Origin: Geothrix oryzisoli
GTDB taxonomy: Bacteria; Acidobacteriota; Holophagae; Holophagales; Holophagaceae
Length of the DNA: 64,000 nt
Reading direction: 5' to 3'
NCBI RefSeq assembly: GCF_022808865.1
Contig: NZ_JAKZLB010000002.1
Span: 200,019-264,018, forward strand
The notes beneath the pieces were generated by a model. It ran no database searches and was not told where the DNA came from. It saw nothing but the letters and a program-made list of their open reading frames with translations. The translations under genes and the position numbers were made by a program. This document shows, in pieces, positions 1 to 64,000 of this stretch; the stretch's first letter is position 1, and each line of letters opens with the position of its first letter.

Positions 1-1164
1 CATGAGCAGCACCTCGGCGGCCATGAAGGGCAGCTCCTGGGCCAGGCGCGCCTCGATCATCCTGGGGTACACGACGAGGCCCGACGCCACGTTGCGGAAG
101 AGCACCAGAATGGCGTCCGCGGCCAGCAGGCCCTGGCTGATGGTGAGGCGGCGGTGGGCGCTGTCGTCCAGGGTGCGCTCCATCCACTGGCTGGCGCTGG
201 TCTGGTAGCTGGAGGGCATGAGGCCCAGCACGAAGCGGGCGAGGCTGTTGATGCGCTCACTGCGCATGGGGTTGCGCTTGTAGGGCATGGCGCTGGAACC
301 GATCTGCTTGGACTCGAAGGGCTCCTCGACCTCTTTCAGGTGCTGGAGCAGGCGCAGGTCGCAGGCGAACTTCGAGGCACTGGCCGCGATCCCGCAGAGC
401 ACCTGGCCGATGCGGTCCTCCAGCTTGCGGGTGGCCGTCTGGCCGCTGACGGGAATGGCCGGGAAGCCCACCTTCTCGCAGAAGCGCCGTTCCAGGGCCT
501 CGACCTTGGCGCCGTCGCCCTCGAACAGCTCCAGGAAGCTGGCCTGGGTGCCGGTGGTGCCCTTCACGCCACGCACCGGCGTGGTCCGGATCAGGTGGTC
601 CAGGTCCTCGAGGTCCAGCAGCAGGTCCTGGATCCAGAGCGTCGCCCGCTTGCCCACGGTGGTGGGCTGGGCCGGCTGGAAGTGGGTGAAGCCGAGGGTG
701 GGCTGGTCCTTCCACTGGTCCGCAAACCCGGCCAGGGCCGCGATGACATCCTGGAGGCGGCGGCGGAGCAGGAGGAGGGCCTCCTGGGCGATGAGCAGGT
801 CCCCGTTGTCGGTGACGAAGCAGCTGGTGGCGCCCAGGTGGAGGATGGGCCGGGCACTGGGCGCCTGGTCGCCCCAGGCGTGGATGGCGGCCATGACGTC
901 GTGGCGCAGGGCGGATTCGTGCTTCGCGATGGCGTCCAGGTCCACGGCGTCCTGGGTGGCCTTCAGTTCCGCGATCTGGGCGGCCGTCACCGGCAGGCCC
1001 AGCTCGGCTTCGGCCTCTGCCAGGGCGACCCAGAGCCGGCGCCACACCCGCTGGCGGTACAGCGGCGACAGCAGGCGCACCATGGCCCGGCTGGCGTAGC
1101 GGCTGGCCAGGGGGTGCTCGAATCGCTCCAATTCGGAACCGTCGTGGGGCGGAAGGAAAGGCAT
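1..1164 (-). CDS. purB: Adenylosuccinate lyase, 3' end cut by window edge
   Basis: Catalyses two fumarate-releasing steps of purine synthesis (SAICAR to AICAR, adenylosuccinate to AMP) in the cytoplasm. The minus-strand frame from the ATG at 1164 is open for 388 codons to the left edge, so the C-terminus is missing. The superfamily signature [15 protein letters not shown] lies near residues 285-300, and the family segment with [12 protein letters not shown] lies near residue 110. From memory, the signature and the residues before it look more like the animal/ADSL-type subgroup than the E. coli type. It diverges from glyA, leaving a 117-bp shared upstream region. The short open frames in other phases over this stretch are shadows. 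Confidence 0.95.
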
Positions 1165-1250
1165 GGGAACTCCGGCCCTTCAGTGTCTCACAGGCTCCGA
1201 CCTGTGATCCGGCTCACGAAGTGGCTTCCATGGCCCCTGCGGACCGCGGC

Positions 1251-1256
1251 TAGGAT
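1251..1256 (+). promoter_or_regulatory. Possible -10 element for glyA
   Basis: TAGGAT lies 25 bases upstream of the glyA ATG in the purB-glyA divergent region. No convincing -35 is present at 16-19 bases, so this is only a candidate. Similar TAxxxT hexamers recur shortly upstream of other starts in this window. Confidence 0.3.
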
Positions 1257-1281
1257 AGGGCATTACCCGGGAGTCTCCACC

Positions 1282-2520
1282 ATGTACGAAGTCATCCGAA
1301 CCTCCGACCCCGCTGTGTTCCAGGCTCTGGAACTGGAGGTGCAGCGCCAGCGGCACCATCTGGAACTCATCGCGTCGGAAAACTACGCTTCGCGCGCGGT
1401 GATGCAGAGCATGGGCTCCCACTTCACCAACAAGTACGCGGAGGGCTACCCGGGCAAGCGCTACTACGGGGGCTGCAGCCAGGTCGACATCGTCGAGAAC
1501 CTGGCCCGCGACCGCGCCAAGCAGATCTTCGGCGCCGAGCATGCCAACGTGCAGCCCCACAGCGGGGCCCAGGCCAACATGGCCGTCTACCTCGCCGCCC
1601 TGAAGCCCGGCGACACGGTCATGGGCCTGGACCTGGCCCACGGCGGCCACCTCACCCACGGCCATCCCCTGAACAGCTCGGGCATCCTCTACAAGTTCGT
1701 CCCCTACCACGTGCGCAAGGAAGACGAGCGGGTGGACATGGACGAGGTCCGCGACCTCGCCCGGCAGCACAAGCCGAAGATGATCGTGGTGGGCGCTTCG
1801 GCCTACAGCCGCACCTGGAACTTCCCCCTCTTCCGGGAGATCTGCGACGAGGTGGGCGCCATGCTCATGGTGGACATGGCCCACATCGCCGGCCTGGTGG
1901 CCACGGGCCACCACCCCAGCCCCGTGCCCCACGCGGATTTCGTCACCACCACCACCCACAAGACCCTGCGCGGCCCCCGCGGCGGCATGATCCTGTGCAA
2001 ATCCCAATATGCCAAGGATTTGGACCGTGCCGTCTTCCCGGGCATCCAGGGCGGCCCCCTCATGCACGTCATCGCCGCCAAGGCCGTGGCCCTGCACGAG
2101 ATCATGCAGCCCGAGTTCAAGGCCTACAGTGGCCAGGTGATCCGCAACGCCCACGCCCTGGCCAAGGGCCTCCAGGAGCGCGGCTGGCGCATCGTCAGCG
2201 GCGGCACGGACAACCACCTGTTCCTGGTGGACCTGCGCGACCACGACCTCCTGGGCCACGAAGCCGAGTCCTGCCTCCACCGGGCTGGTATGACCACCAA
2301 CAAGAACGGCATCCCCTTCGATCCCAACCCACCCCTCAAGCCCTCGGGCGTGCGCCTGGGCAGCCCCGCCCTCACCACCCGCGGCATGAAGGAGGAGGAG
2401 ATGGATCAGATCGCCCGCTTCTTCGACGTCACCCTGCGGCACCGGGGCGATGAGAGCACCTTCGCCCGCATCCGCCAGGAGGTCTTCCACCTGACGGATC
2501 AGTTCCCCATCCCTGAATAG
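1282..2520 (+). CDS. glyA: Serine hydroxymethyltransferase
   Basis: PLP enzyme converting serine and tetrahydrofolate to glycine and 5,10-methylene-tetrahydrofolate, the main source of one-carbon units for purines, thymidylate and methionine. The 412-residue product has the usual bacterial length. The PLP-lysine motif [15 protein letters not shown], the N-terminal [13 protein letters not shown] and the C-terminal [13 protein letters not shown] segment are all present. The ATG at 1282 fits the family N-terminus; an upstream extension in the same frame is only antisense purB sequence. It ends at a strong hairpin terminator and stands next to purB, consistent with a shared one-carbon/purine role. 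Confidence 0.97.
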
Positions 2521-2546
2521 TCCGTTCACGCCCGAGCGACTCGACC

Positions 2547-2583
2547 ACCGCCAAAACGCCCTGCGTTTTGGCGGTATGTTTTT
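2547..2583 (+). terminator. Rho-independent terminator of glyA
   Basis: Perfect 13-bp inverted repeat (ACCGCCAAAACGC at 2547-2559 and its complement at 2563-2575) with a 3-base loop, followed by a T-rich run. It sits 27 bases after the glyA stop and just before the next start codon. Confidence 0.85.
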
Positions 2584-2594
2584 CGGGGGGTGCC

Positions 2595-3026
2595 ATGCTC
2601 GCCGCAGATGGGTTGTTCGTGTACGGGACGCTTCGGGAAGGTGGGTCGCACCACGGCTGGCTGCTGCGGACCCATCCCGAGGGCCTGACCCGGGCCTGGG
2701 TGGCCGGGCGGCTCTTCCACCTGCCCTCGGGCTACCCGGCCCTGGTGCCCGGACCGGAACCCGCCGTGGCTCCGCCGGGTTCCGGCTGGGTGCGGGGGGA
2801 CTTCGTGGGCTATGACGACGAGCCCGACCTGGACTCGGCCCTGGCCGACCTGGACCCCCTCGAGGGCGTGGAGGAGGGCCTCTTCACCCGCGCCATCCTG
2901 CCCGTGGTCCTCGAGGGGGGCCACCACTACCGCGCCTGGGTCTACGTGTTCCATGTGGAACGCCTGCCCAGACTGGAGCGGGAGGCCCTCGAATTGCCGG
3001 GCGGCGACTGGGCGGTGTACTTCTAG
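2595..3026 (+). CDS. Gamma-glutamylcyclotransferase family protein (YtfP/AIG2-like)
   Basis: A 143-residue protein of the GGCT/AIG2 fold, whose members cyclise gamma-glutamyl groups or act on gamma-glutamylamines; the substrate here is unknown. Near the N-terminus it has the substrate-loop motif LFVYGTLREGG. In the middle it has YDDEPDLDSALADLDPLEG, supplying the acidic region where the catalytic Glu of the family lies. The C-terminus (AWVYVF) matches the closing strand. The ATG at 2595 follows a G-rich Shine-Dalgarno-like run; a longer start at 2568 would fall inside the glyA terminator and is rejected. A parS-like site lies inside its 3' part. Confidence 0.8.
   Translation: MLAADGLFVYGTLREGGSHHGWLLRTHPEGLTRAWVAGRLFHLPSGYPALVPGPEPAVAPPGSGWVRGDFVGYDDEPDLDSALADLDPLEGVEEGLFTRAILPVVLEGGHHYRAWVYVFHVERLPRLEREALELPGGDWAVYF
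2947..2962. other. parS-like ParB-binding site 1
   Basis: TGTTCCATGTGGAACG resembles the bacterial parS consensus TGTTYCACGTGRAACA, with changes at the central dyad (CATG for CACG) and the last base. It lies within the cyclotransferase gene about 6.7 kb from the putative origin. It is the weakest of four such sites and is supported mainly by its company. Confidence 0.5.
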
Positions 3027-3055
3027 CGGCAAGGCCACCCGTCGACCGCGAACAA

Positions 3056-3084
3056 GCAAAGGACCGGCTTTGCCGGTCCTTTGC
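3056..3084. terminator. Bidirectional terminator between cyclotransferase gene and gyrA
   Basis: Perfect 13-bp inverted repeat (GCAAAGGACCGGC, loop TTT, complement) between two convergent genes. A- and T-rich stem ends allow it to act in both directions. It is 30 bases past the cyclotransferase stop and 45 bases past the gyrA stop. Confidence 0.75.
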
Positions 3085-3129
3085 GCGGGGGTCCGGGGGT
3101 GTGCGCGCCAGCGCGGGACCCCTGGAGGA

Positions 3130-5736
3130 TTACAGCCCCAATTTGGGTTGTTCGCCGCTCTCGTCGGGGCCCGGGTGGGCCGCTTCGGCCTCCAGGAGTT
3201 CGTCTTCTTCGTCCAGGGCCATGGCGCTGGCGTCGATCTTGGCCAGGCCCACCACGCGGTCCTCGGCGCTGGCCAGCTTGAGGAGGCCGACCCCCTGGGC
3301 GTTGCGGCCGGTCTTGCGGACCTCGTCGATGAGGAATCGGATGACCATGCCCTCCTGGCTGATGAGGAGGCACCCTTCCCCGGGCTTGACGAGCTTGAAG
3401 CCCACCACCTGGCCGTTGCGGACCCCGGCGCGGATGTTGATGACCCCCGTGCCGCCCCGGCCCTGGAGCCGGTAGTCCTGGAGGAGGCTCCGCTTGCCGT
3501 AGCCCTTCTCGCAGACCGTCAGCAACATGCCGTGATCCTCGGTGCTCTCGTCGGGCTCGACGCCTTCCGGCAGGTCCGGCAGGGGGTCGGCCACTTCCAT
3601 GTCCACGATGTGGTCGCCCTTGGCCAGCTTCATGCCCCGCACGCCCGTGGTGGCTCGACCCGTGGCGCGGACGTCCTCTTCGGGGAAGCGGATGGCCTTG
3701 CCCTGGGCCGTGGCCAGGACGATCTGCTGGGCGCCCGTGGACCGCCGCACCGCCACCAGGCTGTTGCCATCCTCGATGTTGAGGGCGATGAGGCCATTGG
3801 TCCGGATGTTCGAATAGGCCGCCAGGCTGGACTTCTTCACGGTGCCGTCGCTGGTGGCGAAGACCAGGGTCTCGCCTTCGGGGAAGTCCCGCAGGGCCAT
3901 GAGGGTCACCACGTTCTCCCCGTCCTTCAGGGAGATGAGGTTGCGGATGTGCTTGCCCCGGGTGGAGGCGGCGGCTTCCGGAAGGTCGTAAACCTTGAGG
4001 GCGTATACGATACCCTTGTCTGTGAAGGCCATGAGGGTGTCGTGGGCCTTGGTCATGAAGAGCTGCTCGACGAAGTCCTCGTCCTTGGTCTTCATGCCCA
4101 CCTTGCCCTTGCCACCCCGCCGCTGACGGCGGTAGGCGGTGAGGTCCGTGCGCTTGATGTAGCCCGCCTTGGACATGGTGACGACCATGGGATCGTCGGG
4201 CACCACGTCCTCCATGCGGATCTCACCGGAGTAGCCCACGATCTCGGTGCGGCGGTCGTTGCCGAACTGCTCGGCCACCTGCTGGAGCTCTTCCTTGATG
4301 ACCTTCAGGAGCAGGGACTCGTCCGCCAGGATGGCCTTGAGCCGGGCGATGAGCTTTTCGAGTTCGGCCAGCTCGTCGAGGATCTTCTCCCGCTCCAGGC
4401 CGGTGAGGCGCTGCAGCCGCATGTCCAGGATGGCCTGGGCCTGCAGGGCCGAGAGGCAGAGGCTGGGGTCCTTCTTGATCGCAGTGGCCGAGGCGAAGGC
4501 GCCCGCCATGAGGCCGGCCTTGGCCTCCTCGGGGGTCTTGGCGGCCCGGATGAGCTTGATGACCGCGTCCAGGTGATCCAGGGCGATCTTGAGGCCCATG
4601 AGGATGTGGTGGCGGTCCTCGGCCTTCCGCAGCTGGAACAGGGTCCGGCGGGTCACCACCTCGCGGCGGAACCCGATGAACTCCCGCAGCACCTCCCGCA
4701 GGGTGCAGATGCGGGGCTGGCCGTTCACGATGGCCAGCATGGTGATGGGGAAGCTGTTCTGGAGCTGGGTCAGCTGGTAGAGCTGGTTCAGCACGATGTC
4801 GCTGGGCTCGTTCTTCTTCAGCTCCACCACCAGACGGATGCCCTCGCGGTCGGACTCGTCCCGCAGGTCGCTGATGCCGTCGATCTTCTTCTCGCGGACC
4901 AGCTCGGCGATCTTCTCGATGAGGGTGGACTTGTTGACCTGGTAGGGCAGCTCCGTGAAGACCAGCTGCTCGCGGTCGCCCGCGCGCTTGATCTGCTCCA
5001 CGTGGGACTTGGCGCGCACCACGCAGCGGCCGCGGCCCGTGCGGTAGGCCTCCACCACGCCCTCGGTGCCCAGCATGATGCCGCCGCCGGGGAAGTCGGG
5101 GGCCTTGATGTGGGCCATGAGGCCCTCGAGGTCGAGGCTCGGGTGATCGATCAGGTCGACCAGGGCGTGGCAGCACTCCCGCAGGTTGTGGGGGGGGATG
5201 CTGGTGGCCATGCCCACGGCGATGCCCTGGGAGCCATTCACGAGAAGGTTGGGGAAGCGGGCGGGCAGGGTCAGGGGTTCCTGCATGCTGCCGTCGTAGT
5301 TGGGGCCGAAATCCACCGTGTCCTGGTCGATGTCGCCCATCATCTCGTTGGCGAGCCGGGACAGGCGGGCCTCGGTGTAGCGCATGGCGGCGGCGGAATC
5401 GCCGTCGATGGAGCCGAAGTTGCCCTGGCCGTCCACCAGCACGTGGCGCATGGAGAAGGGCTGGGCCATGCGGACGAGGGTGTCGTAGATGGCCGAGTCG
5501 CCGTGGGGATGGTACTTACCCATCACGTCGCCCACGGTGCGGGCCGACTTCTTGTAGGCCCGGTTCCAGTCGTTGCCCGCCTCCTTCATGGCGAACAGCA
5601 CCCGGCGGTGCACCGGCTTGAGGCCGTCGCGGACGTCGGGCAGGGCCCGGCCCACGATGACGCTCATGGCGTAGTCCAGGTAGGACTTCCGCATTTCCTT
5701 TTCAATTTCCAGGGGCTCGATTCGGTTCGGGTTCAT
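3130..5736 (-). CDS. gyrA: DNA gyrase subunit A
   Basis: Cleavage-rejoining subunit of the A2B2 type II topoisomerase that adds negative supercoils. At 868 residues it is normal in length. The catalytic tyrosine is Tyr120 (AAMRYTE). The quinolone-determining region reads [11 protein letters not shown] with Ser81 and Asp85, the usual sensitive residues. A canonical GyrA box QRRGGKG at residues 538-544 marks it as gyrase rather than topoisomerase IV, followed by the beta-pinwheel C-terminal domain and an acidic tail. It lies 54 bp downstream of gyrB in the same orientation, and the gap holds a parS-like site. Read leftward it is co-oriented with replication from the putative origin. Confidence 0.98.
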
Positions 5737-5747
5737 GTGTCTTCCGG

Positions 5748-5763
5748 TGTTCTACGTGGAACT
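5748..5763. other. parS-like ParB-binding site 2
   Basis: TGTTCTACGTGGAACT in the gyrB-gyrA intergenic gap keeps the TGTT...ACGTGGAAC frame of parS, with one change breaking the dyad and one at the last base. It is about 3.9 kb from the putative origin and not in coding sequence. Confidence 0.6.
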
Positions 5764-5790
5764 CTGCTCGACATCTTGCAAAAACAGAAC

Positions 5791-8358
<2,568 letters not shown>

Positions 8359-8400
8359 TCACTTGGTTGGGTACGGTGGAATGCGGTGCTGCGGCGCCGA

Positions 8401-9534
8401 TCAGGCGGTGGCGCTGGTGGCGAAACGGACGGGCATGAGGACATAGCGGAAGCTGAAATCCTCGAGGCTGGGGGACATGAAGACGCCCTGGCCGACTTCA
8501 TCCTTGAACTGATAGACCACTTCGTCGCCCGGGAGGCGCTCCAGCAGCTCGGTGAGGTAGTCGATGTTGAAGGCCAGCTCGAAGGGCTGTTCCTCGCCCG
8601 TGAAGGGCAGCGTGGCCTGGTTCACGCCCTCGTCCGGATGCTGGAAGACGGTCCGCAGGCTGGGGAATTCGTAGAACAGGCGCACGTTCTTGTTGTAGTC
8701 GTCCTTCTTCAGCCCCACGAAGCGCAGGGTGCGCAGGAAGACCTCGCGGTCCATGATCACGCGCTTGGGCAGCTCCGCAGGCAGCACCTTCTCGTAGGCC
8801 GGGTAGTTGCCCGTGACGAGGCGGGTGCTGAACTTCAGGCCCGGCTGATCCAGGAAGAGCGTGGTGCCGTCCCAGCAGAGCTCCACCTCGCCCTCGTCGC
8901 CCAGCAGGGTGGGGATGAGGTCCAGGGCCCGCTTGGGGACGATGAGGCGCACTTCGTCCTTCAGGTTCGTGTCGCAGGGCACCTCGGCCACGGCGAGGCG
9001 GAATCCGTCCGTGGAGACCACACGCACGTGGTGCTTCGAAAGGTGCACCAGCACGGCCGACAGGGTGGGCTTGGTGGCGTCCTTGCTGACGGCAATGGAG
9101 CCCAGCTGGATGGCCCGCTTGAACCGGAGCACGGGGATCTTCACCACGGGAAGCTGTTTGCCGGGCCCTGGGAGCTCCGGGAAGCCCTCCCCGGGCTGGA
9201 TGTTGTGCTCGGAGTTCATGCCCTTGGCGCGGAGCCACAGACGGCCCCCGGCGTCCGGGCATTCGAGGCTGAGGATCCCTTCGGGAAACACCCGCACCGT
9301 TTCGATGAACTTCTTGCCGGGTACGGCCATGGTCCACTCGCCCTGGCCTTCGCCCGGCACTGTGGCCTCAAAGGCCAGCTCCATGTCCGTGGCCTTGAGG
9401 ATGACCTCCTTCGGCCGCACGTCCACGAGGATGTGCTGGAGGATGGGCAAGGTGACCCGGCGGTCCAAGGCGTGCTTCAGAATCCCCAGGGTGCGATCCA
9501 GACGATCCTTGGAAACCTGTAACTGAAGACTCAT
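8401..9534 (-). CDS. dnaN: DNA polymerase III beta subunit (sliding clamp)
   Basis: Ring-shaped clamp that tethers polymerase III to DNA and docks other replication and repair proteins. The 377-residue length equals the three-domain bacterial clamp. The N-terminus has LDRTLGILKHALDRR, and the C-terminus has YVLMPVR, the family hydrophobic-pocket ending (M-P-M/V-R), followed by a short extra tail. The ATG at 9534 is preceded by GGTGA. It follows dnaA on the same strand, across the putative origin. Confidence 0.96.
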   Translation of the reverse strand: MSLQLQVSKDRLDRTLGILKHALDRRVTLPILQHILVDVRPKEVILKATDMELAFEATVPGEGQGEWTMAVPGKKFIETVRVFPEGILSLECPDAGGRLWLRAKGMNSEHNIQPGEGFPELPGPGKQLPVVKIPVLRFKRAIQLGSIAVSKDATKPTLSAVLVHLSKHHVRVVSTDGFRLAVAEVPCDTNLKDEVRLIVPKRALDLIPTLLGDEGEVELCWDGTTLFLDQPGLKFSTRLVTGNYPAYEKVLPAELPKRVIMDREVFLRTLRFVGLKKDDYNKNVRLFYEFPSLRTVFQHPDEGVNQATLPFTGEEQPFELAFNIDYLTELLERLPGDEVVYQFKDEVGQGVFMSPSLEDFSFRYVLMPVRFATSATA

Positions 9535-9775
9535 GAATCACCCTTGATGATGCTGAAGCCCAGGACAACCTGTGGAAAGACGTCTCAAAGCCCTATCCTA
9601 CCGGAGTTTCCCTGCATGGGACAGGCTGTGGAGAACCCCTGGGGAGGTGTGGAACGAGGGGGTTTTGCGGGATTCCGGGAGGGGCTGGGGGGGGCCTGTG
9701 GATTCCCGGGGGTCCCTGCCTGTGGAAAAAGATGCAACCCTTTTTTAATCAATGAATGCTATTCAGGAGGGCCTG
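9535..9775. other. Putative chromosomal origin of replication (oriC)
   Basis: The dnaA-dnaN spacer holds five same-orientation DnaA-box-like nonamers beginning TGTGGA: 9571, 9627, 9648 (TGTGGAACG), 9697 and 9721. A sixth, TGTGGAATT, lies at 9784 inside the dnaA 3' end. The classical box in this orientation is TGTGGATAA. Next to the last spacer box is the most AT-rich stretch here (about 9738-9763, starting TTTTTTAATCAATGAATG), a candidate unwinding element that overlaps the dnaA stop. The rpmH-dnaA spacer has no comparable boxes. Confidence 0.75.
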
Positions 9776-11131
9776 GACCATCCTGTGGAATTCGGAATCG
9801 CGCTTCATCCGTTCCCGCACGGAATCAATGGCGTTCATGACGGTGGAGTGGTGCATGCTAAACGACCGCCCGATGTCCGTGAACGGTGCGGAGGCGATCT
9901 CCCGGGCCAGGTACATGGCCACCTGGCGGGGCACGAGCACGGCCTGCTGCCGCGAGCGCTTCTTCATCAGGTCCTGGAAGGACAGGTTGAAGGTCTCGGC
10001 GGTCATGCGGTAGATCCGCTCCGGGGGGACGGCCGCCGTGGGCTCTTCGCCGCTCTGGCCCTGGAAGGCTGCATGGGCCACTTCCAGGGTGGGGGGGATG
10101 CCGATGAGGCTCGCCTGGAAGATGACGCGGGTGAGGAAGCCCTCCAGATCGCGCACACTGCCCTTGGCCTTGTGGGCGATGAAGGTGAGCACATCCTCGG
10201 GGATGGGGGGGACGTTCGTGAAGTCCGCATCCTCGAGCTTCTTCTTCAGGATGGCGATGCGCGTCTCGAAGTCCGGGGGCTGGATGTCCGCCGTGAGGCC
10301 CCACTTGAAGCGGGTGATGAGCCGCTCGTGGCAGCCCTCCAGGCGCTGGGGCGGCTTGTCCGACGTGAGGACAATCTGTTTCCCGTGCTGGAGCAGGTAC
10401 TCCAGGATGTAGAAGATCTCCTCCTGCGTGCGCTCCATCTTGCCGAGGGTCTGCACGTCGTCCAGCAGCAGCACATCGTTCTGCTGGTACTTCTTCCGCA
10501 TGGGCTCGGTGTTCTTGGCCTTGATGGCCACGGTGAGCTCGTTGAAGAAGTTGTCGACCTTGAGGTAGGCCACGCGGAGCTTGGGATTGCGCGCCAGCAG
10601 GCCCTTGCCGATACCCACCATGAGGTGGGTCTTACCGAGGCCCGCGCCGCCGTAGATGAACAGCGGGTTCATGCTGAGGGGCGTGGCGGCCTTGCCGTAG
10701 CTGTCCACCACCGCCTTGGCCGCCGCGAAGGCCAGCTGGCTGCCGGGCCCCACCACGAAACGATCCAGGGTGTAGCGGTTGAAGAGGTAGGGGAACGAGG
10801 TGTTGGGCGGCTCCACCAGGGCCGCATGGCCGCCGGATTCGCCCTTCCGGGGCGCCGCCTTCGGCTCCACCGCGGGAATGCCGGTCACCTGGAACACCAG
10901 CTGGAGGTCCGCAAGCCCGCCCTGCGCCAGGGCGTCGTTGAATTCCTCGGGCAGCTGCTGCTCGATCCAGAGTTTCGCGGCGGCGCTGGGGACCTGGATC
11001 CACAGCGTTCCGTCCTCGACCTTCAGGGGCGCGCAGGGGGCGATCCACTCCTTGAAGCTGGCTTCGGGAAGCTGCTTGGACAGCCCGAGTCGGATGGTGT
11101 CCCAGAGGGCGGCGGGATCGGCGGAGCGCAT
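9749..11131 (-). CDS. dnaA: Chromosomal replication initiator DnaA
   Basis: AAA+ initiator that binds oriC boxes, melts DNA and loads helicase. The 460 residues comprise domain I (1-80), a short linker, the AAA+ domain with Walker [10 protein letters not shown] (161-169), Walker B LLLDDVQ (221-227) and the sensor/arginine region LITRFKWG (271-278), then domain IV. The DNA-contact loop of domain IV is unusual: [12 protein letters not shown] replaces the common GGRDHTTV and is one residue shorter. The ATG at 11131 has GGTGA upstream; the in-frame extension to 11458 overlaps rpmH and lacks domain I similarity. It diverges from rpmH. Confidence 0.97.
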
Positions 11132-11363
11132 GAGTTCACCGGGTGCGGTGGTGGGGGCGGCTGTCGTGGCGGGGCGCGCAGGCGCGCAACATCGGGGGCG
11201 GGCATCGCACGCCACCGGCCACGGGAGACTCGCGGGGAGGACCCCAAATCTAGCACCCCGGGGGGTGGATGGGACGATGGAATTGGCCTTGAGCGGGAGC
11301 CCCACCGCTGATACCCTCGAAGGTTCGTCCTCCTCCCCGGGAGGGGACCCCCGAGGTGGAACC

Positions 11364-11498
11364 ATGAAGCGCACCTTCCAGCCCAACAATCGCCGCCGCG
11401 CGAAGACGCACGGCTTCCTGAGCCGGATGAAGACCAAGAACGGCCGCCTGGTGCTCAAGCGCCGTCGCGCGAAGGGCCGCCACGTCCTGGCGGTCTGA
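11364..11498 (+). CDS. rpmH: 50S ribosomal protein L34
   Basis: A 44-residue, very basic protein of the large ribosomal subunit. It starts [18 protein letters not shown] and ends in the typical [13 protein letters not shown]-type tail. The ATG at 11364 follows GAGGTGG. It heads the conserved rpmH-rnpA-yidC-jag-mnmE run that borders dnaA in many bacteria. Confidence 0.98.
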
Positions 11499-11508
11499 CG
11501 CCGGTCCC

Positions 11509-11877
11509 GTGATCTTCAAGGGCCGCTTCCGTACGGTCCGCCAGCGGGACCACGCGGTACCCACGCCCCTGCCCCGGCCGCTGCTGGGGCATGAGGCGTA
11601 TCTGGACATCCGCGCCTGGCGCCGCTCCGGCGAACCCGGCCCACTCCTGCTCGTCACCTCGCCCCGGAAGACCGGTCCGGCCGTCCGCCGCAACCGCTTC
11701 CGCCGCCAGGTCCGCATGGCCTTCCTGTCGCTTTCCGGGCGACTCACCGGCCAGTCCTGGGTGGTCTGGGTGCGTCCCGCGCGGAACGCACCCCCCCTCG
11801 ACCGGCTCACCTTCCGGGACATCGAGGACCAGCTCGGGCTGGCCCTGCGCCGTCTCCCCCCCACGGACACGCCATGA
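11509..11877 (+). CDS. rnpA: Ribonuclease P protein component
   Basis: Basic protein cofactor of RNase P, which removes the 5' leader from pre-tRNAs. The 122-residue product has the conserved RNR motif region (AVRRNRFRRQVR, near residues 58-69) and a late FRDIEDQLGLAL helix. The start is a GTG at 11509, eleven bases after the rpmH stop. Its stop overlaps the yidC start (ATGA), so the two are translationally coupled. The small yidD gene that often sits between rnpA and yidC is absent. Confidence 0.93.
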   Translation: MIFKGRFRTVRQRDHAVPTPLPRPLLGHEAYLDIRAWRRSGEPGPLLLVTSPRKTGPAVRRNRFRRQVRMAFLSLSGRLTGQSWVVWVRPARNAPPLDRLTFRDIEDQLGLALRRLPPTDTP

Positions 11878-13418
11878 AAAACCGCAACGTCCTCTACTTC
11901 GTCATCGGCAGCGTGATCCTGCTGGCCGCCCAGTTCTGGCTCAGCTCGCGCTATGCCAAGCCGGTTCCGCAGGCCCAGGCCCAGCCGACGACGGCCGAGG
12001 CGCCCAAGCCCCAGGCGCCTGCGGCGCCCGCCCCGGCTCCGGCGGCCCAGGCCGCCCTGGAACCCGGCGTGAAGGCCGCGGACCCGGCCGCCACCCACAC
12101 CCTGGCCACGGCGGACCTCCGCCTGACCTGGCAGGTGGCCACCGGGGCCCTGAAGCAGGCTATCTGGCTGCAGGACGGCACCCCGTTCTTCCCCGACGCC
12201 TTCCCGGGCCTGAGCGCCTTCCGGGGCGCGGGCTTCGAGACGGTGCGCGAGGAGAAGACCGCCGCGGGCACCCGGGTGATTTTCGAGAACGCCGCGGGCG
12301 ACCGCCTGGGCTACCTCGTGCCCGAGAAGGGCCACGAGATCCGCGTGGAAGGGCTCTCCCCCCGGAACGCCGCCCTCCAGCTCATCACCAATCCCGGCAC
12401 GGACGAGGCCGTGAAACACCTGGGCCGCGTCTTCACCCTGTCCGAGAAGTCCGTCGACGCCGTGACCTGGGCCGAGATGCTGCATGATCCCTTCTTCAGC
12501 TTCCTGGGCGCCAAGCGCAAGGAGTTGCCGCCGTCCGCCGCCCGCCTGGGCCTGGACGCGGGCGTGGAGAAGGACGCCAAGAGCCAGCGCAACCACTACT
12601 TCGCCGCACTCTGGAAGCTCCCCCGCCCGGCGGGCCGCGACGCCTCGGGCTACCAGCTGCTGCCCGAGAACGGTCGCCTGGATGCCGCTCTCTACCTGGG
12701 CCCCAAGCAGGCCGAGCCCCTCCTGGCGTTCGAGAAGCCCTTCACCCGGGTCATCGACTACGGATTCTTCGGCGCCGTGGCCCAGCTCCTCTTCTGGGTG
12801 CTGCGCATGGTCTACCGCGTGGTGGGCAACTGGGGCTGGGCCATCGTGCTCTTCACGGTGATCATCCGCCTGGCCACCTGGCACCTGAACACCAAGCAGA
12901 CCATCTCCATGTTGCGCATGAAGGATTTCGAGCCGCACCAGAAGGCCCTCCAGGCCAAGTACGAGAAGTTCGGCGGCGACATGACCAAGAAGGCCGAGAT
13001 GCAGAAGGAGCTCATGGCCCTCTACAAGAAGAACGGCCACAACCCCATGGGCGGCTGCCTGCCCATGCTGCTCCAGATGCCCATCTTCCTGGCCCTCTGG
13101 TCCATGCTGAACGCCGTCTTCGAGCTGCGCCACGCCCCCTTCTTCGGCTGGATCACGGACCTGTCGGCCAAGGACCCCTTCTACATCTTCCCGGTGCTCA
13201 TGGGCGCGTCCATGTTCGCCCAGCAGGCCATGACGCCCGCCGTGGGCGATCCCGCCCAGCGCAAGATGATGCTGGTGCTCATGCCGGCGATGATGACCTT
13301 CTTCTTCGCGCAGAGCCCCGCCGGGCTTACGATCTACTACTTCGTGTTCAACATGATCGGCCTCGGCCAGACCTGGTGGATCATGCGCACCTATCAGCCC
13401 CAGCCCATCAAGGTCTAG
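11874..13418 (+). CDS. yidC: Membrane protein insertase YidC
   Basis: Inner-membrane insertase working alone or with SecYEG. The 514 residues show the Gram-negative layout: one N-terminal membrane segment (about 6-24), an Ala/Pro-rich linker, a large periplasmic domain, and a conserved C-terminal five-helix core starting near residue 295. The core includes the helix with WAIVLFTVIIRL and the later segment NPMGGCLPMLLQMPIFLALW. It ends in a short tail without a long basic extension. It overlaps rnpA by four bases and is followed eleven bases later by jag. Confidence 0.97.
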   Translation: MKNRNVLYFVIGSVILLAAQFWLSSRYAKPVPQAQAQPTTAEAPKPQAPAAPAPAPAAQAALEPGVKAADPAATHTLATADLRLTWQVATGALKQAIWLQDGTPFFPDAFPGLSAFRGAGFETVREEKTAAGTRVIFENAAGDRLGYLVPEKGHEIRVEGLSPRNAALQLITNPGTDEAVKHLGRVFTLSEKSVDAVTWAEMLHDPFFSFLGAKRKELPPSAARLGLDAGVEKDAKSQRNHYFAALWKLPRPAGRDASGYQLLPENGRLDAALYLGPKQAEPLLAFEKPFTRVIDYGFFGAVAQLLFWVLRMVYRVVGNWGWAIVLFTVIIRLATWHLNTKQTISMLRMKDFEPHQKALQAKYEKFGGDMTKKAEMQKELMALYKKNGHNPMGGCLPMLLQMPIFLALWSMLNAVFELRHAPFFGWITDLSAKDPFYIFPVLMGASMFAQQAMTPAVGDPAQRKMMLVLMPAMMTFFFAQSPAGLTIYYFVFNMIGLGQTWWIMRTYQPQPIKV

Positions 13419-13428
13419 GAGTCCAGCC

Positions 13429-13893
13429 ATGCGGAAGAGCGGCGCCAGCCTGGAATCCGTACCCGAGCTCATCGCCCGCTGGACGGCCCACCTGGGCCTG
13501 TCCGTGGAGGCGAAGGCCGCGCCTTCGGGCGACGAGGAGGCCTTCCCCAACCGCCTGGCCGTGTCCGGCCCCGACGCCGGCTGGCTCGCGGCCGACCGGG
13601 GCGCGGCCCTGGATGCCCTCCAGTTCCTGGTCCACGAGGCCCAGGGCGAGCGCGATGACGCGAAGCTGGCCTACCTGGACGTGAAGGGCGCCCGCCTCTT
13701 CCGCATGCAGGAGGTCATGGCCATGGGCCGCTTCGCCGCCGACCGGGCCCGGGAGCTCGGCAGCCACACCCTCGGGGCGCTCAGCGCCCGCGAGCGCCGT
13801 TGGGTGCACCTTGTGGTGAGCCGTGAGGAGGGCCTGGGGACCGAAAGCGAAGGCATCGGCACCTTCAAGCCGGTCAAGGTGTTCCGGAAGTAG
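13429..13893 (+). CDS. jag: R3H-domain RNA-binding protein Jag/KhpB
   Basis: A 154-residue protein of the Jag (SpoIIIJ-associated, KhpB) family, made next to YidC in most bacteria and thought to bind RNA. A KH-like central part, containing DALQFLVHEAQ, precedes the C-terminal R3H motif region RERRWVHLVVS. The tail GIGTFKPVKVFRK matches the family's conserved end. The N-terminal Jag-N domain is short or missing. The start codon and spacing fit the operon. Confidence 0.88.
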   Translation: MRKSGASLESVPELIARWTAHLGLSVEAKAAPSGDEEAFPNRLAVSGPDAGWLAADRGAALDALQFLVHEAQGERDDAKLAYLDVKGARLFRMQEVMAMGRFAADRARELGSHTLGALSARERRWVHLVVSREEGLGTESEGIGTFKPVKVFRK

Positions 13894-13903
13894 ACTGGCC
13901 CGG
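13887..13903 (+). promoter_or_regulatory. 17-bp direct repeat with TAGACT, copy 1 (before mnmE)
   Basis: GAAGTAGACTGGCCCGG is identical to the stretch at 15212-15228. Its last base is the first base of the mnmE GTG. TAGACT could be a -10 hexamer; if so, transcription would begin almost at the start codon, giving a leaderless mnmE message. No clear -35 is visible. Confidence 0.35.
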
Positions 13904-15204
13904 TGGTCCCGGAACCGATCTGCGCCCCCGCCACTCCGCCGGTCCCTTCGGCGGTGGCTCTGGTGCGCGTGTCCGGGACCGGGTTGGCGGCCCGCCTCGC
14001 GCCCCTGCTGAGCCTGCCGGAGCCCCGCCGGGCCTCCCTGCGGACGCTCCGCTGGGAGGGGTTCCGAGAGCAGGCCTTGGTGTTGTTCTTCCCGGCCCCA
14101 GCCAGCTATACGGGGGAGGACCTGGTCGAGTTCCAGGTGCATGGCAACCCCCTGCTGGTGCGGCGCCTGGTGGAGCGCCTCGGTTCCCTGGGCGTCCGCC
14201 TGGCGGAACCCGGTGAGTTCACCCGCCGGGCGCTCCTGAACGGCAAACAGGGTCTGCTGGAGGCCGAGGCCCTCCGCGACCTGGTGGGGGCCGAGACCGA
14301 CACCCAGATCCGGTTGGCCCAGGCCCGGGCCGGGGGCCTGCCCTCCTGGCTCCTGGAGTCCCGCCAGGCCCTGGCCCCCTGGGTGGCCCGGGCCGAGGCG
14401 GCCGTGGACTACGGGGAAGAGGAAGGCATCTTGCTGGATCTCTTGGTCTTGAACGGCGATCTCGCCCCCCTCCGAAGCCGGTTCCACGTGGAACAATCCC
14501 GCTCCCGGGCCGCGAGGCACCTCCAGGATGGCCTCCGCCTGGCCCTGGTGGGCCGCCCCAACGCCGGCAAGAGCACACTCTTCAACGCCCTGGCGGGGGA
14601 GGACCGCGCCATCGTCACCGAGATCCCCGGCACCACCCGGGACGTGCTGGAGGTCCGCTGCGAGTGGCGGGGCCTGCCCCTCCGCCTGTACGACACCGCC
14701 GGCCTGCGGGACACGGAGGATCCCGTAGAGCGCCTCGGCGTGGCCCGGGTGCACCCGGTTCTGGAGGGGGCGGACCTGGTGCTGCACCTCTGGCCCGCGC
14801 CGGACCCTGCGCCGGATCCGGTCCTCCAGGCGGCCCTGGCACCCTTCGCGGGCAAGGTCCTGGAGGTCCGCACCTTCGGGGACTTGGCCGGGGCCCCGGG
14901 CGTGGCCATCGCCGCCCACCAGGGGGACCTGGATGCCCTGGAGGTCGCCCTCCGGGACCGCATCCTGGGTGGACTGGCGCCCGATGCCTGCCTGGGGGCC
15001 CTGGCCACGGCCCGGCAGGTGGCGCTCCTGGACGACCTGGCCCGGCAGCTGGACCTCCTCGCCGGCCTGGCGCCCGGATGCCCTCCCGAGTTGCCGGCGT
15101 CCCTGCTCCAGGGGGCCTGGGGCCTTCTGGCCCGCCTCACGGGCGAGGATCGGGCCGAGCGCACCCTGGATGAACTCTTCAGCGGCTTCTGCCTCGGGAA
15201 ATAG
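13903..15204 (+). CDS. mnmE: tRNA modification GTPase MnmE
   Basis: With MnmG it installs the 5-(carboxymethyl)aminomethyl group on wobble uridine of certain tRNAs. The 433 residues comprise an N-terminal formyl-folate-binding domain (YTGEDLVEFQVHGNP near 65-80; EFTRRALLNGK near 105), then a helical domain interrupted by the G domain. The G domain has GRPNAGKST (near 219), a GTTRD switch and DTAGLRD. The C-terminal FCLGK keeps the catalytic cysteine of the C-x-G-K ending. The start is GTG at 13903, ten bases after jag. A parS-like palindrome is embedded in the coding sequence. mnmG, rsmG and parAB, frequent followers, do not appear. Confidence 0.96.
   Translation: MVPEPICAPATPPVPSAVALVRVSGTGLAARLAPLLSLPEPRRASLRTLRWEGFREQALVLFFPAPASYTGEDLVEFQVHGNPLLVRRLVERLGSLGVRLAEPGEFTRRALLNGKQGLLEAEALRDLVGAETDTQIRLAQARAGGLPSWLLESRQALAPWVARAEAAVDYGEEEGILLDLLVLNGDLAPLRSRFHVEQSRSRAARHLQDGLRLALVGRPNAGKSTLFNALAGEDRAIVTEIPGTTRDVLEVRCEWRGLPLRLYDTAGLRDTEDPVERLGVARVHPVLEGADLVLHLWPAPDPAPDPVLQAALAPFAGKVLEVRTFGDLAGAPGVAIAAHQGDLDALEVALRDRILGGLAPDACLGALATARQVALLDDLARQLDLLAGLAPGCPPELPASLLQGAWGLLARLTGEDRAERTLDELFSGFCLGK
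14480..14495. other. parS-like ParB-binding site 3
   Basis: GGTTCCACGTGGAACA contains the perfect 14-bp palindrome GTTCCACGTGGAAC and differs from TGTTCCACGTGGAACA only at the first base. It lies inside mnmE about 4.8 kb from the putative origin. Coding parS sites are normal in other species. Confidence 0.75.
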
Positions 15205-15211
15205 GCCCGGC

Positions 15212-15228
15212 GAAGTAGACTGGCCCGG
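15212..15228 (+). promoter_or_regulatory. 17-bp direct repeat with TAGACT, copy 2 (before gatB)
   Basis: Exact copy of 13887-13903, placed just after the mnmE stop. Here a GGGGAGG Shine-Dalgarno and the gatB GTG follow at normal distance, so a promoter with its -10 at TAGACT (15216-15221) would give a short leader of about ten bases. Confidence 0.4.
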
Positions 15229-15237
15229 GGAGGCTGC

Positions 15238-16698
15238 GTGAAGCCAGGGTTGGAAGCCATCATCGGTCTCGAGGTCCATGTCCAGCTGAGGACCCGGTCC
15301 AAGATGTTCTGTGCCTGCCGCACCACCTACGGGGCCCCCCCGAACACCCAGACCTGTCCCGTCTGCCTCGGACTTCCGGGCGCCCTGCCCGTCCTCAACC
15401 GCGAGGCCGTCCGCCTGGGCCTGGCCCTGGGCCTGGCGGTGGGGGCCCGGATCCGCGAGCACAGCACCTTCTACCGGAAGCAGTACTTCTACCCGGACCT
15501 GCCCAAGGGGTACCAGATCACCCAGGGGCCGGTCGCCCTGGTGGAGGGCGGGGCCCTGGAGATTCCCGGCGACCCGGTGGTTCGGGGCGCGGCCGGACCG
15601 GTGCGCATCGGCCTGGAGCGTGCGCACCTGGAGGAGGACGCCGGCAAGAGCAGCCATGACCAGCGGCCGGACGCCACCCTGGTGGATCTGAACCGGGCGG
15701 GCATCCCGTTATTGGAAGTGGTGGGATCACCAGACTTGAGAAGTCCCCAAGAGGCCTCTGACTTTCTGAAGGCCTTGCACCGCCTGGTGGTCTTCCTGGG
15801 CCTTGGCGAGGGCAACCTGGAGGAGGGTGGTTTCCGCTGCGACGCCAACGTCAGCCTGCGCCGGGTCGGGGAAGCCGCCTATGGCACCCGGGCGGAGGTG
15901 AAGAACCTCAACTCCTTCCGTTTCGTGAAGCAGGCCCTGGCCTTCGAGATCGAGCGGCAGGCGGCCCTGCTGCAGGCGGGTGGCCGCGTGGCCCAGGAGA
16001 CCCGGGGCTGGGACGCCGAGAAGGGCGAGACCCGGGCCCAGCGGAGCAAGGAAGCGGCCATGGACTACCGCTATTTCCCGGAGCCGGACCTGCCGGCCCT
16101 GGCGGTGACCGAAGCCGAGATCACCGCCGTGCGGGCTGCCCTGCCGGAGCTGCCGGAGGCGCGGAGCCGCCGCTGGCGCGCGGCCTTCGATCTGGGCGAG
16201 GAGGAGATCGCCACCCTGCTCCAGGACCCCGCCTTCACCGGGTACTTCGAGGCGCTGGCCGTGGCCTGCGGCAACGGCAAGGCGGCCGCCACCTGGATGC
16301 TCGGGGAGGTGAGCCGAACCCTCAACGAACAGGGACGGGGCATCGGGGCCTTTCCCGTGCCGCCGGAGGCCCTCGGGGAGCTGGTGGGCCTCGTGGAGGC
16401 CCGCACGATCAGTTTCGGCACGGCCAAGGAGCAGGTCTTCCCCGCCCTCCTGGCGGGCGAAGGCAGCGCCGGGGCCATCGTGGCCAAGCGGGGGCTCGCC
16501 CAGGTCAGCGACCGGACAGCCATCGAAGCCCTGGTGGCCCAGGTGCTGGCGGCGAACCCCGGCCCCGTGGCGCAGTTCCGGTCCGGCAAGACGGGGCTCC
16601 AGGGCTTCCTCGTGGGCCAGGTCCTGAAGGCCGGCGGCGGCCGACTGGACCCCAAGGTGGTGAACGAAGTGTTGGTCGAGGGACTGGCCAAGGGCTGA
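15238..16698 (+). CDS. gatB: Aspartyl/glutamyl-tRNA(Asn/Gln) amidotransferase subunit B
   Basis: tRNA-binding kinase/transamidase subunit of GatCAB, which converts Glu-tRNA(Gln) and Asp-tRNA(Asn) to the amidated forms. It has 486 residues. The N-terminus has IIGLEVHVQL and a zinc knuckle (FCACRTTYG...TCPVCLG). The signature HLEEDAGKS lies near residues 131-139 and the YPDLPKGYQI segment near residues 87-96. The C-terminus contains the YqeY-like tail domain ending in VVNEVLVEGLAKG. The start is GTG at 15238 with GGGGAGG upstream. gatA and gatC are not in the window. Confidence 0.97.
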   Translation: MKPGLEAIIGLEVHVQLRTRSKMFCACRTTYGAPPNTQTCPVCLGLPGALPVLNREAVRLGLALGLAVGARIREHSTFYRKQYFYPDLPKGYQITQGPVALVEGGALEIPGDPVVRGAAGPVRIGLERAHLEEDAGKSSHDQRPDATLVDLNRAGIPLLEVVGSPDLRSPQEASDFLKALHRLVVFLGLGEGNLEEGGFRCDANVSLRRVGEAAYGTRAEVKNLNSFRFVKQALAFEIERQAALLQAGGRVAQETRGWDAEKGETRAQRSKEAAMDYRYFPEPDLPALAVTEAEITAVRAALPELPEARSRRWRAAFDLGEEEIATLLQDPAFTGYFEALAVACGNGKAAATWMLGEVSRTLNEQGRGIGAFPVPPEALGELVGLVEARTISFGTAKEQVFPALLAGEGSAGAIVAKRGLAQVSDRTAIEALVAQVLAANPGPVAQFRSGKTGLQGFLVGQVLKAGGGRLDPKVVNEVLVEGLAKG

Positions 16699-16718
16699 TC
16701 CGCACCGCATGCTGGGCC

Positions 16719-17006
16719 ATGAGCAACGAGATCCCCCCCTCCCTCTCGGCCTGCCTCCCCGGCGTGGGTCACGTGTGCCAGGGCTGTGGGCGGATGATCG
16801 TGGACGCCGTGGAGGTGCCCGGCGAGGCCTTCCGCTGTCCTGACTGCCGGCACCTGGCCTCGGCCCCCGAGGAGGAGTTGACCCAGGCGGCCCTGTCCGA
16901 CCAGGAGCCCACGGGTCAGTCCCACAGCCAGCCCACGGTGTGGCGGCTGGTGGCGGTCATCGCCTTCGCGGTGGTGGCCCTCGCCCTGGTCTTCTGGAAG
17001 TGGTAG
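16719..17006 (+). CDS. Small zinc-ribbon membrane protein, function unknown
   Basis: A 95-residue protein with a CxxC...CxxC zinc ribbon (CQGCGRMIVDAVEVPGEAFR, then CPDC) in residues 20-43. A charged linker follows, then one C-terminal membrane helix (about 74-92, VWRLVAVIAFAVVALALVF) ending in WKW. The arrangement suggests a tail-anchored protein with its ribbon in the cytoplasm. It lies 20 bp after gatB and may be read from the same transcript. I do not recognise a named family. Confidence 0.7.
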   Translation: MSNEIPPSLSACLPGVGHVCQGCGRMIVDAVEVPGEAFRCPDCRHLASAPEEELTQAALSDQEPTGQSHSQPTVWRLVAVIAFAVVALALVFWKW

Positions 17007-17078
17007 GCCAGGCAGGGCTTCCGCGCCTATGCTGGGAGGCGGGAGCCCTGCTGCTCCGCCGAACCTGACGAGGCTGAC

Positions 17079-18275
17079 ATGCCCACGCCCTGGGGACCCA
17101 CCACCACCGCCATCCATGCCGGGAGACACTTCAACCCCACCCGGGCCGTGACCACGCCGATCTTCCAGACCTCGGTGTTCCAGCTCATGGAGAACCGCGA
17201 GGGCGCGGAGTTCGCGGCCAGCATCGAGCCGCCGGCCTTCTATACCCGCTGGGGCAACCCCAACAGCAGCGAGGTCGAAGCCGTCCTGGCCGAGCTGGAA
17301 GGCGCCGAACGGGCCCTGGTGACCGCTTCGGGCATGGCGGCCTTCGCCCTCGTCTTCGAGGCCTTCCTGAAGAACGGCGACCACCTGGTGGCCCCCGCGG
17401 CCATCTACCTGGGCACCGAGCAGCTCATCCGCCGCTGGGAGGCCGAGCGGGGCCTCCAGGTCACCTGGGTGCAGAACACCCTGGACCTGGGCGAGTGGGA
17501 GGCGGCCCTCCGCCCCGAGTCGCGGATGATCTGGGTGGAGACGCCCTCCAACCCGACCCTGGCCCTCACGGACCTGGCCGGTGTGGCGGCCCTGGGCCGC
17601 CAGTACGGCGTCCGCACCGTGGCCGACAACACCTTCCCCAGCCCCATCCACACGAAGCCGGTGCGTCTGGGCATCGACCTCAGCGTGGCGTCCGCCACCA
17701 AGTACCTGGCCGGCCATTCGGATGTGGTGGCGGGAGTCATCGCCGGGCGGGACGCCGACGTGGTGGCCTGCTGGCACCTGACCAAGGTCATGGGCCCCAC
17801 CCTGGACCCCATGGCCGCCTGGCTGCTGCACCGGGGCCTCAAGACCCTCGCCCTGCGCGTGCGCCGCGCCTCGGACAACGCCCAGGCCCTCGCCCAGTGG
17901 CTGCTCTGGCAGCCCCATGTGGCGCGGGTGGACTTCCCCGGCCTGCCCACCCATCCGGGCCACGAGATCGCCCTGCGCCAGATGGAGACGGGCTTCGGCG
18001 CCATGATCAGCTTCGAGCTCCGGGCGGGCCTGGAGGCCGGCCGCCGCTTCTGCGAGGCCCTGGAGATCATCACCCGGGGGGTGAGCCTCGGTGGCGTGGA
18101 AAGCCTCATCCAGCACCCCGCCAGCATGAGCCACCTGAAGACCCCCCCCGAGGTGAAGGCCCGCCTGGGCATCACGGACGGCCTGCTGCGGTTCTCCGTG
18201 GGCATCGAGGACCAGGCCGACCTTGTTGCGGACCTGGAGCAGGGCTTCCAGGCCGCCGCCCAGGGGGCCCCGTGA
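17079..18275 (+). CDS. Cys/Met-metabolism PLP-dependent enzyme (cystathionine synthase/lyase or sulfhydrylase type)
   Basis: A 398-residue member of the trans-sulfuration family, which makes or breaks C-S bonds in cysteine, homocysteine and methionine metabolism. The PLP lysine is Lys208 (SVASATKYLAGHSD). The cofactor phosphate contact YTRWGNPNSSEVE is at 55-67, the aspartate is in VADNTFPSP, and the substrate segment SLGGVESLIQHPASMSH is near residue 335. Sequence alone does not separate cystathionine gamma-synthase or lyase, methionine gamma-lyase and O-acyl-homoserine sulfhydrylase. Its stop overlaps the start of thiS, which hints at sulfide transfer from a carrier protein. A TATGCT hexamer lies at 17028-17033. 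Confidence 0.9.
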   Translation: MPTPWGPTTTAIHAGRHFNPTRAVTTPIFQTSVFQLMENREGAEFAASIEPPAFYTRWGNPNSSEVEAVLAELEGAERALVTASGMAAFALVFEAFLKNGDHLVAPAAIYLGTEQLIRRWEAERGLQVTWVQNTLDLGEWEAALRPESRMIWVETPSNPTLALTDLAGVAALGRQYGVRTVADNTFPSPIHTKPVRLGIDLSVASATKYLAGHSDVVAGVIAGRDADVVACWHLTKVMGPTLDPMAAWLLHRGLKTLALRVRRASDNAQALAQWLLWQPHVARVDFPGLPTHPGHEIALRQMETGFGAMISFELRAGLEAGRRFCEALEIITRGVSLGGVESLIQHPASMSHLKTPPEVKARLGITDGLLRFSVGIEDQADLVADLEQGFQAAAQGAP

Positions 18276-18472
18276 AGCTGCACCTCAACGGCGAGGTCCG
18301 GGAGGCGCCGGACCTGGCGACCCTGGCCGACCTGGCCGCCTGGCTGGACCTCCCGGCTTTCGGGAGCGCGGTGGAGCTGAATGGCGAAGTCATCCGCCGG
18401 GCCGACCACCCGGCCACGCCGCTCCGGGAGGGCGACCGGCTCGAGGTGGTGCGGCTGGTGGGCGGGGGCTGA
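18272..18472 (+). CDS. thiS: ThiS/MoaD-type sulfur carrier protein
   Basis: A 66-residue ubiquitin-like protein ending VVRLVGGG, the di-glycine tail that is adenylated and turned into a thiocarboxylate. The N-terminus MKLHLNGE and the central VELNGEVI segment fit ThiS, which gives sulfur to the thiazole of thiamine. It begins at GTG 18272 within the stop of the upstream PLP enzyme (GTGA overlap). No thiG, thiF or thiH gene is nearby, so a role in homocysteine or cysteine sulfur transfer instead of, or besides, thiamine is possible. Confidence 0.85.
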   Translation: MKLHLNGEVREAPDLATLADLAAWLDLPAFGSAVELNGEVIRRADHPATPLREGDRLEVVRLVGGG

Positions 18473-18475
18473 CGC

Positions 18476-20158
18476 TCAGTTCACCGTCAGGCCGAAGGAG
18501 ATGGTGCCGCTCGTGTAGGTGCGGAGGGGATCCACACGCACGCGCACCACATAGGTCCCGGCGGGGAGGCTCGTCCGGTTGATGACGCCGTTGGCGCCGC
18601 TGGAGGCCTCGGCCCAGGTCAGCAGGCCGTAGGAGTCGAAGAGCTCCATCAGGAGGCCGCTGCCCGGGGTGGAGAGGGTCAGGGTCCGGGGGCCCGTGGA
18701 GCCCTGGACGAAGCGGAAGGCCTGTGCGGTGTCCCAGTCATAGAAGTAGCCCTGGGCGGGCCAGGTGGTGGAGAAGCTGCCGGAGGTGCCGATCGGGAGC
18801 GGAGACACGGTCCACAGGGTGGGCCCTTCCAGGTAGATGGACGAGGTGGGGTCCGTCCCGTTGCCCACGTTCTCCAGGTTCAGCTCGTTGGCGAGGGGCG
18901 TCGCGGCGGCCACGCCGGCGAGGCGCTTGAGGCCCGTGAGGTAGGTGGGATAGCAGGCCAGCGGGGTATTCCCGAATTCGTAGGGGTTCGGGGTGAAGGC
19001 GGGATTCGTGGCCTTCCACATCGTCTGCAGGCCCGCCTGGGTGCCGCTGAAGATGGCGGCATCCTTCCAGATGCCCCACAGGGTGCGGGCCACGGATCCC
19101 GGGTAGAACTCGCCACCGCCCGTGGGGGTGTAGCCCGTGTGCTGGTCCAGGCGGAAGACGGTCGGGAGGCCCCCGCCCGCCGGGATGTCATAGGACGCCG
19201 GATCGTTGCGGAAGGCGCTGGACAGGAAGCTGCTGAAGCCGCTCACGAAGGCGACGGCCGGCTCGGAGGGGTCGGCGGGAAGGACGAACGCGTTGTCGTT
19301 GTCGCGCCGGATGATGGTGCCGTAGCTGCCGTTGCTGTAGGCCAGGCTGTCATCGGAGAAGAGCAGGCGGGCGAAGGCCTCCTGCAGGACGCTGTCGTTG
19401 TAGGCGTCGGCGCCCCGATCCGCGGCGGCCGGAGCGGCGTACCGCACCTCGTGCTGGAAGATGGCGCGGCCGCCCAGGGTCGAGCTCTGCGTGAGCACGG
19501 CCGTCCCACCGGGGCCCGTGGCCGCGCTGGGATAGGTGGTGGCGGGGGTACCCGTATTCCAGAACGCGTAGAGCTCGGGGAGCTGAAGGGTCGGCTCGAG
19601 GCTGCGCATGCCCAGGGCGAAGGTCGTCATCTGGTCGGTGATGGCGAAGGCACCCGCTTCACCGGTGGACTCCAGGGCCCGCAGGGTGAGGTTGCCGCTG
19701 CTGTTGGCGGAGAGGTCGGCACTGGTGGTCGCCCAGGTCGTGATCTGGTTGAAGGCGTCCGCACTGGCGTAGGAGGCGGTGGGAACGGCCTTTTTGGCCT
19801 CTCCGTAGAAGTAGAAGCCAGTGCCGGAGGGGGCCGGGACCTCGGTACTGGCGTAGAGGGCCACATAGAAGGTGATGCCCTTGGGCACGCTGAACAGGCC
19901 CGTGCCGGCGGCATCGAGGACCCCCGAAGCCTCCACCCGGCCCGACGTGCTGTTCACCACCTGGGCATAGCTGTACCGCGTGGGGAGGGTGGCGACGGTC
20001 GTGCTGAAACCCGAGGCGGACAGGATCCGCTTCTCGTACTGCCCCTGGACCGTGACCGTGATCGTGTTGGAACCGCCGTTGCTGCCGCCCCCGCCACAGG
20101 CGGCCATGAGCAGGAGGCCAAGGAGGCCGGTGAGGACTCGCCAGGTGGGTCGACGCAT
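18476..20158 (-). CDS. Large secreted lipoprotein, function unknown
   Basis: A 560-residue protein with a lipoprotein signal: MRRPTW, a hydrophobic stretch, and the lipobox-like LLMAAC (Cys near 21), followed by a Gly/Ser/Asn-rich linker. The body is rich in Thr, Ser and Gly with beta-type sequence. The last 90 residues (LTLSTPGSGLLMELFD to SFGLTVN) resemble a bacterial pre-peptidase C-terminal (PPC) beta-sandwich. No protease active site was found. The ATG at 20158 has CTGGAG upstream. It is convergent with thiS, three bases apart, and downstream of ribD. Function unassigned. Confidence 0.75.
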   Translation of the reverse strand: MRRPTWRVLTGLLGLLLMAACGGGGSNGGSNTITVTVQGQYEKRILSASGFSTTVATLPTRYSYAQVVNSTSGRVEASGVLDAAGTGLFSVPKGITFYVALYASTEVPAPSGTGFYFYGEAKKAVPTASYASADAFNQITTWATTSADLSANSSGNLTLRALESTGEAGAFAITDQMTTFALGMRSLEPTLQLPELYAFWNTGTPATTYPSAATGPGGTAVLTQSSTLGGRAIFQHEVRYAAPAAADRGADAYNDSVLQEAFARLLFSDDSLAYSNGSYGTIIRRDNDNAFVLPADPSEPAVAFVSGFSSFLSSAFRNDPASYDIPAGGGLPTVFRLDQHTGYTPTGGGEFYPGSVARTLWGIWKDAAIFSGTQAGLQTMWKATNPAFTPNPYEFGNTPLACYPTYLTGLKRLAGVAAATPLANELNLENVGNGTDPTSSIYLEGPTLWTVSPLPIGTSGSFSTTWPAQGYFYDWDTAQAFRFVQGSTGPRTLTLSTPGSGLLMELFDSYGLLTWAEASSGANGVINRTSLPAGTYVVRVRVDPLRTYTSGTISFGLTVN

Positions 20159-20279
20159 GGAAACTCCAGGAGGGGGAACCCCAGTATGGATCAAGGGTCG
20201 TGCCAGGAGGGGGCGGGGGCCAGCCCAGGCACATCCAGACATTCCGGGTACGACCCTGGTCGACGGCTTGGACGCACCC

Positions 20280-21407
20280 CTAGCGCCAGACCTCCCAGCA
20301 GCCCTCCGCCCACCGGGCCTGGGCCCGCAGTCGCCAGGCGAGTGGGAGGGGCAGTTCCAGCGGGACGCCCCCCGCGGGAAGGTCGCTCTGGAAGCGGTGG
20401 AACTCATCGCCGAGCCCCTGGTCCAGGAAGGCCTGGACGAGGGTTCCCCCGCCCTCCACCAGCACCCGCCCGACCCCCCGGGCGGCGAGTTCGTGCAACA
20501 GATGGCGCAGACTGCAACCCCGGGGACCCGGAGGCAGGCGGAGGTCCTCCACCCCGCGCAGGGGTTCAGGATCGCCGGTGACGGCCCGCAGGGCGGGCTG
20601 CCCGGCCACGGGCTGCCAGACCCGCGCCCCGGCGGGCACTTGGCCGGCGTTGTCCATGACCACCCGGTGGAAGATCCGGTGGGGCGCCGTGGGCGCGGGC
20701 CAGCGGTCGGTGAGCTGGGGATCGTCCACCTCGGCCGTGTGGCGCCCCACGACGATGGCCTCCGCGGCCCGGCGCAGGGCGTGGCCCAGGCGCTGGACGG
20801 CGGGCGGCGTGATGGGGGTGGTCCGCCCCGCGGGGCCCAGGGACCCATCCGAACCCAGGGCCAGCTTGAGGCTCACCCAGGGCAGGCCCGTGCGGATGAG
20901 CTTGAAGAAGGGGGCATGGAACCGGGCGCAGGCCTCGCCGAGCACACCCTCTTCCACGGCGACCCCCTGGGCCCGCAGGATGGCCAGGCCACCGCCGTCC
21001 ACCCGCGGATTGGGGTCGCGCACCCCCACCACCACCCGGGTTACGCCCGCCTGGAGGAGGGCCAGGGTGCAGGGGCCCGTGCGCCCCTGGTGGCAGCAGG
21101 GCTCCAGGGTCACGTAGGCGGTGGCGCCCCGCACGTCCTCGTCCCGGGCCTCGGCATCCCGCAGGGCCATGATTTCGCCGTGGGGATCCCCGGCCCGGGT
21201 GTGGACCCCGGCGCCGATCACCCGCCCCGCCTTCACCAGGACGCAGCCCACGGGAGGATTGGGGCTCGACAGACCCACGCCCTTGAGCCCCTCCCGCAGG
21301 GCCAGGGCCATGAAGCGGGCATCCCCGGAGAGGGCGTCTGGATCCGGCCAGGGGCCCCCTGTGGCCAGGGCCCAGGCCGTGTCCGGTGTGAGGGTCAGGT
21401 CAGGCAT
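20280..21407 (-). CDS. ribD: Riboflavin biosynthesis deaminase/reductase RibD
   Basis: Bifunctional enzyme performing the deamination and side-chain reduction steps of riboflavin synthesis. Residues about 30-150 form the cytidine-deaminase-like zinc domain with PHGEIMAL (the usual HAE is HGE here) and PCCHQGRTGPC. Residues about 155-375 form the reductase domain, with WVSLKLALGSDGSLG, GRHTAEVDDPQLT and VLVEGGGTLV. 375 residues matches the fused family. Its start lies inside the last codons of ftsY (8-bp overlap). ribF is at 36 kb, so the flavin genes are scattered. Confidence 0.95.
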   Translation of the reverse strand: MPDLTLTPDTAWALATGGPWPDPDALSGDARFMALALREGLKGVGLSSPNPPVGCVLVKAGRVIGAGVHTRAGDPHGEIMALRDAEARDEDVRGATAYVTLEPCCHQGRTGPCTLALLQAGVTRVVVGVRDPNPRVDGGGLAILRAQGVAVEEGVLGEACARFHAPFFKLIRTGLPWVSLKLALGSDGSLGPAGRTTPITPPAVQRLGHALRRAAEAIVVGRHTAEVDDPQLTDRWPAPTAPHRIFHRVVMDNAGQVPAGARVWQPVAGQPALRAVTGDPEPLRGVEDLRLPPGPRGCSLRHLLHELAARGVGRVLVEGGGTLVQAFLDQGLGDEFHRFQSDLPAGGVPLELPLPLAWRLRAQARWAEGCWEVWR

Positions 21408-22317
21408 CCAGCAGCCCGTCCACGAAGGCCTCGGCCTCGAAGGGGATGAGGTCGTCCACGCCCTCGCCCACGCCCACGAAGGCGATGGGGAGCTTCAGGC
21501 GGTCCAGGATGGGCACCACCACCCCGCCCTTGGCGCTGCCGTCCAGCTTGGTGAGCACCAGGTCCGTGACTCCGGCCGTGCGGGCGAAGACCTCGGCCTG
21601 CTGCAGGCCGTTCTGGCCCGTGGTGGCGTCCAGCACCAGCAGCACCCGGTGGGGCGCATCCGGGATCACCTTCTGGAGGCTGCGGTGGATCTTGTCCAGC
21701 TCCTTCATGAGGTGGTCCTTGGTGTGCAGCCGCCCAGCGGTGTCGATGAGCACCCAGGGCGTCCCCTTGGCCTGGGCGCTGGTGGCCCCGTCGAAGGCGA
21801 TGGCCGCGGGATCGCCGCCCATCTGGTTGCGGATCACCGGCACCCCGGCTCGCTCACCCCAGCGCTCCAGCTGGTCGATGGCGGCGGCCCGGAAGGTGTC
21901 GCCGGCCACCACCAGCACGCCCTCGCCCCGGGCCTTGAGGTGGGCCGCCAGCTTGCCCAGGGTGGTGGTCTTGCCCACGCCGTTGACGCCCACCAGGAGC
22001 ACCACCTGGGTGCCAGAGGCCACGAAGGGGCGGGCCGGGCGCTGCCGGAGCTGCTTGAGCAGCTCGTCCTTCAGCACGGCCTTGGGGTCGATCTCGGACC
22101 CACCGCGCAGCTCGAAGCGGAGCCGGGCCATGAGCTGGTCCACGGCCCTCACTCCCAGGTCGGCCTGGAGGAGAAGATCCTCCAGCTCCTCCATCTGATC
22201 CTCGTCCAGGCGCCGCAGGCCCAGAAGGCGGCCCATGGGCGCCAGCACCAGGTCCTGGGTGCGTTTCAACCCCTGCTTGAATTTGTCGAACAGGCCACCC
22301 AGAAGACCCACGCCCAC
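21400..22317 (-). CDS. ftsY: Signal recognition particle receptor FtsY
   Basis: SRP-family GTPase that receives nascent-chain complexes at the inner membrane. It is a compact 305-residue form with no long acidic A domain. It has an N domain, then GVNGVGKTTTLGKLA (P-loop), DTFRAAAIDQL, DTAGRLHT, TKLDGSAKGG and the closing GVGEGVDDLIPF. The start is the GTG at 22317; a second GTG two codons later is possible. It overlaps ribD downstream. A parS-like palindrome lies 51 bp upstream. Confidence 0.96.
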   Translation of the reverse strand: MGVGLLGGLFDKFKQGLKRTQDLVLAPMGRLLGLRRLDEDQMEELEDLLLQADLGVRAVDQLMARLRFELRGGSEIDPKAVLKDELLKQLRQRPARPFVASGTQVVLLVGVNGVGKTTTLGKLAAHLKARGEGVLVVAGDTFRAAAIDQLERWGERAGVPVIRNQMGGDPAAIAFDGATSAQAKGTPWVLIDTAGRLHTKDHLMKELDKIHRSLQKVIPDAPHRVLLVLDATTGQNGLQQAEVFARTAGVTDLVLTKLDGSAKGGVVVPILDRLKLPIAFVGVGEGVDDLIPFEAEAFVDGLLDA

Positions 22318-22367
22318 CTCGCCGCTCCAGTCTACCGAAGCGAGCTGGTTCCCGGGCCCGGATCGGG

Positions 22368-22383
22368 CGTTCCACGTGGAACA
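22368..22383. other. parS-like ParB-binding site 4
   Basis: CGTTCCACGTGGAACA carries the same perfect 14-bp palindrome as the mnmE site and differs from TGTTCCACGTGGAACA at the first base only. It lies between ftsY and the next gene, about 12.7 kb from the putative origin. Confidence 0.75.
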
Positions 22384-22389
22384 ACCGGT

Positions 22390-22761
22390 CTAGAACCCCG
22401 GCTTTGCCCATGAACCCGAGGTCGGGGTGGGGGTGTACACGGGGGTGCGATCGGCCCAGGGCCAGGGATTGAAGTTCACGGTTCCCCCGGTACTCGAGGC
22501 CCATCCGGCCAGGGCGAAGAGCAGCAGGATGTCCGCCAGGGGGTTCACCAGGTGTGGCGGCTCGGGAGGGCGCAGGCTGCGTGGATCCACGGCGACCCGG
22601 GTGGACCACAGTGGCCGGGGTGCGGGGGGCGACCAGGGTCGTCCCAGCGCCTCGACCGGGCAGGTCAACTCCCGCGGCGGCCGGAAGGCTGGAACTGGCG
22701 GGGCCGCGTTGAAGGCCAGGGGCGGGAGCTGGAGGACGAGGGCGAAGGCTTCGGTGAGCAT
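22390..22761 (-). CDS. Small proline-rich membrane-associated protein, unknown
   Basis: A 123-residue product with a hydrophobic N-terminus (LTEAFALVLQLPPLAF), a Pro/Arg-rich middle and one hydrophobic segment near residues 82-96 (PLADILLLFALAGWASS). I recognise no family. The ATG at 22761 is preceded by GGGGTGG; the open frame continues upstream into the TPR gene, but that part looks like shadow coding. It lies between the TPR gene and ftsY on the same strand. Moderately sure that it is expressed. Confidence 0.5.
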   Translation of the reverse strand: MLTEAFALVLQLPPLAFNAAPPVPAFRPPRELTCPVEALGRPWSPPAPRPLWSTRVAVDPRSLRPPEPPHLVNPLADILLLFALAGWASSTGGTVNFNPWPWADRTPVYTPTPTSGSWAKPGF

Positions 22762-22810
22762 GGACCACCCCGCTGAAGCATGGGTTCCCCCGGCAAAGAG
22801 GACAAGGTTG

Positions 22811-23668
22811 TCAGCGTTCCTGGGGGTAGGCTGCCGCCATCTTCTCCGCCTGGCGGAGGTTCTCCTGGAGCACCGGATCGCCGGGCCGCAGGGCCAGGGC
22901 GGCCTTGAAGTCATCCCGGCTGGCGGCGTACTGCTTCAGGTTGAAGCGGGCGATCCCGCGGTTGAAGAGCGCCTCCATCTGGCCCGGGTCCAGCTTCAGG
23001 GCCTGGTCGAAGGCCGCCTGGGCCTCGGCCCAGGCTTTGTGCTGCAGCGCCGCGCGCCCCAGGTTATTCCAGGCATAGGCGGCCTTGGGGTTGGCCTGGA
23101 CCGCCTGCTTGAGCACGGCAGTCGCCTCGTCGAACCGCCCCAGGTGGGAGAGCGCCTCGCCCTTCCAGCCCAGAGCCTCGGCGTCCTGGGGCTTCCGGGC
23201 GAGGAGCGTCCCAGCATGGGCGAGGAGGGCCTTCCAGTCCCCGGCCAGCCGTGCCTCGACGCAGGCGTTGGCATACCCTTCGACCTGGCCCAGCCGGCCG
23301 TTTTCCGCATGGGCCGCCATGGCCTCCCGGTGCCGCCCCAGCTGGCTGAGGGCCTGGGCTCGGTAGAGCCGGGCGGTGCTCAGGCGGGGCTTCCCCTTCC
23401 CTTCGAGCTGGGGGAGGAGGATCTTGCAGGCGTCTGCGAGGCGGGCCCAACGCTGGCTGCGGTTCAGGGCCTGGAGCCAGTACTCGTAGTGTTGGCGGCG
23501 GACCTTGGGAGGGGCCTTCTCGAACCAGTTGGCCAGGCCCGGCCAGTCGTCGGCCTGGATGAGTGCCTCCATGGCGGGCGGTAGGCCCTGGTTGGTGCTC
23601 ATTTCCAGCACCTGGGTCTGGACGGCCGGGGGTTTGGGCGGAGGGACCGCGGCGAAGGGCATCAGCAT
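22811..23668 (-). CDS. Tetratricopeptide-repeat protein
   Basis: A 285-residue helical-repeat protein with no signal peptide. Clear TPR units occur in the C-terminal half: AYAWNNLGRAALQHKAWAEA with ALKLDP, then MEALFNRGIARFNLKQYAAS with ALALRPGD. Weaker repeats lie earlier. TPR proteins are protein-binding scaffolds; the partner is unknown. It starts seven bases after the lon stop (MLMPF at 23668, or the second ATG at 23662), so it is almost certainly co-transcribed with lon and may help present or regulate substrates. Confidence 0.85.
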   Translation of the reverse strand: MLMPFAAVPPPKPPAVQTQVLEMSTNQGLPPAMEALIQADDWPGLANWFEKAPPKVRRQHYEYWLQALNRSQRWARLADACKILLPQLEGKGKPRLSTARLYRAQALSQLGRHREAMAAHAENGRLGQVEGYANACVEARLAGDWKALLAHAGTLLARKPQDAEALGWKGEALSHLGRFDEATAVLKQAVQANPKAAYAWNNLGRAALQHKAWAEAQAAFDQALKLDPGQMEALFNRGIARFNLKQYAASRDDFKAALALRPGDPVLQENLRQAEKMAAAYPQER

Positions 23669-23675
23669 GGGGATC

Positions 23676-26105
23676 TCAGCGCCTGGCCTTGGACTTGACC
23701 TTGGGCTTGACCTTGGGCTTGACCACCGGCGCCCCAGGCCGCTTCCAGCCCACCAGGGCCTGCTCGAAGACCTCCTCCACATGCTTCACGGGGTGGAAGC
23801 GCAGCTGCTTTCGCAGTTCGGGATCGATCTCCTCCAGGTCCTTCTGGTTGGCGTGGGGGATGAGGATGTCCTTGATGCCCAGCCGGAGGGCCGCCAGGGC
23901 CTTCTCCTTGAGCCCGCCGATGGCCAGGGCCTCGCCCCGCAGGTCGATCTCGCCGGTCATGGCCAGGGTGTTCTTCACCGGGATGTCCTTGAGCACGGAC
24001 AGCAGCACGGTGGCGATGGCCAGGCCCGCGCTGGGGCCGTCCTTGGGGATGGCGCCCTCGGGGAAGTGGATGTGGAGATCCTGCTTCTGGAACACCTCGG
24101 GATCGATCTGGAAGGCCTCGCCCCGGCTGCGGATGTAGCTGAGAGCCGCCTGGGCGCTCTCCTTCATGACGTCGCCCAGCTGGCCCGTGAGGGTGAGCAG
24201 GCCCTTGCCCGGCATCTTCAGGGCCTCCACGAACAGCACGTCGCCGCCCACCGAGGTCCAGGCCAGGCCGGTCACGACGCCCACTCGGGGCGCCTTCAGC
24301 CGCTCGTCCTGGAGGAGCTTCACGGGGCCCAGCAACTCGTGGATGGCGTCGTCCGTGAGCACGAGCTTCTTCTTCAGGGCGTTCTCGGCCACCCGGCGGG
24401 CCACCTTGCGGCAGACGGCGCCGAGTTCGCGCTCCAGCTGGCGCAGGCCCGCCTCACGCGTGTAGCCCGTGATGATGGCCTTCAGGGCCTTCCTGGGGAT
24501 GGACAGCTGCTGGCGCGTGACGCCGTGCTTCTCCAGCTGCTTGGGGATCAGATGCCGCTCAGCGATGCCCAGCTTCTCCTCCAGCGTGTAGCTGTTGAGG
24601 TAGATGATCTCCATGCGGTCCTTGAAGGCCGGGTGGATGGGCTCCAGTTCGTTGGCGTTGGCCAGGAAGAGCACCTGGCTGAGGTCCAGGGGCACGTTCA
24701 GGTAGTGGTCGCGGAAGGTGTGGTTCTGCTCGGGGTCCAGCACCTCCAGCAGGGCCGCGCTGGGGTCGCCGCGCTGGTCGCGGCCGATCTTGTCCACCTC
24801 GTCGAGCATGATCACGGGGTTCATGCTCTTCACCTGGTGCAGGGCCTGCACGATGCGACCGGGCATGGCGCCGACATAGGTGCGGCGGTGGCCCCGGATC
24901 TCGCTCTCATCGTGCACGCCGCCCAGCGAGATGCGCGAGTACTTGCGCCCCAGGGCCCGGGCAATGGACTTGCCGAGCGAGGTCTTGCCCACGCCCGGGG
25001 GGCCCACGAAGCAGAGGATGGTGCCGCGCAGATCCGGCTTCAGCTTGCGCACCGCCAGGAACTCCAGCAGGCGGTCCTTGATCTTGGCCAGGCCGAAGTG
25101 GTCCTCGTCCAGCACGGCCTGGGCCTGCGTGAGGTCCAGGTTGTCCTCGGTGAAGGTGCCCCAGGGCAGCTCCGTCATCCATTCCAGGTAGGTCCGCGTC
25201 ACGGCGGTCTCGCTGGAGTCGGGATGCATGCGCTCCAGCTTCTTGAGGTTGCGCTCGATCTCGACCAGCGGCTCGTCGGGCACCTTCATCTTGGCCAGCT
25301 TGTCGCGGAAGGCCGTGACCTCCTCGGCCAGTTCCGACCCCTCGCCCAGTTCCTGCTGGATGGCCTTGAGCTGCTGGCGGAGGTAGTACTCCCGCTGGCT
25401 CTTGTCCATCTCGCCGCGGGCCTCCATGGTGATCTTCTGCTGGACCTCCAGGAGCTGGATCTCCCGCATGAGCAGCTCGTTCACGCGCTTGAGCCGCTGC
25501 CCGGGGTGGGCGATCTCCAGCACCTCCTGGGTCTGCTGCAGCTTGAGGTCCAGGTTGGAGGCCACCAGATCCGCCAGGCGACCCGGATTGTCCAGGTTGC
25601 CCGCGATGACGAGCACCTCCTGGGGCAGGGTCTTGCCCAGGGCCACGGCCTTCTCCAGCGTCTGCTTCACGCTGCGCAGGAGGGCGTCCTGCTCCAGATC
25701 CGGGGATTTCATCTCCGGTTCGGCCAGGGGCTCCACCCGGGCCTTGAAGAGGTTTTCCGTCTCGGTGAAGTACTCCACGCGGACCCGCTGCAGGCCCTGC
25801 ACCAGGGCCCGGATGCGGCCGTCCGGCAGCTTCAGCACCCGCATGATGAGAGCCGCCGTACCCACCTGGTACAGGTCCTCGGGCTTGGGGTTGTCCATCT
25901 CCGTCTGCTTCTGCGACAGCAGCAGGATCATGCGGTTCTCCACCAGGGCCGTGTCCACGGCCCGGATGGACTTCTCCCGGCTGACGCTGAGGGGGAGGAT
26001 CACGTAGGGATAGACCACCACGTCCCGCAGGGGCAGGACCGGCAGCTCTTCGGGCAGCTTGGGCTGTTCCTCGGTGGGAGTGGGCAAAAGAACGTCGTCG
26101 GCCAC
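23676..26105 (-). CDS. lon: ATP-dependent protease Lon
   Basis: Hexameric cytoplasmic AAA+ serine protease degrading misfolded and regulatory proteins. The 809-residue product has the LON substrate-binding domain (LPVLPLRDVVVYPYVILPL near residues 19-37), a coiled coil, Walker A GPPGVGKTSLGKS and Walker B IMLDEVDKIG. The catalytic Ser-Lys dyad lies in the protease domain within PKDGPSAGLAIAT and the later KEKALAA segment. The C-terminus carries an extra Lys/Pro-rich tail. I chose the GTG at 26105, which has CGAGG upstream; the open frame extends to 26303 but only through the inverted-repeat element. The TPR gene follows directly. Confidence 0.95.
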   Translation of the reverse strand: MADDVLLPTPTEEQPKLPEELPVLPLRDVVVYPYVILPLSVSREKSIRAVDTALVENRMILLLSQKQTEMDNPKPEDLYQVGTAALIMRVLKLPDGRIRALVQGLQRVRVEYFTETENLFKARVEPLAEPEMKSPDLEQDALLRSVKQTLEKAVALGKTLPQEVLVIAGNLDNPGRLADLVASNLDLKLQQTQEVLEIAHPGQRLKRVNELLMREIQLLEVQQKITMEARGEMDKSQREYYLRQQLKAIQQELGEGSELAEEVTAFRDKLAKMKVPDEPLVEIERNLKKLERMHPDSSETAVTRTYLEWMTELPWGTFTEDNLDLTQAQAVLDEDHFGLAKIKDRLLEFLAVRKLKPDLRGTILCFVGPPGVGKTSLGKSIARALGRKYSRISLGGVHDESEIRGHRRTYVGAMPGRIVQALHQVKSMNPVIMLDEVDKIGRDQRGDPSAALLEVLDPEQNHTFRDHYLNVPLDLSQVLFLANANELEPIHPAFKDRMEIIYLNSYTLEEKLGIAERHLIPKQLEKHGVTRQQLSIPRKALKAIITGYTREAGLRQLERELGAVCRKVARRVAENALKKKLVLTDDAIHELLGPVKLLQDERLKAPRVGVVTGLAWTSVGGDVLFVEALKMPGKGLLTLTGQLGDVMKESAQAALSYIRSRGEAFQIDPEVFQKQDLHIHFPEGAIPKDGPSAGLAIATVLLSVLKDIPVKNTLAMTGEIDLRGEALAIGGLKEKALAALRLGIKDILIPHANQKDLEEIDPELRKQLRFHPVKHVEEVFEQALVGWKRPGAPVVKPKVKPKVKSKARR

Positions 26106-26132
26106 GGAAACCTCGGCCTTCAGGATACCCTC

Positions 26133-26402
26133 AGAGCGCCCAACAAGACCCGACGATGCCGCGAGTAAGCCAGGCGGGATGCACCGGAAGGAAGGGCCCG
26201 CAGGGCGATGCGGGACATCGTTCAAGGGCCCTGACCCCACGGGGCGCCCGCCTGGCTTTCTCCCTCCGGGCGAGGGGTGGCGGGCGTCGCGATGCTTCGT
26301 CACACTCGTCGCGCGTAGGGCCCGCTACGCATCGACCCGCGTTCCTCGCCGCCCTCGCCCGGCACCCCTCGCGCGGTGTCGTGGGGTCTTGTTGGGCGCT
26401 CT
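26133..26402. repeat. 270-bp structured element with perfect 19-bp inverted ends
   Basis: AGAGCGCCCAACAAGACCC at 26133-26151 is repeated exactly in inverted orientation at 26384-26402, filling most of the 296-bp nrdR-lon gap. Inside are further inverted pairs: AAGCCAGGCGGG with CCCGCCTGGCTT, GCGAGGGGTG with CACCCCTCGC, and the hairpin CGTAG-GGCCCG-CTACG. The end motifs GCCCAAC and GTTGGGC fit the integron attC box consensus RYYYAAC/GTTRRRY, but the length is far above a usual attC. No transposase and no clear target-site duplication are present. The right arm begins directly after the nrdR stop. Confidence 0.75.
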
Positions 26403-26968
26403 TACTTCTTGCGGGTCCTCAGGGTCGGAGCCTCGGCCTCGCCGGGGAACAGCGCGGGAGAGATGGGTTTGACGGGTTCCGGCGCCGCGCCCCGCTCCAT
26501 GGCCTCTTTGTGGGCCTCCTTGTGCATGAGGCCCTCCAGGGCCTTCACGAAGTCGGGCAGGTCCTTGAAGTCGCGGTACACGCTGGCGAACCGCACATAG
26601 GCCACCTGGTCCAGGGCCTTCAGCTCGTCCATGACCAGCTCGCCCAGTTCGCGGCTGCGGATCTCGCGGTCCGGCCGCTCCATGAGCCGGGCCTGCACGT
26701 CGGCCACCAGCTCCTCGATGCGGGCCAGGGACACGGGCCGCTTCTGGCAGGCCAGCAGCAGGCCCTTCATGAGCTTCTGCCGGTCGAAGGGTTCGCGCCG
26801 CCCGTCCTTCTTGAGGATCACCAGGGGCACCTCCTCCACCCGCTCGTAGCTGGTGAAGCGGCGGGCACAGGACAGGCACTCCCGGCGGCGGCGGATGGAA
26901 TCGCCCTCGCGGGACTCGCGCGAGTCCACCACCTTGTCCTCGATGTGCCCGCAGAAGGGACAGCGCAC
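26402..26968 (-). CDS. nrdR: Transcriptional repressor NrdR
   Basis: Zinc- and nucleotide-binding repressor of ribonucleotide reductase genes. The N-terminal zinc ribbon reads [16 protein letters not shown]...[13 protein letters not shown]. The following ATP-cone domain includes [18 protein letters not shown] and ends near [10 protein letters not shown]. The start is GTG at 26968, giving 188 residues, about 30 more than usual owing to a Glu/Pro/Lys-rich C-terminal tail. No ribonucleotide reductase gene or NrdR box was found in the window. It is followed by the structured repeat and then lon. Confidence 0.95.
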
Positions 26969-26973
26969 GGAAC

Positions 26974-27420
26974 CTAGACCTCCACGACGCGGGGTTCCAT
27001 GACCACCTCGCAGGTGACGGAATTCGCCACGAAGCAGTACTTGTGGGCCTTCTCGAAGAGTTCCACCACCTTGGCCATGCCGGTGCCGCGGGGCACGCGG
27101 ATGGTCGGACGCAGATGCACCTGGGTGATGCGCGTGACCTTGTCCACCGTGTCGAGCACGGCCTCGGCGTGGTCCTCGTAGCCCACCACATCGACCTTGG
27201 CCTTCGCGCAGAGGGCCAGGAAGGTGAGCATGTGGCAGGTGGCGAGCGCCGAGCCGAGGAGGTCCTCGGGGTTCCAGCGGCCGCCGTCGCCGGCGTATTC
27301 CGGCGCGCTGCTCACGGCCAGGGGGTGCTTGCCGGGGGTGGTGACGGTGGCGTTGCGGGAATAGCTGGCGTCGTGGGTGTTGCCGGTCCAGGAGAGGGTG
27401 AGGGGATAGCGGTGGGCCAT
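26974..27420 (-). CDS. OsmC/Ohr-family peroxide-reducing protein
   Basis: A 148-residue OsmC-like thiol peroxidase expected to reduce organic hydroperoxides in the cytoplasm. The two redox cysteines of the family are present, in [15 protein letters not shown] (near residue 62) and in [10 protein letters not shown] (near residue 127). The substrate-pocket segment [16 protein letters not shown] is intact. It starts at ATG 27420 with GAGGAG upstream and ends five bases before the nrdR GTG, so the two may be co-transcribed. It diverges from rsmB. Confidence 0.88.
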
Positions 27421-27539
27421 GGGGTTCTCCTCGGGGAAGCCTGCGCCCAGGATGCCACAGCCGGCGTGCCAGGCCGGATTCTCCCGGCCGGCGTTCGCGC
27501 CCTTCGCGGTTCCGGCCTTTCCAGCGATGATGGGACTCC

Positions 27540-28820
27540 ATGCCGACCCCCGCCCGCCTCCACGTCGCCCACGCCCTTCACGAAGTGTTCGGAGAGAAGG
27601 GCCGCGTCCCGGACATCTGGGATCGCGACCTGGGGGAGGACGCCGCCCTGGCCCAGGCCCTGCTGGGGCTCTGCCTGCGCCGCTGGGGGCGGCTCCAGGC
27701 CTGGGTGAAGCCCAAGCTGAAAGATCCCGCCCGGGGCGTGCCTCTGGGCACCCAGGTCGCCCTGGCCATGGGGCTCGTGCAGCTGGCCTGGCTCCCCGGC
27801 GTCAGCGACCACGCGGCCGTGAACGAGGCCGTGGAGCTGGCCGCCACCCGCGACCTGGGTTTCGTGCCCCACAAGGGGCTCGTGAACGCCATCCTGCGCC
27901 GGGCCGCCAAGGACCGCGCCGGTCTTGCCGCCGAGCTGGAGGCCCTGCCCGCCACCCTGGACCGTCCGCCCGCCGCCGAGCGGGCCCTGCGGGCCGCGCT
28001 CGTCCCCCATGGCGCAGTGGCCGACCTGGAAGTCCTCTGGGCCCGGCTTCAGCAGCCCCCCCGGCCCAGCTTCCGGGTGCTGGCGGGCGAGCCCCCGGAG
28101 GGGCTGGTGCCGGATCCCCAGCTGCCGGATTGCCTCCGCCTGGCGGAAGGGCTGCCCTTCCCCCGCCCCTGGCTGGAGGCAGGCCACGGCATGGTGCAGG
28201 ACCGCAGCTCCCAGGCCCTCCTGTCCTACCGCTGGGACCGTCCCGTGACCCGCATCCTCGACGCCTGCGCCGCTCCGGGCGGCAAGACCACGACCCTGGC
28301 CCGGCGCCACCCCGGGGCCCAGCTCACGGCCCTGGAGGTGCATCCCCGGCGGGTCGCCCGCCTGCGGCAGACCCTCCAGCAGCGGGGGATCGAGGCCCAG
28401 GTCGTCCAGGCCGACGCGGCCGAGTGGCTGGAGCGCAGCGAAGGGGCCTTCGACCTCATCCTCCTGGATGCCCCCTGCAGCGGCAGCGGCACGATCCAGA
28501 AGCATCCCGAGTGGCCCTGGCTGGTGCATGACGACCTGCCCCGCCTCACTGGCCTCCAGCGGCGCCTCCTGACCGCTGCCGCGGAGCGCCTCGCCCCCGG
28601 GGGCCTGATCATCTACGCCGTGTGCTCCTGGCTGCCCGAAGAGGGCATCGCCCACCGCGACTGGCTGGCGGAGGCCCGACCCGACCTGCGGCCCACGGCC
28701 GTGTGGCCCGCCGCCCTGGGGGCGCCCGCCGAGGTCGAAGGCGAACTCACCGCCTGCTTCCGGCCGCATCCCCTCCGCTGGGAAGGGGAGGGCTTTCAGG
28801 CGTTCGCCCTGACCCGCTGA
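27540..28820 (+). CDS. rsmB: 16S rRNA m5C967 methyltransferase RsmB
   Basis: SAM-dependent RNA methyltransferase. The 426 residues comprise an N-terminal NusB-like RNA-binding domain (about 1-140, with VNEAVELA and [10 protein letters not shown]) and a Rossmann methyltransferase domain. The latter has [14 protein letters not shown] (motif I), [10 protein letters not shown] (motif IV) and [10 protein letters not shown] (motif VI), which contain the two cysteines used in catalysis and release. RsmB is the best fit because of the fused NusB domain. It diverges from the OsmC gene. Confidence 0.92.
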
Positions 28821-28872
28821 GCGGCGGAAGCCGGACGGAAGGATCTTCGGGCCGCCCTCCTCATCCCGGGGC

Positions 28873-28878
28873 TATGAT
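28873..28878 (+). promoter_or_regulatory. Possible -10 element
   Basis: TATGAT lies 43 bases upstream of the following ATG in a 100-bp gap after rsmB. It has a good -10 match, but no clear -35 was found. Confidence 0.3.
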
Positions 28879-28920
28879 CGTTCCGTTTCTTCGTCCCGGA
28901 CCTGCCCGGCAGGGGTTCCC

Positions 28921-29280
28921 ATGTTGCGGATCAAGCGGATCGACGACCTGGATGAGCTGCGCGCCCAGTCTTTTCCCCCACCCTATGCCCTGGTGGAAAC
29001 CCTCGAGGACACCCAGGAGCGGGGCGAGGCATGGTGGGTTCTCATGGCCTATGAGGAGGGCGCCTGCCGGGCCGGCTGGGTGGTCGGGTTCCCGGAATCC
29101 GGGGCCTCGCGGTTCTTCACGGAGGGGGATGAACTGATCGGCCACTGGGATGGGGAGCGCGAGCTCTTTCTCCCGGAGGATGGCCCGCCCCTGGATCTCC
29201 GGGGCCACCCGGTATCCCTGGCCGCCATCGAAGAGGACGAAGAAGAGGAGGATGCCGAGGAGGAGGAGCGGAGGCGCTAG
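28921..29280 (+). CDS. Small acidic protein, unknown
   Basis: A 119-residue soluble protein with an N-terminal part like a short alpha/beta domain (MLRIKRIDDLDELRAQSFPP) and a C-terminal run of Glu/Asp (about 104-116) ending in Arg residues. No signal peptide or membrane segment and no recognised family. The start at ATG 28921 is supported by the short leader after a TATGAT hexamer, and the frame keeps the high-GC codon bias of neighbouring genes. It converges on the next gene, 30 bp apart. Confidence 0.65.
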   Translation: MLRIKRIDDLDELRAQSFPPPYALVETLEDTQERGEAWWVLMAYEEGACRAGWVVGFPESGASRFFTEGDELIGHWDGERELFLPEDGPPLDLRGHPVSLAAIEEDEEEEDAEEEERRR

Positions 29281-29310
29281 GACGCAGGACCGGGCTCCTC
29301 CGCCGGGAGG

Positions 29311-29877
29311 TCAGTCCGCCGGCGGGCGCTTCAGCTCCGGCAGTCCGGGCTGGCGGCGCCAGAAGTGGTTGCGGCTGTAGACCGCATAGGGCCTGTCCGT
29401 CTGGGCGATTTCGAACGTCTCGATGAACTCGTGGTTCGAAATCAATTCGTAGGTCTCCCTGGCCTTCCACGAACTTGGAACATTTTCGAGTTGCTCGCTT
29501 TCGAACACCAGCTTTGAAGGCGTGCTCAAGGTGGAGTTCAGGGCATAGGTGACCACAAAGCCTTCCTGGTGGAATTGCCTGAAGAGAAAGGTCTTCCGCT
29601 TGCGGTCATAGCTGAAGAGGCTCCAGTGTTCATGCACTTCGCCCGTCTTGTTCTTGGCTTGAGGGGGAAAGGCGGAGGTGTTCCGCTCATGGAGGAAGCG
29701 GTGGTTCAGGATGAACTCATAGCGGCGGTCGGCCGTGCCCGCGCCGGGTTCACCGGTGGCCACGCCTTGCCACTCACCGACCAGGAACCGGAGGGGCGCC
29801 CAGGCATCCGGCTTCGGGTCCTGGGCCTGGGTGGTGGATCCGACCAGGCAGAACAAAGCCAGCGCGAAGGGGACCAT
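29311..29877 (-). CDS. Secreted DUF1579/THAP4-like beta-barrel protein
   Basis: A 188-residue exported protein with an N-terminal signal peptide (MVPFALALFCLVGSTTQAQ). The mature domain begins APLRFLVGEWQGVATGEPG, which matches the opening of lipocalin-like DUF1579 or THAP4-type heme-binding domains, and continues with alternating strands. The ligand is unknown. Codon usage is less GC-rich than in the neighbours. The stop is 30 bp from the convergent upstream gene. Confidence 0.7.
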   Translation of the reverse strand: MVPFALALFCLVGSTTQAQDPKPDAWAPLRFLVGEWQGVATGEPGAGTADRRYEFILNHRFLHERNTSAFPPQAKNKTGEVHEHWSLFSYDRKRKTFLFRQFHQEGFVVTYALNSTLSTPSKLVFESEQLENVPSSWKARETYELISNHEFIETFEIAQTDRPYAVYSRNHFWRRQPGLPELKRPPAD

Positions 29878-29940
29878 GTGGACTCCGGGGTGATTGTTGA
29901 ATGGCGGATGGCGTGAAGGATCAAGCCGCCGAGGAGGGCC

Positions 29941-30291
29941 TTAAAGGGAGGCTTCCAGGAAGGAGAGAACCCGCTCGACGATCACGAGTGGGTGGCCGGT
30001 CGGTTCCACTCCGATGGACACGTGCCCGCGGGACACCGGAATGACCAGTTCGTAGAAGTTGCCATACCGGATAATGACCCACCTGGCCCCGCCGCAATCA
30101 ATGTTGCCTCGCTGGGTCACCAGCTTCAACAGGGTCGGATTCACGATCAGTTCTTCGTACTTGTCCGATTCCGAGCTGCTCGCGCCCGCGATCCCCGGCC
30201 GTTGCGCGGACAGATGGACCCCATCCAGGTAGGTGGCGACATACCGAATCTCGGGCGCCTGGGCGAACAGGCCTTCAATGAGGATGGACAT
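29941..30291 (-). CDS. Roadblock/LC7-like small protein (possible)
   Basis: A 116-residue protein whose predicted order of elements, helix (SILIEGLFAQAP), two strands with a DG turn (IRYVATYLDGVHLSAQ), helix (YEELIVNPTLLKLVTQ), three strands (ARWVIIRYG, FYELVIPV, HVSIGVEP) and a final helix, fits the Roadblock/LC7 fold of MglB-type GTPase regulators. This is fold reasoning, not a motif match. ATG 30291 has GGAGG upstream. The neighbours give no operon clue; an MglA-domain protein is encoded at 48.4 kb. Confidence 0.55.
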   Translation of the reverse strand: MSILIEGLFAQAPEIRYVATYLDGVHLSAQRPGIAGASSSESDKYEELIVNPTLLKLVTQRGNIDCGGARWVIIRYGNFYELVIPVSRGHVSIGVEPTGHPLVIVERVLSFLEASL

Positions 30292-30364
30292 GGCGCCTCC
30301 TTGATGGGGTGGCATCGCAAGGGAACCCGGGAGCGCCGGCCTCGAGGCGCGGAGCCAGGGGAGG

Positions 30365-30787
30365 TCAGGCTGCGATCCCCATTTTAAACAGGCGTCGCGT
30401 GTTTGGTAGAACGAGGTAGATAAATTGGAGCGTCAGGACCATTACCATGGACACCATGATCCATTTCATGGACCGCGGGGTGACCTCCACAAGAAGGTAG
30501 CTGAATATGAGATTTTCGCCCATAAGGGCTTCATTTTTAATAACAGAACTCAGGGCCCAGACGCACATGGCATTCTGCATGATCAAAGAAGCCAGGGTCA
30601 GCCATCGCACGATTTTGTTTAATTTTAACAACCCGAACCCAAACAATACGGAGGCAAGGGTCAGATCCATGCTGAAGCGATGCTGAACGACAGATAAGAC
30701 GGTACCCGCAAGGCTCAAGACGCCTTGAAGGAGCAGGAACCAGGCCGTCAGTTTCAATGGCGGTGGAATGGGGGGATTCAGGAGCAT
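30365..30787 (-). CDS. Small multi-pass membrane protein, unknown
   Basis: A 140-residue very hydrophobic protein with four or five membrane segments (starting LTAWFLLLQGVLSLAGTVL; ending WIMVSMVMVLTLQFIYLVL) and a basic C-terminus. No family recognised. Its DNA is clearly richer in A and T than the surroundings (for example TTTTTAATAACAG and TTTGTTTAATTTTAAC inside it), which suggests transfer from elsewhere. The start ATG at 30787 was chosen because the extension upstream reads as random Pro/Arg-rich sequence. Confidence 0.6.
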   Translation of the reverse strand: MLLNPPIPPPLKLTAWFLLLQGVLSLAGTVLSVVQHRFSMDLTLASVLFGFGLLKLNKIVRWLTLASLIMQNAMCVWALSSVIKNEALMGENLIFSYLLVEVTPRSMKWIMVSMVMVLTLQFIYLVLPNTRRLFKMGIAA

Positions 30788-30930
30788 GGGAGGCCGGAGG
30801 AACGGGGCCCCCCGGACCCACTGGCACGGGGTGCGGGGCGGAGCCGAGGCGGCGGGAGGACGAGAAAGAGCGGAGGGCACGCGGGCGGGTTTGGACTCGA
30901 GCGGACGATCGGGAAGGTCGGAAGCACGGC

Positions 30931-31992
30931 TCAGGCCCCCTTCCCAGAGGCATCCTGGCAGAGGAGCACGATCTTGCCGACCACGCCCCCCTTCTCCAGC
31001 AGCTCCTGCGCTTGTCTCGCCTCGGCCAGGGGGAACCGGCACGCGACGATCGGGGCGATCTGCTGCCGCTGGAGGAGGTCGAGCAAGGCGATCAGATCCT
31101 GGCGGAACAAGTCCGGCTTCAGCCGCTTGAGGGTCTGGATGCTGTAGGGGACCACCCGCTTCCGGCCCGGGAGGAGCCAGCCCCCGAGGATGTAGAGCCC
31201 GAAGATGGCCGTGCCCCGAAAGCGCTGACGGCGCCCCGGGCGGCTGGAGGTCAATCCTTCCCCGCGCAAGGAGGTGGCAAGGCCATAACCCACCACCCTC
31301 CCGCCCGGGCGAAGCGCCTGGCGGGATCTCCAGAGGTGGGCCCCCCCGATGGGGTCGAAGACGACATCCACGCCCCCGTCCGTCAGGCGGTGGATCTCTT
31401 TCACGAAGTCCTGGTGCCGGTAGTCGATCGGGGTGGCGCCCAGTCCGGACACAGTCGCCGCCCCTCGCGCCGAGCAGGTCCCGTACAGCTCCAGCCCGGC
31501 GAGGCGCCCCAGCTGCAGGAGCGCCGTGCCGACGCCGCCGGCCGCGCCGTGGATCAGCGCCCGCTGGCCCGCCTGGACCTTCGCGGCATGGCGCAGCATC
31601 TGATAGGCCGTGATGTAGTTGAGCACGAGGCTCACGGCTTCCGCGGCATCCAGTCCCGGCGGCACCGGGACGAGTTCCCGTTGCGGCAGGCAGACGAACT
31701 CCGCGTAGGCCCCGTGGATCGGCATCGCGGCCACCAGCTGGCCCGGCTCGAGGCCAGAGACACCATCGCCGAGCCGGTCCACCTCACCCACGAGATCCCA
31801 CCCCGGCGTGAAGGGTGGCGTAGGCGTTTCGGGATGGATGCCCTCGCGTGCCAGCACGTCGGGCAGGGCCACACCTGCGGCGTGCACCCTCACCCGCACC
31901 TCACCGGGCCCGGGCTCGGGGCACGCCTCCTCAAGGACCTGGAGGACCTGGGGCCCACCGTACTGAGTCACCACGATGCGCGTGTGTCTCAT
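30931..31992 (-). CDS. Zinc-independent MDR oxidoreductase (quinone oxidoreductase-like)
   Basis: A 353-residue medium-chain dehydrogenase/reductase, probably NADPH-dependent. The N-terminal GroES-like domain has PGPGEVRVRVHAAGVALPDVL and PFTPGWDLVGEV. The Rossmann domain has ALIHGAAGGVGTALLQLGR with the nucleotide-binding GxxGxxG. The zinc-binding cysteine cluster of alcohol dehydrogenases is missing. The closest types are the quinone oxidoreductase and VAT-1-like groups; the substrate is unknown. It begins at ATG 31992. Confidence 0.85.
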   Translation of the reverse strand: MRHTRIVVTQYGGPQVLQVLEEACPEPGPGEVRVRVHAAGVALPDVLAREGIHPETPTPPFTPGWDLVGEVDRLGDGVSGLEPGQLVAAMPIHGAYAEFVCLPQRELVPVPPGLDAAEAVSLVLNYITAYQMLRHAAKVQAGQRALIHGAAGGVGTALLQLGRLAGLELYGTCSARGAATVSGLGATPIDYRHQDFVKEIHRLTDGGVDVVFDPIGGAHLWRSRQALRPGGRVVGYGLATSLRGEGLTSSRPGRRQRFRGTAIFGLYILGGWLLPGRKRVVPYSIQTLKRLKPDLFRQDLIALLDLLQRQQIAPIVACRFPLAEARQAQELLEKGGVVGKIVLLCQDASGKGA

Positions 31993-32318
31993 AGACCCCC
32001 CCTCCTCCCTCGCCGGGTCGAAGCTCCTGCGGCCTGATGGGTGAAGATAGTCCGGTCAGGCGCCTGCGCCCGGATCCCTTTGAGCCCGAGGGGGATCAGG
32101 CCGCGGCCTTCCCCGGCTCAGCCAGGGGGGCTGGAACGGCCATCCAAACACGGTGGCGCAGGGCCGGCGGGTCACCTCCGCGTCGGGAGTGACGAGCTCC
32201 AGGTCGTGGATCGGGCTGGCGGTGGATTCCAGGAGAGAGGCTTCTTCAGTCCTGAATCCTGGCGATGATCCAGCCCTTCACGACGGCCTCGCGGACGAAG
32301 CCAAGCGCAAGGATGAAT
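31993..32318. other. 326-bp stretch without a supported gene
   Basis: Between two minus-strand genes. Short open frames here have poor composition and no recognisable product. No hairpin, repeat or promoter stood out. Confidence 0.5.
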
Positions 32319-32696
32319 TCAGCCTCCGGGGGAGTCTGGAGGTTGCCACAGTTCAAGGCGATTCCCCTCGGGATCCATGACCCATCCGAATTTTCCGAAC
32401 TCAGATTCATCAACCTTGGAATCAACCTCGCAACCTTCGGAGCGCAGGGCCGCGAGCACAGCGTGGAGGTCTTCGACCACATAATTCACCATGAAGGGCG
32501 CCTTGCTGGGGGCGAAGGCTTCGGATGAATCCGGGGAGATGCTCCAGACGGTGGCCCCGTTTGGACGGTTCCATGGGAAAGCCGCGCCGCCCCAGGCTTG
32601 AACCTCGATGCCCAGGTGGGCCTGGTACCAGGCCCGAAGCGCCTCTGGATCACGGGCCTTGAAGAAAATCCCACCAATTCCGACGACTCGTTTCAT
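32319..32696 (-). CDS. VOC (glyoxalase/bleomycin-resistance) family protein
   Basis: A 125-residue metal-dependent-fold protein with paired beta-alpha-beta-beta-beta modules. The first is IGGIFFKARDPEALRAWYQA with GIEVQ; the second contains NYVVEDLHAVLAAL and ends FGWVMDPEGNRLELWQP, the typical closing strand with its metal-ligand Glu. The family includes glyoxalases, dioxygenases and antibiotic-binding proteins; no specific activity can be assigned. ATG 32696 fits the family start (MKRVVG). Confidence 0.85.
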   Translation of the reverse strand: MKRVVGIGGIFFKARDPEALRAWYQAHLGIEVQAWGGAAFPWNRPNGATVWSISPDSSEAFAPSKAPFMVNYVVEDLHAVLAALRSEGCEVDSKVDESEFGKFGWVMDPEGNRLELWQPPDSPGG

Positions 32697-32768
32697 GAGG
32701 GCACCTGGATGGGTTGTGGCCTTGAGAACGGGCCTGGGTGGGCGGGGCCGCAAGACGGAAAGGGCGGG

Positions 32769-34364
32769 CTAGCGGGCGGCTTTGAAGGCGGGTCTGGTGG
32801 GGGCGCTGGCCACGGCCTGGCCGAGGTCGAAGGTGAATTGGGCCTGCTGTACCATGCCGCGCAGGTCCCAGGCGGGGTCGTACTCGTCGGTGACCTGGTG
32901 GTACCGCTGGCCGTAGGCGGCGGCCTTGGCCCTTAGGGCGGCGGGATCCTGACCCAGGAAATCCCGGCCGCCCCCCACGGACAGGGCGGGCACGCCGGCC
33001 TGCACGAAGCTGTAGTGGTCGGAGCGGAAGTAGCCGCCGCCGAGGTCGGGCCGGGGGGGCGCGACGGCGAGGCCCGAGGCCTTGGCCACGGCGAGGCCCA
33101 GGTCGCCCAGGGTGCTGCGGTTGGCGAAGGGCAGGCCGATGTCCCGGGTGGGGGCCACGAAGTTGAGGCTGTCCAGGTTGAGATCCGCCGCGGTCCTGGC
33201 GAGGGGCCAGAGGGGGGCGGCGGCATAGGCCTTGGAACCCAGGAGCCCCTGCTCTTCCCCGCACACAAAGAGGAACATCTGGCTGCGGCCCGCCGGGGCC
33301 TGGATGGCCGCCTGGGCCATGGCCAGCAGGGCCGCGCAGCCCGAGGCGTTGTCCACGGCGCCGTTGTAGATGCCGTCGGCCTCCTGGCCGGGATGGGTGT
33401 CGGGGGCCGGGGCCGCGCCTTTGCCCAGGTGATCCCAGTGGGCCGAGTAGATGACGACCTCCTCCTTCAGGGCCGGGTCGGAGCCGGGTACCACGCCCGC
33501 CACATTGAACTGCTCGACGGTGCGCACCGCGCTGGCGAGGGTGCCCTTGAGCCGCAGGTCCAGGGGGATGGGCCGGAAATCGCGCTGCTGGGCCTGGGCC
33601 CGCAGGGCATCGAGATCCTGTCCCCCCTGCTTCACGAGGGCCCGGGCGACGGCTTCGGTGACCCAGCCTTGGAGGGGGGTGCCCTCGGGGCCCCGGGCCA
33701 GTTGGAAGCGCTCGGCGTCCCAGCCGTTGCGCACCACGGGCCAGCCGTAGCTGGCGGAGGCCGTGGTGTGGACCAGCAGGATCCCGGCGGCCCCCTGACG
33801 GGCGGCCTCCTCGAATTTGTAGGTCCACCGGCCGAAGTAGCTGAGGTCGGGGCCCTCGAACAGGTTCGGCTCGGCCGCCGTGGGCGCCGGCTCGTTCACC
33901 AGCACCAGCAGGAGCTTGCCCTTGAGGTCCACACCCTTGAAGTCGTCCCAGTGGTCCGCGGGCGAGTGGATGCCGAAGCCCGCGAACACCACGGGCGCAT
34001 CGAAGGCCTGGTCGGCCTTTGCGACGCCGGAGCCGTAGACGATCTCAGATCCGAAGGCGGGGGTGGCGCAGGCGCCTCCACCCAGGAAGCTAACGGTGCT
34101 GCGGCCCGTCAGCGTGCGGAGGCCCAGGAGGGCGACGGGCTGGCGGTACGAAGCGCCCCGGGCGGGCTTCAGCCCCAGGGCCTGCAGCTGGGTCTCCAGG
34201 TAGCGCACGGTCAGCTCGGCCCCGCGCTGGCCCGTGCCCCGGCCCTCGAGCAGGTCGTCGGCCAGGAAGGCCAGGTGGGCGCGCAGTGGGCCCTCCTGCA
34301 CCGGAGGCGGCGCCGCCTGGGCGAAGAGAGGGAGGGCGGCCAGGAGGGTGGGCAGGGCGCGCAT
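32769..34364 (-). CDS. Secreted M28-family aminopeptidase
   Basis: A 531-residue exported zinc metallopeptidase. Signal peptide at residues 1-16 (MRALPTLLAALPLFAQA). A protease-associated (PA) insert lies in the first half (FAGFGIHSPADHWDDFKGVD, then ILLVHTTASA). The catalytic M28 core has zinc ligands in AHWDHLGKG (His), GAVDNASG (Asp), CGEEQGLLGS (the Glu pair), ADLNLDSLN (Asp) and a late YHQVTDEYDP (His). It is expected to trim peptides outside the cytoplasm. ATG 34364 precedes a clear signal sequence. Confidence 0.93.
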   Translation of the reverse strand: MRALPTLLAALPLFAQAAPPPVQEGPLRAHLAFLADDLLEGRGTGQRGAELTVRYLETQLQALGLKPARGASYRQPVALLGLRTLTGRSTVSFLGGGACATPAFGSEIVYGSGVAKADQAFDAPVVFAGFGIHSPADHWDDFKGVDLKGKLLLVLVNEPAPTAAEPNLFEGPDLSYFGRWTYKFEEAARQGAAGILLVHTTASASYGWPVVRNGWDAERFQLARGPEGTPLQGWVTEAVARALVKQGGQDLDALRAQAQQRDFRPIPLDLRLKGTLASAVRTVEQFNVAGVVPGSDPALKEEVVIYSAHWDHLGKGAAPAPDTHPGQEADGIYNGAVDNASGCAALLAMAQAAIQAPAGRSQMFLFVCGEEQGLLGSKAYAAAPLWPLARTAADLNLDSLNFVAPTRDIGLPFANRSTLGDLGLAVAKASGLAVAPPRPDLGGGYFRSDHYSFVQAGVPALSVGGGRDFLGQDPAALRAKAAAYGQRYHQVTDEYDPAWDLRGMVQQAQFTFDLGQAVASAPTRPAFKAAR

Positions 34365-34426
34365 GGAGGCTCCGGGGATCCTCCCCAGTTTACCTCGCAA
34401 CACGTGGTTTTATCCGGAAGAGAGCC

Positions 34427-35170
34427 CTAGAGGGTTTTTCCCAATTCGAACTGCACGGCTCCCAGCAGCGCCACGGGAGCCGTGACGGCCCGGAGGATGC
34501 TGCGACCCAGGCTGACGGGCTGCCAGCCCGCGGCGGCCAGGGCCGTGAACTCGGCCTCCGTGATGCCGCCCTCGGGGCCGCTGGTGAAGGCCAGGGGCTC
34601 CCGGCGCAGGACCGGGTTGGTCTGGCCGGTGGCCAGCTCGTAGGCGACCCACTTCTGGGGCGCCTCCCAGGCCGCCAGGGCGGCGAAGGGGACGGGCGGC
34701 CGGAGGTCGGGCCGGCGGCTGCGGTGGCTCTGCTCGCAGGCGGACTGGATGAGGCGGGCCCAGCGCTCCATGCGGGCGGCGGTCTTGGCGGAATCGTACT
34801 CGCTGCGGGCGTAGACGACGGGCTGGATGAGGGTGGCGCCCAGCTCCACGAGCGGGGGCAGCCACTCGTCGAAGAGGCTCAGCTGCGCGGGCAGGGGCAG
34901 GCAGGCCTGGAGGGCGATGGGCGGCTCCCGGTCCTCGTGCAGGGGCGCCACCAGGCGCGCCAGGGCCTGGCCCCGGTCCAGTTCGGCGAGGTCCGCCCGC
35001 CAGACCTGGTCCCCCAGCACCAGCTCCAGGGCATCGCCGGGCTTCAGGCGCAGGGCCTTGAGGTGCCGGGCGGCCTCGGCACCCAGGGGCACGGCGAGGT
35101 TCTCGACGGCGGGCGGCGAACCGGCAAGGGGCGCATCGAGGAAGAGGCGGGGGACGCTCACGGGGACCAT
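34427..35170 (-). CDS. rsmE: 16S rRNA m3U1498 methyltransferase RsmE
   Basis: SPOUT-class methyltransferase that methylates U1498 of 16S rRNA. The 247 residues have an N-terminal PUA-like part (HLKALRLKPGDALELV) and the C-terminal trefoil-knot SAM site GPEGGITEAEF...LGRSILRAVTA, the family signature. It lies upstream of and divergent from the TerC gene, 74 bp apart. Confidence 0.94.
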   Translation of the reverse strand: MVPVSVPRLFLDAPLAGSPPAVENLAVPLGAEAARHLKALRLKPGDALELVLGDQVWRADLAELDRGQALARLVAPLHEDREPPIALQACLPLPAQLSLFDEWLPPLVELGATLIQPVVYARSEYDSAKTAARMERWARLIQSACEQSHRSRRPDLRPPVPFAALAAWEAPQKWVAYELATGQTNPVLRREPLAFTSGPEGGITEAEFTALAAAGWQPVSLGRSILRAVTAPVALLGAVQFELGKTL

Positions 35171-35244
35171 CTTCCCACGAGGTCTGGCCCGCCCCCACCG
35201 CGGGGACTTCCCCCTCTCGATAAGCTGGATGTTCTGGAGGACCT

Positions 35245-36189
35245 TTGGTCGACGCTCTGCTGCAAGCCGCTCCCTGGTGGGCCTGGGGGGGCTTTACTGC
35301 CTTCGTGTTCCTGATGCTCACCCTCGACCTGGGCGTGTTCAACCGGAAGATCCACGCCCCCAGCATGCGCGAGGCGGGGATCTGGAGCGCGGTCTGGATC
35401 ACCCTGGCCCTCGTCTTCAACGCGCTGATCTTCCAGGCGGAGGGCACCCAGAAGGGGCTGGAGTGGTTCACGGGCTACGTGCTGGAGAAGTCCCTCAGCG
35501 TGGACAACCTCTTCGTGTTCGTCCTGGTGTTCCAGAGCTTCCAGGTGGACCTGCGGCATCAGCACCGGGTGCTGTTCTGGGGCGTGCTGGGGGCTCTCGT
35601 CATGCGGGCCGTCATGATCCTGGCCGGCACGGCCCTGCTCAACCGCTTCGAATGGATGATGTATGTCTTCGGTGGCTTCCTCGTCTACACGGGGGTGAAG
35701 ATGCTGCTGGTGAGGGGCGAGGACTCCGATCCCACGCAGAACCCGCTGGTGCGAGCCTTCCGCCGCTTCGTGCCCTATGACGAGAAGGGTGGCCACGAGC
35801 ACTTCTGGTCGTACCGGAACGGCCACCGCTTCGCCACGCCCATGCTGCTGGTGCTCATCACCATCGAGGTGACGGACCTGGTCTTCGCCGTGGACTCCAT
35901 CCCCGCCGTGCTGGCGGTGACCCGCGACCCCTTCGTGGTCTACACCTCGAACATCTTCGCCATCCTGGGTCTGCGGAGCCTCTACTTCCTGCTGGCCAAG
36001 ATGATGGACCGCTTCCACCGCCTGAAGACGGGGCTGGCCGTGGTGCTGGCCTTCGTGGGCGTGAAGATGTGCATCGCGACCTGGGTGCACATCCCGGTGC
36101 AGTACAGCCTGCTGGTCATCGCCGCCGTGCTGGGGGGGAGCGTGGTGGCCAGCCTGGCCTGGCCCGTGGAGCAGGACGGCGCGGAATGA
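35245..36189 (+). CDS. TerC/Alx-family integral membrane protein
   Basis: A 314-residue polytopic inner-membrane protein of the TerC family, linked in other bacteria to tellurite resistance and manganese export (Alx, MeeF). The conserved acidic membrane motifs are EKSLSVDNLFVFVLVF near residues 87-102 and ITIEVTDLVFAVDSIPAVLA near 211-230, which likely bind metal. The start is a TTG at 35245 after GGAGG with only four bases of spacing. No yybP-ykoY type leader is present in the short upstream gap. Its stop overlaps ribF. Confidence 0.88.
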   Translation: MVDALLQAAPWWAWGGFTAFVFLMLTLDLGVFNRKIHAPSMREAGIWSAVWITLALVFNALIFQAEGTQKGLEWFTGYVLEKSLSVDNLFVFVLVFQSFQVDLRHQHRVLFWGVLGALVMRAVMILAGTALLNRFEWMMYVFGGFLVYTGVKMLLVRGEDSDPTQNPLVRAFRRFVPYDEKGGHEHFWSYRNGHRFATPMLLVLITIEVTDLVFAVDSIPAVLAVTRDPFVVYTSNIFAILGLRSLYFLLAKMMDRFHRLKTGLAVVLAFVGVKMCIATWVHIPVQYSLLVIAAVLGGSVVASLAWPVEQDGAE

Positions 36190-37136
36190 TGGAGGTCTGG
36201 CGCCACACCCTGGAGGCGGCTCCGGTCGCGGGTCCCTTCGTGGTCACCCTCGGCACCTTCGACGGCGTCCATGCGGGCCATCGGGAGCTGCTCCGCACGG
36301 CCGCCCAGCGGGCCCGGGCCGCGGGCCGGCGCTCCGCGGTGGTGACCTTCGACCCGCATCCCACCGTGGTGGTGGCCCCCCAGCGCAAGCCCAAGCTGTT
36401 GATGACCCTGGAGCAGCGCCTGGAGGCCTTCGAATCCGAAGGCATGGACCTGGCCTGGGTCATCCCGTTCAGCCGCGCCTTCTCGGAGCTGAGTCCCGCG
36501 GCTTTCCTCGAGGGCATGCACCGGGCTCTCTCCCCCGTGGAGCTCCACGTGGGCAGCGCCTTCTGCTTCGGCCGCGACCGCAGCGGCACGGTGGCGACCC
36601 TCGAGGCCTGGGGTGCGGAGCACGGCTGCGCGGTGCACACCCTGGCCCTGCGGGCTCCCGATGGCGGGCGCCTCTCCAGCACCCGCATCCGCGAGGCCCT
36701 GGACCGGGGCGAGATCGAGGCTGCGGCGGAGCTGCTGGGTCACCCCTACACCCTGACCGGCGTGGTGGTGGAGGGGGACCGGCGGGGCCGCCACCTGGGT
36801 TTCCCCACGGCGAACCTCGCCTGGGAGCAGGAGCAGCTGCCGGCCTATGGCGTCTATGTCACGGAGGCCTTCCTTCCGCACCACCACCCTTCGCTGGGGG
36901 GCCCCCGCCTGGGGCTCACCAATGTGGGCGAGAAGCCCACCTTCGAGGGCCAGCGCCTCACCGTGGAAACCCACCTGCCGGAATTCGAGGGCGACCTCTA
37001 CGGGGCCCGGCTGCAGCTGCGCTTTCTCCACCGCATCCGCGGCGAGGCCCGTTTCGCCTCCGTCGACGAACTCCGCGCCCAGATCACCCGGGACGTGGCG
37101 GCCGGACAGGCGTGGTGGGCGGCCCGGCGGACCTGA
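36186..37136 (+). CDS. ribF: Bifunctional riboflavin kinase / FAD synthetase
   Basis: Phosphorylates riboflavin to FMN and adenylates FMN to FAD. The N-terminal nucleotidyl-transferase domain has GTFDGVHAGHRELL and SSTRIREAL. The C-terminal kinase domain has GDRRGRHLGFPTANL (near 200-214), GVYVTEAFL and LGLTNVGEKPTF. At 316 residues it is normal in size. Start ATG 36186 overlaps the TGA of the TerC gene, so the pair is translationally coupled. Confidence 0.95.
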   Translation: MMEVWRHTLEAAPVAGPFVVTLGTFDGVHAGHRELLRTAAQRARAAGRRSAVVTFDPHPTVVVAPQRKPKLLMTLEQRLEAFESEGMDLAWVIPFSRAFSELSPAAFLEGMHRALSPVELHVGSAFCFGRDRSGTVATLEAWGAEHGCAVHTLALRAPDGGRLSSTRIREALDRGEIEAAAELLGHPYTLTGVVVEGDRRGRHLGFPTANLAWEQEQLPAYGVYVTEAFLPHHHPSLGGPRLGLTNVGEKPTFEGQRLTVETHLPEFEGDLYGARLQLRFLHRIRGEARFASVDELRAQITRDVAAGQAWWAARRT

Positions 37137-37143
37137 GCCACCC

Positions 37144-37344
37144 CTAGCTGGCGGTGGCCACCCGCCAGCGGGTGAGGGGCCGCTCCGCCAGGTCCCAGAC
37201 CTGGAAGCCCAGGGGGAGGCGGCTCACGCCCAGGCGCTTGCGGATCTGGGCCTTGGCGGCTTCCAGGCTTTCGGCCTCGAGAGGGCCGTACTCCATGAAG
37301 TAGCCGCTGAACTTGTAGCCGAAACTATGAAGAGGGGTCCGCAT
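37144..37344 (-). CDS. 66-residue protein, unknown
   Basis: A small soluble protein (MRTPLHSFGYKFSGYF...) with a helix rich in Ala/Glu/Lys in the middle and a beta-like end. No family recognised. ATG 37344 has CGGAG upstream; an in-frame TTG at 37395 would add 17 residues but has no good ribosome site. A plausible promoter and an 11-bp inverted repeat lie upstream. Convergent with ribF, 7 bp apart. Confidence 0.6.
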   Translation of the reverse strand: MRTPLHSFGYKFSGYFMEYGPLEAESLEAAKAQIRKRLGVSRLPLGFQVWDLAERPLTRWRVATAS

Positions 37345-37369
37345 GGGGGGCTCCGTCTGTCCCGTTTCG

Positions 37370-37400
37370 ATAGTATTCGTCTTTTTTTCGCTCAAGTCAA
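37370..37400 (-). promoter_or_regulatory. Possible sigma-70-type promoter for the 66-residue gene
   Basis: On the minus strand TTGACT (37400-37395) is followed 17 bases later by AATACT or 19 bases later by TACTAT, just upstream of the 66-residue gene. The -35 lies inside the loop of the neighbouring 11-bp inverted repeat. Confidence 0.4.
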
Positions 37401-37420
37401 GGTCTGCAGGCGAAAAAAAG
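37381..37420. repeat. 11-bp inverted repeat, possible operator or terminator
   Basis: CTTTTTTTCGC at 37381-37391 and its exact complement at 37410-37420, with an 18-base loop. It could serve as a weak terminator for the upstream minus-strand gene or as an operator around the -35 of the downstream one. Confidence 0.4.
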
Positions 37421-37493
37421 AGCGGAGGTGGACCGGGCGGATTCCCCAGCTTCCCCCCGCCGCCTGGACAGGGGGTGTCGAATCCACCCGGGA

Positions 37494-37805
37494 TCAGCGG
37501 AGCCAGAGTTCCACGCGGGCCTGGAAGGGGGGTGCCAGGGGCCGAGGCAGGGGGCAGGGCAGCGGCCGGAGGACCACGCGGCCCTCTCCGCAGTCGTCGT
37601 CGCGGTAGGACCGGACGTAGCCGGGATAGCAGCGGTCGTCGCGGTCGCGGCGCTCCCAGCGGTCGCCCTCCCAGCGTCGGTAGGTGTCACCGTAGACGTC
37701 CCGTTCCACCACCACCACGCGGCGGGAGGGACGGCGCCAGGGGCCGTGGGCGGAGAGGGGGAAGGCGGCGAGGGCCACGAAGGCGAGCAGGACCAGACGG
37801 CGCAT
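37494..37805 (-). CDS. Small exported Arg/Asp-rich protein, unknown
   Basis: A 103-residue protein with a clean signal peptide (MRRLVLLAFVALAAFPLSAHG). The short mature part is rich in Arg, Asp and Tyr (YRRWEGDRWERRDRDD) with two cysteines that may pair (RCYPGY and DDCGEG). No family recognised. ATG 37805 has GGAGG upstream, and a tight 9-bp hairpin (37823-37842) sits in the presumed leader. Probably periplasmic. Confidence 0.65.
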   Translation of the reverse strand: MRRLVLLAFVALAAFPLSAHGPWRRPSRRVVVVERDVYGDTYRRWEGDRWERRDRDDRCYPGYVRSYRDDDCGEGRVVLRPLPCPLPRPLAPPFQARVELWLR

Positions 37806-37973
37806 GGGACCTCCTTGCGGGAGCGGGGTGGGTCCACCCCGCACGGAGGACATCTCACGAGCCGTGCCATATCCGGAAGTGAAGTCGTTAAATCGGTTGA
37901 CTGTTGAAGGAGGCCGGAAGCGCCGCGCGAAATGCAACATCGGAGGCCACCGGCGTGGCAGGGGGCGACGCGC

Positions 37974-38588
37974 TCAGCGGTTCCGCCGGTCCCCCACCAC
38001 GAGGGCGGGAACTCCCGCCACGATGGCCCACTCCGGCACATCCTTCGTGACCACGGCGCCCATGGCCACCACGGCGTGATCGCCAATGGTGACGCCATCG
38101 GTGATGCCCGCGTTGGCGCCGATCCAGACGTCGCGCCCGATGCGGATGCCGCGGGACCGCACGGGCTGGTCCCTGAGGTCGCGGTCCGGCTTCAGCCCGT
38201 GGTCGAAGGCGTAGATCGCCGTGCCGCTGGCGATGCGCGTGCCGTCGCCGATGGTGATGCCCTTGCGGCCGCCGTCCAGCCGCGCCCCGGCGTTCACGCT
38301 GACCTCGTCGCCCAGGGCGAGGGGGCCATGCAGGAAGGCCTGGGCGGCGATGGCGCAGTGGTCGCCCAGCCTCACGCCCCGGCCCGGCTCCCCGAAGATG
38401 GCCGCGTCCGGCGCGATGAAGCAGCCCGTCCCGAGGGTCACGGTCTCCTGGGCCACCAGCCGGGCCTGCACCTCGGCCTGCCAGGCCTCGGCCCAGGCCC
38501 GGTGCCGGGGCTTGAGGGCGAAGTAGAGCCAGGGCATCCAGGCCAGACGCCGCTTGTGCTGGTCCCGCAGGGCCTCGAGGTCGCGCAT
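37974..38588 (-). CDS. Hexapeptide-repeat acetyltransferase
   Basis: A 204-residue left-handed beta-helix acyltransferase of the maltose/galactoside O-acetyltransferase type. The hexapeptide ladder includes [51 protein letters not shown] and [15 protein letters not shown]. The active-site histidine of the family is likely the one in YAFDHGLK. It probably acetylates a sugar or cell-surface molecule; the substrate is unknown. Divergent from the MarC gene with a 28-bp gap. Confidence 0.85.
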
Positions 38589-38605
38589 GGAAGAAGTCTA
38601 GCGGC

Positions 38606-38611
38606 TACAGT
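38606..38611 (+). promoter_or_regulatory. Possible -10 element directly before the MarC gene
   Basis: TACAGT ends five bases before the ATG at 38617, so a transcript from it would be leaderless or nearly so. The 28-bp divergent gap leaves little room for any other arrangement. Confidence 0.35.
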
Positions 38612-38616
38612 AGGCC

Positions 38617-39303
38617 ATGCCCCACCTCGGCCCCCTGCCCACCTTATCGTTCGCCCTCGGTGTGGCGACCTCGCTGTTCTCGGTGCTCAACCCCATCAGC
38701 GCGGCGGCCATCTTCGCCAGCGCCACGGCGGGCATGGATCAGCCGGCCCTGCGCCGCAGCGCGAAGAAGGCGGCGCTCACCGCGGGCGCGGCCATGCTGG
38801 CCTTCGCCCTGGTGGGCCAGTTCATGTTCAGCCTCTTCGGCTTCACGGCGCTCGCCATGCGCTTCGTGGGCGGCGTGCTGGTGCTCTACCGCGCCATCGC
38901 CATGCTCTACGGCGAGGACCCCCGCGAGCGCAGCACCGAGGACGAGAAGGCCGAGGCCAGCCGCAAGCTGCCCGAGGACTTCGCCATCATCCCCTTCGGC
39001 ATCCCGCTGGTGGCGGGGCCCGGCACGCTCTCCACGGTGATGGGTATGATCGCGGGCATCAGCTGGCTGGAATACGGTGTGGTGCTCCTCGCGATCCTGC
39101 TGAACACCTGGATCGTCTACCTCTTCCTCCGCAAGGCGCCGGCGGTGTTCGCCCGCCTGGGGGCCATCGGCACCAAGGTGGTGAACAAGCTCATGGGCCT
39201 CATCCTCGCCGCCGTGGCCATGCAGTTCCTCATCAACGGCGTGAAGGCCCTCTACCTCGAGATGCGCGAGACGCCGCCGGCGGCCATCGTCGCGACGAAG
39301 TAG
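38617..39303 (+). CDS. MarC-family integral membrane protein
   Basis: A 228-residue inner-membrane protein of the MarC/UPF0056 family, with about six membrane segments. Family features include SVLNPISAAAIFASAT near the N-terminus and FGIPLVAGPGTLSTVMG in the middle. The function of the family is unsettled; an early link to multiple antibiotic resistance was not supported. It abuts the convergent peroxidase gene with no gap between stop codons. Confidence 0.88.
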   Translation: MPHLGPLPTLSFALGVATSLFSVLNPISAAAIFASATAGMDQPALRRSAKKAALTAGAAMLAFALVGQFMFSLFGFTALAMRFVGGVLVLYRAIAMLYGEDPRERSTEDEKAEASRKLPEDFAIIPFGIPLVAGPGTLSTVMGMIAGISWLEYGVVLLAILLNTWIVYLFLRKAPAVFARLGAIGTKVVNKLMGLILAAVAMQFLINGVKALYLEMRETPPAAIVATK

Positions 39304-39840
39304 CTACTTCAGCGCCGCGTCGAGGGCGGCCCGCAGCTCGGGGCTGTCGGGGGCGACCTTGCTGGGGAAGGCCTGGAGCACCTGGCCGTCCTTGCCCACG
39401 AGGTACTTGTGGAAGTTCCAGGCGGGCTCGCCGTGCTTGGCGGTGAGGAACTGGTACACGGGCGCCTGGTGTGCACCCTTCACGTCCAGCTTCTCGAACA
39501 GGGGAAAGGTCACGCCGTAGTTCGTCTGGCAGAACGACTCGATCTGGGCGGCGGTGCCGGGTTCCTGGGCGCCGAACTGGTTGCAGGGGAAGCCCAGGAT
39601 CACCAGACCGCGATCCCGGTAGTCGGTGTAGAGCTTCTGCAGGCCCGCGTACTGGGGCGTGAACCCGCATTCGCTGGCCACGTTCACGGCCAGCACCACC
39701 TTGCCTTTGTAGGCCCCCAGGGACTGGGATTTGCCATCGAGGGTGCGGAGGGTGATCTCGTGCAGGGACATGGGGACCTTCCTTTCGGTGCCGGACAGGG
39801 CGAGGGCGGTGAGGAGGACGAGGGTGGACGCAGCGTGCAT
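39304..39840 (-). CDS. Glutathione peroxidase family protein, possibly exported
   Basis: Thiol peroxidase of the GPx fold. The peroxidatic residue is a cysteine (NVASECGF, Cys58), the LGFPCNQFG motif carries the possible resolving cysteine, and the catalytic Trp lies in WNFHKYLV. Two starts are plausible. ATG 39840 adds an N-terminal hydrophobic stretch (MHAASTLVLLTALALSG) that could export it. ATG 39771 (MSLHEITL) has AGGAAAGG upstream and gives a cytosolic 155-residue form typical of the family. In bacteria such enzymes usually use thioredoxin. Confidence 0.88.
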   Translation of the reverse strand: MHAASTLVLLTALALSGTERKVPMSLHEITLRTLDGKSQSLGAYKGKVVLAVNVASECGFTPQYAGLQKLYTDYRDRGLVILGFPCNQFGAQEPGTAAQIESFCQTNYGVTFPLFEKLDVKGAHQAPVYQFLTAKHGEPAWNFHKYLVGKDGQVLQAFPSKVAPDSPELRAALDAALK

Positions 39841-39952
39841 GGAGGCTCCCGGTGGGTAGTCCTTGGATGCTGCCCCCGCCCCGGCTGTTCCAGGCCCGGG
39901 GGGTCGGCCCGGCGGGGGAACTGCGCTAGCCTCTTGGGCGAACGGACGGTCC

Positions 39953-41341
39953 ATGCCCGACCCCAGCCCGAAGCCAGCACCGCCCCCGAAAGCCGCCACC
40001 GCCGGGGCCGCGAAGGTCGCCCTGGGCTACGCGCTCCTCTCCGCGGTGTGGATCCTGCTCTCCGACCGCCTGGTGCAGGCCCTGGCGCCGAATCCCGCCT
40101 GGATGACCATCCTGAGCATCCTCAAGGGCTGGGCCTTCGTGGCCGTCACCGCCACCCTCCTGTTCGTCATGGTGAAGCGCCTCGTGGCCGGCCTGGCCAG
40201 CCGCGAGGCCCAGATGCGGACCTTGCTGTACGCCATTCCCGACCTGGTGTGGCTGAAGGATCCCGAGGGCGTCTACCGCGCCTGCAACCCGGCCTTCGAG
40301 CGCTTCTTCGGCGCCCGGGAGCCGGAGATCCTGGGCCGGACCGACTACGACTTCGTACCGAAGGACCAGGCGGACTTCTTCCGCCAGAAGGACCGCGAGG
40401 CCATGGCCGCGGGGGGCCCCCGGGTGAACGAGGAGTGGGTCACCCTGGCGGACAGCGGCGCCCGCGTCCTTCTCGAGACCCTGAAGACCCCCATGCTGGA
40501 CCCGTCCGGCAGGTTCGTCGGCGTGCTGGGCATTGCGCGGGACATCACGGAGCAGGACAGCCACTCGCGGGAGCGGGCGAGGCTCCAGGCCCAGCTCTAC
40601 GAGGCGCAGAAGCTGGAAGCCCTTGGCCGCTTCGCCGGCGGCGTGGCCCACGACTACAACAACATGCTGAGCGTGATCCTCTCGAACGCGGATCTGGCGC
40701 TCTTCCAGATGGCCGAGGGCCGCCCCGAGCGGAAGCACCTGGAGGAGATCGTCAAGGCCGCCCGGCATTCGGCGGATCTCACCGCCCGCATGCTGGGCTT
40801 CGCCCGCCGCCAGCCGATGGTGCCGGAGGCGGTGGACCTCAACCAGGTCGTGGCGCACCTCCTGCCGGTTCTGGGCCGGTTGGCGGGCGAAGCCATCGAG
40901 CTCACCTGGAGCCCCGGCGGGGAGCTGTGGACGGCCTGGGTGGACCGCATCCAGCTGGAGCAGGTGCTCACGAACCTGGTGGTCAATGCCCGGGACGCGA
41001 TGCTGGGCCCGGGCCGGATCACCCTGGCCACGGCCAACTGGACGCTGGCCGACGGGGACTGCGGGGCCTGGACCGAGGCGGCGCCCGGCCAGTATGTGGG
41101 GATCCAGGTATCGGACACCGGGAAGGGCATGACCCCCGAGGTGGCGGCCCAGATCTTCGAGCCCTTCTTCACCACCAAGCCCTCGGGCCGCGGCACCGGG
41201 CTGGGGCTGGCCATGGTCCACGGCATCGTCCGCCAGCACCGGGGGGCCCTCCAGGTGGACACCGCCCCCGACCGGGGGACCACCTTCCGCATCCTGCTCC
41301 CCCGGGCCGGCGCTCAGGTGCCCGTGGAGGCACCCCGCTGA
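39953..41341 (+). CDS. Membrane PAS-domain histidine kinase
   Basis: A 462-residue sensor kinase. Two membrane helices lie in the N-terminus (about 25-40 and 52-73), with little periplasmic sequence between them. A PAS domain follows (about 85-200; YAIPDLVWLKDPEGVYRACN). The H box is FAGGVAHDYNNMLSVIL. The ATPase domain has N-box LVVNARDAM, G1 VSDTGKGM and G2 GRGTGLGLAMVHGIV. The family is the HisKA type often acting with separate receivers. No response regulator is adjacent, so its partner is unknown. Confidence 0.9.
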   Translation: MPDPSPKPAPPPKAATAGAAKVALGYALLSAVWILLSDRLVQALAPNPAWMTILSILKGWAFVAVTATLLFVMVKRLVAGLASREAQMRTLLYAIPDLVWLKDPEGVYRACNPAFERFFGAREPEILGRTDYDFVPKDQADFFRQKDREAMAAGGPRVNEEWVTLADSGARVLLETLKTPMLDPSGRFVGVLGIARDITEQDSHSRERARLQAQLYEAQKLEALGRFAGGVAHDYNNMLSVILSNADLALFQMAEGRPERKHLEEIVKAARHSADLTARMLGFARRQPMVPEAVDLNQVVAHLLPVLGRLAGEAIELTWSPGGELWTAWVDRIQLEQVLTNLVVNARDAMLGPGRITLATANWTLADGDCGAWTEAAPGQYVGIQVSDTGKGMTPEVAAQIFEPFFTTKPSGRGTGLGLAMVHGIVRQHRGALQVDTAPDRGTTFRILLPRAGAQVPVEAPR

Positions 41342-41385
41342 AGGGGCAGGATCCGGCTATGCTGGCCTCAACTCACGAGGCTTCC

Positions 41386-44271
41386 ATGCGACCTGCCGGT
41401 TTGGCCCTGCTTCCCCTTCTGCTCACGGCCGGGGAGGCGCCCCTCACCAAAACCCAGGCTGCGGCAGCCTTCCATCCGAAGGTGGCGACGCCAGCCTCCG
41501 CCCGTCCGGGCGCCTTCGAGCAGCGCACCGCCCTGGAGGCGACCACGCCCTTTGCGGCGATCCCCCTCCGCAACGTGGGTCCCATGGGCCAGGGCGGCCG
41601 GGTGGTAGCTCTGGCGGTGGATGACCGGGCGCCCCAGCACTGGCTGGCCGCCTTCGCCACGGGGGGCCTGTGGTGGACCGACACCGAAGGGGCCACCTGG
41701 ACGCCCCTCTTCGACCACGGCCCGGCCATCGCCCTGGGGGATGTGGCCGTGGTGTGGGGCGCGCCCGGGGTGCCCAAGGTGATCTGGCTGGGCACGGGCG
41801 AGGCCAACGCCAGCCGCAGTTCGTACGCCGGGGCGGGGGTGTTCCGTTCCCTCGACGGCGGCAAGACCTGGCAGGCGGCCGGCCTGGCGGACAGCCACCG
41901 CATCGCCCGGATCGCGCCCCATCCGACCAATTCGGACGTGGCCTACGCGGCGGCCCAGGGTCCGCTCTACACCGAAGGAGGGGAACGCGGTGTCTTCAAG
42001 ACCACGGATGGCGGGAAGACCTGGGCCCAGGTGCTGAAGGCCCCGGCCCGCACCGGCGCCACGGACCTGCTCATGGATGCCGCCGACCCCGACACGCTCT
42101 ACGCCGCCCTCTGGGAGAAGGACCGCAAACCCTGGGACTTCCTGGAGAGCGGGCCGGGCTCGGGCCTGTTCAAGACCACGGATGGCGGGAGGACCTGGGT
42201 TCGCCTCGAGGGCGGGCTGCCCGGGGGCGAAGGGCTGGGCCGCATGGGCCTGGCCCAGAGCCGGCAGGATCCGAAGAAGCTCTACGCCTTCGTGGACAAC
42301 CAGACGCCGCGGCCCGAGGGGGAGCAGGATCCCTTCGAGGATCCGGAGCACCTCACGGCCAAGCGCCTGCGGGGCCTGGACGAGGCGGCGCTGGCCAAGG
42401 TGGAACCGAAGCGCCTGAAGGCCTTCCTCAAGGAGAACGGGTATCCCAAAGGCCTGACGGCCGAGGGCCTCCAGGCGGATCTGAAGGCCGGCAAGGTGAA
42501 GGTGAAGGACCTGCTGGACTGGCTCGGCGACGCGGACCAGGCCCTGTTCGACACGGACATCGTCGGGGCGGAGCTGTACGCCACCGAGGACGGCGGGGCC
42601 ACCTGGAAGCGGACCCACTCGGGCCGCCTGGAGCAGTTCACCTACACCTACGGCTACTACTTCGGCCAGGTGCGGGTGGATCCCACCAACGACCGCAAGG
42701 TCTACCTGCTGGGCATGCCGGCCATCCAGAGCGAGGATGGGGGGCGCACCTTCAAGGGCATCAACGGCGAGGACTGGAGCGTCATGCACCCCGATCACCA
42801 CGCCCTGTGGATCGATCCGCGGGACGGTCGCCGCCTGGTGCTGGGCAACGATGGTGGGCTGAACGTCTCCACGGACGGCGGCGGCACCTGGCGCAATGTG
42901 AAGAACCTGCCCGTGGGCCAGTTCTACGCCATCACCACCGATCGGGCGGAACCCTACAAGATCTACGGCGGCCTCCAGGACAACGGCGTGATGGCGGGTC
43001 CCGCCACGCCCTTAAAGCCGAGCCAGCAGACGGACACCTGGCGCGCCATCTACGGCGGCGACGGCGGCTTCGTGCAGGTGGACCCCCGGGACAACACCAC
43101 GATCTACACCGAGAGCCAGTTCGGCCACATGAGCCGCCTGGAGAAGTCGGGCCGCACGGCCATCCGGCCCATCCACCAGCTGAAGGAGACGCCCCACCGC
43201 TTCAACTGGATGACGCCCATCCTGATGTCGCCCCACAGCCCGGACATCCTCTACACGGGCACCCAGAAGGTGCTGCGGAGCCTGGACCGGGGCGCCACCT
43301 GGACGGCCATCAGCGGAGACCTCACCAGCCATCCGAAGGCCGGGAACGTGCCCTTCGGAACGCTCACCACCCTGGCGGAAAGCCCCAAGCGCTTCGGCCT
43401 GCTCTACTCAGGCACGGACGACGGTCAAGTCCACGTGAGCCGGGATGGCGGCTTCACCTGGCACCGGGCCGACAAGGGCCTGCCCCGGGACCGCTGGGTG
43501 ACGCGGGTGGAAGCCAGCGCCCACGAGGAGGGCACCGCCTACGCCACCTTCAGCGCCTACCGCCAGGACGCCAGCGAGGCGCTCGTCTTCCGGACCACGG
43601 ACTACGGCGCGACCTGGAACTCCATCAAGGGCAACCTGCCGGCGGAAAACGTCAACGTCATCCGCGAGGATCCGGCCAACCCGAGGCTGCTGTTCCTGGG
43701 CTCGGACTTCGGCGTCTTCGCCTCCCTGGATGGCGGCCAGCGCTGGGAGGTGCTGGGGCGCGACCTGCCCCATGTGCCCGTGCACGACCTGGCCATCCAG
43801 CCCAAGGCGAAGGATCTAGTGGTGGGGACCCACGGCCGCAGCGCCTTCGTGGCGCCCATCGGGGCCCTGGAGCAACTCACGCCGGAGGTCCGCGCCCAGG
43901 CCGCCCACCTCTTCGAGCCCGCCAAGGTGAAGGGCCAGGCCTGGTGGAAGCAGGACCGCCCCGGCTGGTTCGGCACCCGTGAGCCCGAGCCCTGTGTCTT
44001 CTGGTTCCACCTGGCCCAGGCCGGCGCCGTCACCCTGACCCTGCGGGATGCCAAGGACGCCGTGCAGCGCACCTGGACCCTGCAGGCGGGCGCCGGGCTG
44101 GGCCGGGTGGACTGGGACCTCCTGGTGGACCCGGCCGCGCGGCCCGGCCTGCCCGCGGGCCGCCGTCCCTTCGTCCTGCCCGGTGAGTACGGCCTCACCC
44201 TTGAGGCCGCCGGACAGGCCCTCAAGGCCAAGGTCGTGGTGGAGGCGCCGAAGGAGCCGAAGGACGAATAG
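41386..44271 (+). CDS. Secreted BNR/sortilin-type beta-propeller protein
   Basis: A 961-residue exported protein with a signal peptide (MRPAGLALLPLLLTAGEAP). Many Asp-box repeats of the S-x-D-x-G-x-T-W type are visible: SLDGGKTW, TTDGGKTW, TTDGGRTW, SEDGGRTF, STDGGGTW, SRDGGFTW and SLDGGQRW. They indicate two consecutive propellers like VPS10/sortilin or bacterial glycosyl-hydrolase-like proteins. A Lys/Leu-rich helical insert lies near residues 335-385. A C-terminal beta-sandwich follows. No catalytic residues could be named; acidobacterial relatives are often annotated only as glycosyl hydrolases. TATGCT lies 24 bp upstream of the ATG. Confidence 0.85.
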   Translation: MRPAGLALLPLLLTAGEAPLTKTQAAAAFHPKVATPASARPGAFEQRTALEATTPFAAIPLRNVGPMGQGGRVVALAVDDRAPQHWLAAFATGGLWWTDTEGATWTPLFDHGPAIALGDVAVVWGAPGVPKVIWLGTGEANASRSSYAGAGVFRSLDGGKTWQAAGLADSHRIARIAPHPTNSDVAYAAAQGPLYTEGGERGVFKTTDGGKTWAQVLKAPARTGATDLLMDAADPDTLYAALWEKDRKPWDFLESGPGSGLFKTTDGGRTWVRLEGGLPGGEGLGRMGLAQSRQDPKKLYAFVDNQTPRPEGEQDPFEDPEHLTAKRLRGLDEAALAKVEPKRLKAFLKENGYPKGLTAEGLQADLKAGKVKVKDLLDWLGDADQALFDTDIVGAELYATEDGGATWKRTHSGRLEQFTYTYGYYFGQVRVDPTNDRKVYLLGMPAIQSEDGGRTFKGINGEDWSVMHPDHHALWIDPRDGRRLVLGNDGGLNVSTDGGGTWRNVKNLPVGQFYAITTDRAEPYKIYGGLQDNGVMAGPATPLKPSQQTDTWRAIYGGDGGFVQVDPRDNTTIYTESQFGHMSRLEKSGRTAIRPIHQLKETPHRFNWMTPILMSPHSPDILYTGTQKVLRSLDRGATWTAISGDLTSHPKAGNVPFGTLTTLAESPKRFGLLYSGTDDGQVHVSRDGGFTWHRADKGLPRDRWVTRVEASAHEEGTAYATFSAYRQDASEALVFRTTDYGATWNSIKGNLPAENVNVIREDPANPRLLFLGSDFGVFASLDGGQRWEVLGRDLPHVPVHDLAIQPKAKDLVVGTHGRSAFVAPIGALEQLTPEVRAQAAHLFEPAKVKGQAWWKQDRPGWFGTREPEPCVFWFHLAQAGAVTLTLRDAKDAVQRTWTLQAGAGLGRVDWDLLVDPAARPGLPAGRRPFVLPGEYGLTLEAAGQALKAKVVVEAPKEPKDE

Positions 44272-44274
44272 GCG

Positions 44275-45411
44275 TTATTTCCGCAGCTTCATCAGGTCCA
44301 GGAAGATCACCAAGGCCATGAGGGAGGCCAGCAGCAGGAAGCCGCCCGTGAGGATCTTCTCCTTCAGCTCGATGGTGAGGTCCTTCCGCCGCGCCTTCTC
44401 GAAGGCCAGCAGGGCCATGTGGCCGCCGTCCAGGGCGGGGATGGGCAGCGCGTTGAGGATGGCCAGCTGCAGGCTGATGGCGGCGCACATGAAGAGGAAG
44501 GTCTCCCAGCCGTGCTTGGCGGCCCGGCTGCCCTGCTTGATGATGCCGATGGGTCCCGCCACCTCGGCGCTCTTGGCCTGGAAGGTGACGAGCCGCTTGA
44601 GGAAGCTGAAGACCTGGCCCGTGAGACGCCAGGAGGTCTCCACGGCGTAGCGGCCGCCGGTCAGGAGGTCGCCCGCCTGGAAGGGGCGGAACGCCAGGGG
44701 CGTGGCCACGGGCAGGGGCATGAAGCCCAGGCGGCCCTTCCCGCCTTCGGCGCGGGGCGTGAGGGGGAATTCCATGGCCTTGCCGTCGCGGGTGAGGCGG
44801 AAGGGCACGGGCTGGTCCGGATGGGCCTGGATGTAGGCCACGGCGGCCTCCCACTCGGCGCCGGGGAAGCTCAGGTCGCCGATGCCCCGCAGCTCGTCAC
44901 CCACCTTGAGGCCGCCCTGTTCCGCGGCGCCGCCGGGAACGAGCTCCACCACGGTCCAGGTCTCCTGCACCTTGGTGACGCGGGCCTGGTGGATGCCCAC
45001 CGCCGCGAAGAGGACCAGCGTGGTGGCCAGGTTGGCCAAGATGCCGCCGCTGTAGAAGAGCATGCGCTTGCCGAAGGGCTGCTGGAGGAAGCCGTAGGGG
45101 TCGTCGGCTCCGGGCTCCTCGGGGTTGAAGCCCGCCAGCTTCACATAGCCGCCCAGGGGCAGCAGGGAGAGGCGCACATCGGTCTCCCGCCACTTGAAGC
45201 CGAACAGGCGCGGACCGAACCCCAGGGAGAAGACCTCCACGGGCATGCCCATCCACTTGGCGGCCAGGAAGTGCCCCCCCTCGTGGAGGAAGATGAGGCC
45301 CCCCAGCATGAGCACGGGGCCCCAGAATCCGGCCCCGGGCAGCTTGAAGGCGAAGAGGAAGGCGGCGGCGAAGGCGAAGCTGAAGGACAGGGACAAGCGG
45401 AAGCGGTTCAT
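44275..45411 (-). CDS. rseP: Site-2 zinc metalloprotease RseP
   Basis: Intramembrane protease that cleaves anti-sigma factors and cleared signal peptides. The active site HEGGH (in IFLHEGGHFLAAKWMG) keeps the HExxH pattern. The second motif NALPIPALDGGH supplies the third metal ligand. One PDZ domain is recognisable in the middle (GGAAEQGGLKVGDEL), where E. coli has two. 378 residues is shorter than E. coli RseP for that reason. It starts 14 bp after dxr, in the same order as in many Gram-negatives. Confidence 0.94.
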   Translation of the reverse strand: MNRFRLSLSFSFAFAAAFLFAFKLPGAGFWGPVLMLGGLIFLHEGGHFLAAKWMGMPVEVFSLGFGPRLFGFKWRETDVRLSLLPLGGYVKLAGFNPEEPGADDPYGFLQQPFGKRMLFYSGGILANLATTLVLFAAVGIHQARVTKVQETWTVVELVPGGAAEQGGLKVGDELRGIGDLSFPGAEWEAAVAYIQAHPDQPVPFRLTRDGKAMEFPLTPRAEGGKGRLGFMPLPVATPLAFRPFQAGDLLTGGRYAVETSWRLTGQVFSFLKRLVTFQAKSAEVAGPIGIIKQGSRAAKHGWETFLFMCAAISLQLAILNALPIPALDGGHMALLAFEKARRKDLTIELKEKILTGGFLLLASLMALVIFLDLMKLRK

Positions 45412-45425
45412 GGATGTCCGAAAGG

Positions 45426-46580
45426 TCAGGTCCGGGCTTGGACCCATCCTTCAGCATGACGCCTCGCGGCCCGATCTGCATCCAGCACCTGGGGCAGGGA
45501 CTCCAGGGGCCGGGCGGGAATCCGGGCCAGGGTGTCCCGGTTGCAGGCCTGGATATCCCAGAAACCCAGCTGCCCTTGGAGGAAAGCGGCTACGGCCACC
45601 TCGTTGGCGGCATTCAGCAGGGCCGGGGCCGTGCCGCCCTCCCGCAGGGCCTCGAAGGCCAGGCCCAGGCAGGGGAAGCGGTCCAGGTCCGGGGCCTCGA
45701 AGGTCCAGGCGCGGGCGGCCTCCCAGGGGTACGGGGCCACCGGACCGGGCTGCTTGTCGGGGTAGAGCAGGCAGTACTGGATGGGGAGCTTCATGTCGTT
45801 GGCGCAGACCTGCAGCTGGTAGCTGCCGTCGTGGAAGCCCACCATGGCGTGCACCTGGCTCTGGGGGTGGACGGTCACGGCCACCTGGTCGGCGCTGAGC
45901 CCGAAGAGCACCGAGGCCTCGATGACCTCCAACCCCTTGTTCATGAGGGTGGCGCTGTCGATGGTGATCTTGGGCCCCATCTTCCAGGTGGGGTGGTTGA
46001 GGGCCTCCTCGATGGTGGCGGCCTGGATGCGGGCCAGGGGCCAATCGCGGAAGGGGCCGCCGCTGGCGGTGATGCGCACCTCGCGGATGGAGGCGGGATC
46101 GCGCCTGTCCAGCAGCTGGTGCAGGGCCGCGTGCTCGCTGTCCACGGGCAGCAGCTCGCCGCCGCCCGCGCGCGCCGCCTCGTGCATGAGCGCGCCGCCC
46201 ACCACCAGCGATTCCTTGTTGGCCACGCAGACCCGGCGGCCGCCGCGTAGGGCGGCTTCCGTGCTGGCCAGCCCCGCGCTGCCCACGATGGCGGCGACCA
46301 CGGTATCGGCGTCGGCCTGGAGGGCGCAGGCCAGGAGGCCGTCGTCACCCCAGTGGACCTCCGGCCGGTAGGAGAGGCTCGTCCGCAGCCACGCGGCATC
46401 GGCCTGGGTGCCCACGGAGACGCAGCGGGGCCGGAAGGCGTCGCACTGGGCCCGCAGCAGCTCCCGGTTCCGCCCCCCCGCCAGCGCCACGACCGAGAGA
46501 CGGTCCGGATGCGCCCGCACCACGTCCAGAGTGGAGGTGCCGATGGAGCCGGTGCTCCCCAGGAGGGCGAGGTGCCTCAC
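45426..46580 (-). CDS. dxr: 1-deoxy-D-xylulose 5-phosphate reductoisomerase
   Basis: NADPH-dependent second enzyme of the MEP isoprenoid pathway. It opens with the Rossmann motif LALLGSTGSIGTSTLDVV. The active site includes VANKESLVVGG, VDSEHAAL and SGGPFRD, then WKMGPKITIDSATLMNKGLE with metal-binding residues. 384 residues is standard. The start is GTG 46580, one base after the cdsA stop. Its product feeds undecaprenyl phosphate synthesis, linking it to uppS upstream. Confidence 0.97.
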   Translation of the reverse strand: MRHLALLGSTGSIGTSTLDVVRAHPDRLSVVALAGGRNRELLRAQCDAFRPRCVSVGTQADAAWLRTSLSYRPEVHWGDDGLLACALQADADTVVAAIVGSAGLASTEAALRGGRRVCVANKESLVVGGALMHEAARAGGGELLPVDSEHAALHQLLDRRDPASIREVRITASGGPFRDWPLARIQAATIEEALNHPTWKMGPKITIDSATLMNKGLEVIEASVLFGLSADQVAVTVHPQSQVHAMVGFHDGSYQLQVCANDMKLPIQYCLLYPDKQPGPVAPYPWEAARAWTFEAPDLDRFPCLGLAFEALREGGTAPALLNAANEVAVAAFLQGQLGFWDIQACNRDTLARIPARPLESLPQVLDADRAARRHAEGWVQART

Positions 46581-46581
46581 G

Positions 46582-47466
46582 TCAATTGAACCCGTGGACG
46601 AAGTGCACATAGGCGAACAGCACCGGCGCCGCGAACACCAGGCTGTCCACGCGGTCCAGCACGCCGCCGTGGCCGGGGATGCTCACGCCCATGCAGGAGT
46701 CCTTCACGCCGGCGCTGCGCTTCCAGGTGCTTTCCACCAGGTCGCCCAGCTGGCCCACGAGGCCCAGCAGCAGGCCCAGGGCCACCACGTCCACCCAGGT
46801 CCACCTCGGGCAGACCGTGGCCTGCATGAGGAAGGCGCCAAGCAGGTTGCCGCCCAGGTTGCCGAAGGCGCCCTCCCAGCTCTTCTTGGGGCTGACGCGG
46901 GGCGCGAGCTTGTGCCGGCCGAAGAAGGTGCCCACGAAGTAGGCGGCGCTGTCGCCGAACCACGTGATGATGAAGAGGGCGAGGATGAGCCGGCTGCCGG
47001 TCCGGGGCAGGGTGTCCTGCAGCATGAACAGCTTCTGCTGGAAGCCCAGGCCGAAGCCCAGGTAGAGGGCGCCGAGCCAGGTGATGGCCTGGCTCGGCAG
47101 CGCCTCCTCCAGCTTCCGGTCGAAGAACAGGGCGCCGAAGTGGATCACCAGGGACCCGACCGTGAAGACCAGCCAGAGCGGCAGGGGATCCTGCCCGCCT
47201 GTGGCCAGGAAGAAGTGGGCAAGGATGCCCCAGCCCACCAGGGTTCCCGCGGTCAGGGAGGGGTTGAAGCCCCGCACCCGGGCCATGAGGGTCATCTCGC
47301 GGACGCCCATGAGGATGGCGAGAGCCATGACGGCCAGGTAGGTCCAGGGGGCCCAAGGGCGGTCGCCGAACCAGAGGAGGCTGAAGAAGAAGACGCCGAA
47401 GACCAGGGCCGTGGTGATGCGCACGGACATGTTCTTCGTGTCCACCTTGGGCGTGGTCCGTTCCAT
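46582..47466 (-). CDS. cdsA: Phosphatidate cytidylyltransferase
   Basis: Makes CDP-diacylglycerol for phospholipid synthesis in the inner membrane. It is a 294-residue multi-pass protein with the family signature in its C-terminal half: SPKKSWEGAFGN and the cluster GDLVESTWKR...KDS...IPGHGGVLDRVDS. Its ATG overlaps the uppS TGA by one base, so the two are translationally coupled. It sits in the order uppS-cdsA-dxr-rseP. Confidence 0.97.
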   Translation of the reverse strand: MERTTPKVDTKNMSVRITTALVFGVFFFSLLWFGDRPWAPWTYLAVMALAILMGVREMTLMARVRGFNPSLTAGTLVGWGILAHFFLATGGQDPLPLWLVFTVGSLVIHFGALFFDRKLEEALPSQAITWLGALYLGFGLGFQQKLFMLQDTLPRTGSRLILALFIITWFGDSAAYFVGTFFGRHKLAPRVSPKKSWEGAFGNLGGNLLGAFLMQATVCPRWTWVDVVALGLLLGLVGQLGDLVESTWKRSAGVKDSCMGVSIPGHGGVLDRVDSLVFAAPVLFAYVHFVHGFN

Positions 47467-48152
47467 CAGATCCCCCCGAAGCGGCGTTCGCGCTGGGCGT
47501 AGTCCTCAAGCGCATCGTTCAACTCCGCGGGGCCGAAGTCGGGCCACAGGAGGTCGGTCATGTAGAGCTCCGCGTAGGCGGACTGCCAGAGCAGGAAGTT
47601 GGAGATGCGATGTTCGCCGCTGGTGCGGATGAGGAGGTCCACGTCGGGCACCCCGGCGGTCCAGAGGCGGGCGCCCAGGGCGGCCTCATCGACCTGGTCC
47701 GGACCCAGGCCGTCCTCCACGCAGCGCCGGGCGGCCTGGGCCAGCTCCAGGCGCGAGCCGTAGTTCACCGCCAGGTGGAAGGTCATGCCGGCGTTCCCGG
47801 CCGTCGCCGCCTCCAGGGCCTTCATGTCGGCCTGGATGCCGGCGGGCATGCCCGCCAGGGCCCCCAAATGGTGGAAGCGGATGCCCTTCTTGGTGAGCTG
47901 GTGGACGAACATGCGGAGGTACATGCGGAGAAGGGCCATGAGGGCGGCCACTTCCTGGGGCGGGCGCTTCCAGTTCTCGGTGGAGAACGCGTAGAGGCTC
48001 AGGTGCCGGATGCCCGCGTCGGAGGCGGTCTCCAGGATGCGCTCCACGGCCTGCACGCCGGCCTTGTGCCCCTTGATCCGGGGCCAGCCCCGCTGGGCGG
48101 CCCAACGGCCGTTGCCGTCCATGATGATCGCGACGTGGGTCGGGATGCTCAT
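47466..48152 (-). CDS. uppS: Undecaprenyl diphosphate synthase
   Basis: cis-Prenyltransferase making the C55 carrier for peptidoglycan and O-antigen. It has 228 residues. The N-terminus PTHVAIIMDGNGRWA holds the catalytic Asp. SLYAFSTENWKRP lies near residues 53-65. The C-terminal substrate motif is DLLIRTSGEHRISNFLLWQ. It is the first gene of the envelope operon. Its upstream region contains a degenerate copy of its own first 36 bases. Confidence 0.97.
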   Translation of the reverse strand: MSIPTHVAIIMDGNGRWAAQRGWPRIKGHKAGVQAVERILETASDAGIRHLSLYAFSTENWKRPPQEVAALMALLRMYLRMFVHQLTKKGIRFHHLGALAGMPAGIQADMKALEAATAGNAGMTFHLAVNYGSRLELAQAARRCVEDGLGPDQVDEAALGARLWTAGVPDVDLLIRTSGEHRISNFLLWQSAYAELYMTDLLWPDFGPAELNDALEDYAQRERRFGGI

Positions 48153-48159
48153 CGCGTGC

Positions 48160-48258
48160 CTAGAGTCCAGTCCGGCCGGCTGGTTCCGCGTGGGTGGCCT
48201 CGCGCATCCCCAGCGGGGATGCCGAGATGATCACGGCGACATGGGTCGGGACGGTCAT
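48160..48258 (-). pseudogene. 32-codon frame carrying a degenerate copy of the uppS 5' end
   Basis: 48227-48262 matches 48121-48156 (the uppS start region) at 30 of 36 bases. On the minus strand the copy starts with its own ATG at 48258 and encodes MTVPTHVAVII against uppS MSIPTHVAIIM, then leaves the family sequence and ends at a TAG at 48160, eight bases before the uppS ATG. CCGAGG lies upstream. It may be a remnant of tandem duplication or an upstream leader ORF. The rest of the 232-bp gap 48153-48384 shows no other gene. Confidence 0.6.
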
Positions 48259-48384
48259 CGCGCCGGAAACCTCGGAAAGGTGTAAAAGGTCATGCTAGCA
48301 CGGGGTCTGCCGTAAAGCTGGGGAGCGCCTTGTCTTCCAGGCCCCCATGCTAGGCTTGACTCCATCTTTTTCCCTGGCGAACCC

Positions 48385-50778
48385 ATGGTTCAGTTCAATA
48401 CCCGAGCCAACGAGATCCTGCTCAAGCTGGTCTACTATGGGCCGGGCCTGTCGGGCAAGACGACCAATCTGCAGTCCCTGCACGCCATGTGCTCCGACCG
48501 GCAGCGGGGGGAGTTGTTCTCCGTCAACACCCAGGAGGACCGCACCCTCTTCTTCGACCTGCTGCCCATCAACCTGGGCTACGTCTACGGGAACTCCATC
48601 CACCTGCAGATCTACACGGTGCCCGGTCAGGTGCAGTACGACGCCAGCCGCCGGGTGGTGCTGGGCGGGGCGGATGGGGTGGTCTTCGTGGCGGATTCCA
48701 GCGAGTCCAAGATGCAGGACAACGTGGACTCGCTGTCGAACCTGTACCACAACCTCAACGCCAACCGCTTGAACATCAAGCAGATCCCCTTCGTCCTCCA
48801 GTACAACAAGCGGGACCTGCCGGACGCCATGGCCGTGGGCGTCATGAACCGCCGGCTGAATTTCCGCAGCGTCCCCTACTTCGAATCCGTGGCCAACCGG
48901 GGCACGGGGGTGCTGGACACCTTTCTGGCCATCACCCGGGATACGGTGGCCTACACCTTCAAAAAGTACCACCTGGACAAGAAGATCAAGGACTTCGACG
49001 AGATGCTCGCGCTCATCGAGTCCAATGTGCGGACGACCCTGCACGAGCTCCCGCCCCCTCCGGAGCCTTCCGCGCAGCCCGAGGAGCCGTCCGCCCCGGC
49101 GCTGCGCACGACGGTGCTGAAGCATGGCAGCGTGAGCATCGACGACCTGCAGCCCGGCCGGGCGGCCGATCCCCAGGAACTGCTGGAGAACGCCCTCAAG
49201 TCGAACATGGAGACGGCCCGCCTCTATTCGGAGCTGAAAGAGGCCAAGGAGTCGCTGGAGCAGAAGAACGAGGAGCTGGGCAAGCTCTACGCGCAGCTGG
49301 AGCGCGTGAACCAGGACAACCAGAAGACCCGGAAGTACCTGGAGGGCCTCATCCAGAACATGGGCGAGGCGCTGATCTCCTTCGCGCCGGACGGGAAGAT
49401 CCTCACCTGGAACGCGGCGGCCGAGCGCATCTTCGGCTACACGCGGCCTGAAATCGTGGGCCGCAACATCTCCCAGCTCGCGCCGAGCCACCTGGTGGGC
49501 GAGCTGGATCAGATCACCCACCAGGTCGGCCGCGGCCAGGTGGTCCGCGACAAGGAGACGATCCGCGTCCGCAAGGGGGGCGAGACCTTCTCGGCCAGCG
49601 TCACCTACGCTCCGGTGCGGGGCGCCGACGACCGCGTCATCGCCCTCTCGGCCCTGATGCGCGACACCAGCCAGACCCAGGCCCTGGAGGACCAACTGGT
49701 CCACTCCCAGAAGCACGAGGCCCTCGGGAGGCTGGTACCGACCCTCTTCCACGAGGCCGCAAACCGGCTGACCCCGGTGCTGCTGGAGGCCCGGCTCATT
49801 TCAGAATCCGCCCTGGACCCCTACCAGGCCGAGCAGGCGGCCCGCCTGGTGAAGGCCGTGGACTCGGTGCAGAGCCTGCTGGATCCCCTCCAGACGGTGT
49901 TGAATCCGCCCAAACCGGCCCGCGTTCCGACCCAGCTGAACCAGGTGATCCAGGAGGCCGTGGGCTTGGTGGACCTGAAGGCGCGGCGCATGGGCGCCAC
50001 CCTGGACCTGAACCTGGACGCCAACCTGCCCGAGGCGCCCTTCGATCCGTGCCTGCTGCGCCAGGCCCTCACGAATCTGCTGCTGAACGGGCTCCAGGCC
50101 ATGGCCACCAGTCCGGCCAAGCGCCTCCGCATCGCCACCCGGGTGGTGGACGGCCAGGCGCAGGTGGTGGTCCAGGATTCGGGAACCCCGATTCCCGAGG
50201 CCGTCCTGGCGGATCTCTTCGATCCCGTCTCGGCCGCCACGCCGGAGGCCCTGGGCCTGCCGGTGGCCCACATCATCGCGCGCCAGCATGGCGGCCGGCT
50301 GACGGTGCGGAGCCAGGAGGGCCTGGGGAATGCGTTCCTCCTAGAGCTCCCCCTCCAGACCACGCCTGCCGCCGTCGCCTCCGAGGCCACGGGCTTGCAG
50401 GGCCGCCGGGCCCTGGTGGTGGACGATGAAGCCTTCCTGCTCGAGTGCCTGGTGGACGCGCTCCAGATCTGGGGCATGGAGGTCGTCTCGGCCAGTCAGG
50501 GCGAGGAGGCCATCCAGCGCCTCGAGGCGGGGGAGTTCGACCTGATCGTCTCGGACATCCGCATGCCCGGGCTGTCGGGCGTGGACCTCTTCAAGTGGCT
50601 GCAGGCCCACCGTGCGTCCATGACGCGGCGGATCCTCTTCACCACGGGCGATTCCTTCGACGCGAAGACGCGCGACTTCCTGGAAACGAGCCAGGTGCCC
50701 TATCTGGGTAAGCCTTTCGATCTAGCGCCACTGAAACAAAGCCTTGAGCAACTGCTAGAGACTCCGATCGAGGCGTGA
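48385..50778 (+). CDS. MglA-type GTPase / PAS / histidine-kinase-like / receiver fusion protein
   Basis: A 797-residue multidomain signalling protein. Residues 1-195 form an MglA-family Ras-like GTPase: P-loop GPGLSGKTT (19-27), DRTLFFDLLP, TVPGQ (78-82) and base motif NKRD (141-144). A coiled coil follows (about 270-315), then a PAS domain (318-430; FAPDGKILTWNAAAERIFGY). A HisKA-like region has His456 in LFHEAANRL. The ATPase domain (510-658) keeps NLLLNGLQAM and DSG but lacks the GxGLGL G2 motif. A receiver (674-793) has DDE at 680-682, phospho-Asp724 and Lys776. There is no membrane segment. Kinase activity is doubtful; GTP may gate the output. Neighbours: a secreted protein downstream. 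Confidence 0.92.
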   Translation: MVQFNTRANEILLKLVYYGPGLSGKTTNLQSLHAMCSDRQRGELFSVNTQEDRTLFFDLLPINLGYVYGNSIHLQIYTVPGQVQYDASRRVVLGGADGVVFVADSSESKMQDNVDSLSNLYHNLNANRLNIKQIPFVLQYNKRDLPDAMAVGVMNRRLNFRSVPYFESVANRGTGVLDTFLAITRDTVAYTFKKYHLDKKIKDFDEMLALIESNVRTTLHELPPPPEPSAQPEEPSAPALRTTVLKHGSVSIDDLQPGRAADPQELLENALKSNMETARLYSELKEAKESLEQKNEELGKLYAQLERVNQDNQKTRKYLEGLIQNMGEALISFAPDGKILTWNAAAERIFGYTRPEIVGRNISQLAPSHLVGELDQITHQVGRGQVVRDKETIRVRKGGETFSASVTYAPVRGADDRVIALSALMRDTSQTQALEDQLVHSQKHEALGRLVPTLFHEAANRLTPVLLEARLISESALDPYQAEQAARLVKAVDSVQSLLDPLQTVLNPPKPARVPTQLNQVIQEAVGLVDLKARRMGATLDLNLDANLPEAPFDPCLLRQALTNLLLNGLQAMATSPAKRLRIATRVVDGQAQVVVQDSGTPIPEAVLADLFDPVSAATPEALGLPVAHIIARQHGGRLTVRSQEGLGNAFLLELPLQTTPAAVASEATGLQGRRALVVDDEAFLLECLVDALQIWGMEVVSASQGEEAIQRLEAGEFDLIVSDIRMPGLSGVDLFKWLQAHRASMTRRILFTTGDSFDAKTRDFLETSQVPYLGKPFDLAPLKQSLEQLLETPIEA

Positions 50779-50835
50779 GACTTCCCCCTGCGTCATAATG
50801 GGGACTCTCATCGCACCCTCAACGAGGAGCCTCCT

Positions 50836-51972
50836 ATGCAGCGCCGCTGGGTTTTGGCAGTCATCGTGGGATCGGGCCTCCTGGCCCAGACACCCCCTCC
50901 CGTACCTCCGCCCGCACCCGCCCCCGCGCCGGCCCCCGAGCCGACACCCGCTCCCGCGCCACCCCAGGCGCCCGAGCCCAAGCCCGTGGAGGTGAAGGCC
51001 GAGGCGCCCGTGGCGCCGCAGCCCGAGGCGAAGGCCTTCGATCAGCTCCGTCCCAGCCAGCGGAAGCTGGCCTACACCCTGCACCGGGCCGCCCTCTCCG
51101 CTCATGAGTTGGGCTACTACCGCAGCCACCCCAAGGCGGTGGAAGTGCGGGATGCGCTGGAGACCCTGGTGAAGGCCAAGGCCGAGCTCCCGGAAAAGGC
51201 CCAGGCCGCGCTGCCGGCCGTGGAGGCCTATCTGACGAAGGTGCACGCCAACCACGGCCTCTACGACGCCGAGGGGAAGAAACTCCTGCTGGAGGGGTCT
51301 TGGAAGGACCTCCAGATGGCGGCCCGGGCCGCCGCCAAGAGCGGCACCAAGGGCCTGGAGCCCCGGCTGCTCAAGCTCAAGGGCCTGCTCTTCGATGCGA
51401 AGGTCGACGCCACCGCCCCCACCTGGGCCGCGCCCGAGCCGCCCGCCAAGGGCAAGAAGGCCAAGGCCGCCAAGGGGCCGAAAGCACCCGAGGGCTTCGC
51501 CAACCAGAAGGCCATCACCGCCCTGTGGGTGAAGCGGGCCCAGGCCTGGGTCGACAACACCCGCCAGGAGGTGGAGGTCAAGGGCGAGAAGAAGCTGCGC
51601 AGCGTGCCGGATCCCGCGCAGACCAAGGCCCTGAATGCCCTGCTCATCTGGCTCGAGAACGAGGATCTCGACCTGCTGCGCGATCCCGGCTTCGGCTGGC
51701 TGGACCTGCGCCGGCTCGGCACCGCGCCCGGTACCGCCCTGCTGGCCCACGCCAATGACATCGCCACCTCCAAGGCCCCTGAAGGCCCTGCGGGCGAGCT
51801 GGCCCTGCTGCCGGTGCTGGAGCCCGTGATGGCGGAAAGCAAGTTCAGCAAGGGCGAGGAGAAGCGCCAGGTGCTGTCCAACGTCAAGCAGGGTGCCCCT
51901 GCCGCCAGCCTCGCCGAGCAGATGACCACCTTCGAGACGCTGGCCCGCAGCCGCGAGTTCGACGCCAAGTAG
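50836..51972 (+). CDS. Exported Ala/Pro-rich protein, weakly like the N-terminal part of M49 peptidases
   Basis: A 378-residue protein with a signal peptide (MQRRWVLAVIVGSGLLAQ) and a long Pro/Ala repeat linker (about 19-60). The following part (AYTLHRAALSAHELGYYRS; VEAYLTKVHANHGLYDAEGK) reminded me of the substrate-binding half of dipeptidyl peptidase III-type proteins, but the HExxGH zinc motif is absent, so it cannot be such an enzyme. A Lys/Ala-rich segment lies near residues 195-215. Ends at a strong bidirectional terminator. Function unknown. Confidence 0.7.
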   Translation: MQRRWVLAVIVGSGLLAQTPPPVPPPAPAPAPAPEPTPAPAPPQAPEPKPVEVKAEAPVAPQPEAKAFDQLRPSQRKLAYTLHRAALSAHELGYYRSHPKAVEVRDALETLVKAKAELPEKAQAALPAVEAYLTKVHANHGLYDAEGKKLLLEGSWKDLQMAARAAAKSGTKGLEPRLLKLKGLLFDAKVDATAPTWAAPEPPAKGKKAKAAKGPKAPEGFANQKAITALWVKRAQAWVDNTRQEVEVKGEKKLRSVPDPAQTKALNALLIWLENEDLDLLRDPGFGWLDLRRLGTAPGTALLAHANDIATSKAPEGPAGELALLPVLEPVMAESKFSKGEEKRQVLSNVKQGAPAASLAEQMTTFETLARSREFDAK

Positions 51973-51985
51973 CTCTTTTTCCCGG

Positions 51986-52014
51986 AAAAACGGGGCGCGA
52001 TGCGCCCCGTTTTT
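51986..52014. terminator. Bidirectional terminator
   Basis: Perfect 13-bp stem AAAAACGGGGCGC / GCGCCCCGTTTTT with a 3-base loop, flanked by A and T runs. It separates the convergent secreted-protein and response-regulator genes and touches the stop codon of the latter. Confidence 0.9.
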
Positions 52015-52734
52015 CTATTCCTCGCCCTTGCGCTGCTTCCCTTCCGGGTCGAACTGGTAGCCCACGCTGCGGATGGTGTGGACCCAGCGGGGATGGTGGG
52101 GATCCTGCTCCATCACCCGCCGGATGCGGACGATGAAGTTGTCGACGGTGCGGCTGGTGGGATAGGCGTCCTCGCCCCACACCTTGTCCAGGATGTCCGT
52201 GCGGCTCACCACCTGGCCCGGCCGCTCCATGAGCAGCCGGAGGATCATGCATTCCTTCATGCCCAGCTGGAAGGGGCCGTTGGGACCCTCGCCGCAGTAG
52301 TTGTCGAAGTCCACCCAGTGGGAGCCGTAGGCCTGCCGGCTGCTCATCTCCCGGCCCCGGTACCACGCCTCGCGCCGGAGGATGGCCCGCACCCGCAGGA
52401 GCAGCTCCCTCACCTGGAAGGGCTTGCCCAGGTAGTCGTCGGCGCCGGTCTCGAAGCCGTGCACCCGGTCGTCATCCGTGTTTTTGGCGGTGAGGAAGAG
52501 GACCGGGGTGAAGTTCTTGGCCTCCCGCACCTTCTCGCAGATGGTGAAGCCGTCCATGCCCGGCAGCATCACGTCGAGGATCACCAGGTCGAAGGTCTCC
52601 GCCAGGATCTGCTTGAGGGCCTGGTCGCCCCGGGGGATCCAGGTGCAGGCGAGGCCCTCCATCTCCAGGTTGAGCTTGATGCCCTCCGCGAGGCTGAGCT
52701 CGTCTTCCACCAGCAGGATCTTGGGCTCGGGCAT
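52015..52734 (-). CDS. OmpR/PhoB-type response regulator (orphan)
   Basis: A 239-residue two-domain regulator. The receiver has the acidic pair in LLVEDELS, phospho-Asp in LVILDVMLPGMDG (near 53) and Lys in DYLGKPF. The winged-helix output domain has ILDKVWGEDAYPTSRTVDNF and ends TIRSVGYQFD. An unusual 20-residue linker/insert (EAWYRGREMSSRQAYGSHW) lies between the domains. No kinase gene is adjacent; kinases at 40.0 and 48.4 kb are possible partners. Divergent from the glycosyltransferase gene with a 52-bp shared region. Confidence 0.92.
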   Translation of the reverse strand: MPEPKILLVEDELSLAEGIKLNLEMEGLACTWIPRGDQALKQILAETFDLVILDVMLPGMDGFTICEKVREAKNFTPVLFLTAKNTDDDRVHGFETGADDYLGKPFQVRELLLRVRAILRREAWYRGREMSSRQAYGSHWVDFDNYCGEGPNGPFQLGMKECMILRLLMERPGQVVSRTDILDKVWGEDAYPTSRTVDNFIVRIRRVMEQDPHHPRWVHTIRSVGYQFDPEGKQRKGEE

Positions 52735-52786
52735 GGGAAACTCCAGCAACCTGTTGATCCTACTAGAATGAGGGGTTGGAGCGCCC

Positions 52787-53737
52787 ATGGACCCCTATCT
52801 GAGCATCGTCATCCCCATCTACAACGAGGAGGAGAACATCCCCACGCTGTGGGCGCGCCTGTCCAAGGTGCTGGCGGAGCACTTCGCAGACCCCGCGAAG
52901 CCCTGGGAGGTCGTCCTCACGGATGACGGCAGCCGGGACCGCAGCCTGGCCATGCTGGTGGACATCGCCAAGACGGAACCCCGCGTGAAGGTGGTGGAGT
53001 TCAACCGGAACTACGGCCAGCACAGCGCCATCTTCGGGGCCTTCGCCGAGGTGCAGGGCCGGATCGTGGTCACCCTGGATGCCGACCTCCAGAACCCTCC
53101 CGAGGAGATCCCCAAGCTCGTGGCCAAGGTGGAGGAGGGCTACGACGTGGTGGGCGGCTGGCGCCAGGGCCGGCAGGAGAACGACAGCTTCTTCCGGACC
53201 ATGCCGAGCAAGATCGTCAATGCCGTCACCCGCAAGACCACCGGCGTGAAGCTCCACGACTACGGCTGCATGCTGCGGGCCTACAGTCGCGAAGTGGTGG
53301 ACGCCATGCTGCTCTGCAAGGAGCGCTCGAGCTTCATCCCCGCGCTGGCCAACAGCTTCGCCAAGCGCATCACCGAAGTGCCCGTGGCCCACGCGGAGCG
53401 GGCCGCCGGCGAGAGCAAGTACGGCCTCTGGAAGCTCATCAACCTGCAGTTCGACCTGCTCACCAGCTTCAGCCTGATTCCCCTCCAGGCCCTCAGCGTG
53501 TTCGGTGTCATCACGGCGGGCTTCGGGTTCATCCTCTTCCTGGGCCTGGTGATCTACCGCTTCCTGCACCCGGAAGGCACGGCCCAGGGCGTGTTCACCC
53601 TGTTCGCCATCCTCTTCTTCTTCGTGGGCTGCCAGTTCATCGCCTTCGGCCTGCTGGGCGAGTACATCGGCCGCATCTACCAGGAGGTGCGTGACCGGCC
53701 CCGCTACATGGTGAAGAAGGTCCACCAGGCGAAGTAG
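52787..53737 (+). CDS. ArnC-like polyprenyl-phosphate glycosyltransferase (GT2)
   Basis: A 316-residue membrane-bound GT-A glycosyltransferase that should load a sugar onto undecaprenyl phosphate. The catalytic domain has IVIPIYNEEENI, the DDGSRDRS loop and the metal motif LDADLQNPPEEIP. Two membrane helices lie near residues 228-252 and 268-292, ending GLLGEYIGRIYQEVRDRPRY. Several stretches closely match remembered E. coli ArnC (YGQHSAI, DYGCMLRAY, LLGEYIGRIY). No other arn gene is present, so the sugar could differ; dolichol-phosphate-mannose-synthase-like GtrB proteins are the alternative. Confidence 0.9.
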   Translation: MDPYLSIVIPIYNEEENIPTLWARLSKVLAEHFADPAKPWEVVLTDDGSRDRSLAMLVDIAKTEPRVKVVEFNRNYGQHSAIFGAFAEVQGRIVVTLDADLQNPPEEIPKLVAKVEEGYDVVGGWRQGRQENDSFFRTMPSKIVNAVTRKTTGVKLHDYGCMLRAYSREVVDAMLLCKERSSFIPALANSFAKRITEVPVAHAERAAGESKYGLWKLINLQFDLLTSFSLIPLQALSVFGVITAGFGFILFLGLVIYRFLHPEGTAQGVFTLFAILFFFVGCQFIAFGLLGEYIGRIYQEVRDRPRYMVKKVHQAK

Positions 53738-53751
53738 GGCACGGACCCCGG

Positions 53752-55164
53752 CTATCCGGCCAGCCCGGCCGGGAAGGCCACCGTGACGACCAGGCCGGGG
53801 CCCGCGTCGGGATCCCCCAGCCGGACCTCGGCGCCCAGGGCGCGGGCCACTTCCTGGACGATGGACAGGCCCAGGCCGCACCCGGGCGTGTCGTCGCTGC
53901 CGAGCCGGCAGAACCGCTCGAACACCCGGAGGCGGTCGGCGGGGGGGATGCCCGGCCCATTGTCCTCGACGGTCAGGACAGGACCCCCCTCCGCCGTCCG
54001 GAGCGAGAGCGTGACCCGGCCGCCGGGGGGCGTGTAGCAGAGGGCGTTGTCCACGAGGTTGGCCACCAGCTCGTGGAGCATGGCGGACGGGGCGGCCAGA
54101 GTCAGGGGCCCCTCCGGGCGGTCGAAGCCGAGGTCGATGTTCCGCGACTGGGCCAGGGTCGCCTGCTCCTCGAGCACGCGCTGGGCGAGGTCCGCGAGGT
54201 CCACCCGCTCGCCGGAGCGGTGGGCCAGGGTCCCGGCCTCGGCCCGGGACAGGGTGAGCAGCTGGTTCACCAGGCGGGTGCCCTGGCGCACGCCGTCGGC
54301 CATGGCCCCCAGGGCTTCGTCCTTGAGGGCGGGATCGGCGCTGCGAAGGCCGTGGCTGGCCTGGGTCTGGAGTACGGCGAAGGGGGTGCGGAGCTGGTGG
54401 GAGGCGTTGGCGATGAAGCGGCTGCGGACCGCCATCTGGGCGTCCAGGCGCTGGATGTAGCCGTTGAGGGCCCCGACCAGGGGCTGGAGCTCCTGGGGCA
54501 TGGGACCGGCCTGCAGCGGTTCGAGGGAGCCGGGCGTGCGCCGGCCCACCTCGTCCCGGAGCCGGAGGATGTCCTTCAGGCCCCGGCGCAGGGCGAACCA
54601 GATCAGGAGGCCGGCGAGGGCCAGCGTCCACAGGTCCTGGCGCAGGGTGGTGGTCCAGAGCTTGCGGACCAGCTGGTCGTGGTCCTGGAGGGTCTGGGCC
54701 ACCTCGATGATCACCGGGCCCTCCGCGGGAGCTGCGAACACAGGCTGGGCGTAGGCCACCACCCGGACGGGTTCGCCCCGGACCTCCGCCTGGAAGTACA
54801 CCGACTCCTCGGGCCGGGGCGCCTCGGCCGGGGACGGCAGCTCCGCATAACCCGAGAGGAGCACGCCCCTGGGCGAGGCGATGCGGTAGTACACCCGGTC
54901 CTGGGCCCTGGACTGGAACAGTTCGAGCGCCGCCGGGGGGATGGCCACGTCGAGGAGGCCATCCTCGAACTGGATCTGCTGCGCGATGATGCGCGCGGAG
55001 CCGAGCAGCAGGCGGTCCTGCACCATGTCGGCCGTGTACCGGGCCTCCCGCCGGGCCAGGGCGAGGTTCGCGAGGGCGAGGACGCCCAGGGGCACCAGCA
55101 GCCACAGCAGCAGGCGGGCCCGGAGGCTGAGGGTGGACTTGGAGTACGACCTCTTAGGCGTCAT
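53752..55164 (-). CDS. Sensor histidine kinase, TctE-like
   Basis: A 470-residue membrane kinase. Membrane helices lie near residues 17-37 and 176-193, enclosing a periplasmic domain of the two-component-sensor N-terminal type seen in TctE. H box SRFIANASHQLRTPFAVLQ, N box LVANLVDNALCYTP, G1 VEDNGPGIP and G2 GCGLGLSIVQEV are intact, so it should be active. Its start overlaps the regulator gene by 11 bases. The gene order binding protein-regulator-kinase suggests that it senses the ligand of the adjacent binding protein, probably a carboxylate. Confidence 0.93.
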   Translation of the reverse strand: MTPKRSYSKSTLSLRARLLLWLLVPLGVLALANLALARREARYTADMVQDRLLLGSARIIAQQIQFEDGLLDVAIPPAALELFQSRAQDRVYYRIASPRGVLLSGYAELPSPAEAPRPEESVYFQAEVRGEPVRVVAYAQPVFAAPAEGPVIIEVAQTLQDHDQLVRKLWTTTLRQDLWTLALAGLLIWFALRRGLKDILRLRDEVGRRTPGSLEPLQAGPMPQELQPLVGALNGYIQRLDAQMAVRSRFIANASHQLRTPFAVLQTQASHGLRSADPALKDEALGAMADGVRQGTRLVNQLLTLSRAEAGTLAHRSGERVDLADLAQRVLEEQATLAQSRNIDLGFDRPEGPLTLAAPSAMLHELVANLVDNALCYTPPGGRVTLSLRTAEGGPVLTVEDNGPGIPPADRLRVFERFCRLGSDDTPGCGLGLSIVQEVARALGAEVRLGDPDAGPGLVVTVAFPAGLAG

Positions 55165-55828
55165 GGCGTGGCTTCAGAAGGTAGCCGAGGCCCCGGAGCG
55201 TCACGATCACCGCGTCGCCGGGTTCGAGCTTGCGGCGGAGCCGGTGGACGTAGATCTCGATGGCGTCCGGATTCACGTCCTGGTCCAGGGAGTACAGGCT
55301 CTCGGCGAGGGCCTTCTTGCTCACCGTCTTCCCGGCCTTCATCATCAGCACCTCCAGCACGGCGTGCTCCCGGGGCGTCACGGCCAGGGGCGCGCCCGCC
55401 AGGGTGAACTCGCGGCGGTTGCTGTCGTAGACCAGGGAGCCGCAGGCGAACACCGGGTCCTTCTGCTGGTTGACGCGCCGGAGCAGGGCCCGGATGCGGG
55501 CCTCCAGCTCATGCACTTCAAAGGGCTTGACCATGTAGTCGTCTGCCCCGAAATCGAGGCCCTCCACCCGGTCCCGGGTGGCGTCGAAGGCCGTGAGGAT
55601 CAGCACCGGCACGGCATTGCGCCGGCTCCGGAGGCGCTTGAGGACCTCCCGGCCATCCAGGCCGGGGAGGGCCAGGTCCAGGACCACCAGGTCGTAGACC
55701 TCCGTACGGAGGAGTCCATCCGCCTCCAGGCCGTCCAGGGCGCACTCCACCGTGTACTTGTCCGCCCGCAGGGTCCGGGCCAGCCACTCGGAGAGGGCGC
55801 GGTTGTCCTCGACCAGCAGGAGTTTCAT
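55154..55828 (-). CDS. Response regulator, TctD-like (OmpR family)
   Basis: A 224-residue regulator. The receiver starts MKLLLVEDNRAL, has phospho-Asp in LVVLDLALPGLDG (near 51) and Lys in DDYMVKPFEV. The winged helix shows VTPREHAVLEVLM and the recognition region ending LRGLGYLLKP. It lies between the binding protein (22 bp upstream) and the kinase (overlapping). Likely targets are its own operon and the divergent porin/transporter genes. Confidence 0.93.
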   Translation of the reverse strand: MKLLLVEDNRALSEWLARTLRADKYTVECALDGLEADGLLRTEVYDLVVLDLALPGLDGREVLKRLRSRRNAVPVLILTAFDATRDRVEGLDFGADDYMVKPFEVHELEARIRALLRRVNQQKDPVFACGSLVYDSNRREFTLAGAPLAVTPREHAVLEVLMMKAGKTVSKKALAESLYSLDQDVNPDAIEIYVHRLRRKLEPGDAVIVTLRGLGYLLKPRHDA

Positions 55829-55850
55829 GGGCAGTGGGTTCCGGGGAGGG

Positions 55851-56849
55851 TCACTTGACGGCGTTCACGAATTCCAGGGTGTAGGTGCTGGCGAGATCCA
55901 CGGCCTTCCCCTGCAGGGAGCGCTCCGTGTGGGTCAGGATGCGGAGGACATTGGCGGGGCCGTTGGCGGGCATCCGCCCGTCCGGGATGAAGATGGGTTT
56001 GCTGCGCGCCAGGGCCTTGATGTAGATGGCCTTATCCTGGCCGTAGTAGTCGGCGGGGACATGAGCCGCGAGCTCGGCCGCCGTGTGGCCCTGGATGTAG
56101 CGGAGGGCCTTCACCAGCGCGTTGACGAGCTTCTGCACCTCGGGCTTGTGGCGGTTCACCCAGGCCGTCTGCATGTAGAGGCAGGAGGCCGGATAGGGGC
56201 CACCCAGCGCCCTGGCCGTGTCTTCCGGCGTGCGGAGGTCCACCAGCACCCGCGCCCTGCCGCTGGCGAGCAGCCGCGAGGCCGTGGGTTCGGTGGTCAT
56301 GCCGGCGCCGATGGCCCCGCCTGCCATCGCCTCGATGAACGAATCGCCCGTGCCCACGGGCTTGAAGGTCACCTGGTTCAGCCGCAGCCCCGCCGACAGG
56401 GCGAGGTAGCGGGAGAGGAACTGGGTGGACGAGCCGAGCCCGGTGACGCCGAGGGTCTGGCCGCCGAGGTCGGCCATGGTGCGCACCCTGGGCAGACGGG
56501 AGGACACCAGTTCCACTTCGCCGGGAGCCTGCGAGAACTGGACCACCGACACCACGGCCTTGCCCTGGGTCTGCATGTAGACGGTGTGATCGTAGAACCC
56601 GACCACGCCCTGGGCCCCGCCCACGAGGAGCATGTCCACCCCGCGGACGCCCGCCCATTCGCTGCGGACCTCCACCGTCAGGCCTTCCTGTTCGAAGTAG
56701 CCCAGCTGCTGGGCCAGCTTCACGGGCAGATAGATGATCTTCTCGATGCCGCCCACCATCAGGACGATGCGCTCGGCGGCGCGGCCGGGCCAAGCGGCTC
56801 CCGCCAGCAGGACAGCGGCAAGAGCAAGGGATCTGGATGGACGCGTCAT
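55851..56849 (-). CDS. Periplasmic substrate-binding protein, NMT1/SsuA-like
   Basis: A 332-residue exported protein with signal peptide MTRPSRSLALAAVLLAGAAWPGRA. The mature part starts like NMT1/SsuA-type ABC binding proteins (IYLPVKLAQQLGYFEQEGL near 38-57) with a second lobe motif LGGQTLGVTGLGSSTQF. No ABC permease or ATPase gene is in the window, so it may serve the adjacent kinase as a ligand sensor or work with a distant transporter. It is first in a three-gene operon with the two-component system and diverges from the porin across 232 bp. Confidence 0.9.
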   Translation of the reverse strand: MTRPSRSLALAAVLLAGAAWPGRAAERIVLMVGGIEKIIYLPVKLAQQLGYFEQEGLTVEVRSEWAGVRGVDMLLVGGAQGVVGFYDHTVYMQTQGKAVVSVVQFSQAPGEVELVSSRLPRVRTMADLGGQTLGVTGLGSSTQFLSRYLALSAGLRLNQVTFKPVGTGDSFIEAMAGGAIGAGMTTEPTASRLLASGRARVLVDLRTPEDTARALGGPYPASCLYMQTAWVNRHKPEVQKLVNALVKALRYIQGHTAAELAAHVPADYYGQDKAIYIKALARSKPIFIPDGRMPANGPANVLRILTHTERSLQGKAVDLASTYTLEFVNAVK

Positions 56850-57081
56850 GGCGGCTCCGGACCGGGTTCATGGGTCTTCCAGGATGATCGCACCGGGGCG
56901 GGTCGGAGGTCCCGCGTGACCGTACGCACATCCGGAGCCGCTGAAAGCGGGCTGAAAGGTTGGGCTCCTAGATTTCCAGTGAACCATCCCGCTTCGCCCC
57001 GATCCCTCCCCCGGGAGGCGGCCTCCGGCTGCCCATCCCTCTCGATCCCGCTGTACCCATCCCCCACACCAAGGAGTCCCC

Positions 57082-58359
57082 ATGCACCTCCGCACTCTGG
57101 CCTGCCTGATCGCGGCCACCCTCCTCCCCGCCCAGGAGGTCGACGTTCAGGCCGAGCTGGCCCGGCAGAACGCGCGCATCGCCGAACTGGAGAAGAAGGG
57201 CAGCACCAAGGCCGAGGGCCCCGCCCTGGCCTTCCCCGAGGGCCTGACCCCCTATGTTCTGATCGACCTGACCCTGGTGGGCAAGTCCAACGCCACCGCC
57301 GATGGCCGGACCAAGGTGGACATCGGCGAGCCCTTCTTCAGCGGGAACCGGTGGGGCCTGAAGGGCCTGCTCAAGACCAACGTCGACGGACTGGACATCA
57401 TCTACAAGCTGGAGAGCGAGTACTTCCTCTACGACGGTGAGCAGGGCAAGAGCAACGCCCTGTTCAACCGCGATGCCTGGGTGGGCATCAGCGGCAAGTC
57501 CTTCGGCAAGATCACCATCGGCCGCCAGAACACCCTGGCCCGGGACTTCGCCGTGATCTACTGCGACCCCTTCAACCACGCGGAAGTGAACTACGACGAG
57601 GGCGGCTGGACCAACAACTCCAACTTCAAGTCCCTGGTCTACTACGCCGGCGGCGTCAGTGTCAGCCCCGTCAACGGCGGCCCCGCCCAGACCCGCATGG
57701 ACAAGGGCATCGTGTGGAAGAAGGCGAACGAGGAGGGCCTGTGCCTCGGCGCGGCCTTCGACCTGAACTACGAACCCAACACCTCGGTCCGCAACTCCAC
57801 CGCCTCCTTCGCCCTGGGCTGGAACGCCCGCACCTGGCACCTGTCCGGCTTCTACACCCAGGCCAACAATGCCGGCAGCACCGCCACCAGCGCCACCTTC
57901 GCCACGGCCTCCACCGGCTACACCCAGAAGTCCATGTCCTTCGGAGGCAATGTCAACCTGACCCCCGCCCTGAAGATCAATGCGGGCTACTTCCACTACA
58001 CCGCCGAGCAGGGTACGGGCCACCCGGACCGCTCCGACAATGCCTACACCTTGTCCGGTTCGTACAAGCTGAACCCGAAGTGGACCCTGTATGCCGGTCT
58101 CCAGTCCATCCGGGTCGAGAACGCGGGCATGGCCACGGCCACGGGCGGCATCCCCAATGCCTTCACCAACGGTGCCAACGCCGCCTTCTACACCATGGGC
58201 GGCAAGGACTCCATCTACGCCGCTGTGCGGCGCCACCTGAACAAGAAGATCGAGGCCTACGCCGTCTACGACTACATGAAGCTGAAGGACGCCTACTACA
58301 TCAACACCCGCCAGGGCCAGGCCGAGTACGGCCTCGGCCTGCGGATCTCCGCGCTCTAG
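57082..58359 (+). CDS. Outer-membrane porin (Gram-negative general porin type)
   Basis: A 425-residue beta-barrel porin. Signal peptide (MHLRTLACLIAATLLPA), then a short coiled coil (VQAELARQNARIAELEKK), then the barrel starting LTPYVLIDLTLVG. Typical porin features are RWGLKGLLKTNVDGLDIIYKLE, RDAWVGISGKSFGKITIGRQ and many alternating aromatic strands. It ends YGLGLRISAL, with a terminal Leu rather than the common Phe. AAGGAG precedes the ATG. It diverges from the binding-protein/two-component operon and precedes a carboxylate transporter, so anionic solute passage is likely. Confidence 0.92.
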   Translation: MHLRTLACLIAATLLPAQEVDVQAELARQNARIAELEKKGSTKAEGPALAFPEGLTPYVLIDLTLVGKSNATADGRTKVDIGEPFFSGNRWGLKGLLKTNVDGLDIIYKLESEYFLYDGEQGKSNALFNRDAWVGISGKSFGKITIGRQNTLARDFAVIYCDPFNHAEVNYDEGGWTNNSNFKSLVYYAGGVSVSPVNGGPAQTRMDKGIVWKKANEEGLCLGAAFDLNYEPNTSVRNSTASFALGWNARTWHLSGFYTQANNAGSTATSATFATASTGYTQKSMSFGGNVNLTPALKINAGYFHYTAEQGTGHPDRSDNAYTLSGSYKLNPKWTLYAGLQSIRVENAGMATATGGIPNAFTNGANAAFYTMGGKDSIYAAVRRHLNKKIEAYAVYDYMKLKDAYYINTRQGQAEYGLGLRISAL

Positions 58360-58371
58360 ATGGCAGGGGGA

Positions 58372-58399
58372 GGCAGGGTCCCATGACGGGGACCCTGCC
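58372..58399 (+). terminator. Hairpin after the porin gene (attenuator-like)
   Basis: 11-bp stem GGCAGGGTCCC / GGGACCCTGCC with a 6-base loop, twelve bases after the porin stop and without a T run. It could partly stop or stabilise the porin message before the transporter gene. Confidence 0.45.
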
Positions 58400-58530
58400 G
58401 GCCGCCGGGCCCGGCCCTGCCGGGTCCGGCGAGTTCCCCGCCACCGGGGGCGCCCACCTCAGCGCACCTACTGCACCACCGATCCCCAAACCCGGCGCCG
58501 GACCTCCGGCCCTTTCTCGCGGGCAGCAAC

Positions 58531-60297
58531 ATGTCGAACCCAGATCCCAAGGGCCGCGGCTGGCAGGGCGCCAAGCCCATGCAGCTCCTGGTCACCCTAG
58601 CCGTCGGATGTCTCCTCTACTTCGGCCTGCCGAAGATCGCCCGGATTCCCGACGCGAAGTTGTTCGCGGGCGCCGCCGCGGCCAAGGCCAAACCCGGCGA
58701 CAAGGCCGCGAAGCCCGGCGAGAAGGCGGCCAAGCCCGCCGACAAGCCCAAGCCCGTGGAGGCCAGGACGGCCGAGCCCAAGGCTGAGCCCAAGCCGGCG
58801 GCCGCGGCCAAGAAGCCGAGCGCCAGGGAGCTCGAGGTCCAGCGCATCGAGGCCGAAGCCAAGCTCAAGTTCGAAGCCGCCGCCAAGGCCAAGGCGGACG
58901 CCGAGGCCAAGGTGAAGGCGGAAGCGGACGCCAAGGCAAAAGCCGAGGCCGAGAAGGTCCGCCAGGCGGACTGGATCCGCGGGCTGCACCTCTTCGCCAT
59001 CTTCGTGGCCACCATCCTCGGCATCATCCTGAGGCCGCTGCCCATGGGCGCCGTGGCCATGGTGGGCGTGGGCCTCACGGCCATCACGGGGACCCTGCCC
59101 ATCGGCGACAGTCTCAGCGGCTTCGCCGAGAAGACGCTCTGGCTCATCATCGTGGCCTTCATGTTCGCCCGGGGCTTCATCAAGACGGGCCTGGGCACGC
59201 GCATCGCCTACTTCTTCATGCGCCTGCTGGGCAAGCGCACCCTGGGCCTGGCCTACGGCTTCGCCGCCACCGAGTTCGTGCTGGCACCCGTGGTGCCCAG
59301 CAACACCGCCCGCACCGCCGGCATCATCATGCCCATCATGCGCTCCCTGGCCCGGGCCTACGGCAGCAACCCCGAGGACGGCACCGCCCGCAAGATCGGC
59401 GCCTACCTCACCATGACCTGCTTCAACCTGGACCTCATCGTCAGCGCCATGTTCCTCACGGCCATGGCCGCCAACCCCATGACCCAGAAGTTCGCCGCGG
59501 ACTTCGGCATCAACATCACCTGGAACAGCTGGTTCGTGGCCGCCATCGTCCCTGGCCTCGTGGGCCTGCTGGTGATTCCCTTCTTCTTCTACAAGCTCTA
59601 CAAGCCCGAGATCACCGAAACGCCCGAGGCGGTGGAGATGGCCACGGCCAAGCTGAAGGAGATGGGCCGGCCTTCCATGGCCGAGTGGCTGATGGTTGCC
59701 GTGTTCGGATTCGTGCTGGTGCTCTGGGTCATCGGCGAGAAGACCTTCGGCATCGACGGCACCACCGCGGCTCTGCTGGGCCTGGCCCTGCTGCTGCTCA
59801 CGGGCGTGCTGACCTGGAAGGACGTCCTGGAGGAGCACAATGCCTGGGACGTGCTCATCTGGACCGGTGGTCTGATCATGATGGCGGGCTTCCTCAACAA
59901 GCTGGGCATGATCCCCTGGTTCAGCAAGGTGGTGGGCGCCTCCATGGCGGGCCACAGCTGGCAGTTCGGGTTCCTGGTCCTGGCCGTGACCTACTTCTAC
60001 GCCCACTACTTCTTCGCCAGCATGACGGCCCACGCCGGCGCCATGTATGCGGCCTTCCTCGGCGTGGCCATCACGCTCGGCGCGCCGCCCATGCTCGCCG
60101 CGCTCGTGCTGTGCTTCTTCTCCAACCTGCACGCCAGCATGACCCACTACGGCACGGGCCCCGCCCCGGCCATGTTCGGTCTGGGCTACGTGCCCATCGG
60201 CACCTGGTGGCGCCTCGGCTTCATGGTCAGCGTCGTGAACATCCTCATCTGGGTGGTCGTCGGCGGTGCCTGGTGGAAGGTGCTGCACCTCTGGTAG
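58531..60297 (+). CDS. DASS-family di/tricarboxylate transporter with a TolA-like insert
   Basis: A 588-residue inner-membrane transporter of the divalent anion:sodium symporter family (CitT/TtdT/plastid DiT1 type). Both substrate-site motifs are visible: APVVPSNTARTAGIIMPIM near residue 251 and the later SNLHASMTHYGTGPAPAMFG. FYAHYFFASMTAHAGAMYAA is also typical. Unusually, helix 1 (about 16-35) is parted from the rest by about 100 residues rich in Ala, Lys and Glu (45-147), like the helical arm of TolA. Expected substrates are citrate, malate, succinate or similar acids. It follows the porin in the same direction. Confidence 0.92.
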   Translation: MSNPDPKGRGWQGAKPMQLLVTLAVGCLLYFGLPKIARIPDAKLFAGAAAAKAKPGDKAAKPGEKAAKPADKPKPVEARTAEPKAEPKPAAAAKKPSARELEVQRIEAEAKLKFEAAAKAKADAEAKVKAEADAKAKAEAEKVRQADWIRGLHLFAIFVATILGIILRPLPMGAVAMVGVGLTAITGTLPIGDSLSGFAEKTLWLIIVAFMFARGFIKTGLGTRIAYFFMRLLGKRTLGLAYGFAATEFVLAPVVPSNTARTAGIIMPIMRSLARAYGSNPEDGTARKIGAYLTMTCFNLDLIVSAMFLTAMAANPMTQKFAADFGINITWNSWFVAAIVPGLVGLLVIPFFFYKLYKPEITETPEAVEMATAKLKEMGRPSMAEWLMVAVFGFVLVLWVIGEKTFGIDGTTAALLGLALLLLTGVLTWKDVLEEHNAWDVLIWTGGLIMMAGFLNKLGMIPWFSKVVGASMAGHSWQFGFLVLAVTYFYAHYFFASMTAHAGAMYAAFLGVAITLGAPPMLAALVLCFFSNLHASMTHYGTGPAPAMFGLGYVPIGTWWRLGFMVSVVNILIWVVVGGAWWKVLHLW

Positions 60298-60309
60298 GTT
60301 GCAGTCACC

Positions 60310-60340
60310 GAGAGGGGCCCGTCTGGCGCGGGTCCCTCTC
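60310..60340 (+). terminator. Hairpin after the DASS transporter gene
   Basis: 12-bp stem GAGAGGGGCCCG / CGGGTCCCTCTC with one G-T pair, 12 bases after the transporter stop. There is no T run, so termination may be partial. Confidence 0.5.
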
Positions 60341-60360
60341 ACGCTTCCTGTTCCCAGCGG

Positions 60361-60948
60361 ATGACCATGACCGAACGCGAGACCCTCCCCGAGGATCAAC
60401 CAGGGCCCCGGTCCCTGACGGACCTCTTCCTCACCTTCACCTGGCTGGCCGTGCAGGGCTTCGGCGGCGTGATGGCCGTGGCGCACCGGGAGCTGGTCGA
60501 GCGGAAGCGGTGGCTCACCCAGGCCGCCTTCGTCGAGGAATGGGCCGTGGCCCAGATCATGCCCGGCCCCAACGTCATGAACCTCTCGCTGGTCATCGGC
60601 GGCCGGCGCTTCGGCTGGCGCGGCGCCCTCGCCGCCATGGCCGGGATGCTCGCGCTGCCGCTGGGGCTGGTCCTGCTGCTGGCCCTGGCCTACGGCCGGT
60701 TCGGCGGGCATCCCGCCGTGGCCCGGGCCCTGCGCGGGATGGGCGCCGTGGCCGCGGGGCTGATCCTGGCGGCGGGCCTGCGCCTCTTCGGGGCGCTGCG
60801 GGCCCATCCCCTCGGCGGGGCCACCTGCGGGGCCCTGGCCGTGGGCGCTTTCGGAGGGGTGGCGCTGCTGCACTGGCCCATGCCCTTCATCCTGCTCGGA
60901 CTCGGCACCGTCGCGTGTGCGGCCACCTACGCCCGGCTGGATCCGTGA
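60361..60948 (+). CDS. CHR-family (chromate-type) transporter, N-terminal half protein
   Basis: A 195-residue membrane protein equal to one half of ChrA. The family motif appears as FTWLAVQGFGGVMAVAHREL with AQIMPGPNVMNLSLVIGG. It forms a pair with the next gene, which has the homologous second half; such two-gene systems work as heterodimers with opposite orientation in the membrane. Chromate export is the known role of the family, but in this setting another oxyanion or acid is possible. The next gene starts in its stop codon. Confidence 0.88.
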   Translation: MTMTERETLPEDQPGPRSLTDLFLTFTWLAVQGFGGVMAVAHRELVERKRWLTQAAFVEEWAVAQIMPGPNVMNLSLVIGGRRFGWRGALAAMAGMLALPLGLVLLLALAYGRFGGHPAVARALRGMGAVAAGLILAAGLRLFGALRAHPLGGATCGALAVGAFGGVALLHWPMPFILLGLGTVACAATYARLDP

Positions 60949-61532
60949 TGGCCGGCCCGGGACCGCTCGCCCTCCATGGGTGGGACTGGCTGCAGCTGCT
61001 CGGCCACTTCCTCCTGCTCTCGCTGCTGTCCGTGGGCGGCGCCCTCACCACGGCGCCGGAGATGCACCGCTACCTGGTGCTCCAGCAGCGGTGGCTCAGC
61101 GAGACCCAGTTCAGCAGTTCCATCACGCTCGCGCAGGCCGCGCCGGGCCCGAACATCCTCTTCGTGGCCCTCCTGGGCTGGAACCTGGGCATGAACTCCG
61201 GCGGGCCGCTGCTGGCGCTGGCCGGGGTGGTCCTATCCCTCACGGGCATCCTCCTGCCCAGCACCGTCGTCACGCACCTGGCCTCCCAGTGGGGGCACCG
61301 GAACCGGCACCTCCGGGCGGTGCGGGCCTTCAAGCAGGGGATGGCCCCCGTCGTCATCGGCCTCATGCTGGCCACCGGCTGGATCCTCGCCCGCGCCTCC
61401 CAGGCGGGCGGCCGGGGCTGGCCCCTGTGGCTGCTCACCGCCACCACGGCGCTGCTGATCTGGCGCACGCGGCTCCACGTGCTCTGGCTCCTGGCCGCTG
61501 GCGCGCTCCTCGGCATCCTCGGCGTGGTCTAG
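60948..61532 (+). CDS. CHR-family (chromate-type) transporter, second half protein
   Basis: A 194-residue membrane protein with LLSLLSVGGALTTAPEMHRYL and TLAQAAPGPNILFVALLGWN, the paired version of the motif in the gene before it. Its ATG overlaps the preceding TGA (TGATG), so the halves are made together. Several membrane helices; the C-terminus is very hydrophobic (WLLAAGALLGILGVV). 25 bp ahead of the CoA-transferase gene. Confidence 0.88.
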   Translation: MAGPGPLALHGWDWLQLLGHFLLLSLLSVGGALTTAPEMHRYLVLQQRWLSETQFSSSITLAQAAPGPNILFVALLGWNLGMNSGGPLLALAGVVLSLTGILLPSTVVTHLASQWGHRNRHLRAVRAFKQGMAPVVIGLMLATGWILARASQAGGRGWPLWLLTATTALLIWRTRLHVLWLLAAGALLGILGVV

Positions 61533-61557
61533 ACCCCGCCCCTCTCACGAGTCCTCC

Positions 61558-62751
61558 ATGCAGCCCTCCGTCCTCAGCGGCATCCGCGTCCTCGAACTGG
61601 GCCAGCTCATCGCCGGACCCTTCGCGGCCAAGATCCTCGGCGAGTTCGGGGCCGAGGTCGTCAAGATCGAGCCGCCGGGCGCGGGCGACCCCCTGCGCAA
61701 GTGGCGCCTGCTGAAGGATGGCACCTCCGTCTGGTGGCAGGTGCAGTCGCGCAACAAACAGTCCGTGGCCCTGGACCTGCGGCAGCCCGAGGCCCAGGCC
61801 ATCGTCCGCGACCTGGCGAAGGAGGCGGACGTCCTCATCGAGAACTTCCGCCCGGGCACCCTCGAAGGCTGGGGCCTGGGCTGGGAGGAGCTGCACGCCC
61901 TCAACCCCGGCCTCGTGATGCTGCGGATCTCCGGCTACGGCCAGACGGGGCCCTACCGCGACCGCCCGGGCTTCGGCGTCATCGGTGAGGCCATGGGCGG
62001 CCTGCGTCACCTCACGGCCGAGCCCGGCCGCACGCCCGTGCGGGTGGGCGTGTCCATCGGCGACTCCCTGGCGGGCCTGCACGGCGCCCTCGGCGTGCTG
62101 CTGGCGCTCTACCACCGCAAGGCGAATGGCGGCGAGGGGCAGGTCATCGACGTGGCTCTCTACGAGGCCGTCTTCCACATGATGGAGAGCCTGCTGCCCG
62201 AGTACAGCGCCTTCGGCGTGGTGCGGGAGCCCTCGGGCAGCGCCCTGCCGGGCATCGCACCCACCAACGCCTACCGCTGCGCGGACGGCGGCTTCGCCCT
62301 CATCGCGGGCAACGGCGACGGCATCTTCAAGCGCCTGATGGTCCGCATCGGCCGGGAGGATCTGGCCGAGGATCCCGGGCTGGCGGGCAACGAGGGTCGC
62401 GCCGCCCGGGCCGCGGAGCTGGATGCGGCCATCGGCGCCTGGTCGGCCACGCGGTCGCTCGACGAGGTGCTCGCGGCCCTGGACGAGGCCCGGGTGCCCG
62501 CGGGGCGCATCTACAACGCCCGGGACATTGCCGAGGATCCGCATTACCGGTCCCGGGACATGATCCTCCAGGCCCGCCTGCCCGACGGCCAGTCCCTCGA
62601 GGTCCCCGGCATCGTGCCCAAGCTGAGCCTCACGCCGGGCCGGGTGGAACGCCCCGCGCCGGCCCTGGGGGCCGATACGGAGGCCGTGCTGCGCCGGGCG
62701 GGCGTGTCGGACTCAGCCATGACGGAACTGCGCGCCAAGGGCGTGATCTGA
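61558..62751 (+). CDS. CaiB/BaiF family (class III) CoA transferase
   Basis: A 397-residue enzyme that moves CoA between carboxylic acids through an aspartyl intermediate. The catalytic residue is probably Asp169 (GVSIGDSLAGLHG). Other family motifs are IRVLELGQLIAGPFAAKIL, FGAEVVKIEPPGAGDP and LIENFRPGTLEGWGLG. The pairing with the next gene points to activation of an acid such as 3-hydroxy-3-methylglutarate or citramalate using succinyl-CoA. That substrate call is inference. 10 bp before the lyase gene. Confidence 0.92.
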   Translation: MQPSVLSGIRVLELGQLIAGPFAAKILGEFGAEVVKIEPPGAGDPLRKWRLLKDGTSVWWQVQSRNKQSVALDLRQPEAQAIVRDLAKEADVLIENFRPGTLEGWGLGWEELHALNPGLVMLRISGYGQTGPYRDRPGFGVIGEAMGGLRHLTAEPGRTPVRVGVSIGDSLAGLHGALGVLLALYHRKANGGEGQVIDVALYEAVFHMMESLLPEYSAFGVVREPSGSALPGIAPTNAYRCADGGFALIAGNGDGIFKRLMVRIGREDLAEDPGLAGNEGRAARAAELDAAIGAWSATRSLDEVLAALDEARVPAGRIYNARDIAEDPHYRSRDMILQARLPDGQSLEVPGIVPKLSLTPGRVERPAPALGADTEAVLRRAGVSDSAMTELRAKGVI

Positions 62752-62761
62752 GGAGGATCCG

Positions 62762-63724
62762 ATGTTCGAGACACGCTCGTCCCAGCAGCTGTTCATCCAG
62801 GAAGTGGGACCCCGCGACGGGCTCCAGATCGAGGATCGCTTCGTCCCCACGGCCGACAAGATCGAGCTGATCGACGCCCTGAGCCTCTGCGGCCTGGCGA
62901 AGATCGAGGTCACCTCCTTCACCTCGCCCAAGGCCATCCCCGCCCTGGCGGACGCCGACGAGGTCATGCGCGGGATCCGCCGCGTCCCTGGCGTGGTCTA
63001 CACGGCCCTGGTGCCGAACGCGCGGGGCGCCGAGCGGGCCCTCGCCGCGGGGACGGACGAGCTGAACCTGGTGATGTCTGCCAGCGAGACCCACAACCTG
63101 CTCAACCTCCGCATGACCCGGGAGCAGTCCGCGGCGCGGCTCCTGGAGGTGGTGGACCTGGCCAGGGGAACTGGCGCGGGCCTGAGCGTGTCGATCTCCA
63201 CCAGTTTCGGCTGCCCCATGGAGGGCGCGGTTCCCGAAGCCACGGTGCTGGGCCTCGCCGAGCGGTTCCTGGCCCGGGGCGTGGCGGGCATCACCCTCTG
63301 CGACACCACGGGCATGGCCCATCCCGGCCAGGTGGCCGCCCTCTGCGGGGCCTTCCGGGCGCGGTTCCCGGAGGCCGAGCTGACGGTCCACCTCCATAAC
63401 ACCCGGGGCATGGGGCTGGCGAATGCCCTGGCCGCCGCGGAAGCGGGGGTGGTGTGCTTCGACGCCTCCCTGGGCGGGCTGGGGGGCTGCCCCTATGCCC
63501 CCGGCGCCACGGGGAACGTCTGCACCGAGGACCTGGTCCACATGTTCCAGGCCATGGGCCTCCCGGTGGCCGTGGACCTGCCGCGGCTCCTTGCGGCCGC
63601 CCGCAGCCTGCCGGAGCTGGTGGGCCACGATGTGCCCGGCCAGGTGCTGCACGCGGGGCGCAGTCGGGACCTGCATCCGGCGCCCGCCAGCCTGGAGGAG
63701 ATCCGGGCCCGGGCCCTGGCCTGA
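62762..63724 (+). CDS. HMG-CoA lyase family enzyme
   Basis: A 320-residue TIM-barrel lyase of the HMGL type, which cleaves hydroxymethylglutaryl-CoA to acetyl-CoA and acetoacetate; relatives act on citramalyl-CoA or similar esters. The catalytic set is intact: Arg18-Asp19 (EVGPRDGLQ), the metal histidines His210 and His212 (VHLHNTRG) and the flexible-loop Cys243 in GGCPYAPGATGN, with TEDLVHMF after it. GAGGAGG precedes the ATG. Ten bases after the CoA transferase, so acid activation and cleavage are coupled. Confidence 0.93.
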   Translation: MFETRSSQQLFIQEVGPRDGLQIEDRFVPTADKIELIDALSLCGLAKIEVTSFTSPKAIPALADADEVMRGIRRVPGVVYTALVPNARGAERALAAGTDELNLVMSASETHNLLNLRMTREQSAARLLEVVDLARGTGAGLSVSISTSFGCPMEGAVPEATVLGLAERFLARGVAGITLCDTTGMAHPGQVAALCGAFRARFPEAELTVHLHNTRGMGLANALAAAEAGVVCFDASLGGLGGCPYAPGATGNVCTEDLVHMFQAMGLPVAVDLPRLLAAARSLPELVGHDVPGQVLHAGRSRDLHPAPASLEEIRARALA

Positions 63725-63731
63725 GGCTGGA

Positions 63732-63920
63732 TCAGTCGCCCTCGCCCTCGCCGCTCCAGCCTTCGCCGTCTTCCTCCTGGGGCTTTTCCGGGATGCGGTA
63801 GCTCTCGGTGGCCCAGGCCCCCAGATCGCGGAGCCGGCAGCGCTCCGAGCAGAAGGGCTTGAAGGGGTTCCCCTCCCAGGAGGTGGGGGTGCGGCAGGTG
63901 GGGCAGGGGCGAAGCGTCAT
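63732..63920 (-). CDS. yacG: DNA gyrase inhibitor / zinc-binding protein YacG
   Basis: A 62-residue protein with the YacG zinc site CPTC...[13 protein letters not shown] and an acidic Gly/Glu-rich tail. In E. coli YacG binds GyrB and blocks gyrase. Here it lies 55 kb from gyrB and converges on the lyase gene, 7 bp apart. ATG 63920 fits the family start (MTLRPCPTC). Confidence 0.9.
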
Positions 63921-63921
63921 G

Positions 63922-64000
63922 ATGTCAGCATATCTCCCGATGGATTTTATTCAATCACGAAGAAAATATGAGTCAAAAATAGAAGATCGTATTGACGAGG
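63922..64000 (+). CDS. Possible start of an AT-rich gene cut by the right edge
   Basis: An open frame from ATG 63922 (or 63919 or 63940) runs off the window, reading [19 protein letters not shown]... with Lys, Ile and Asp codons rich in A and T, unlike every upstream gene. No strong ribosome site. Divergent from yacG. Only 26 codons are visible, so this is tentative. Confidence 0.3.

Follow-up and report, generated by a model that had tools for sequence, protein, structure and literature searches.

MglA normally acts as a free switch under the control of a roadblock protein (PMC4316618), as a prior sequence-only reading of the DNA studied here had correctly stated. The Group 1 MglA proteins, such as those of M. 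xanthus and T. thermophilus with their partner MglB, are defined by an intrinsic Arg finger in the classification of Wuichet and Sogaard-Andersen (PMC4316618). Because the 2014 census of bacterial small GTPases left out proteins >240 aa (PMC4316618), it was blind to MglA fusions. A histidine kinase is coupled to an MglA-family GTPase in the actinobacterial conservons (PMC4316618; PMC13343842), four-gene clusters of a kinase (CvnA), an MglB (CvnB), CvnC, and a GTPase (CvnD), and autophosphorylation was demonstrated for the conservon kinase CvnA8 (PMC13343842). Loss of canonical kinase features is illustrated by the pseudo-histidine kinase DivL, which works allosterically together with a response regulator; in Rhodobacterales its kinase part was lost altogether, leaving the PAS part only (PMC9430884). 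Each domain considered below is known, as are links between MglA and two-component proteins in trans (RomR-MglA and the conservons).

Here, we describe a protein from Geothrix oryzisoli, one of the Geothrix-type bacteria of soil and sediment, in which such a link is covalent, encoded within a 64,000-nucleotide stretch of DNA that was analyzed as a whole (the window). With Group 1 MglA the fusion shares the P-loop, the Arg finger beside the G2 Thr, TVPGQ, and NKRD (the [NT]KxD motif of G4), but it differs by about 600 extra residues, by the lack of an adjacent mglB, and by falling in a clade apart from free MglA; at 797 aa it lies outside the single-domain proteins of <=240 aa that the census covered. 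The conservons offer the closest functional parallel for coupling a kinase to a GTPase, yet they use separate genes and a Group 2 GTPase, whereas the fusion is one chain with a Group 1 GTPase and a degenerate kinase, located among envelope genes rather than in a four-gene cluster. The closest working parallel is DivL, which likewise has a non-canonical kinase core and underwent reduction to PAS-only forms; unlike the fusion, DivL has no MglA part, and the match does not point to specific kinship, since ordinary kinases tie with DivL in Z score. Acidobacterial MglA-GAF-histidine kinases also combine MglA, coil, sensor, and kinase in one chain and lie on the same side of a 100/99 branch in our tree, but carry GAF in place of PAS, have no receiver, and in part show intact kinase motifs, which only some of these proteins retain. 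In the open-access literature searched, we found no description of an MglA-kinase fusion, an absence that is weak evidence, nor of what the sequences indicate to be a covalent MglA-sensor-kinase chain spread phylum-wide in Acidobacteriota with repeated kinase decay.

Results

The fusion gene is a single frame (Table 1), and both Pfam and AlphaFold2 bore out the proposed succession of an MglA GTPase, a coiled coil, a PAS domain, a kinase-like part, and a receiver; the residue positions read earlier for the GTPase motifs, His456, Asp724, and Lys776 were right as well. All Pfam matches exceeded the curated cut-offs (Ras 26.1, Arf 23.4, PAS 56.9, HATPase_c 57.4, and Response_reg 72.7 bits), while no HisKA model of Pfam matched the 797-aa protein at E<=0.1. 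AlphaFold2 modeled the helix at 263-325, the PAS domain, the DHp helix pair, the HATPase fold, and the receiver at good pLDDT, and 26 of the 80 alignment columns in the coil region (241-320) were invariant. The MglA part was modeled poorly (pLDDT about 23-56), probably because 26 alignment rows are near-identical there, and the model is uninformative as to its packing on the remaining domains. Hence, the MglA fold rests on the sequence match of the first 190 residues to solved MglA structures (6h17 from M. xanthus, E 5e-57; 3t12, E 2e-49). Upstream of the gene, the probable extended -10 element recurs in similar form, again about 28 nt ahead of the start codon, in most Geothrix orthologs when compared by eye, and TTTTCCTGGCGAACCC directly 5' of the fusion ATG is conserved too; no Shine-Dalgarno sequence was seen before this ATG.

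Table 1. Features of the fusion gene, in window coordinates, with residue numbers in parentheses.
Feature	Position	Strand	Remarks
Probable extended -10 element TGnTAGGCT	48348..48356	+	28 nt upstream of fusion ATG
Complete gene MglA-coil-PAS-pseudokinase-receiver	48385..50778	+	797 aa, one uninterrupted frame, ATG start
Group-1 MglA-type Ras-like GTPase domain (1-195)	48385..48969	+	Pfam Ras/Arf; PDB match; 147/195 columns invariant
G1 P-loop GPGLSGKTT (19-27)	48439..48465	+	48/48 aligned sequences
Intrinsic Arg finger R53 beside G2 Thr54	48541..48546	+	48/48
G3 motif TVPGQ (78-82)	48616..48630	+	48/48
G4 motif NKRD (141-144)	48805..48816	+	48/48
Long helix, probable coiled-coil signaling helix (263-325)	49171..49359	+	AlphaFold2, 63 residues
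PAS domain (319-427)	49339..49665	+	Pfam 56.9 bits
DHp-like helix pair (432-512), without Pfam HisKA match	49678..49920	+	AlphaFold2 helices 451-474, 480-506; structure comparison
His456	49750..49752	+	Present in window protein; N/D/T in 15/48
HATPase_c-like domain (513-660)	49921..50364	+	N568, D598, G600 kept; G1 second Gly and two G2 lid glycines lost
Degenerate G2/lid site PEALGL (620-625) replacing GxGLGL	50242..50259	+	Complete motif in 0/48
Receiver domain (676-790)	50410..50754	+	Pfam 72.7 bits
Phospho-acceptor Asp724	50554..50556	+	43/43 sequences having a receiver
Receiver Lys776	50710..50712	+	43/43

The fused architecture is conserved. Upon scanning one genome per species, we found full or partial orthologs in Geothrix and in other Holophagaceae isolates and MAGs, and most additional genomes of this family likewise encode the fused frame, as a scan of the phylum showed. 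We aligned the window protein with 47 orthologs from independent Holophagaceae assemblies (n = 48), which have the N-terminus and the frame in common and all carry MglA, coil, PAS, and kinase part; the receiver is present in 42 of the 47, and absent in 5/48 aligned sequences. On every contig that was long enough, uppS and the fusion are divergently oriented, and cdsA-dxr-rseP usually lie behind uppS; downstream of the fusion, the Geothrix loci share a hypothetical gene, a response regulator, and a glycosyltransferase. With the same frame and neighbors in 47 orthologs from independent assemblies, the probability that a frameshift or an assembly error joined two genes, named earlier as a case that would undo the finding, is practically nil. 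No effector or partner gene was linked to the fusion locus by position, its neighbors being envelope genes. An OmpR-type response regulator gene (52015-52788, - strand) lies near the fusion, with the hypothetical gene in between, in most Geothrix orthologs with enough flank.

The GTPase is by far the most constrained part of the chain. Judged from its motifs, it was shown to retain all residues for GTP binding and hydrolysis, with K25, R53, T54, Q82, N141, and D144 each found in 48/48 sequences, so that the other refuting case, a dead or unconserved GTPase, could be dismissed. While three quarters of the GTPase columns were invariant (Table 1), this held for only 5/81 in DHp and 9/100 in HATPase, and the mean identity to the window protein decreased from 0.94 for MglA to 0.72 for REC, 0.68 for DHp, and 0.61 for HATPase, an order that fits the GTPase being the output. 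Pairwise Ka/Ks values, which we obtained with our own Nei-Gojobori code for single pairs, some with Ks near saturation, were mostly 0-0.04 for MglA (highest 0.14) and mostly 0.02-0.34 for the remaining parts, with about 0.04-0.34 in the majority of pairs for DHp, HATPase, and REC. The kinase part is therefore not drifting freely, and its Ka/Ks was low even after loss of the His (0.068 for HATPase in L033/L045; 0.039 for DHp in L040/L048); the divergent pair L031/L034 gave 0.67 for DHp. These values, together with receiver catalytic residues that are intact in 43/43 sequences, make it quite improbable that kinase and receiver are vestigial and that only MglA-coil-PAS matters, a reading with which the five orthologs without a receiver and the several relatives that stop after PAS would agree.

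The kinase core, by contrast with the GTPase, has decayed at the sites of ATP use. The ATPase domain had been described as lacking the GxGLGL lid motif, and indeed this motif, which reads P620-E-A622-L-G624-L in the window protein, was complete in none of the 48 sequences. The second Gly of the G1 box (P602 in the window protein) was likewise absent 48/48, with A, P, L, and others in its place, and neither of the hybrid-kinase ATP boxes, G1 (DxGxG) and G2 (GxGxG), was complete in any sequence. The N-box Asn was lost in 15/48. The proposed HisKA-like helix pair was recovered as DHp helices in the AlphaFold2 model, even though Pfam gave no HisKA match. Its acceptor His was present in 33/48 sequences; the other 15 have N (10 sequences), D (3), or T (2) at this site. 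Every N-type protein has an intact receiver, and all five D- or T-type proteins have none. The window protein has Arg at H+5, where Pro is usual, and still carries His456, Glu457, N568, D598, and G600, which makes some autokinase or ATP-binding activity possible. As a control, a canonical histidine kinase encoded at 53752-55164 was found to hold its H, N, G1, and G2 boxes in 9/9 sequences from the family, which argues against the idea that kinases in these genomes lose such motifs in general, although the control comprises only nine sequences and this kinase was not found in most of the family.

In structure comparisons, the DHp-ATPase part gave DivL as the top match (Z 22.8, 203 residues, rmsd 4.8), with ordinary kinases tying in Z. 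The fold is that of a hybrid kinase, with HATPase_c and Response_reg matched by Pfam and a kinase core at Z about 22, and residues 450-791 align with the hybrid kinase ShkA (Z 20.3, rmsd 14.8); the acceptor His expected of hybrid kinases is not family-wide. The DivL type, a kinase fold without an acceptor His, is matched in fold, with the His kept in the window protein and lost in 15/48. We conclude from the alignment that the kinase part is a constrained pseudokinase-like module, apparently held for something besides standard ATP use. This agrees with one half of the function previously suggested, a scaffold with the degenerate ATPase domain as a dimer or binding module, which gained support from motifs broken in 48/48, the His lost in 15/48, and purifying selection.

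The other half, a GTP state that gates a phosphorelay, was weakened: ten orthologs pair an intact receiver with no His in cis, and MglA-coil-PAS persists in relatives from which the receiver or the entire kinase is gone. In the rival reading, the protein is an active hybrid histidine kinase, with autophosphorylation and His-to-Asp transfer gated by the GTP state of MglA. Such a kinase could draw on the residues still carried by the window protein, on the 33/48 sequences that keep the His and, around it, the DHp sequence, on the intact receivers, and on complete or near-complete kinase motifs behind MglA in relatives (L088, L110, L118, L181, and L185). We nevertheless regard it as unlikely, and as less likely than a GTPase output, given that the second G1 Gly and the full G2 box are missing throughout the alignment, that ten of the 15 sequences without the His keep an intact receiver, that the Pro at H+5 has become Arg, and that the canonical kinase next door keeps every box in the same family.

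The receiver is complete, as claimed: in addition to Asp724 and Lys776, residues D680, D681, and T754 were found in all 43 receiver-bearing sequences. PAS and receiver could, in principle, position a constitutively cycling MglA with its nucleotide state unchanged, and M. xanthus MglA does work with the response-regulator proteins AglZ, FrzS, and RomR (PMC4316618); we consider such a localization device very improbable, while noting that the sequence does not separate it from allosteric control.

The fused GTPase appears to be set apart from MglB. In the genome of the window, one clear MglB gene immediately precedes that of the free MglA, and a single weak roadblock match lies elsewhere; the fused and free MglA of this genome share 49% identity. 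No mglB was found next to the fusion, which is flanked by uppS-cdsA-dxr-rseP on one side and the hypothetical gene on the other, and an adjacent MglB as cognate GAP was thereby rejected. As to INDEPENDENCE from MglB, 4/4 genomes of the related genus g7 (G292, G399, G403, and G407) were roadblock-negative, although drafts can miss genes. Two of these, G292 and G399 (92 and 94% completeness), have a fused-type MglA, whereas neither a roadblock-domain protein nor a free 194-aa MglA was found in them; in G292 it is a complete MglA-PAS chain of 427 aa, and in G399 the locus ends inside PAS. Two streamlined genomes from the same family as the window (G174 and G316; 1.2 Mb, 96-97% completeness) gave no MglA match, and G174 also no roadblock match. 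When the free MglA of Holophagaceae is compared with the fused form, residues 1-191 contain 33 aligned positions that are fixed differently (>=90% each), among them A48N, F59L, H75Q, and F84Q near the switch regions. These differences suggest, but do not prove, that the fused MglA has a partner surface differing from that of free MglA. In the MglA-GAF-kinases, Q75 was found in 26/28 and L59 in 24/28.

Sensor-fused MglA proteins form a wider class. We opened about 100 distinct Acidobacteriota MglA frames, picked partly by length so that counts are not frequencies, and called their domains with HMMs built for this analysis, not with Pfam. They comprised free MglA of ~194 aa, MglA with acidic or Pro-rich tails, and sensor-fused kinds, namely MglA-GAF-kinase, MglA-GAF, MglA-PAS-kinase, MglA-PAS, and the Holophagaceae MglA-PAS-kinase-receiver. 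In an IQ-TREE analysis of the MglA domains, a 100/99 branch split 61 sensor-fused rows, including four kinase-remnant rows and one truncated row, from 47 rows of free or tailed MglA. Free MglA formed one group, and so did the PAS type of class Holophagae (both 100/99). The domain search and homolog tree that had been proposed as a check on conservation yielded a fusion kept in 47 orthologs and sensor-fused MglAs on one side of that 100/99 branch. Beyond what the sequence-only reading could see, chains of MglA, sensor, and kinase make up a class that spans the phylum Acidobacteriota.

Some members of this class keep their kinase motifs. These are complete in part of the MglA-GAF-kinases (L088, L110, L114, L118, and L181), and L185 has GLGMGL with the His intact, which makes a kinase output possible for the class at large. 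In close relatives, the His is replaced by A, N, D, or Q (L094, L154, L142/L143, and L087/L128). Over the tree, with 48 kinase-bearing rows, we counted at least eight changes of the His state, a count in which the most decayed rows (L086, L104, and the L096 group) are loosely aligned and the assignment of L086 to the His state was a choice. Six chains consist of MglA-PAS only (L093, L101, L105, L132, L133, and L234), making MglA-coil-PAS the minimal unit.

A separate MglA-GAF group without a kinase (L090, L091, L120, L124, L178, and L210; family f6) is drawn, under midpoint rooting, beside the free and tailed proteins, yet the 100/99 branch places it with the sensor-fused rows. Two further MglAs of the window's genome, L003 and L004 (G000:C2:653230 and G000:C1:887379), end in long C-terminal tails of acidic or Pro-rich composition (296 and 431 aa). 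Such tailed MglAs are widespread in Acidobacteriota and occur in the phylum of L054 as well, where MglA was found in 167/297 genomes; no MglA-sensor or MglA-kinase fusion was recognizable in the six long frames opened there, which either end in tails that are acidic or rich in Pro or contain a short MglA.

Discussion

With MglA near-frozen while the kinase decays, the chain probably controls a GTP switch rather than working as a kinase, and the same pattern suggests that the GTPase is what sensor and receiver act on. We therefore favor, with reasonable though far from full confidence, a reading in which the GTPase would provide the output, regulated or dimerized in cis by PAS, pseudokinase, and receiver. 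In such a scheme, the coiled coil and the DHp pair would form a dimer that keeps two GTPases together, while a separate kinase may phosphorylate the receiver in trans. This phosphorylation and the input from PAS would shift the helices, and in the MglA heads the shift could alter GTP loading, hydrolysis, or effector exposure. Hydrolysis would proceed via the intrinsic Arg finger with no dependence on MglB. As for the cellular role, control of polarity, pili, or surface motility is a guess by analogy with MglA, which in other bacteria sets the polarity of the cell. More tentatively, Acidobacteriota may possess one-chain, receptor-like G proteins, in which a Ras-type GTPase is permanently linked with a sensor of PAS or GAF type and with a kinase core; this core, its activity repeatedly lost, would be kept as an allosteric GEF- or GAP-like regulator, and the proteins would operate free of MglB.

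Overall, the link between two-component signaling and a Ras-like GTPase is covalent here and conserved across the family, with wider relatives across the phylum. Such a covalent and conserved link makes the direction of signal flow, be it from sensor and receiver to GTPase or from GTPase to kinase, testable with one purified protein.
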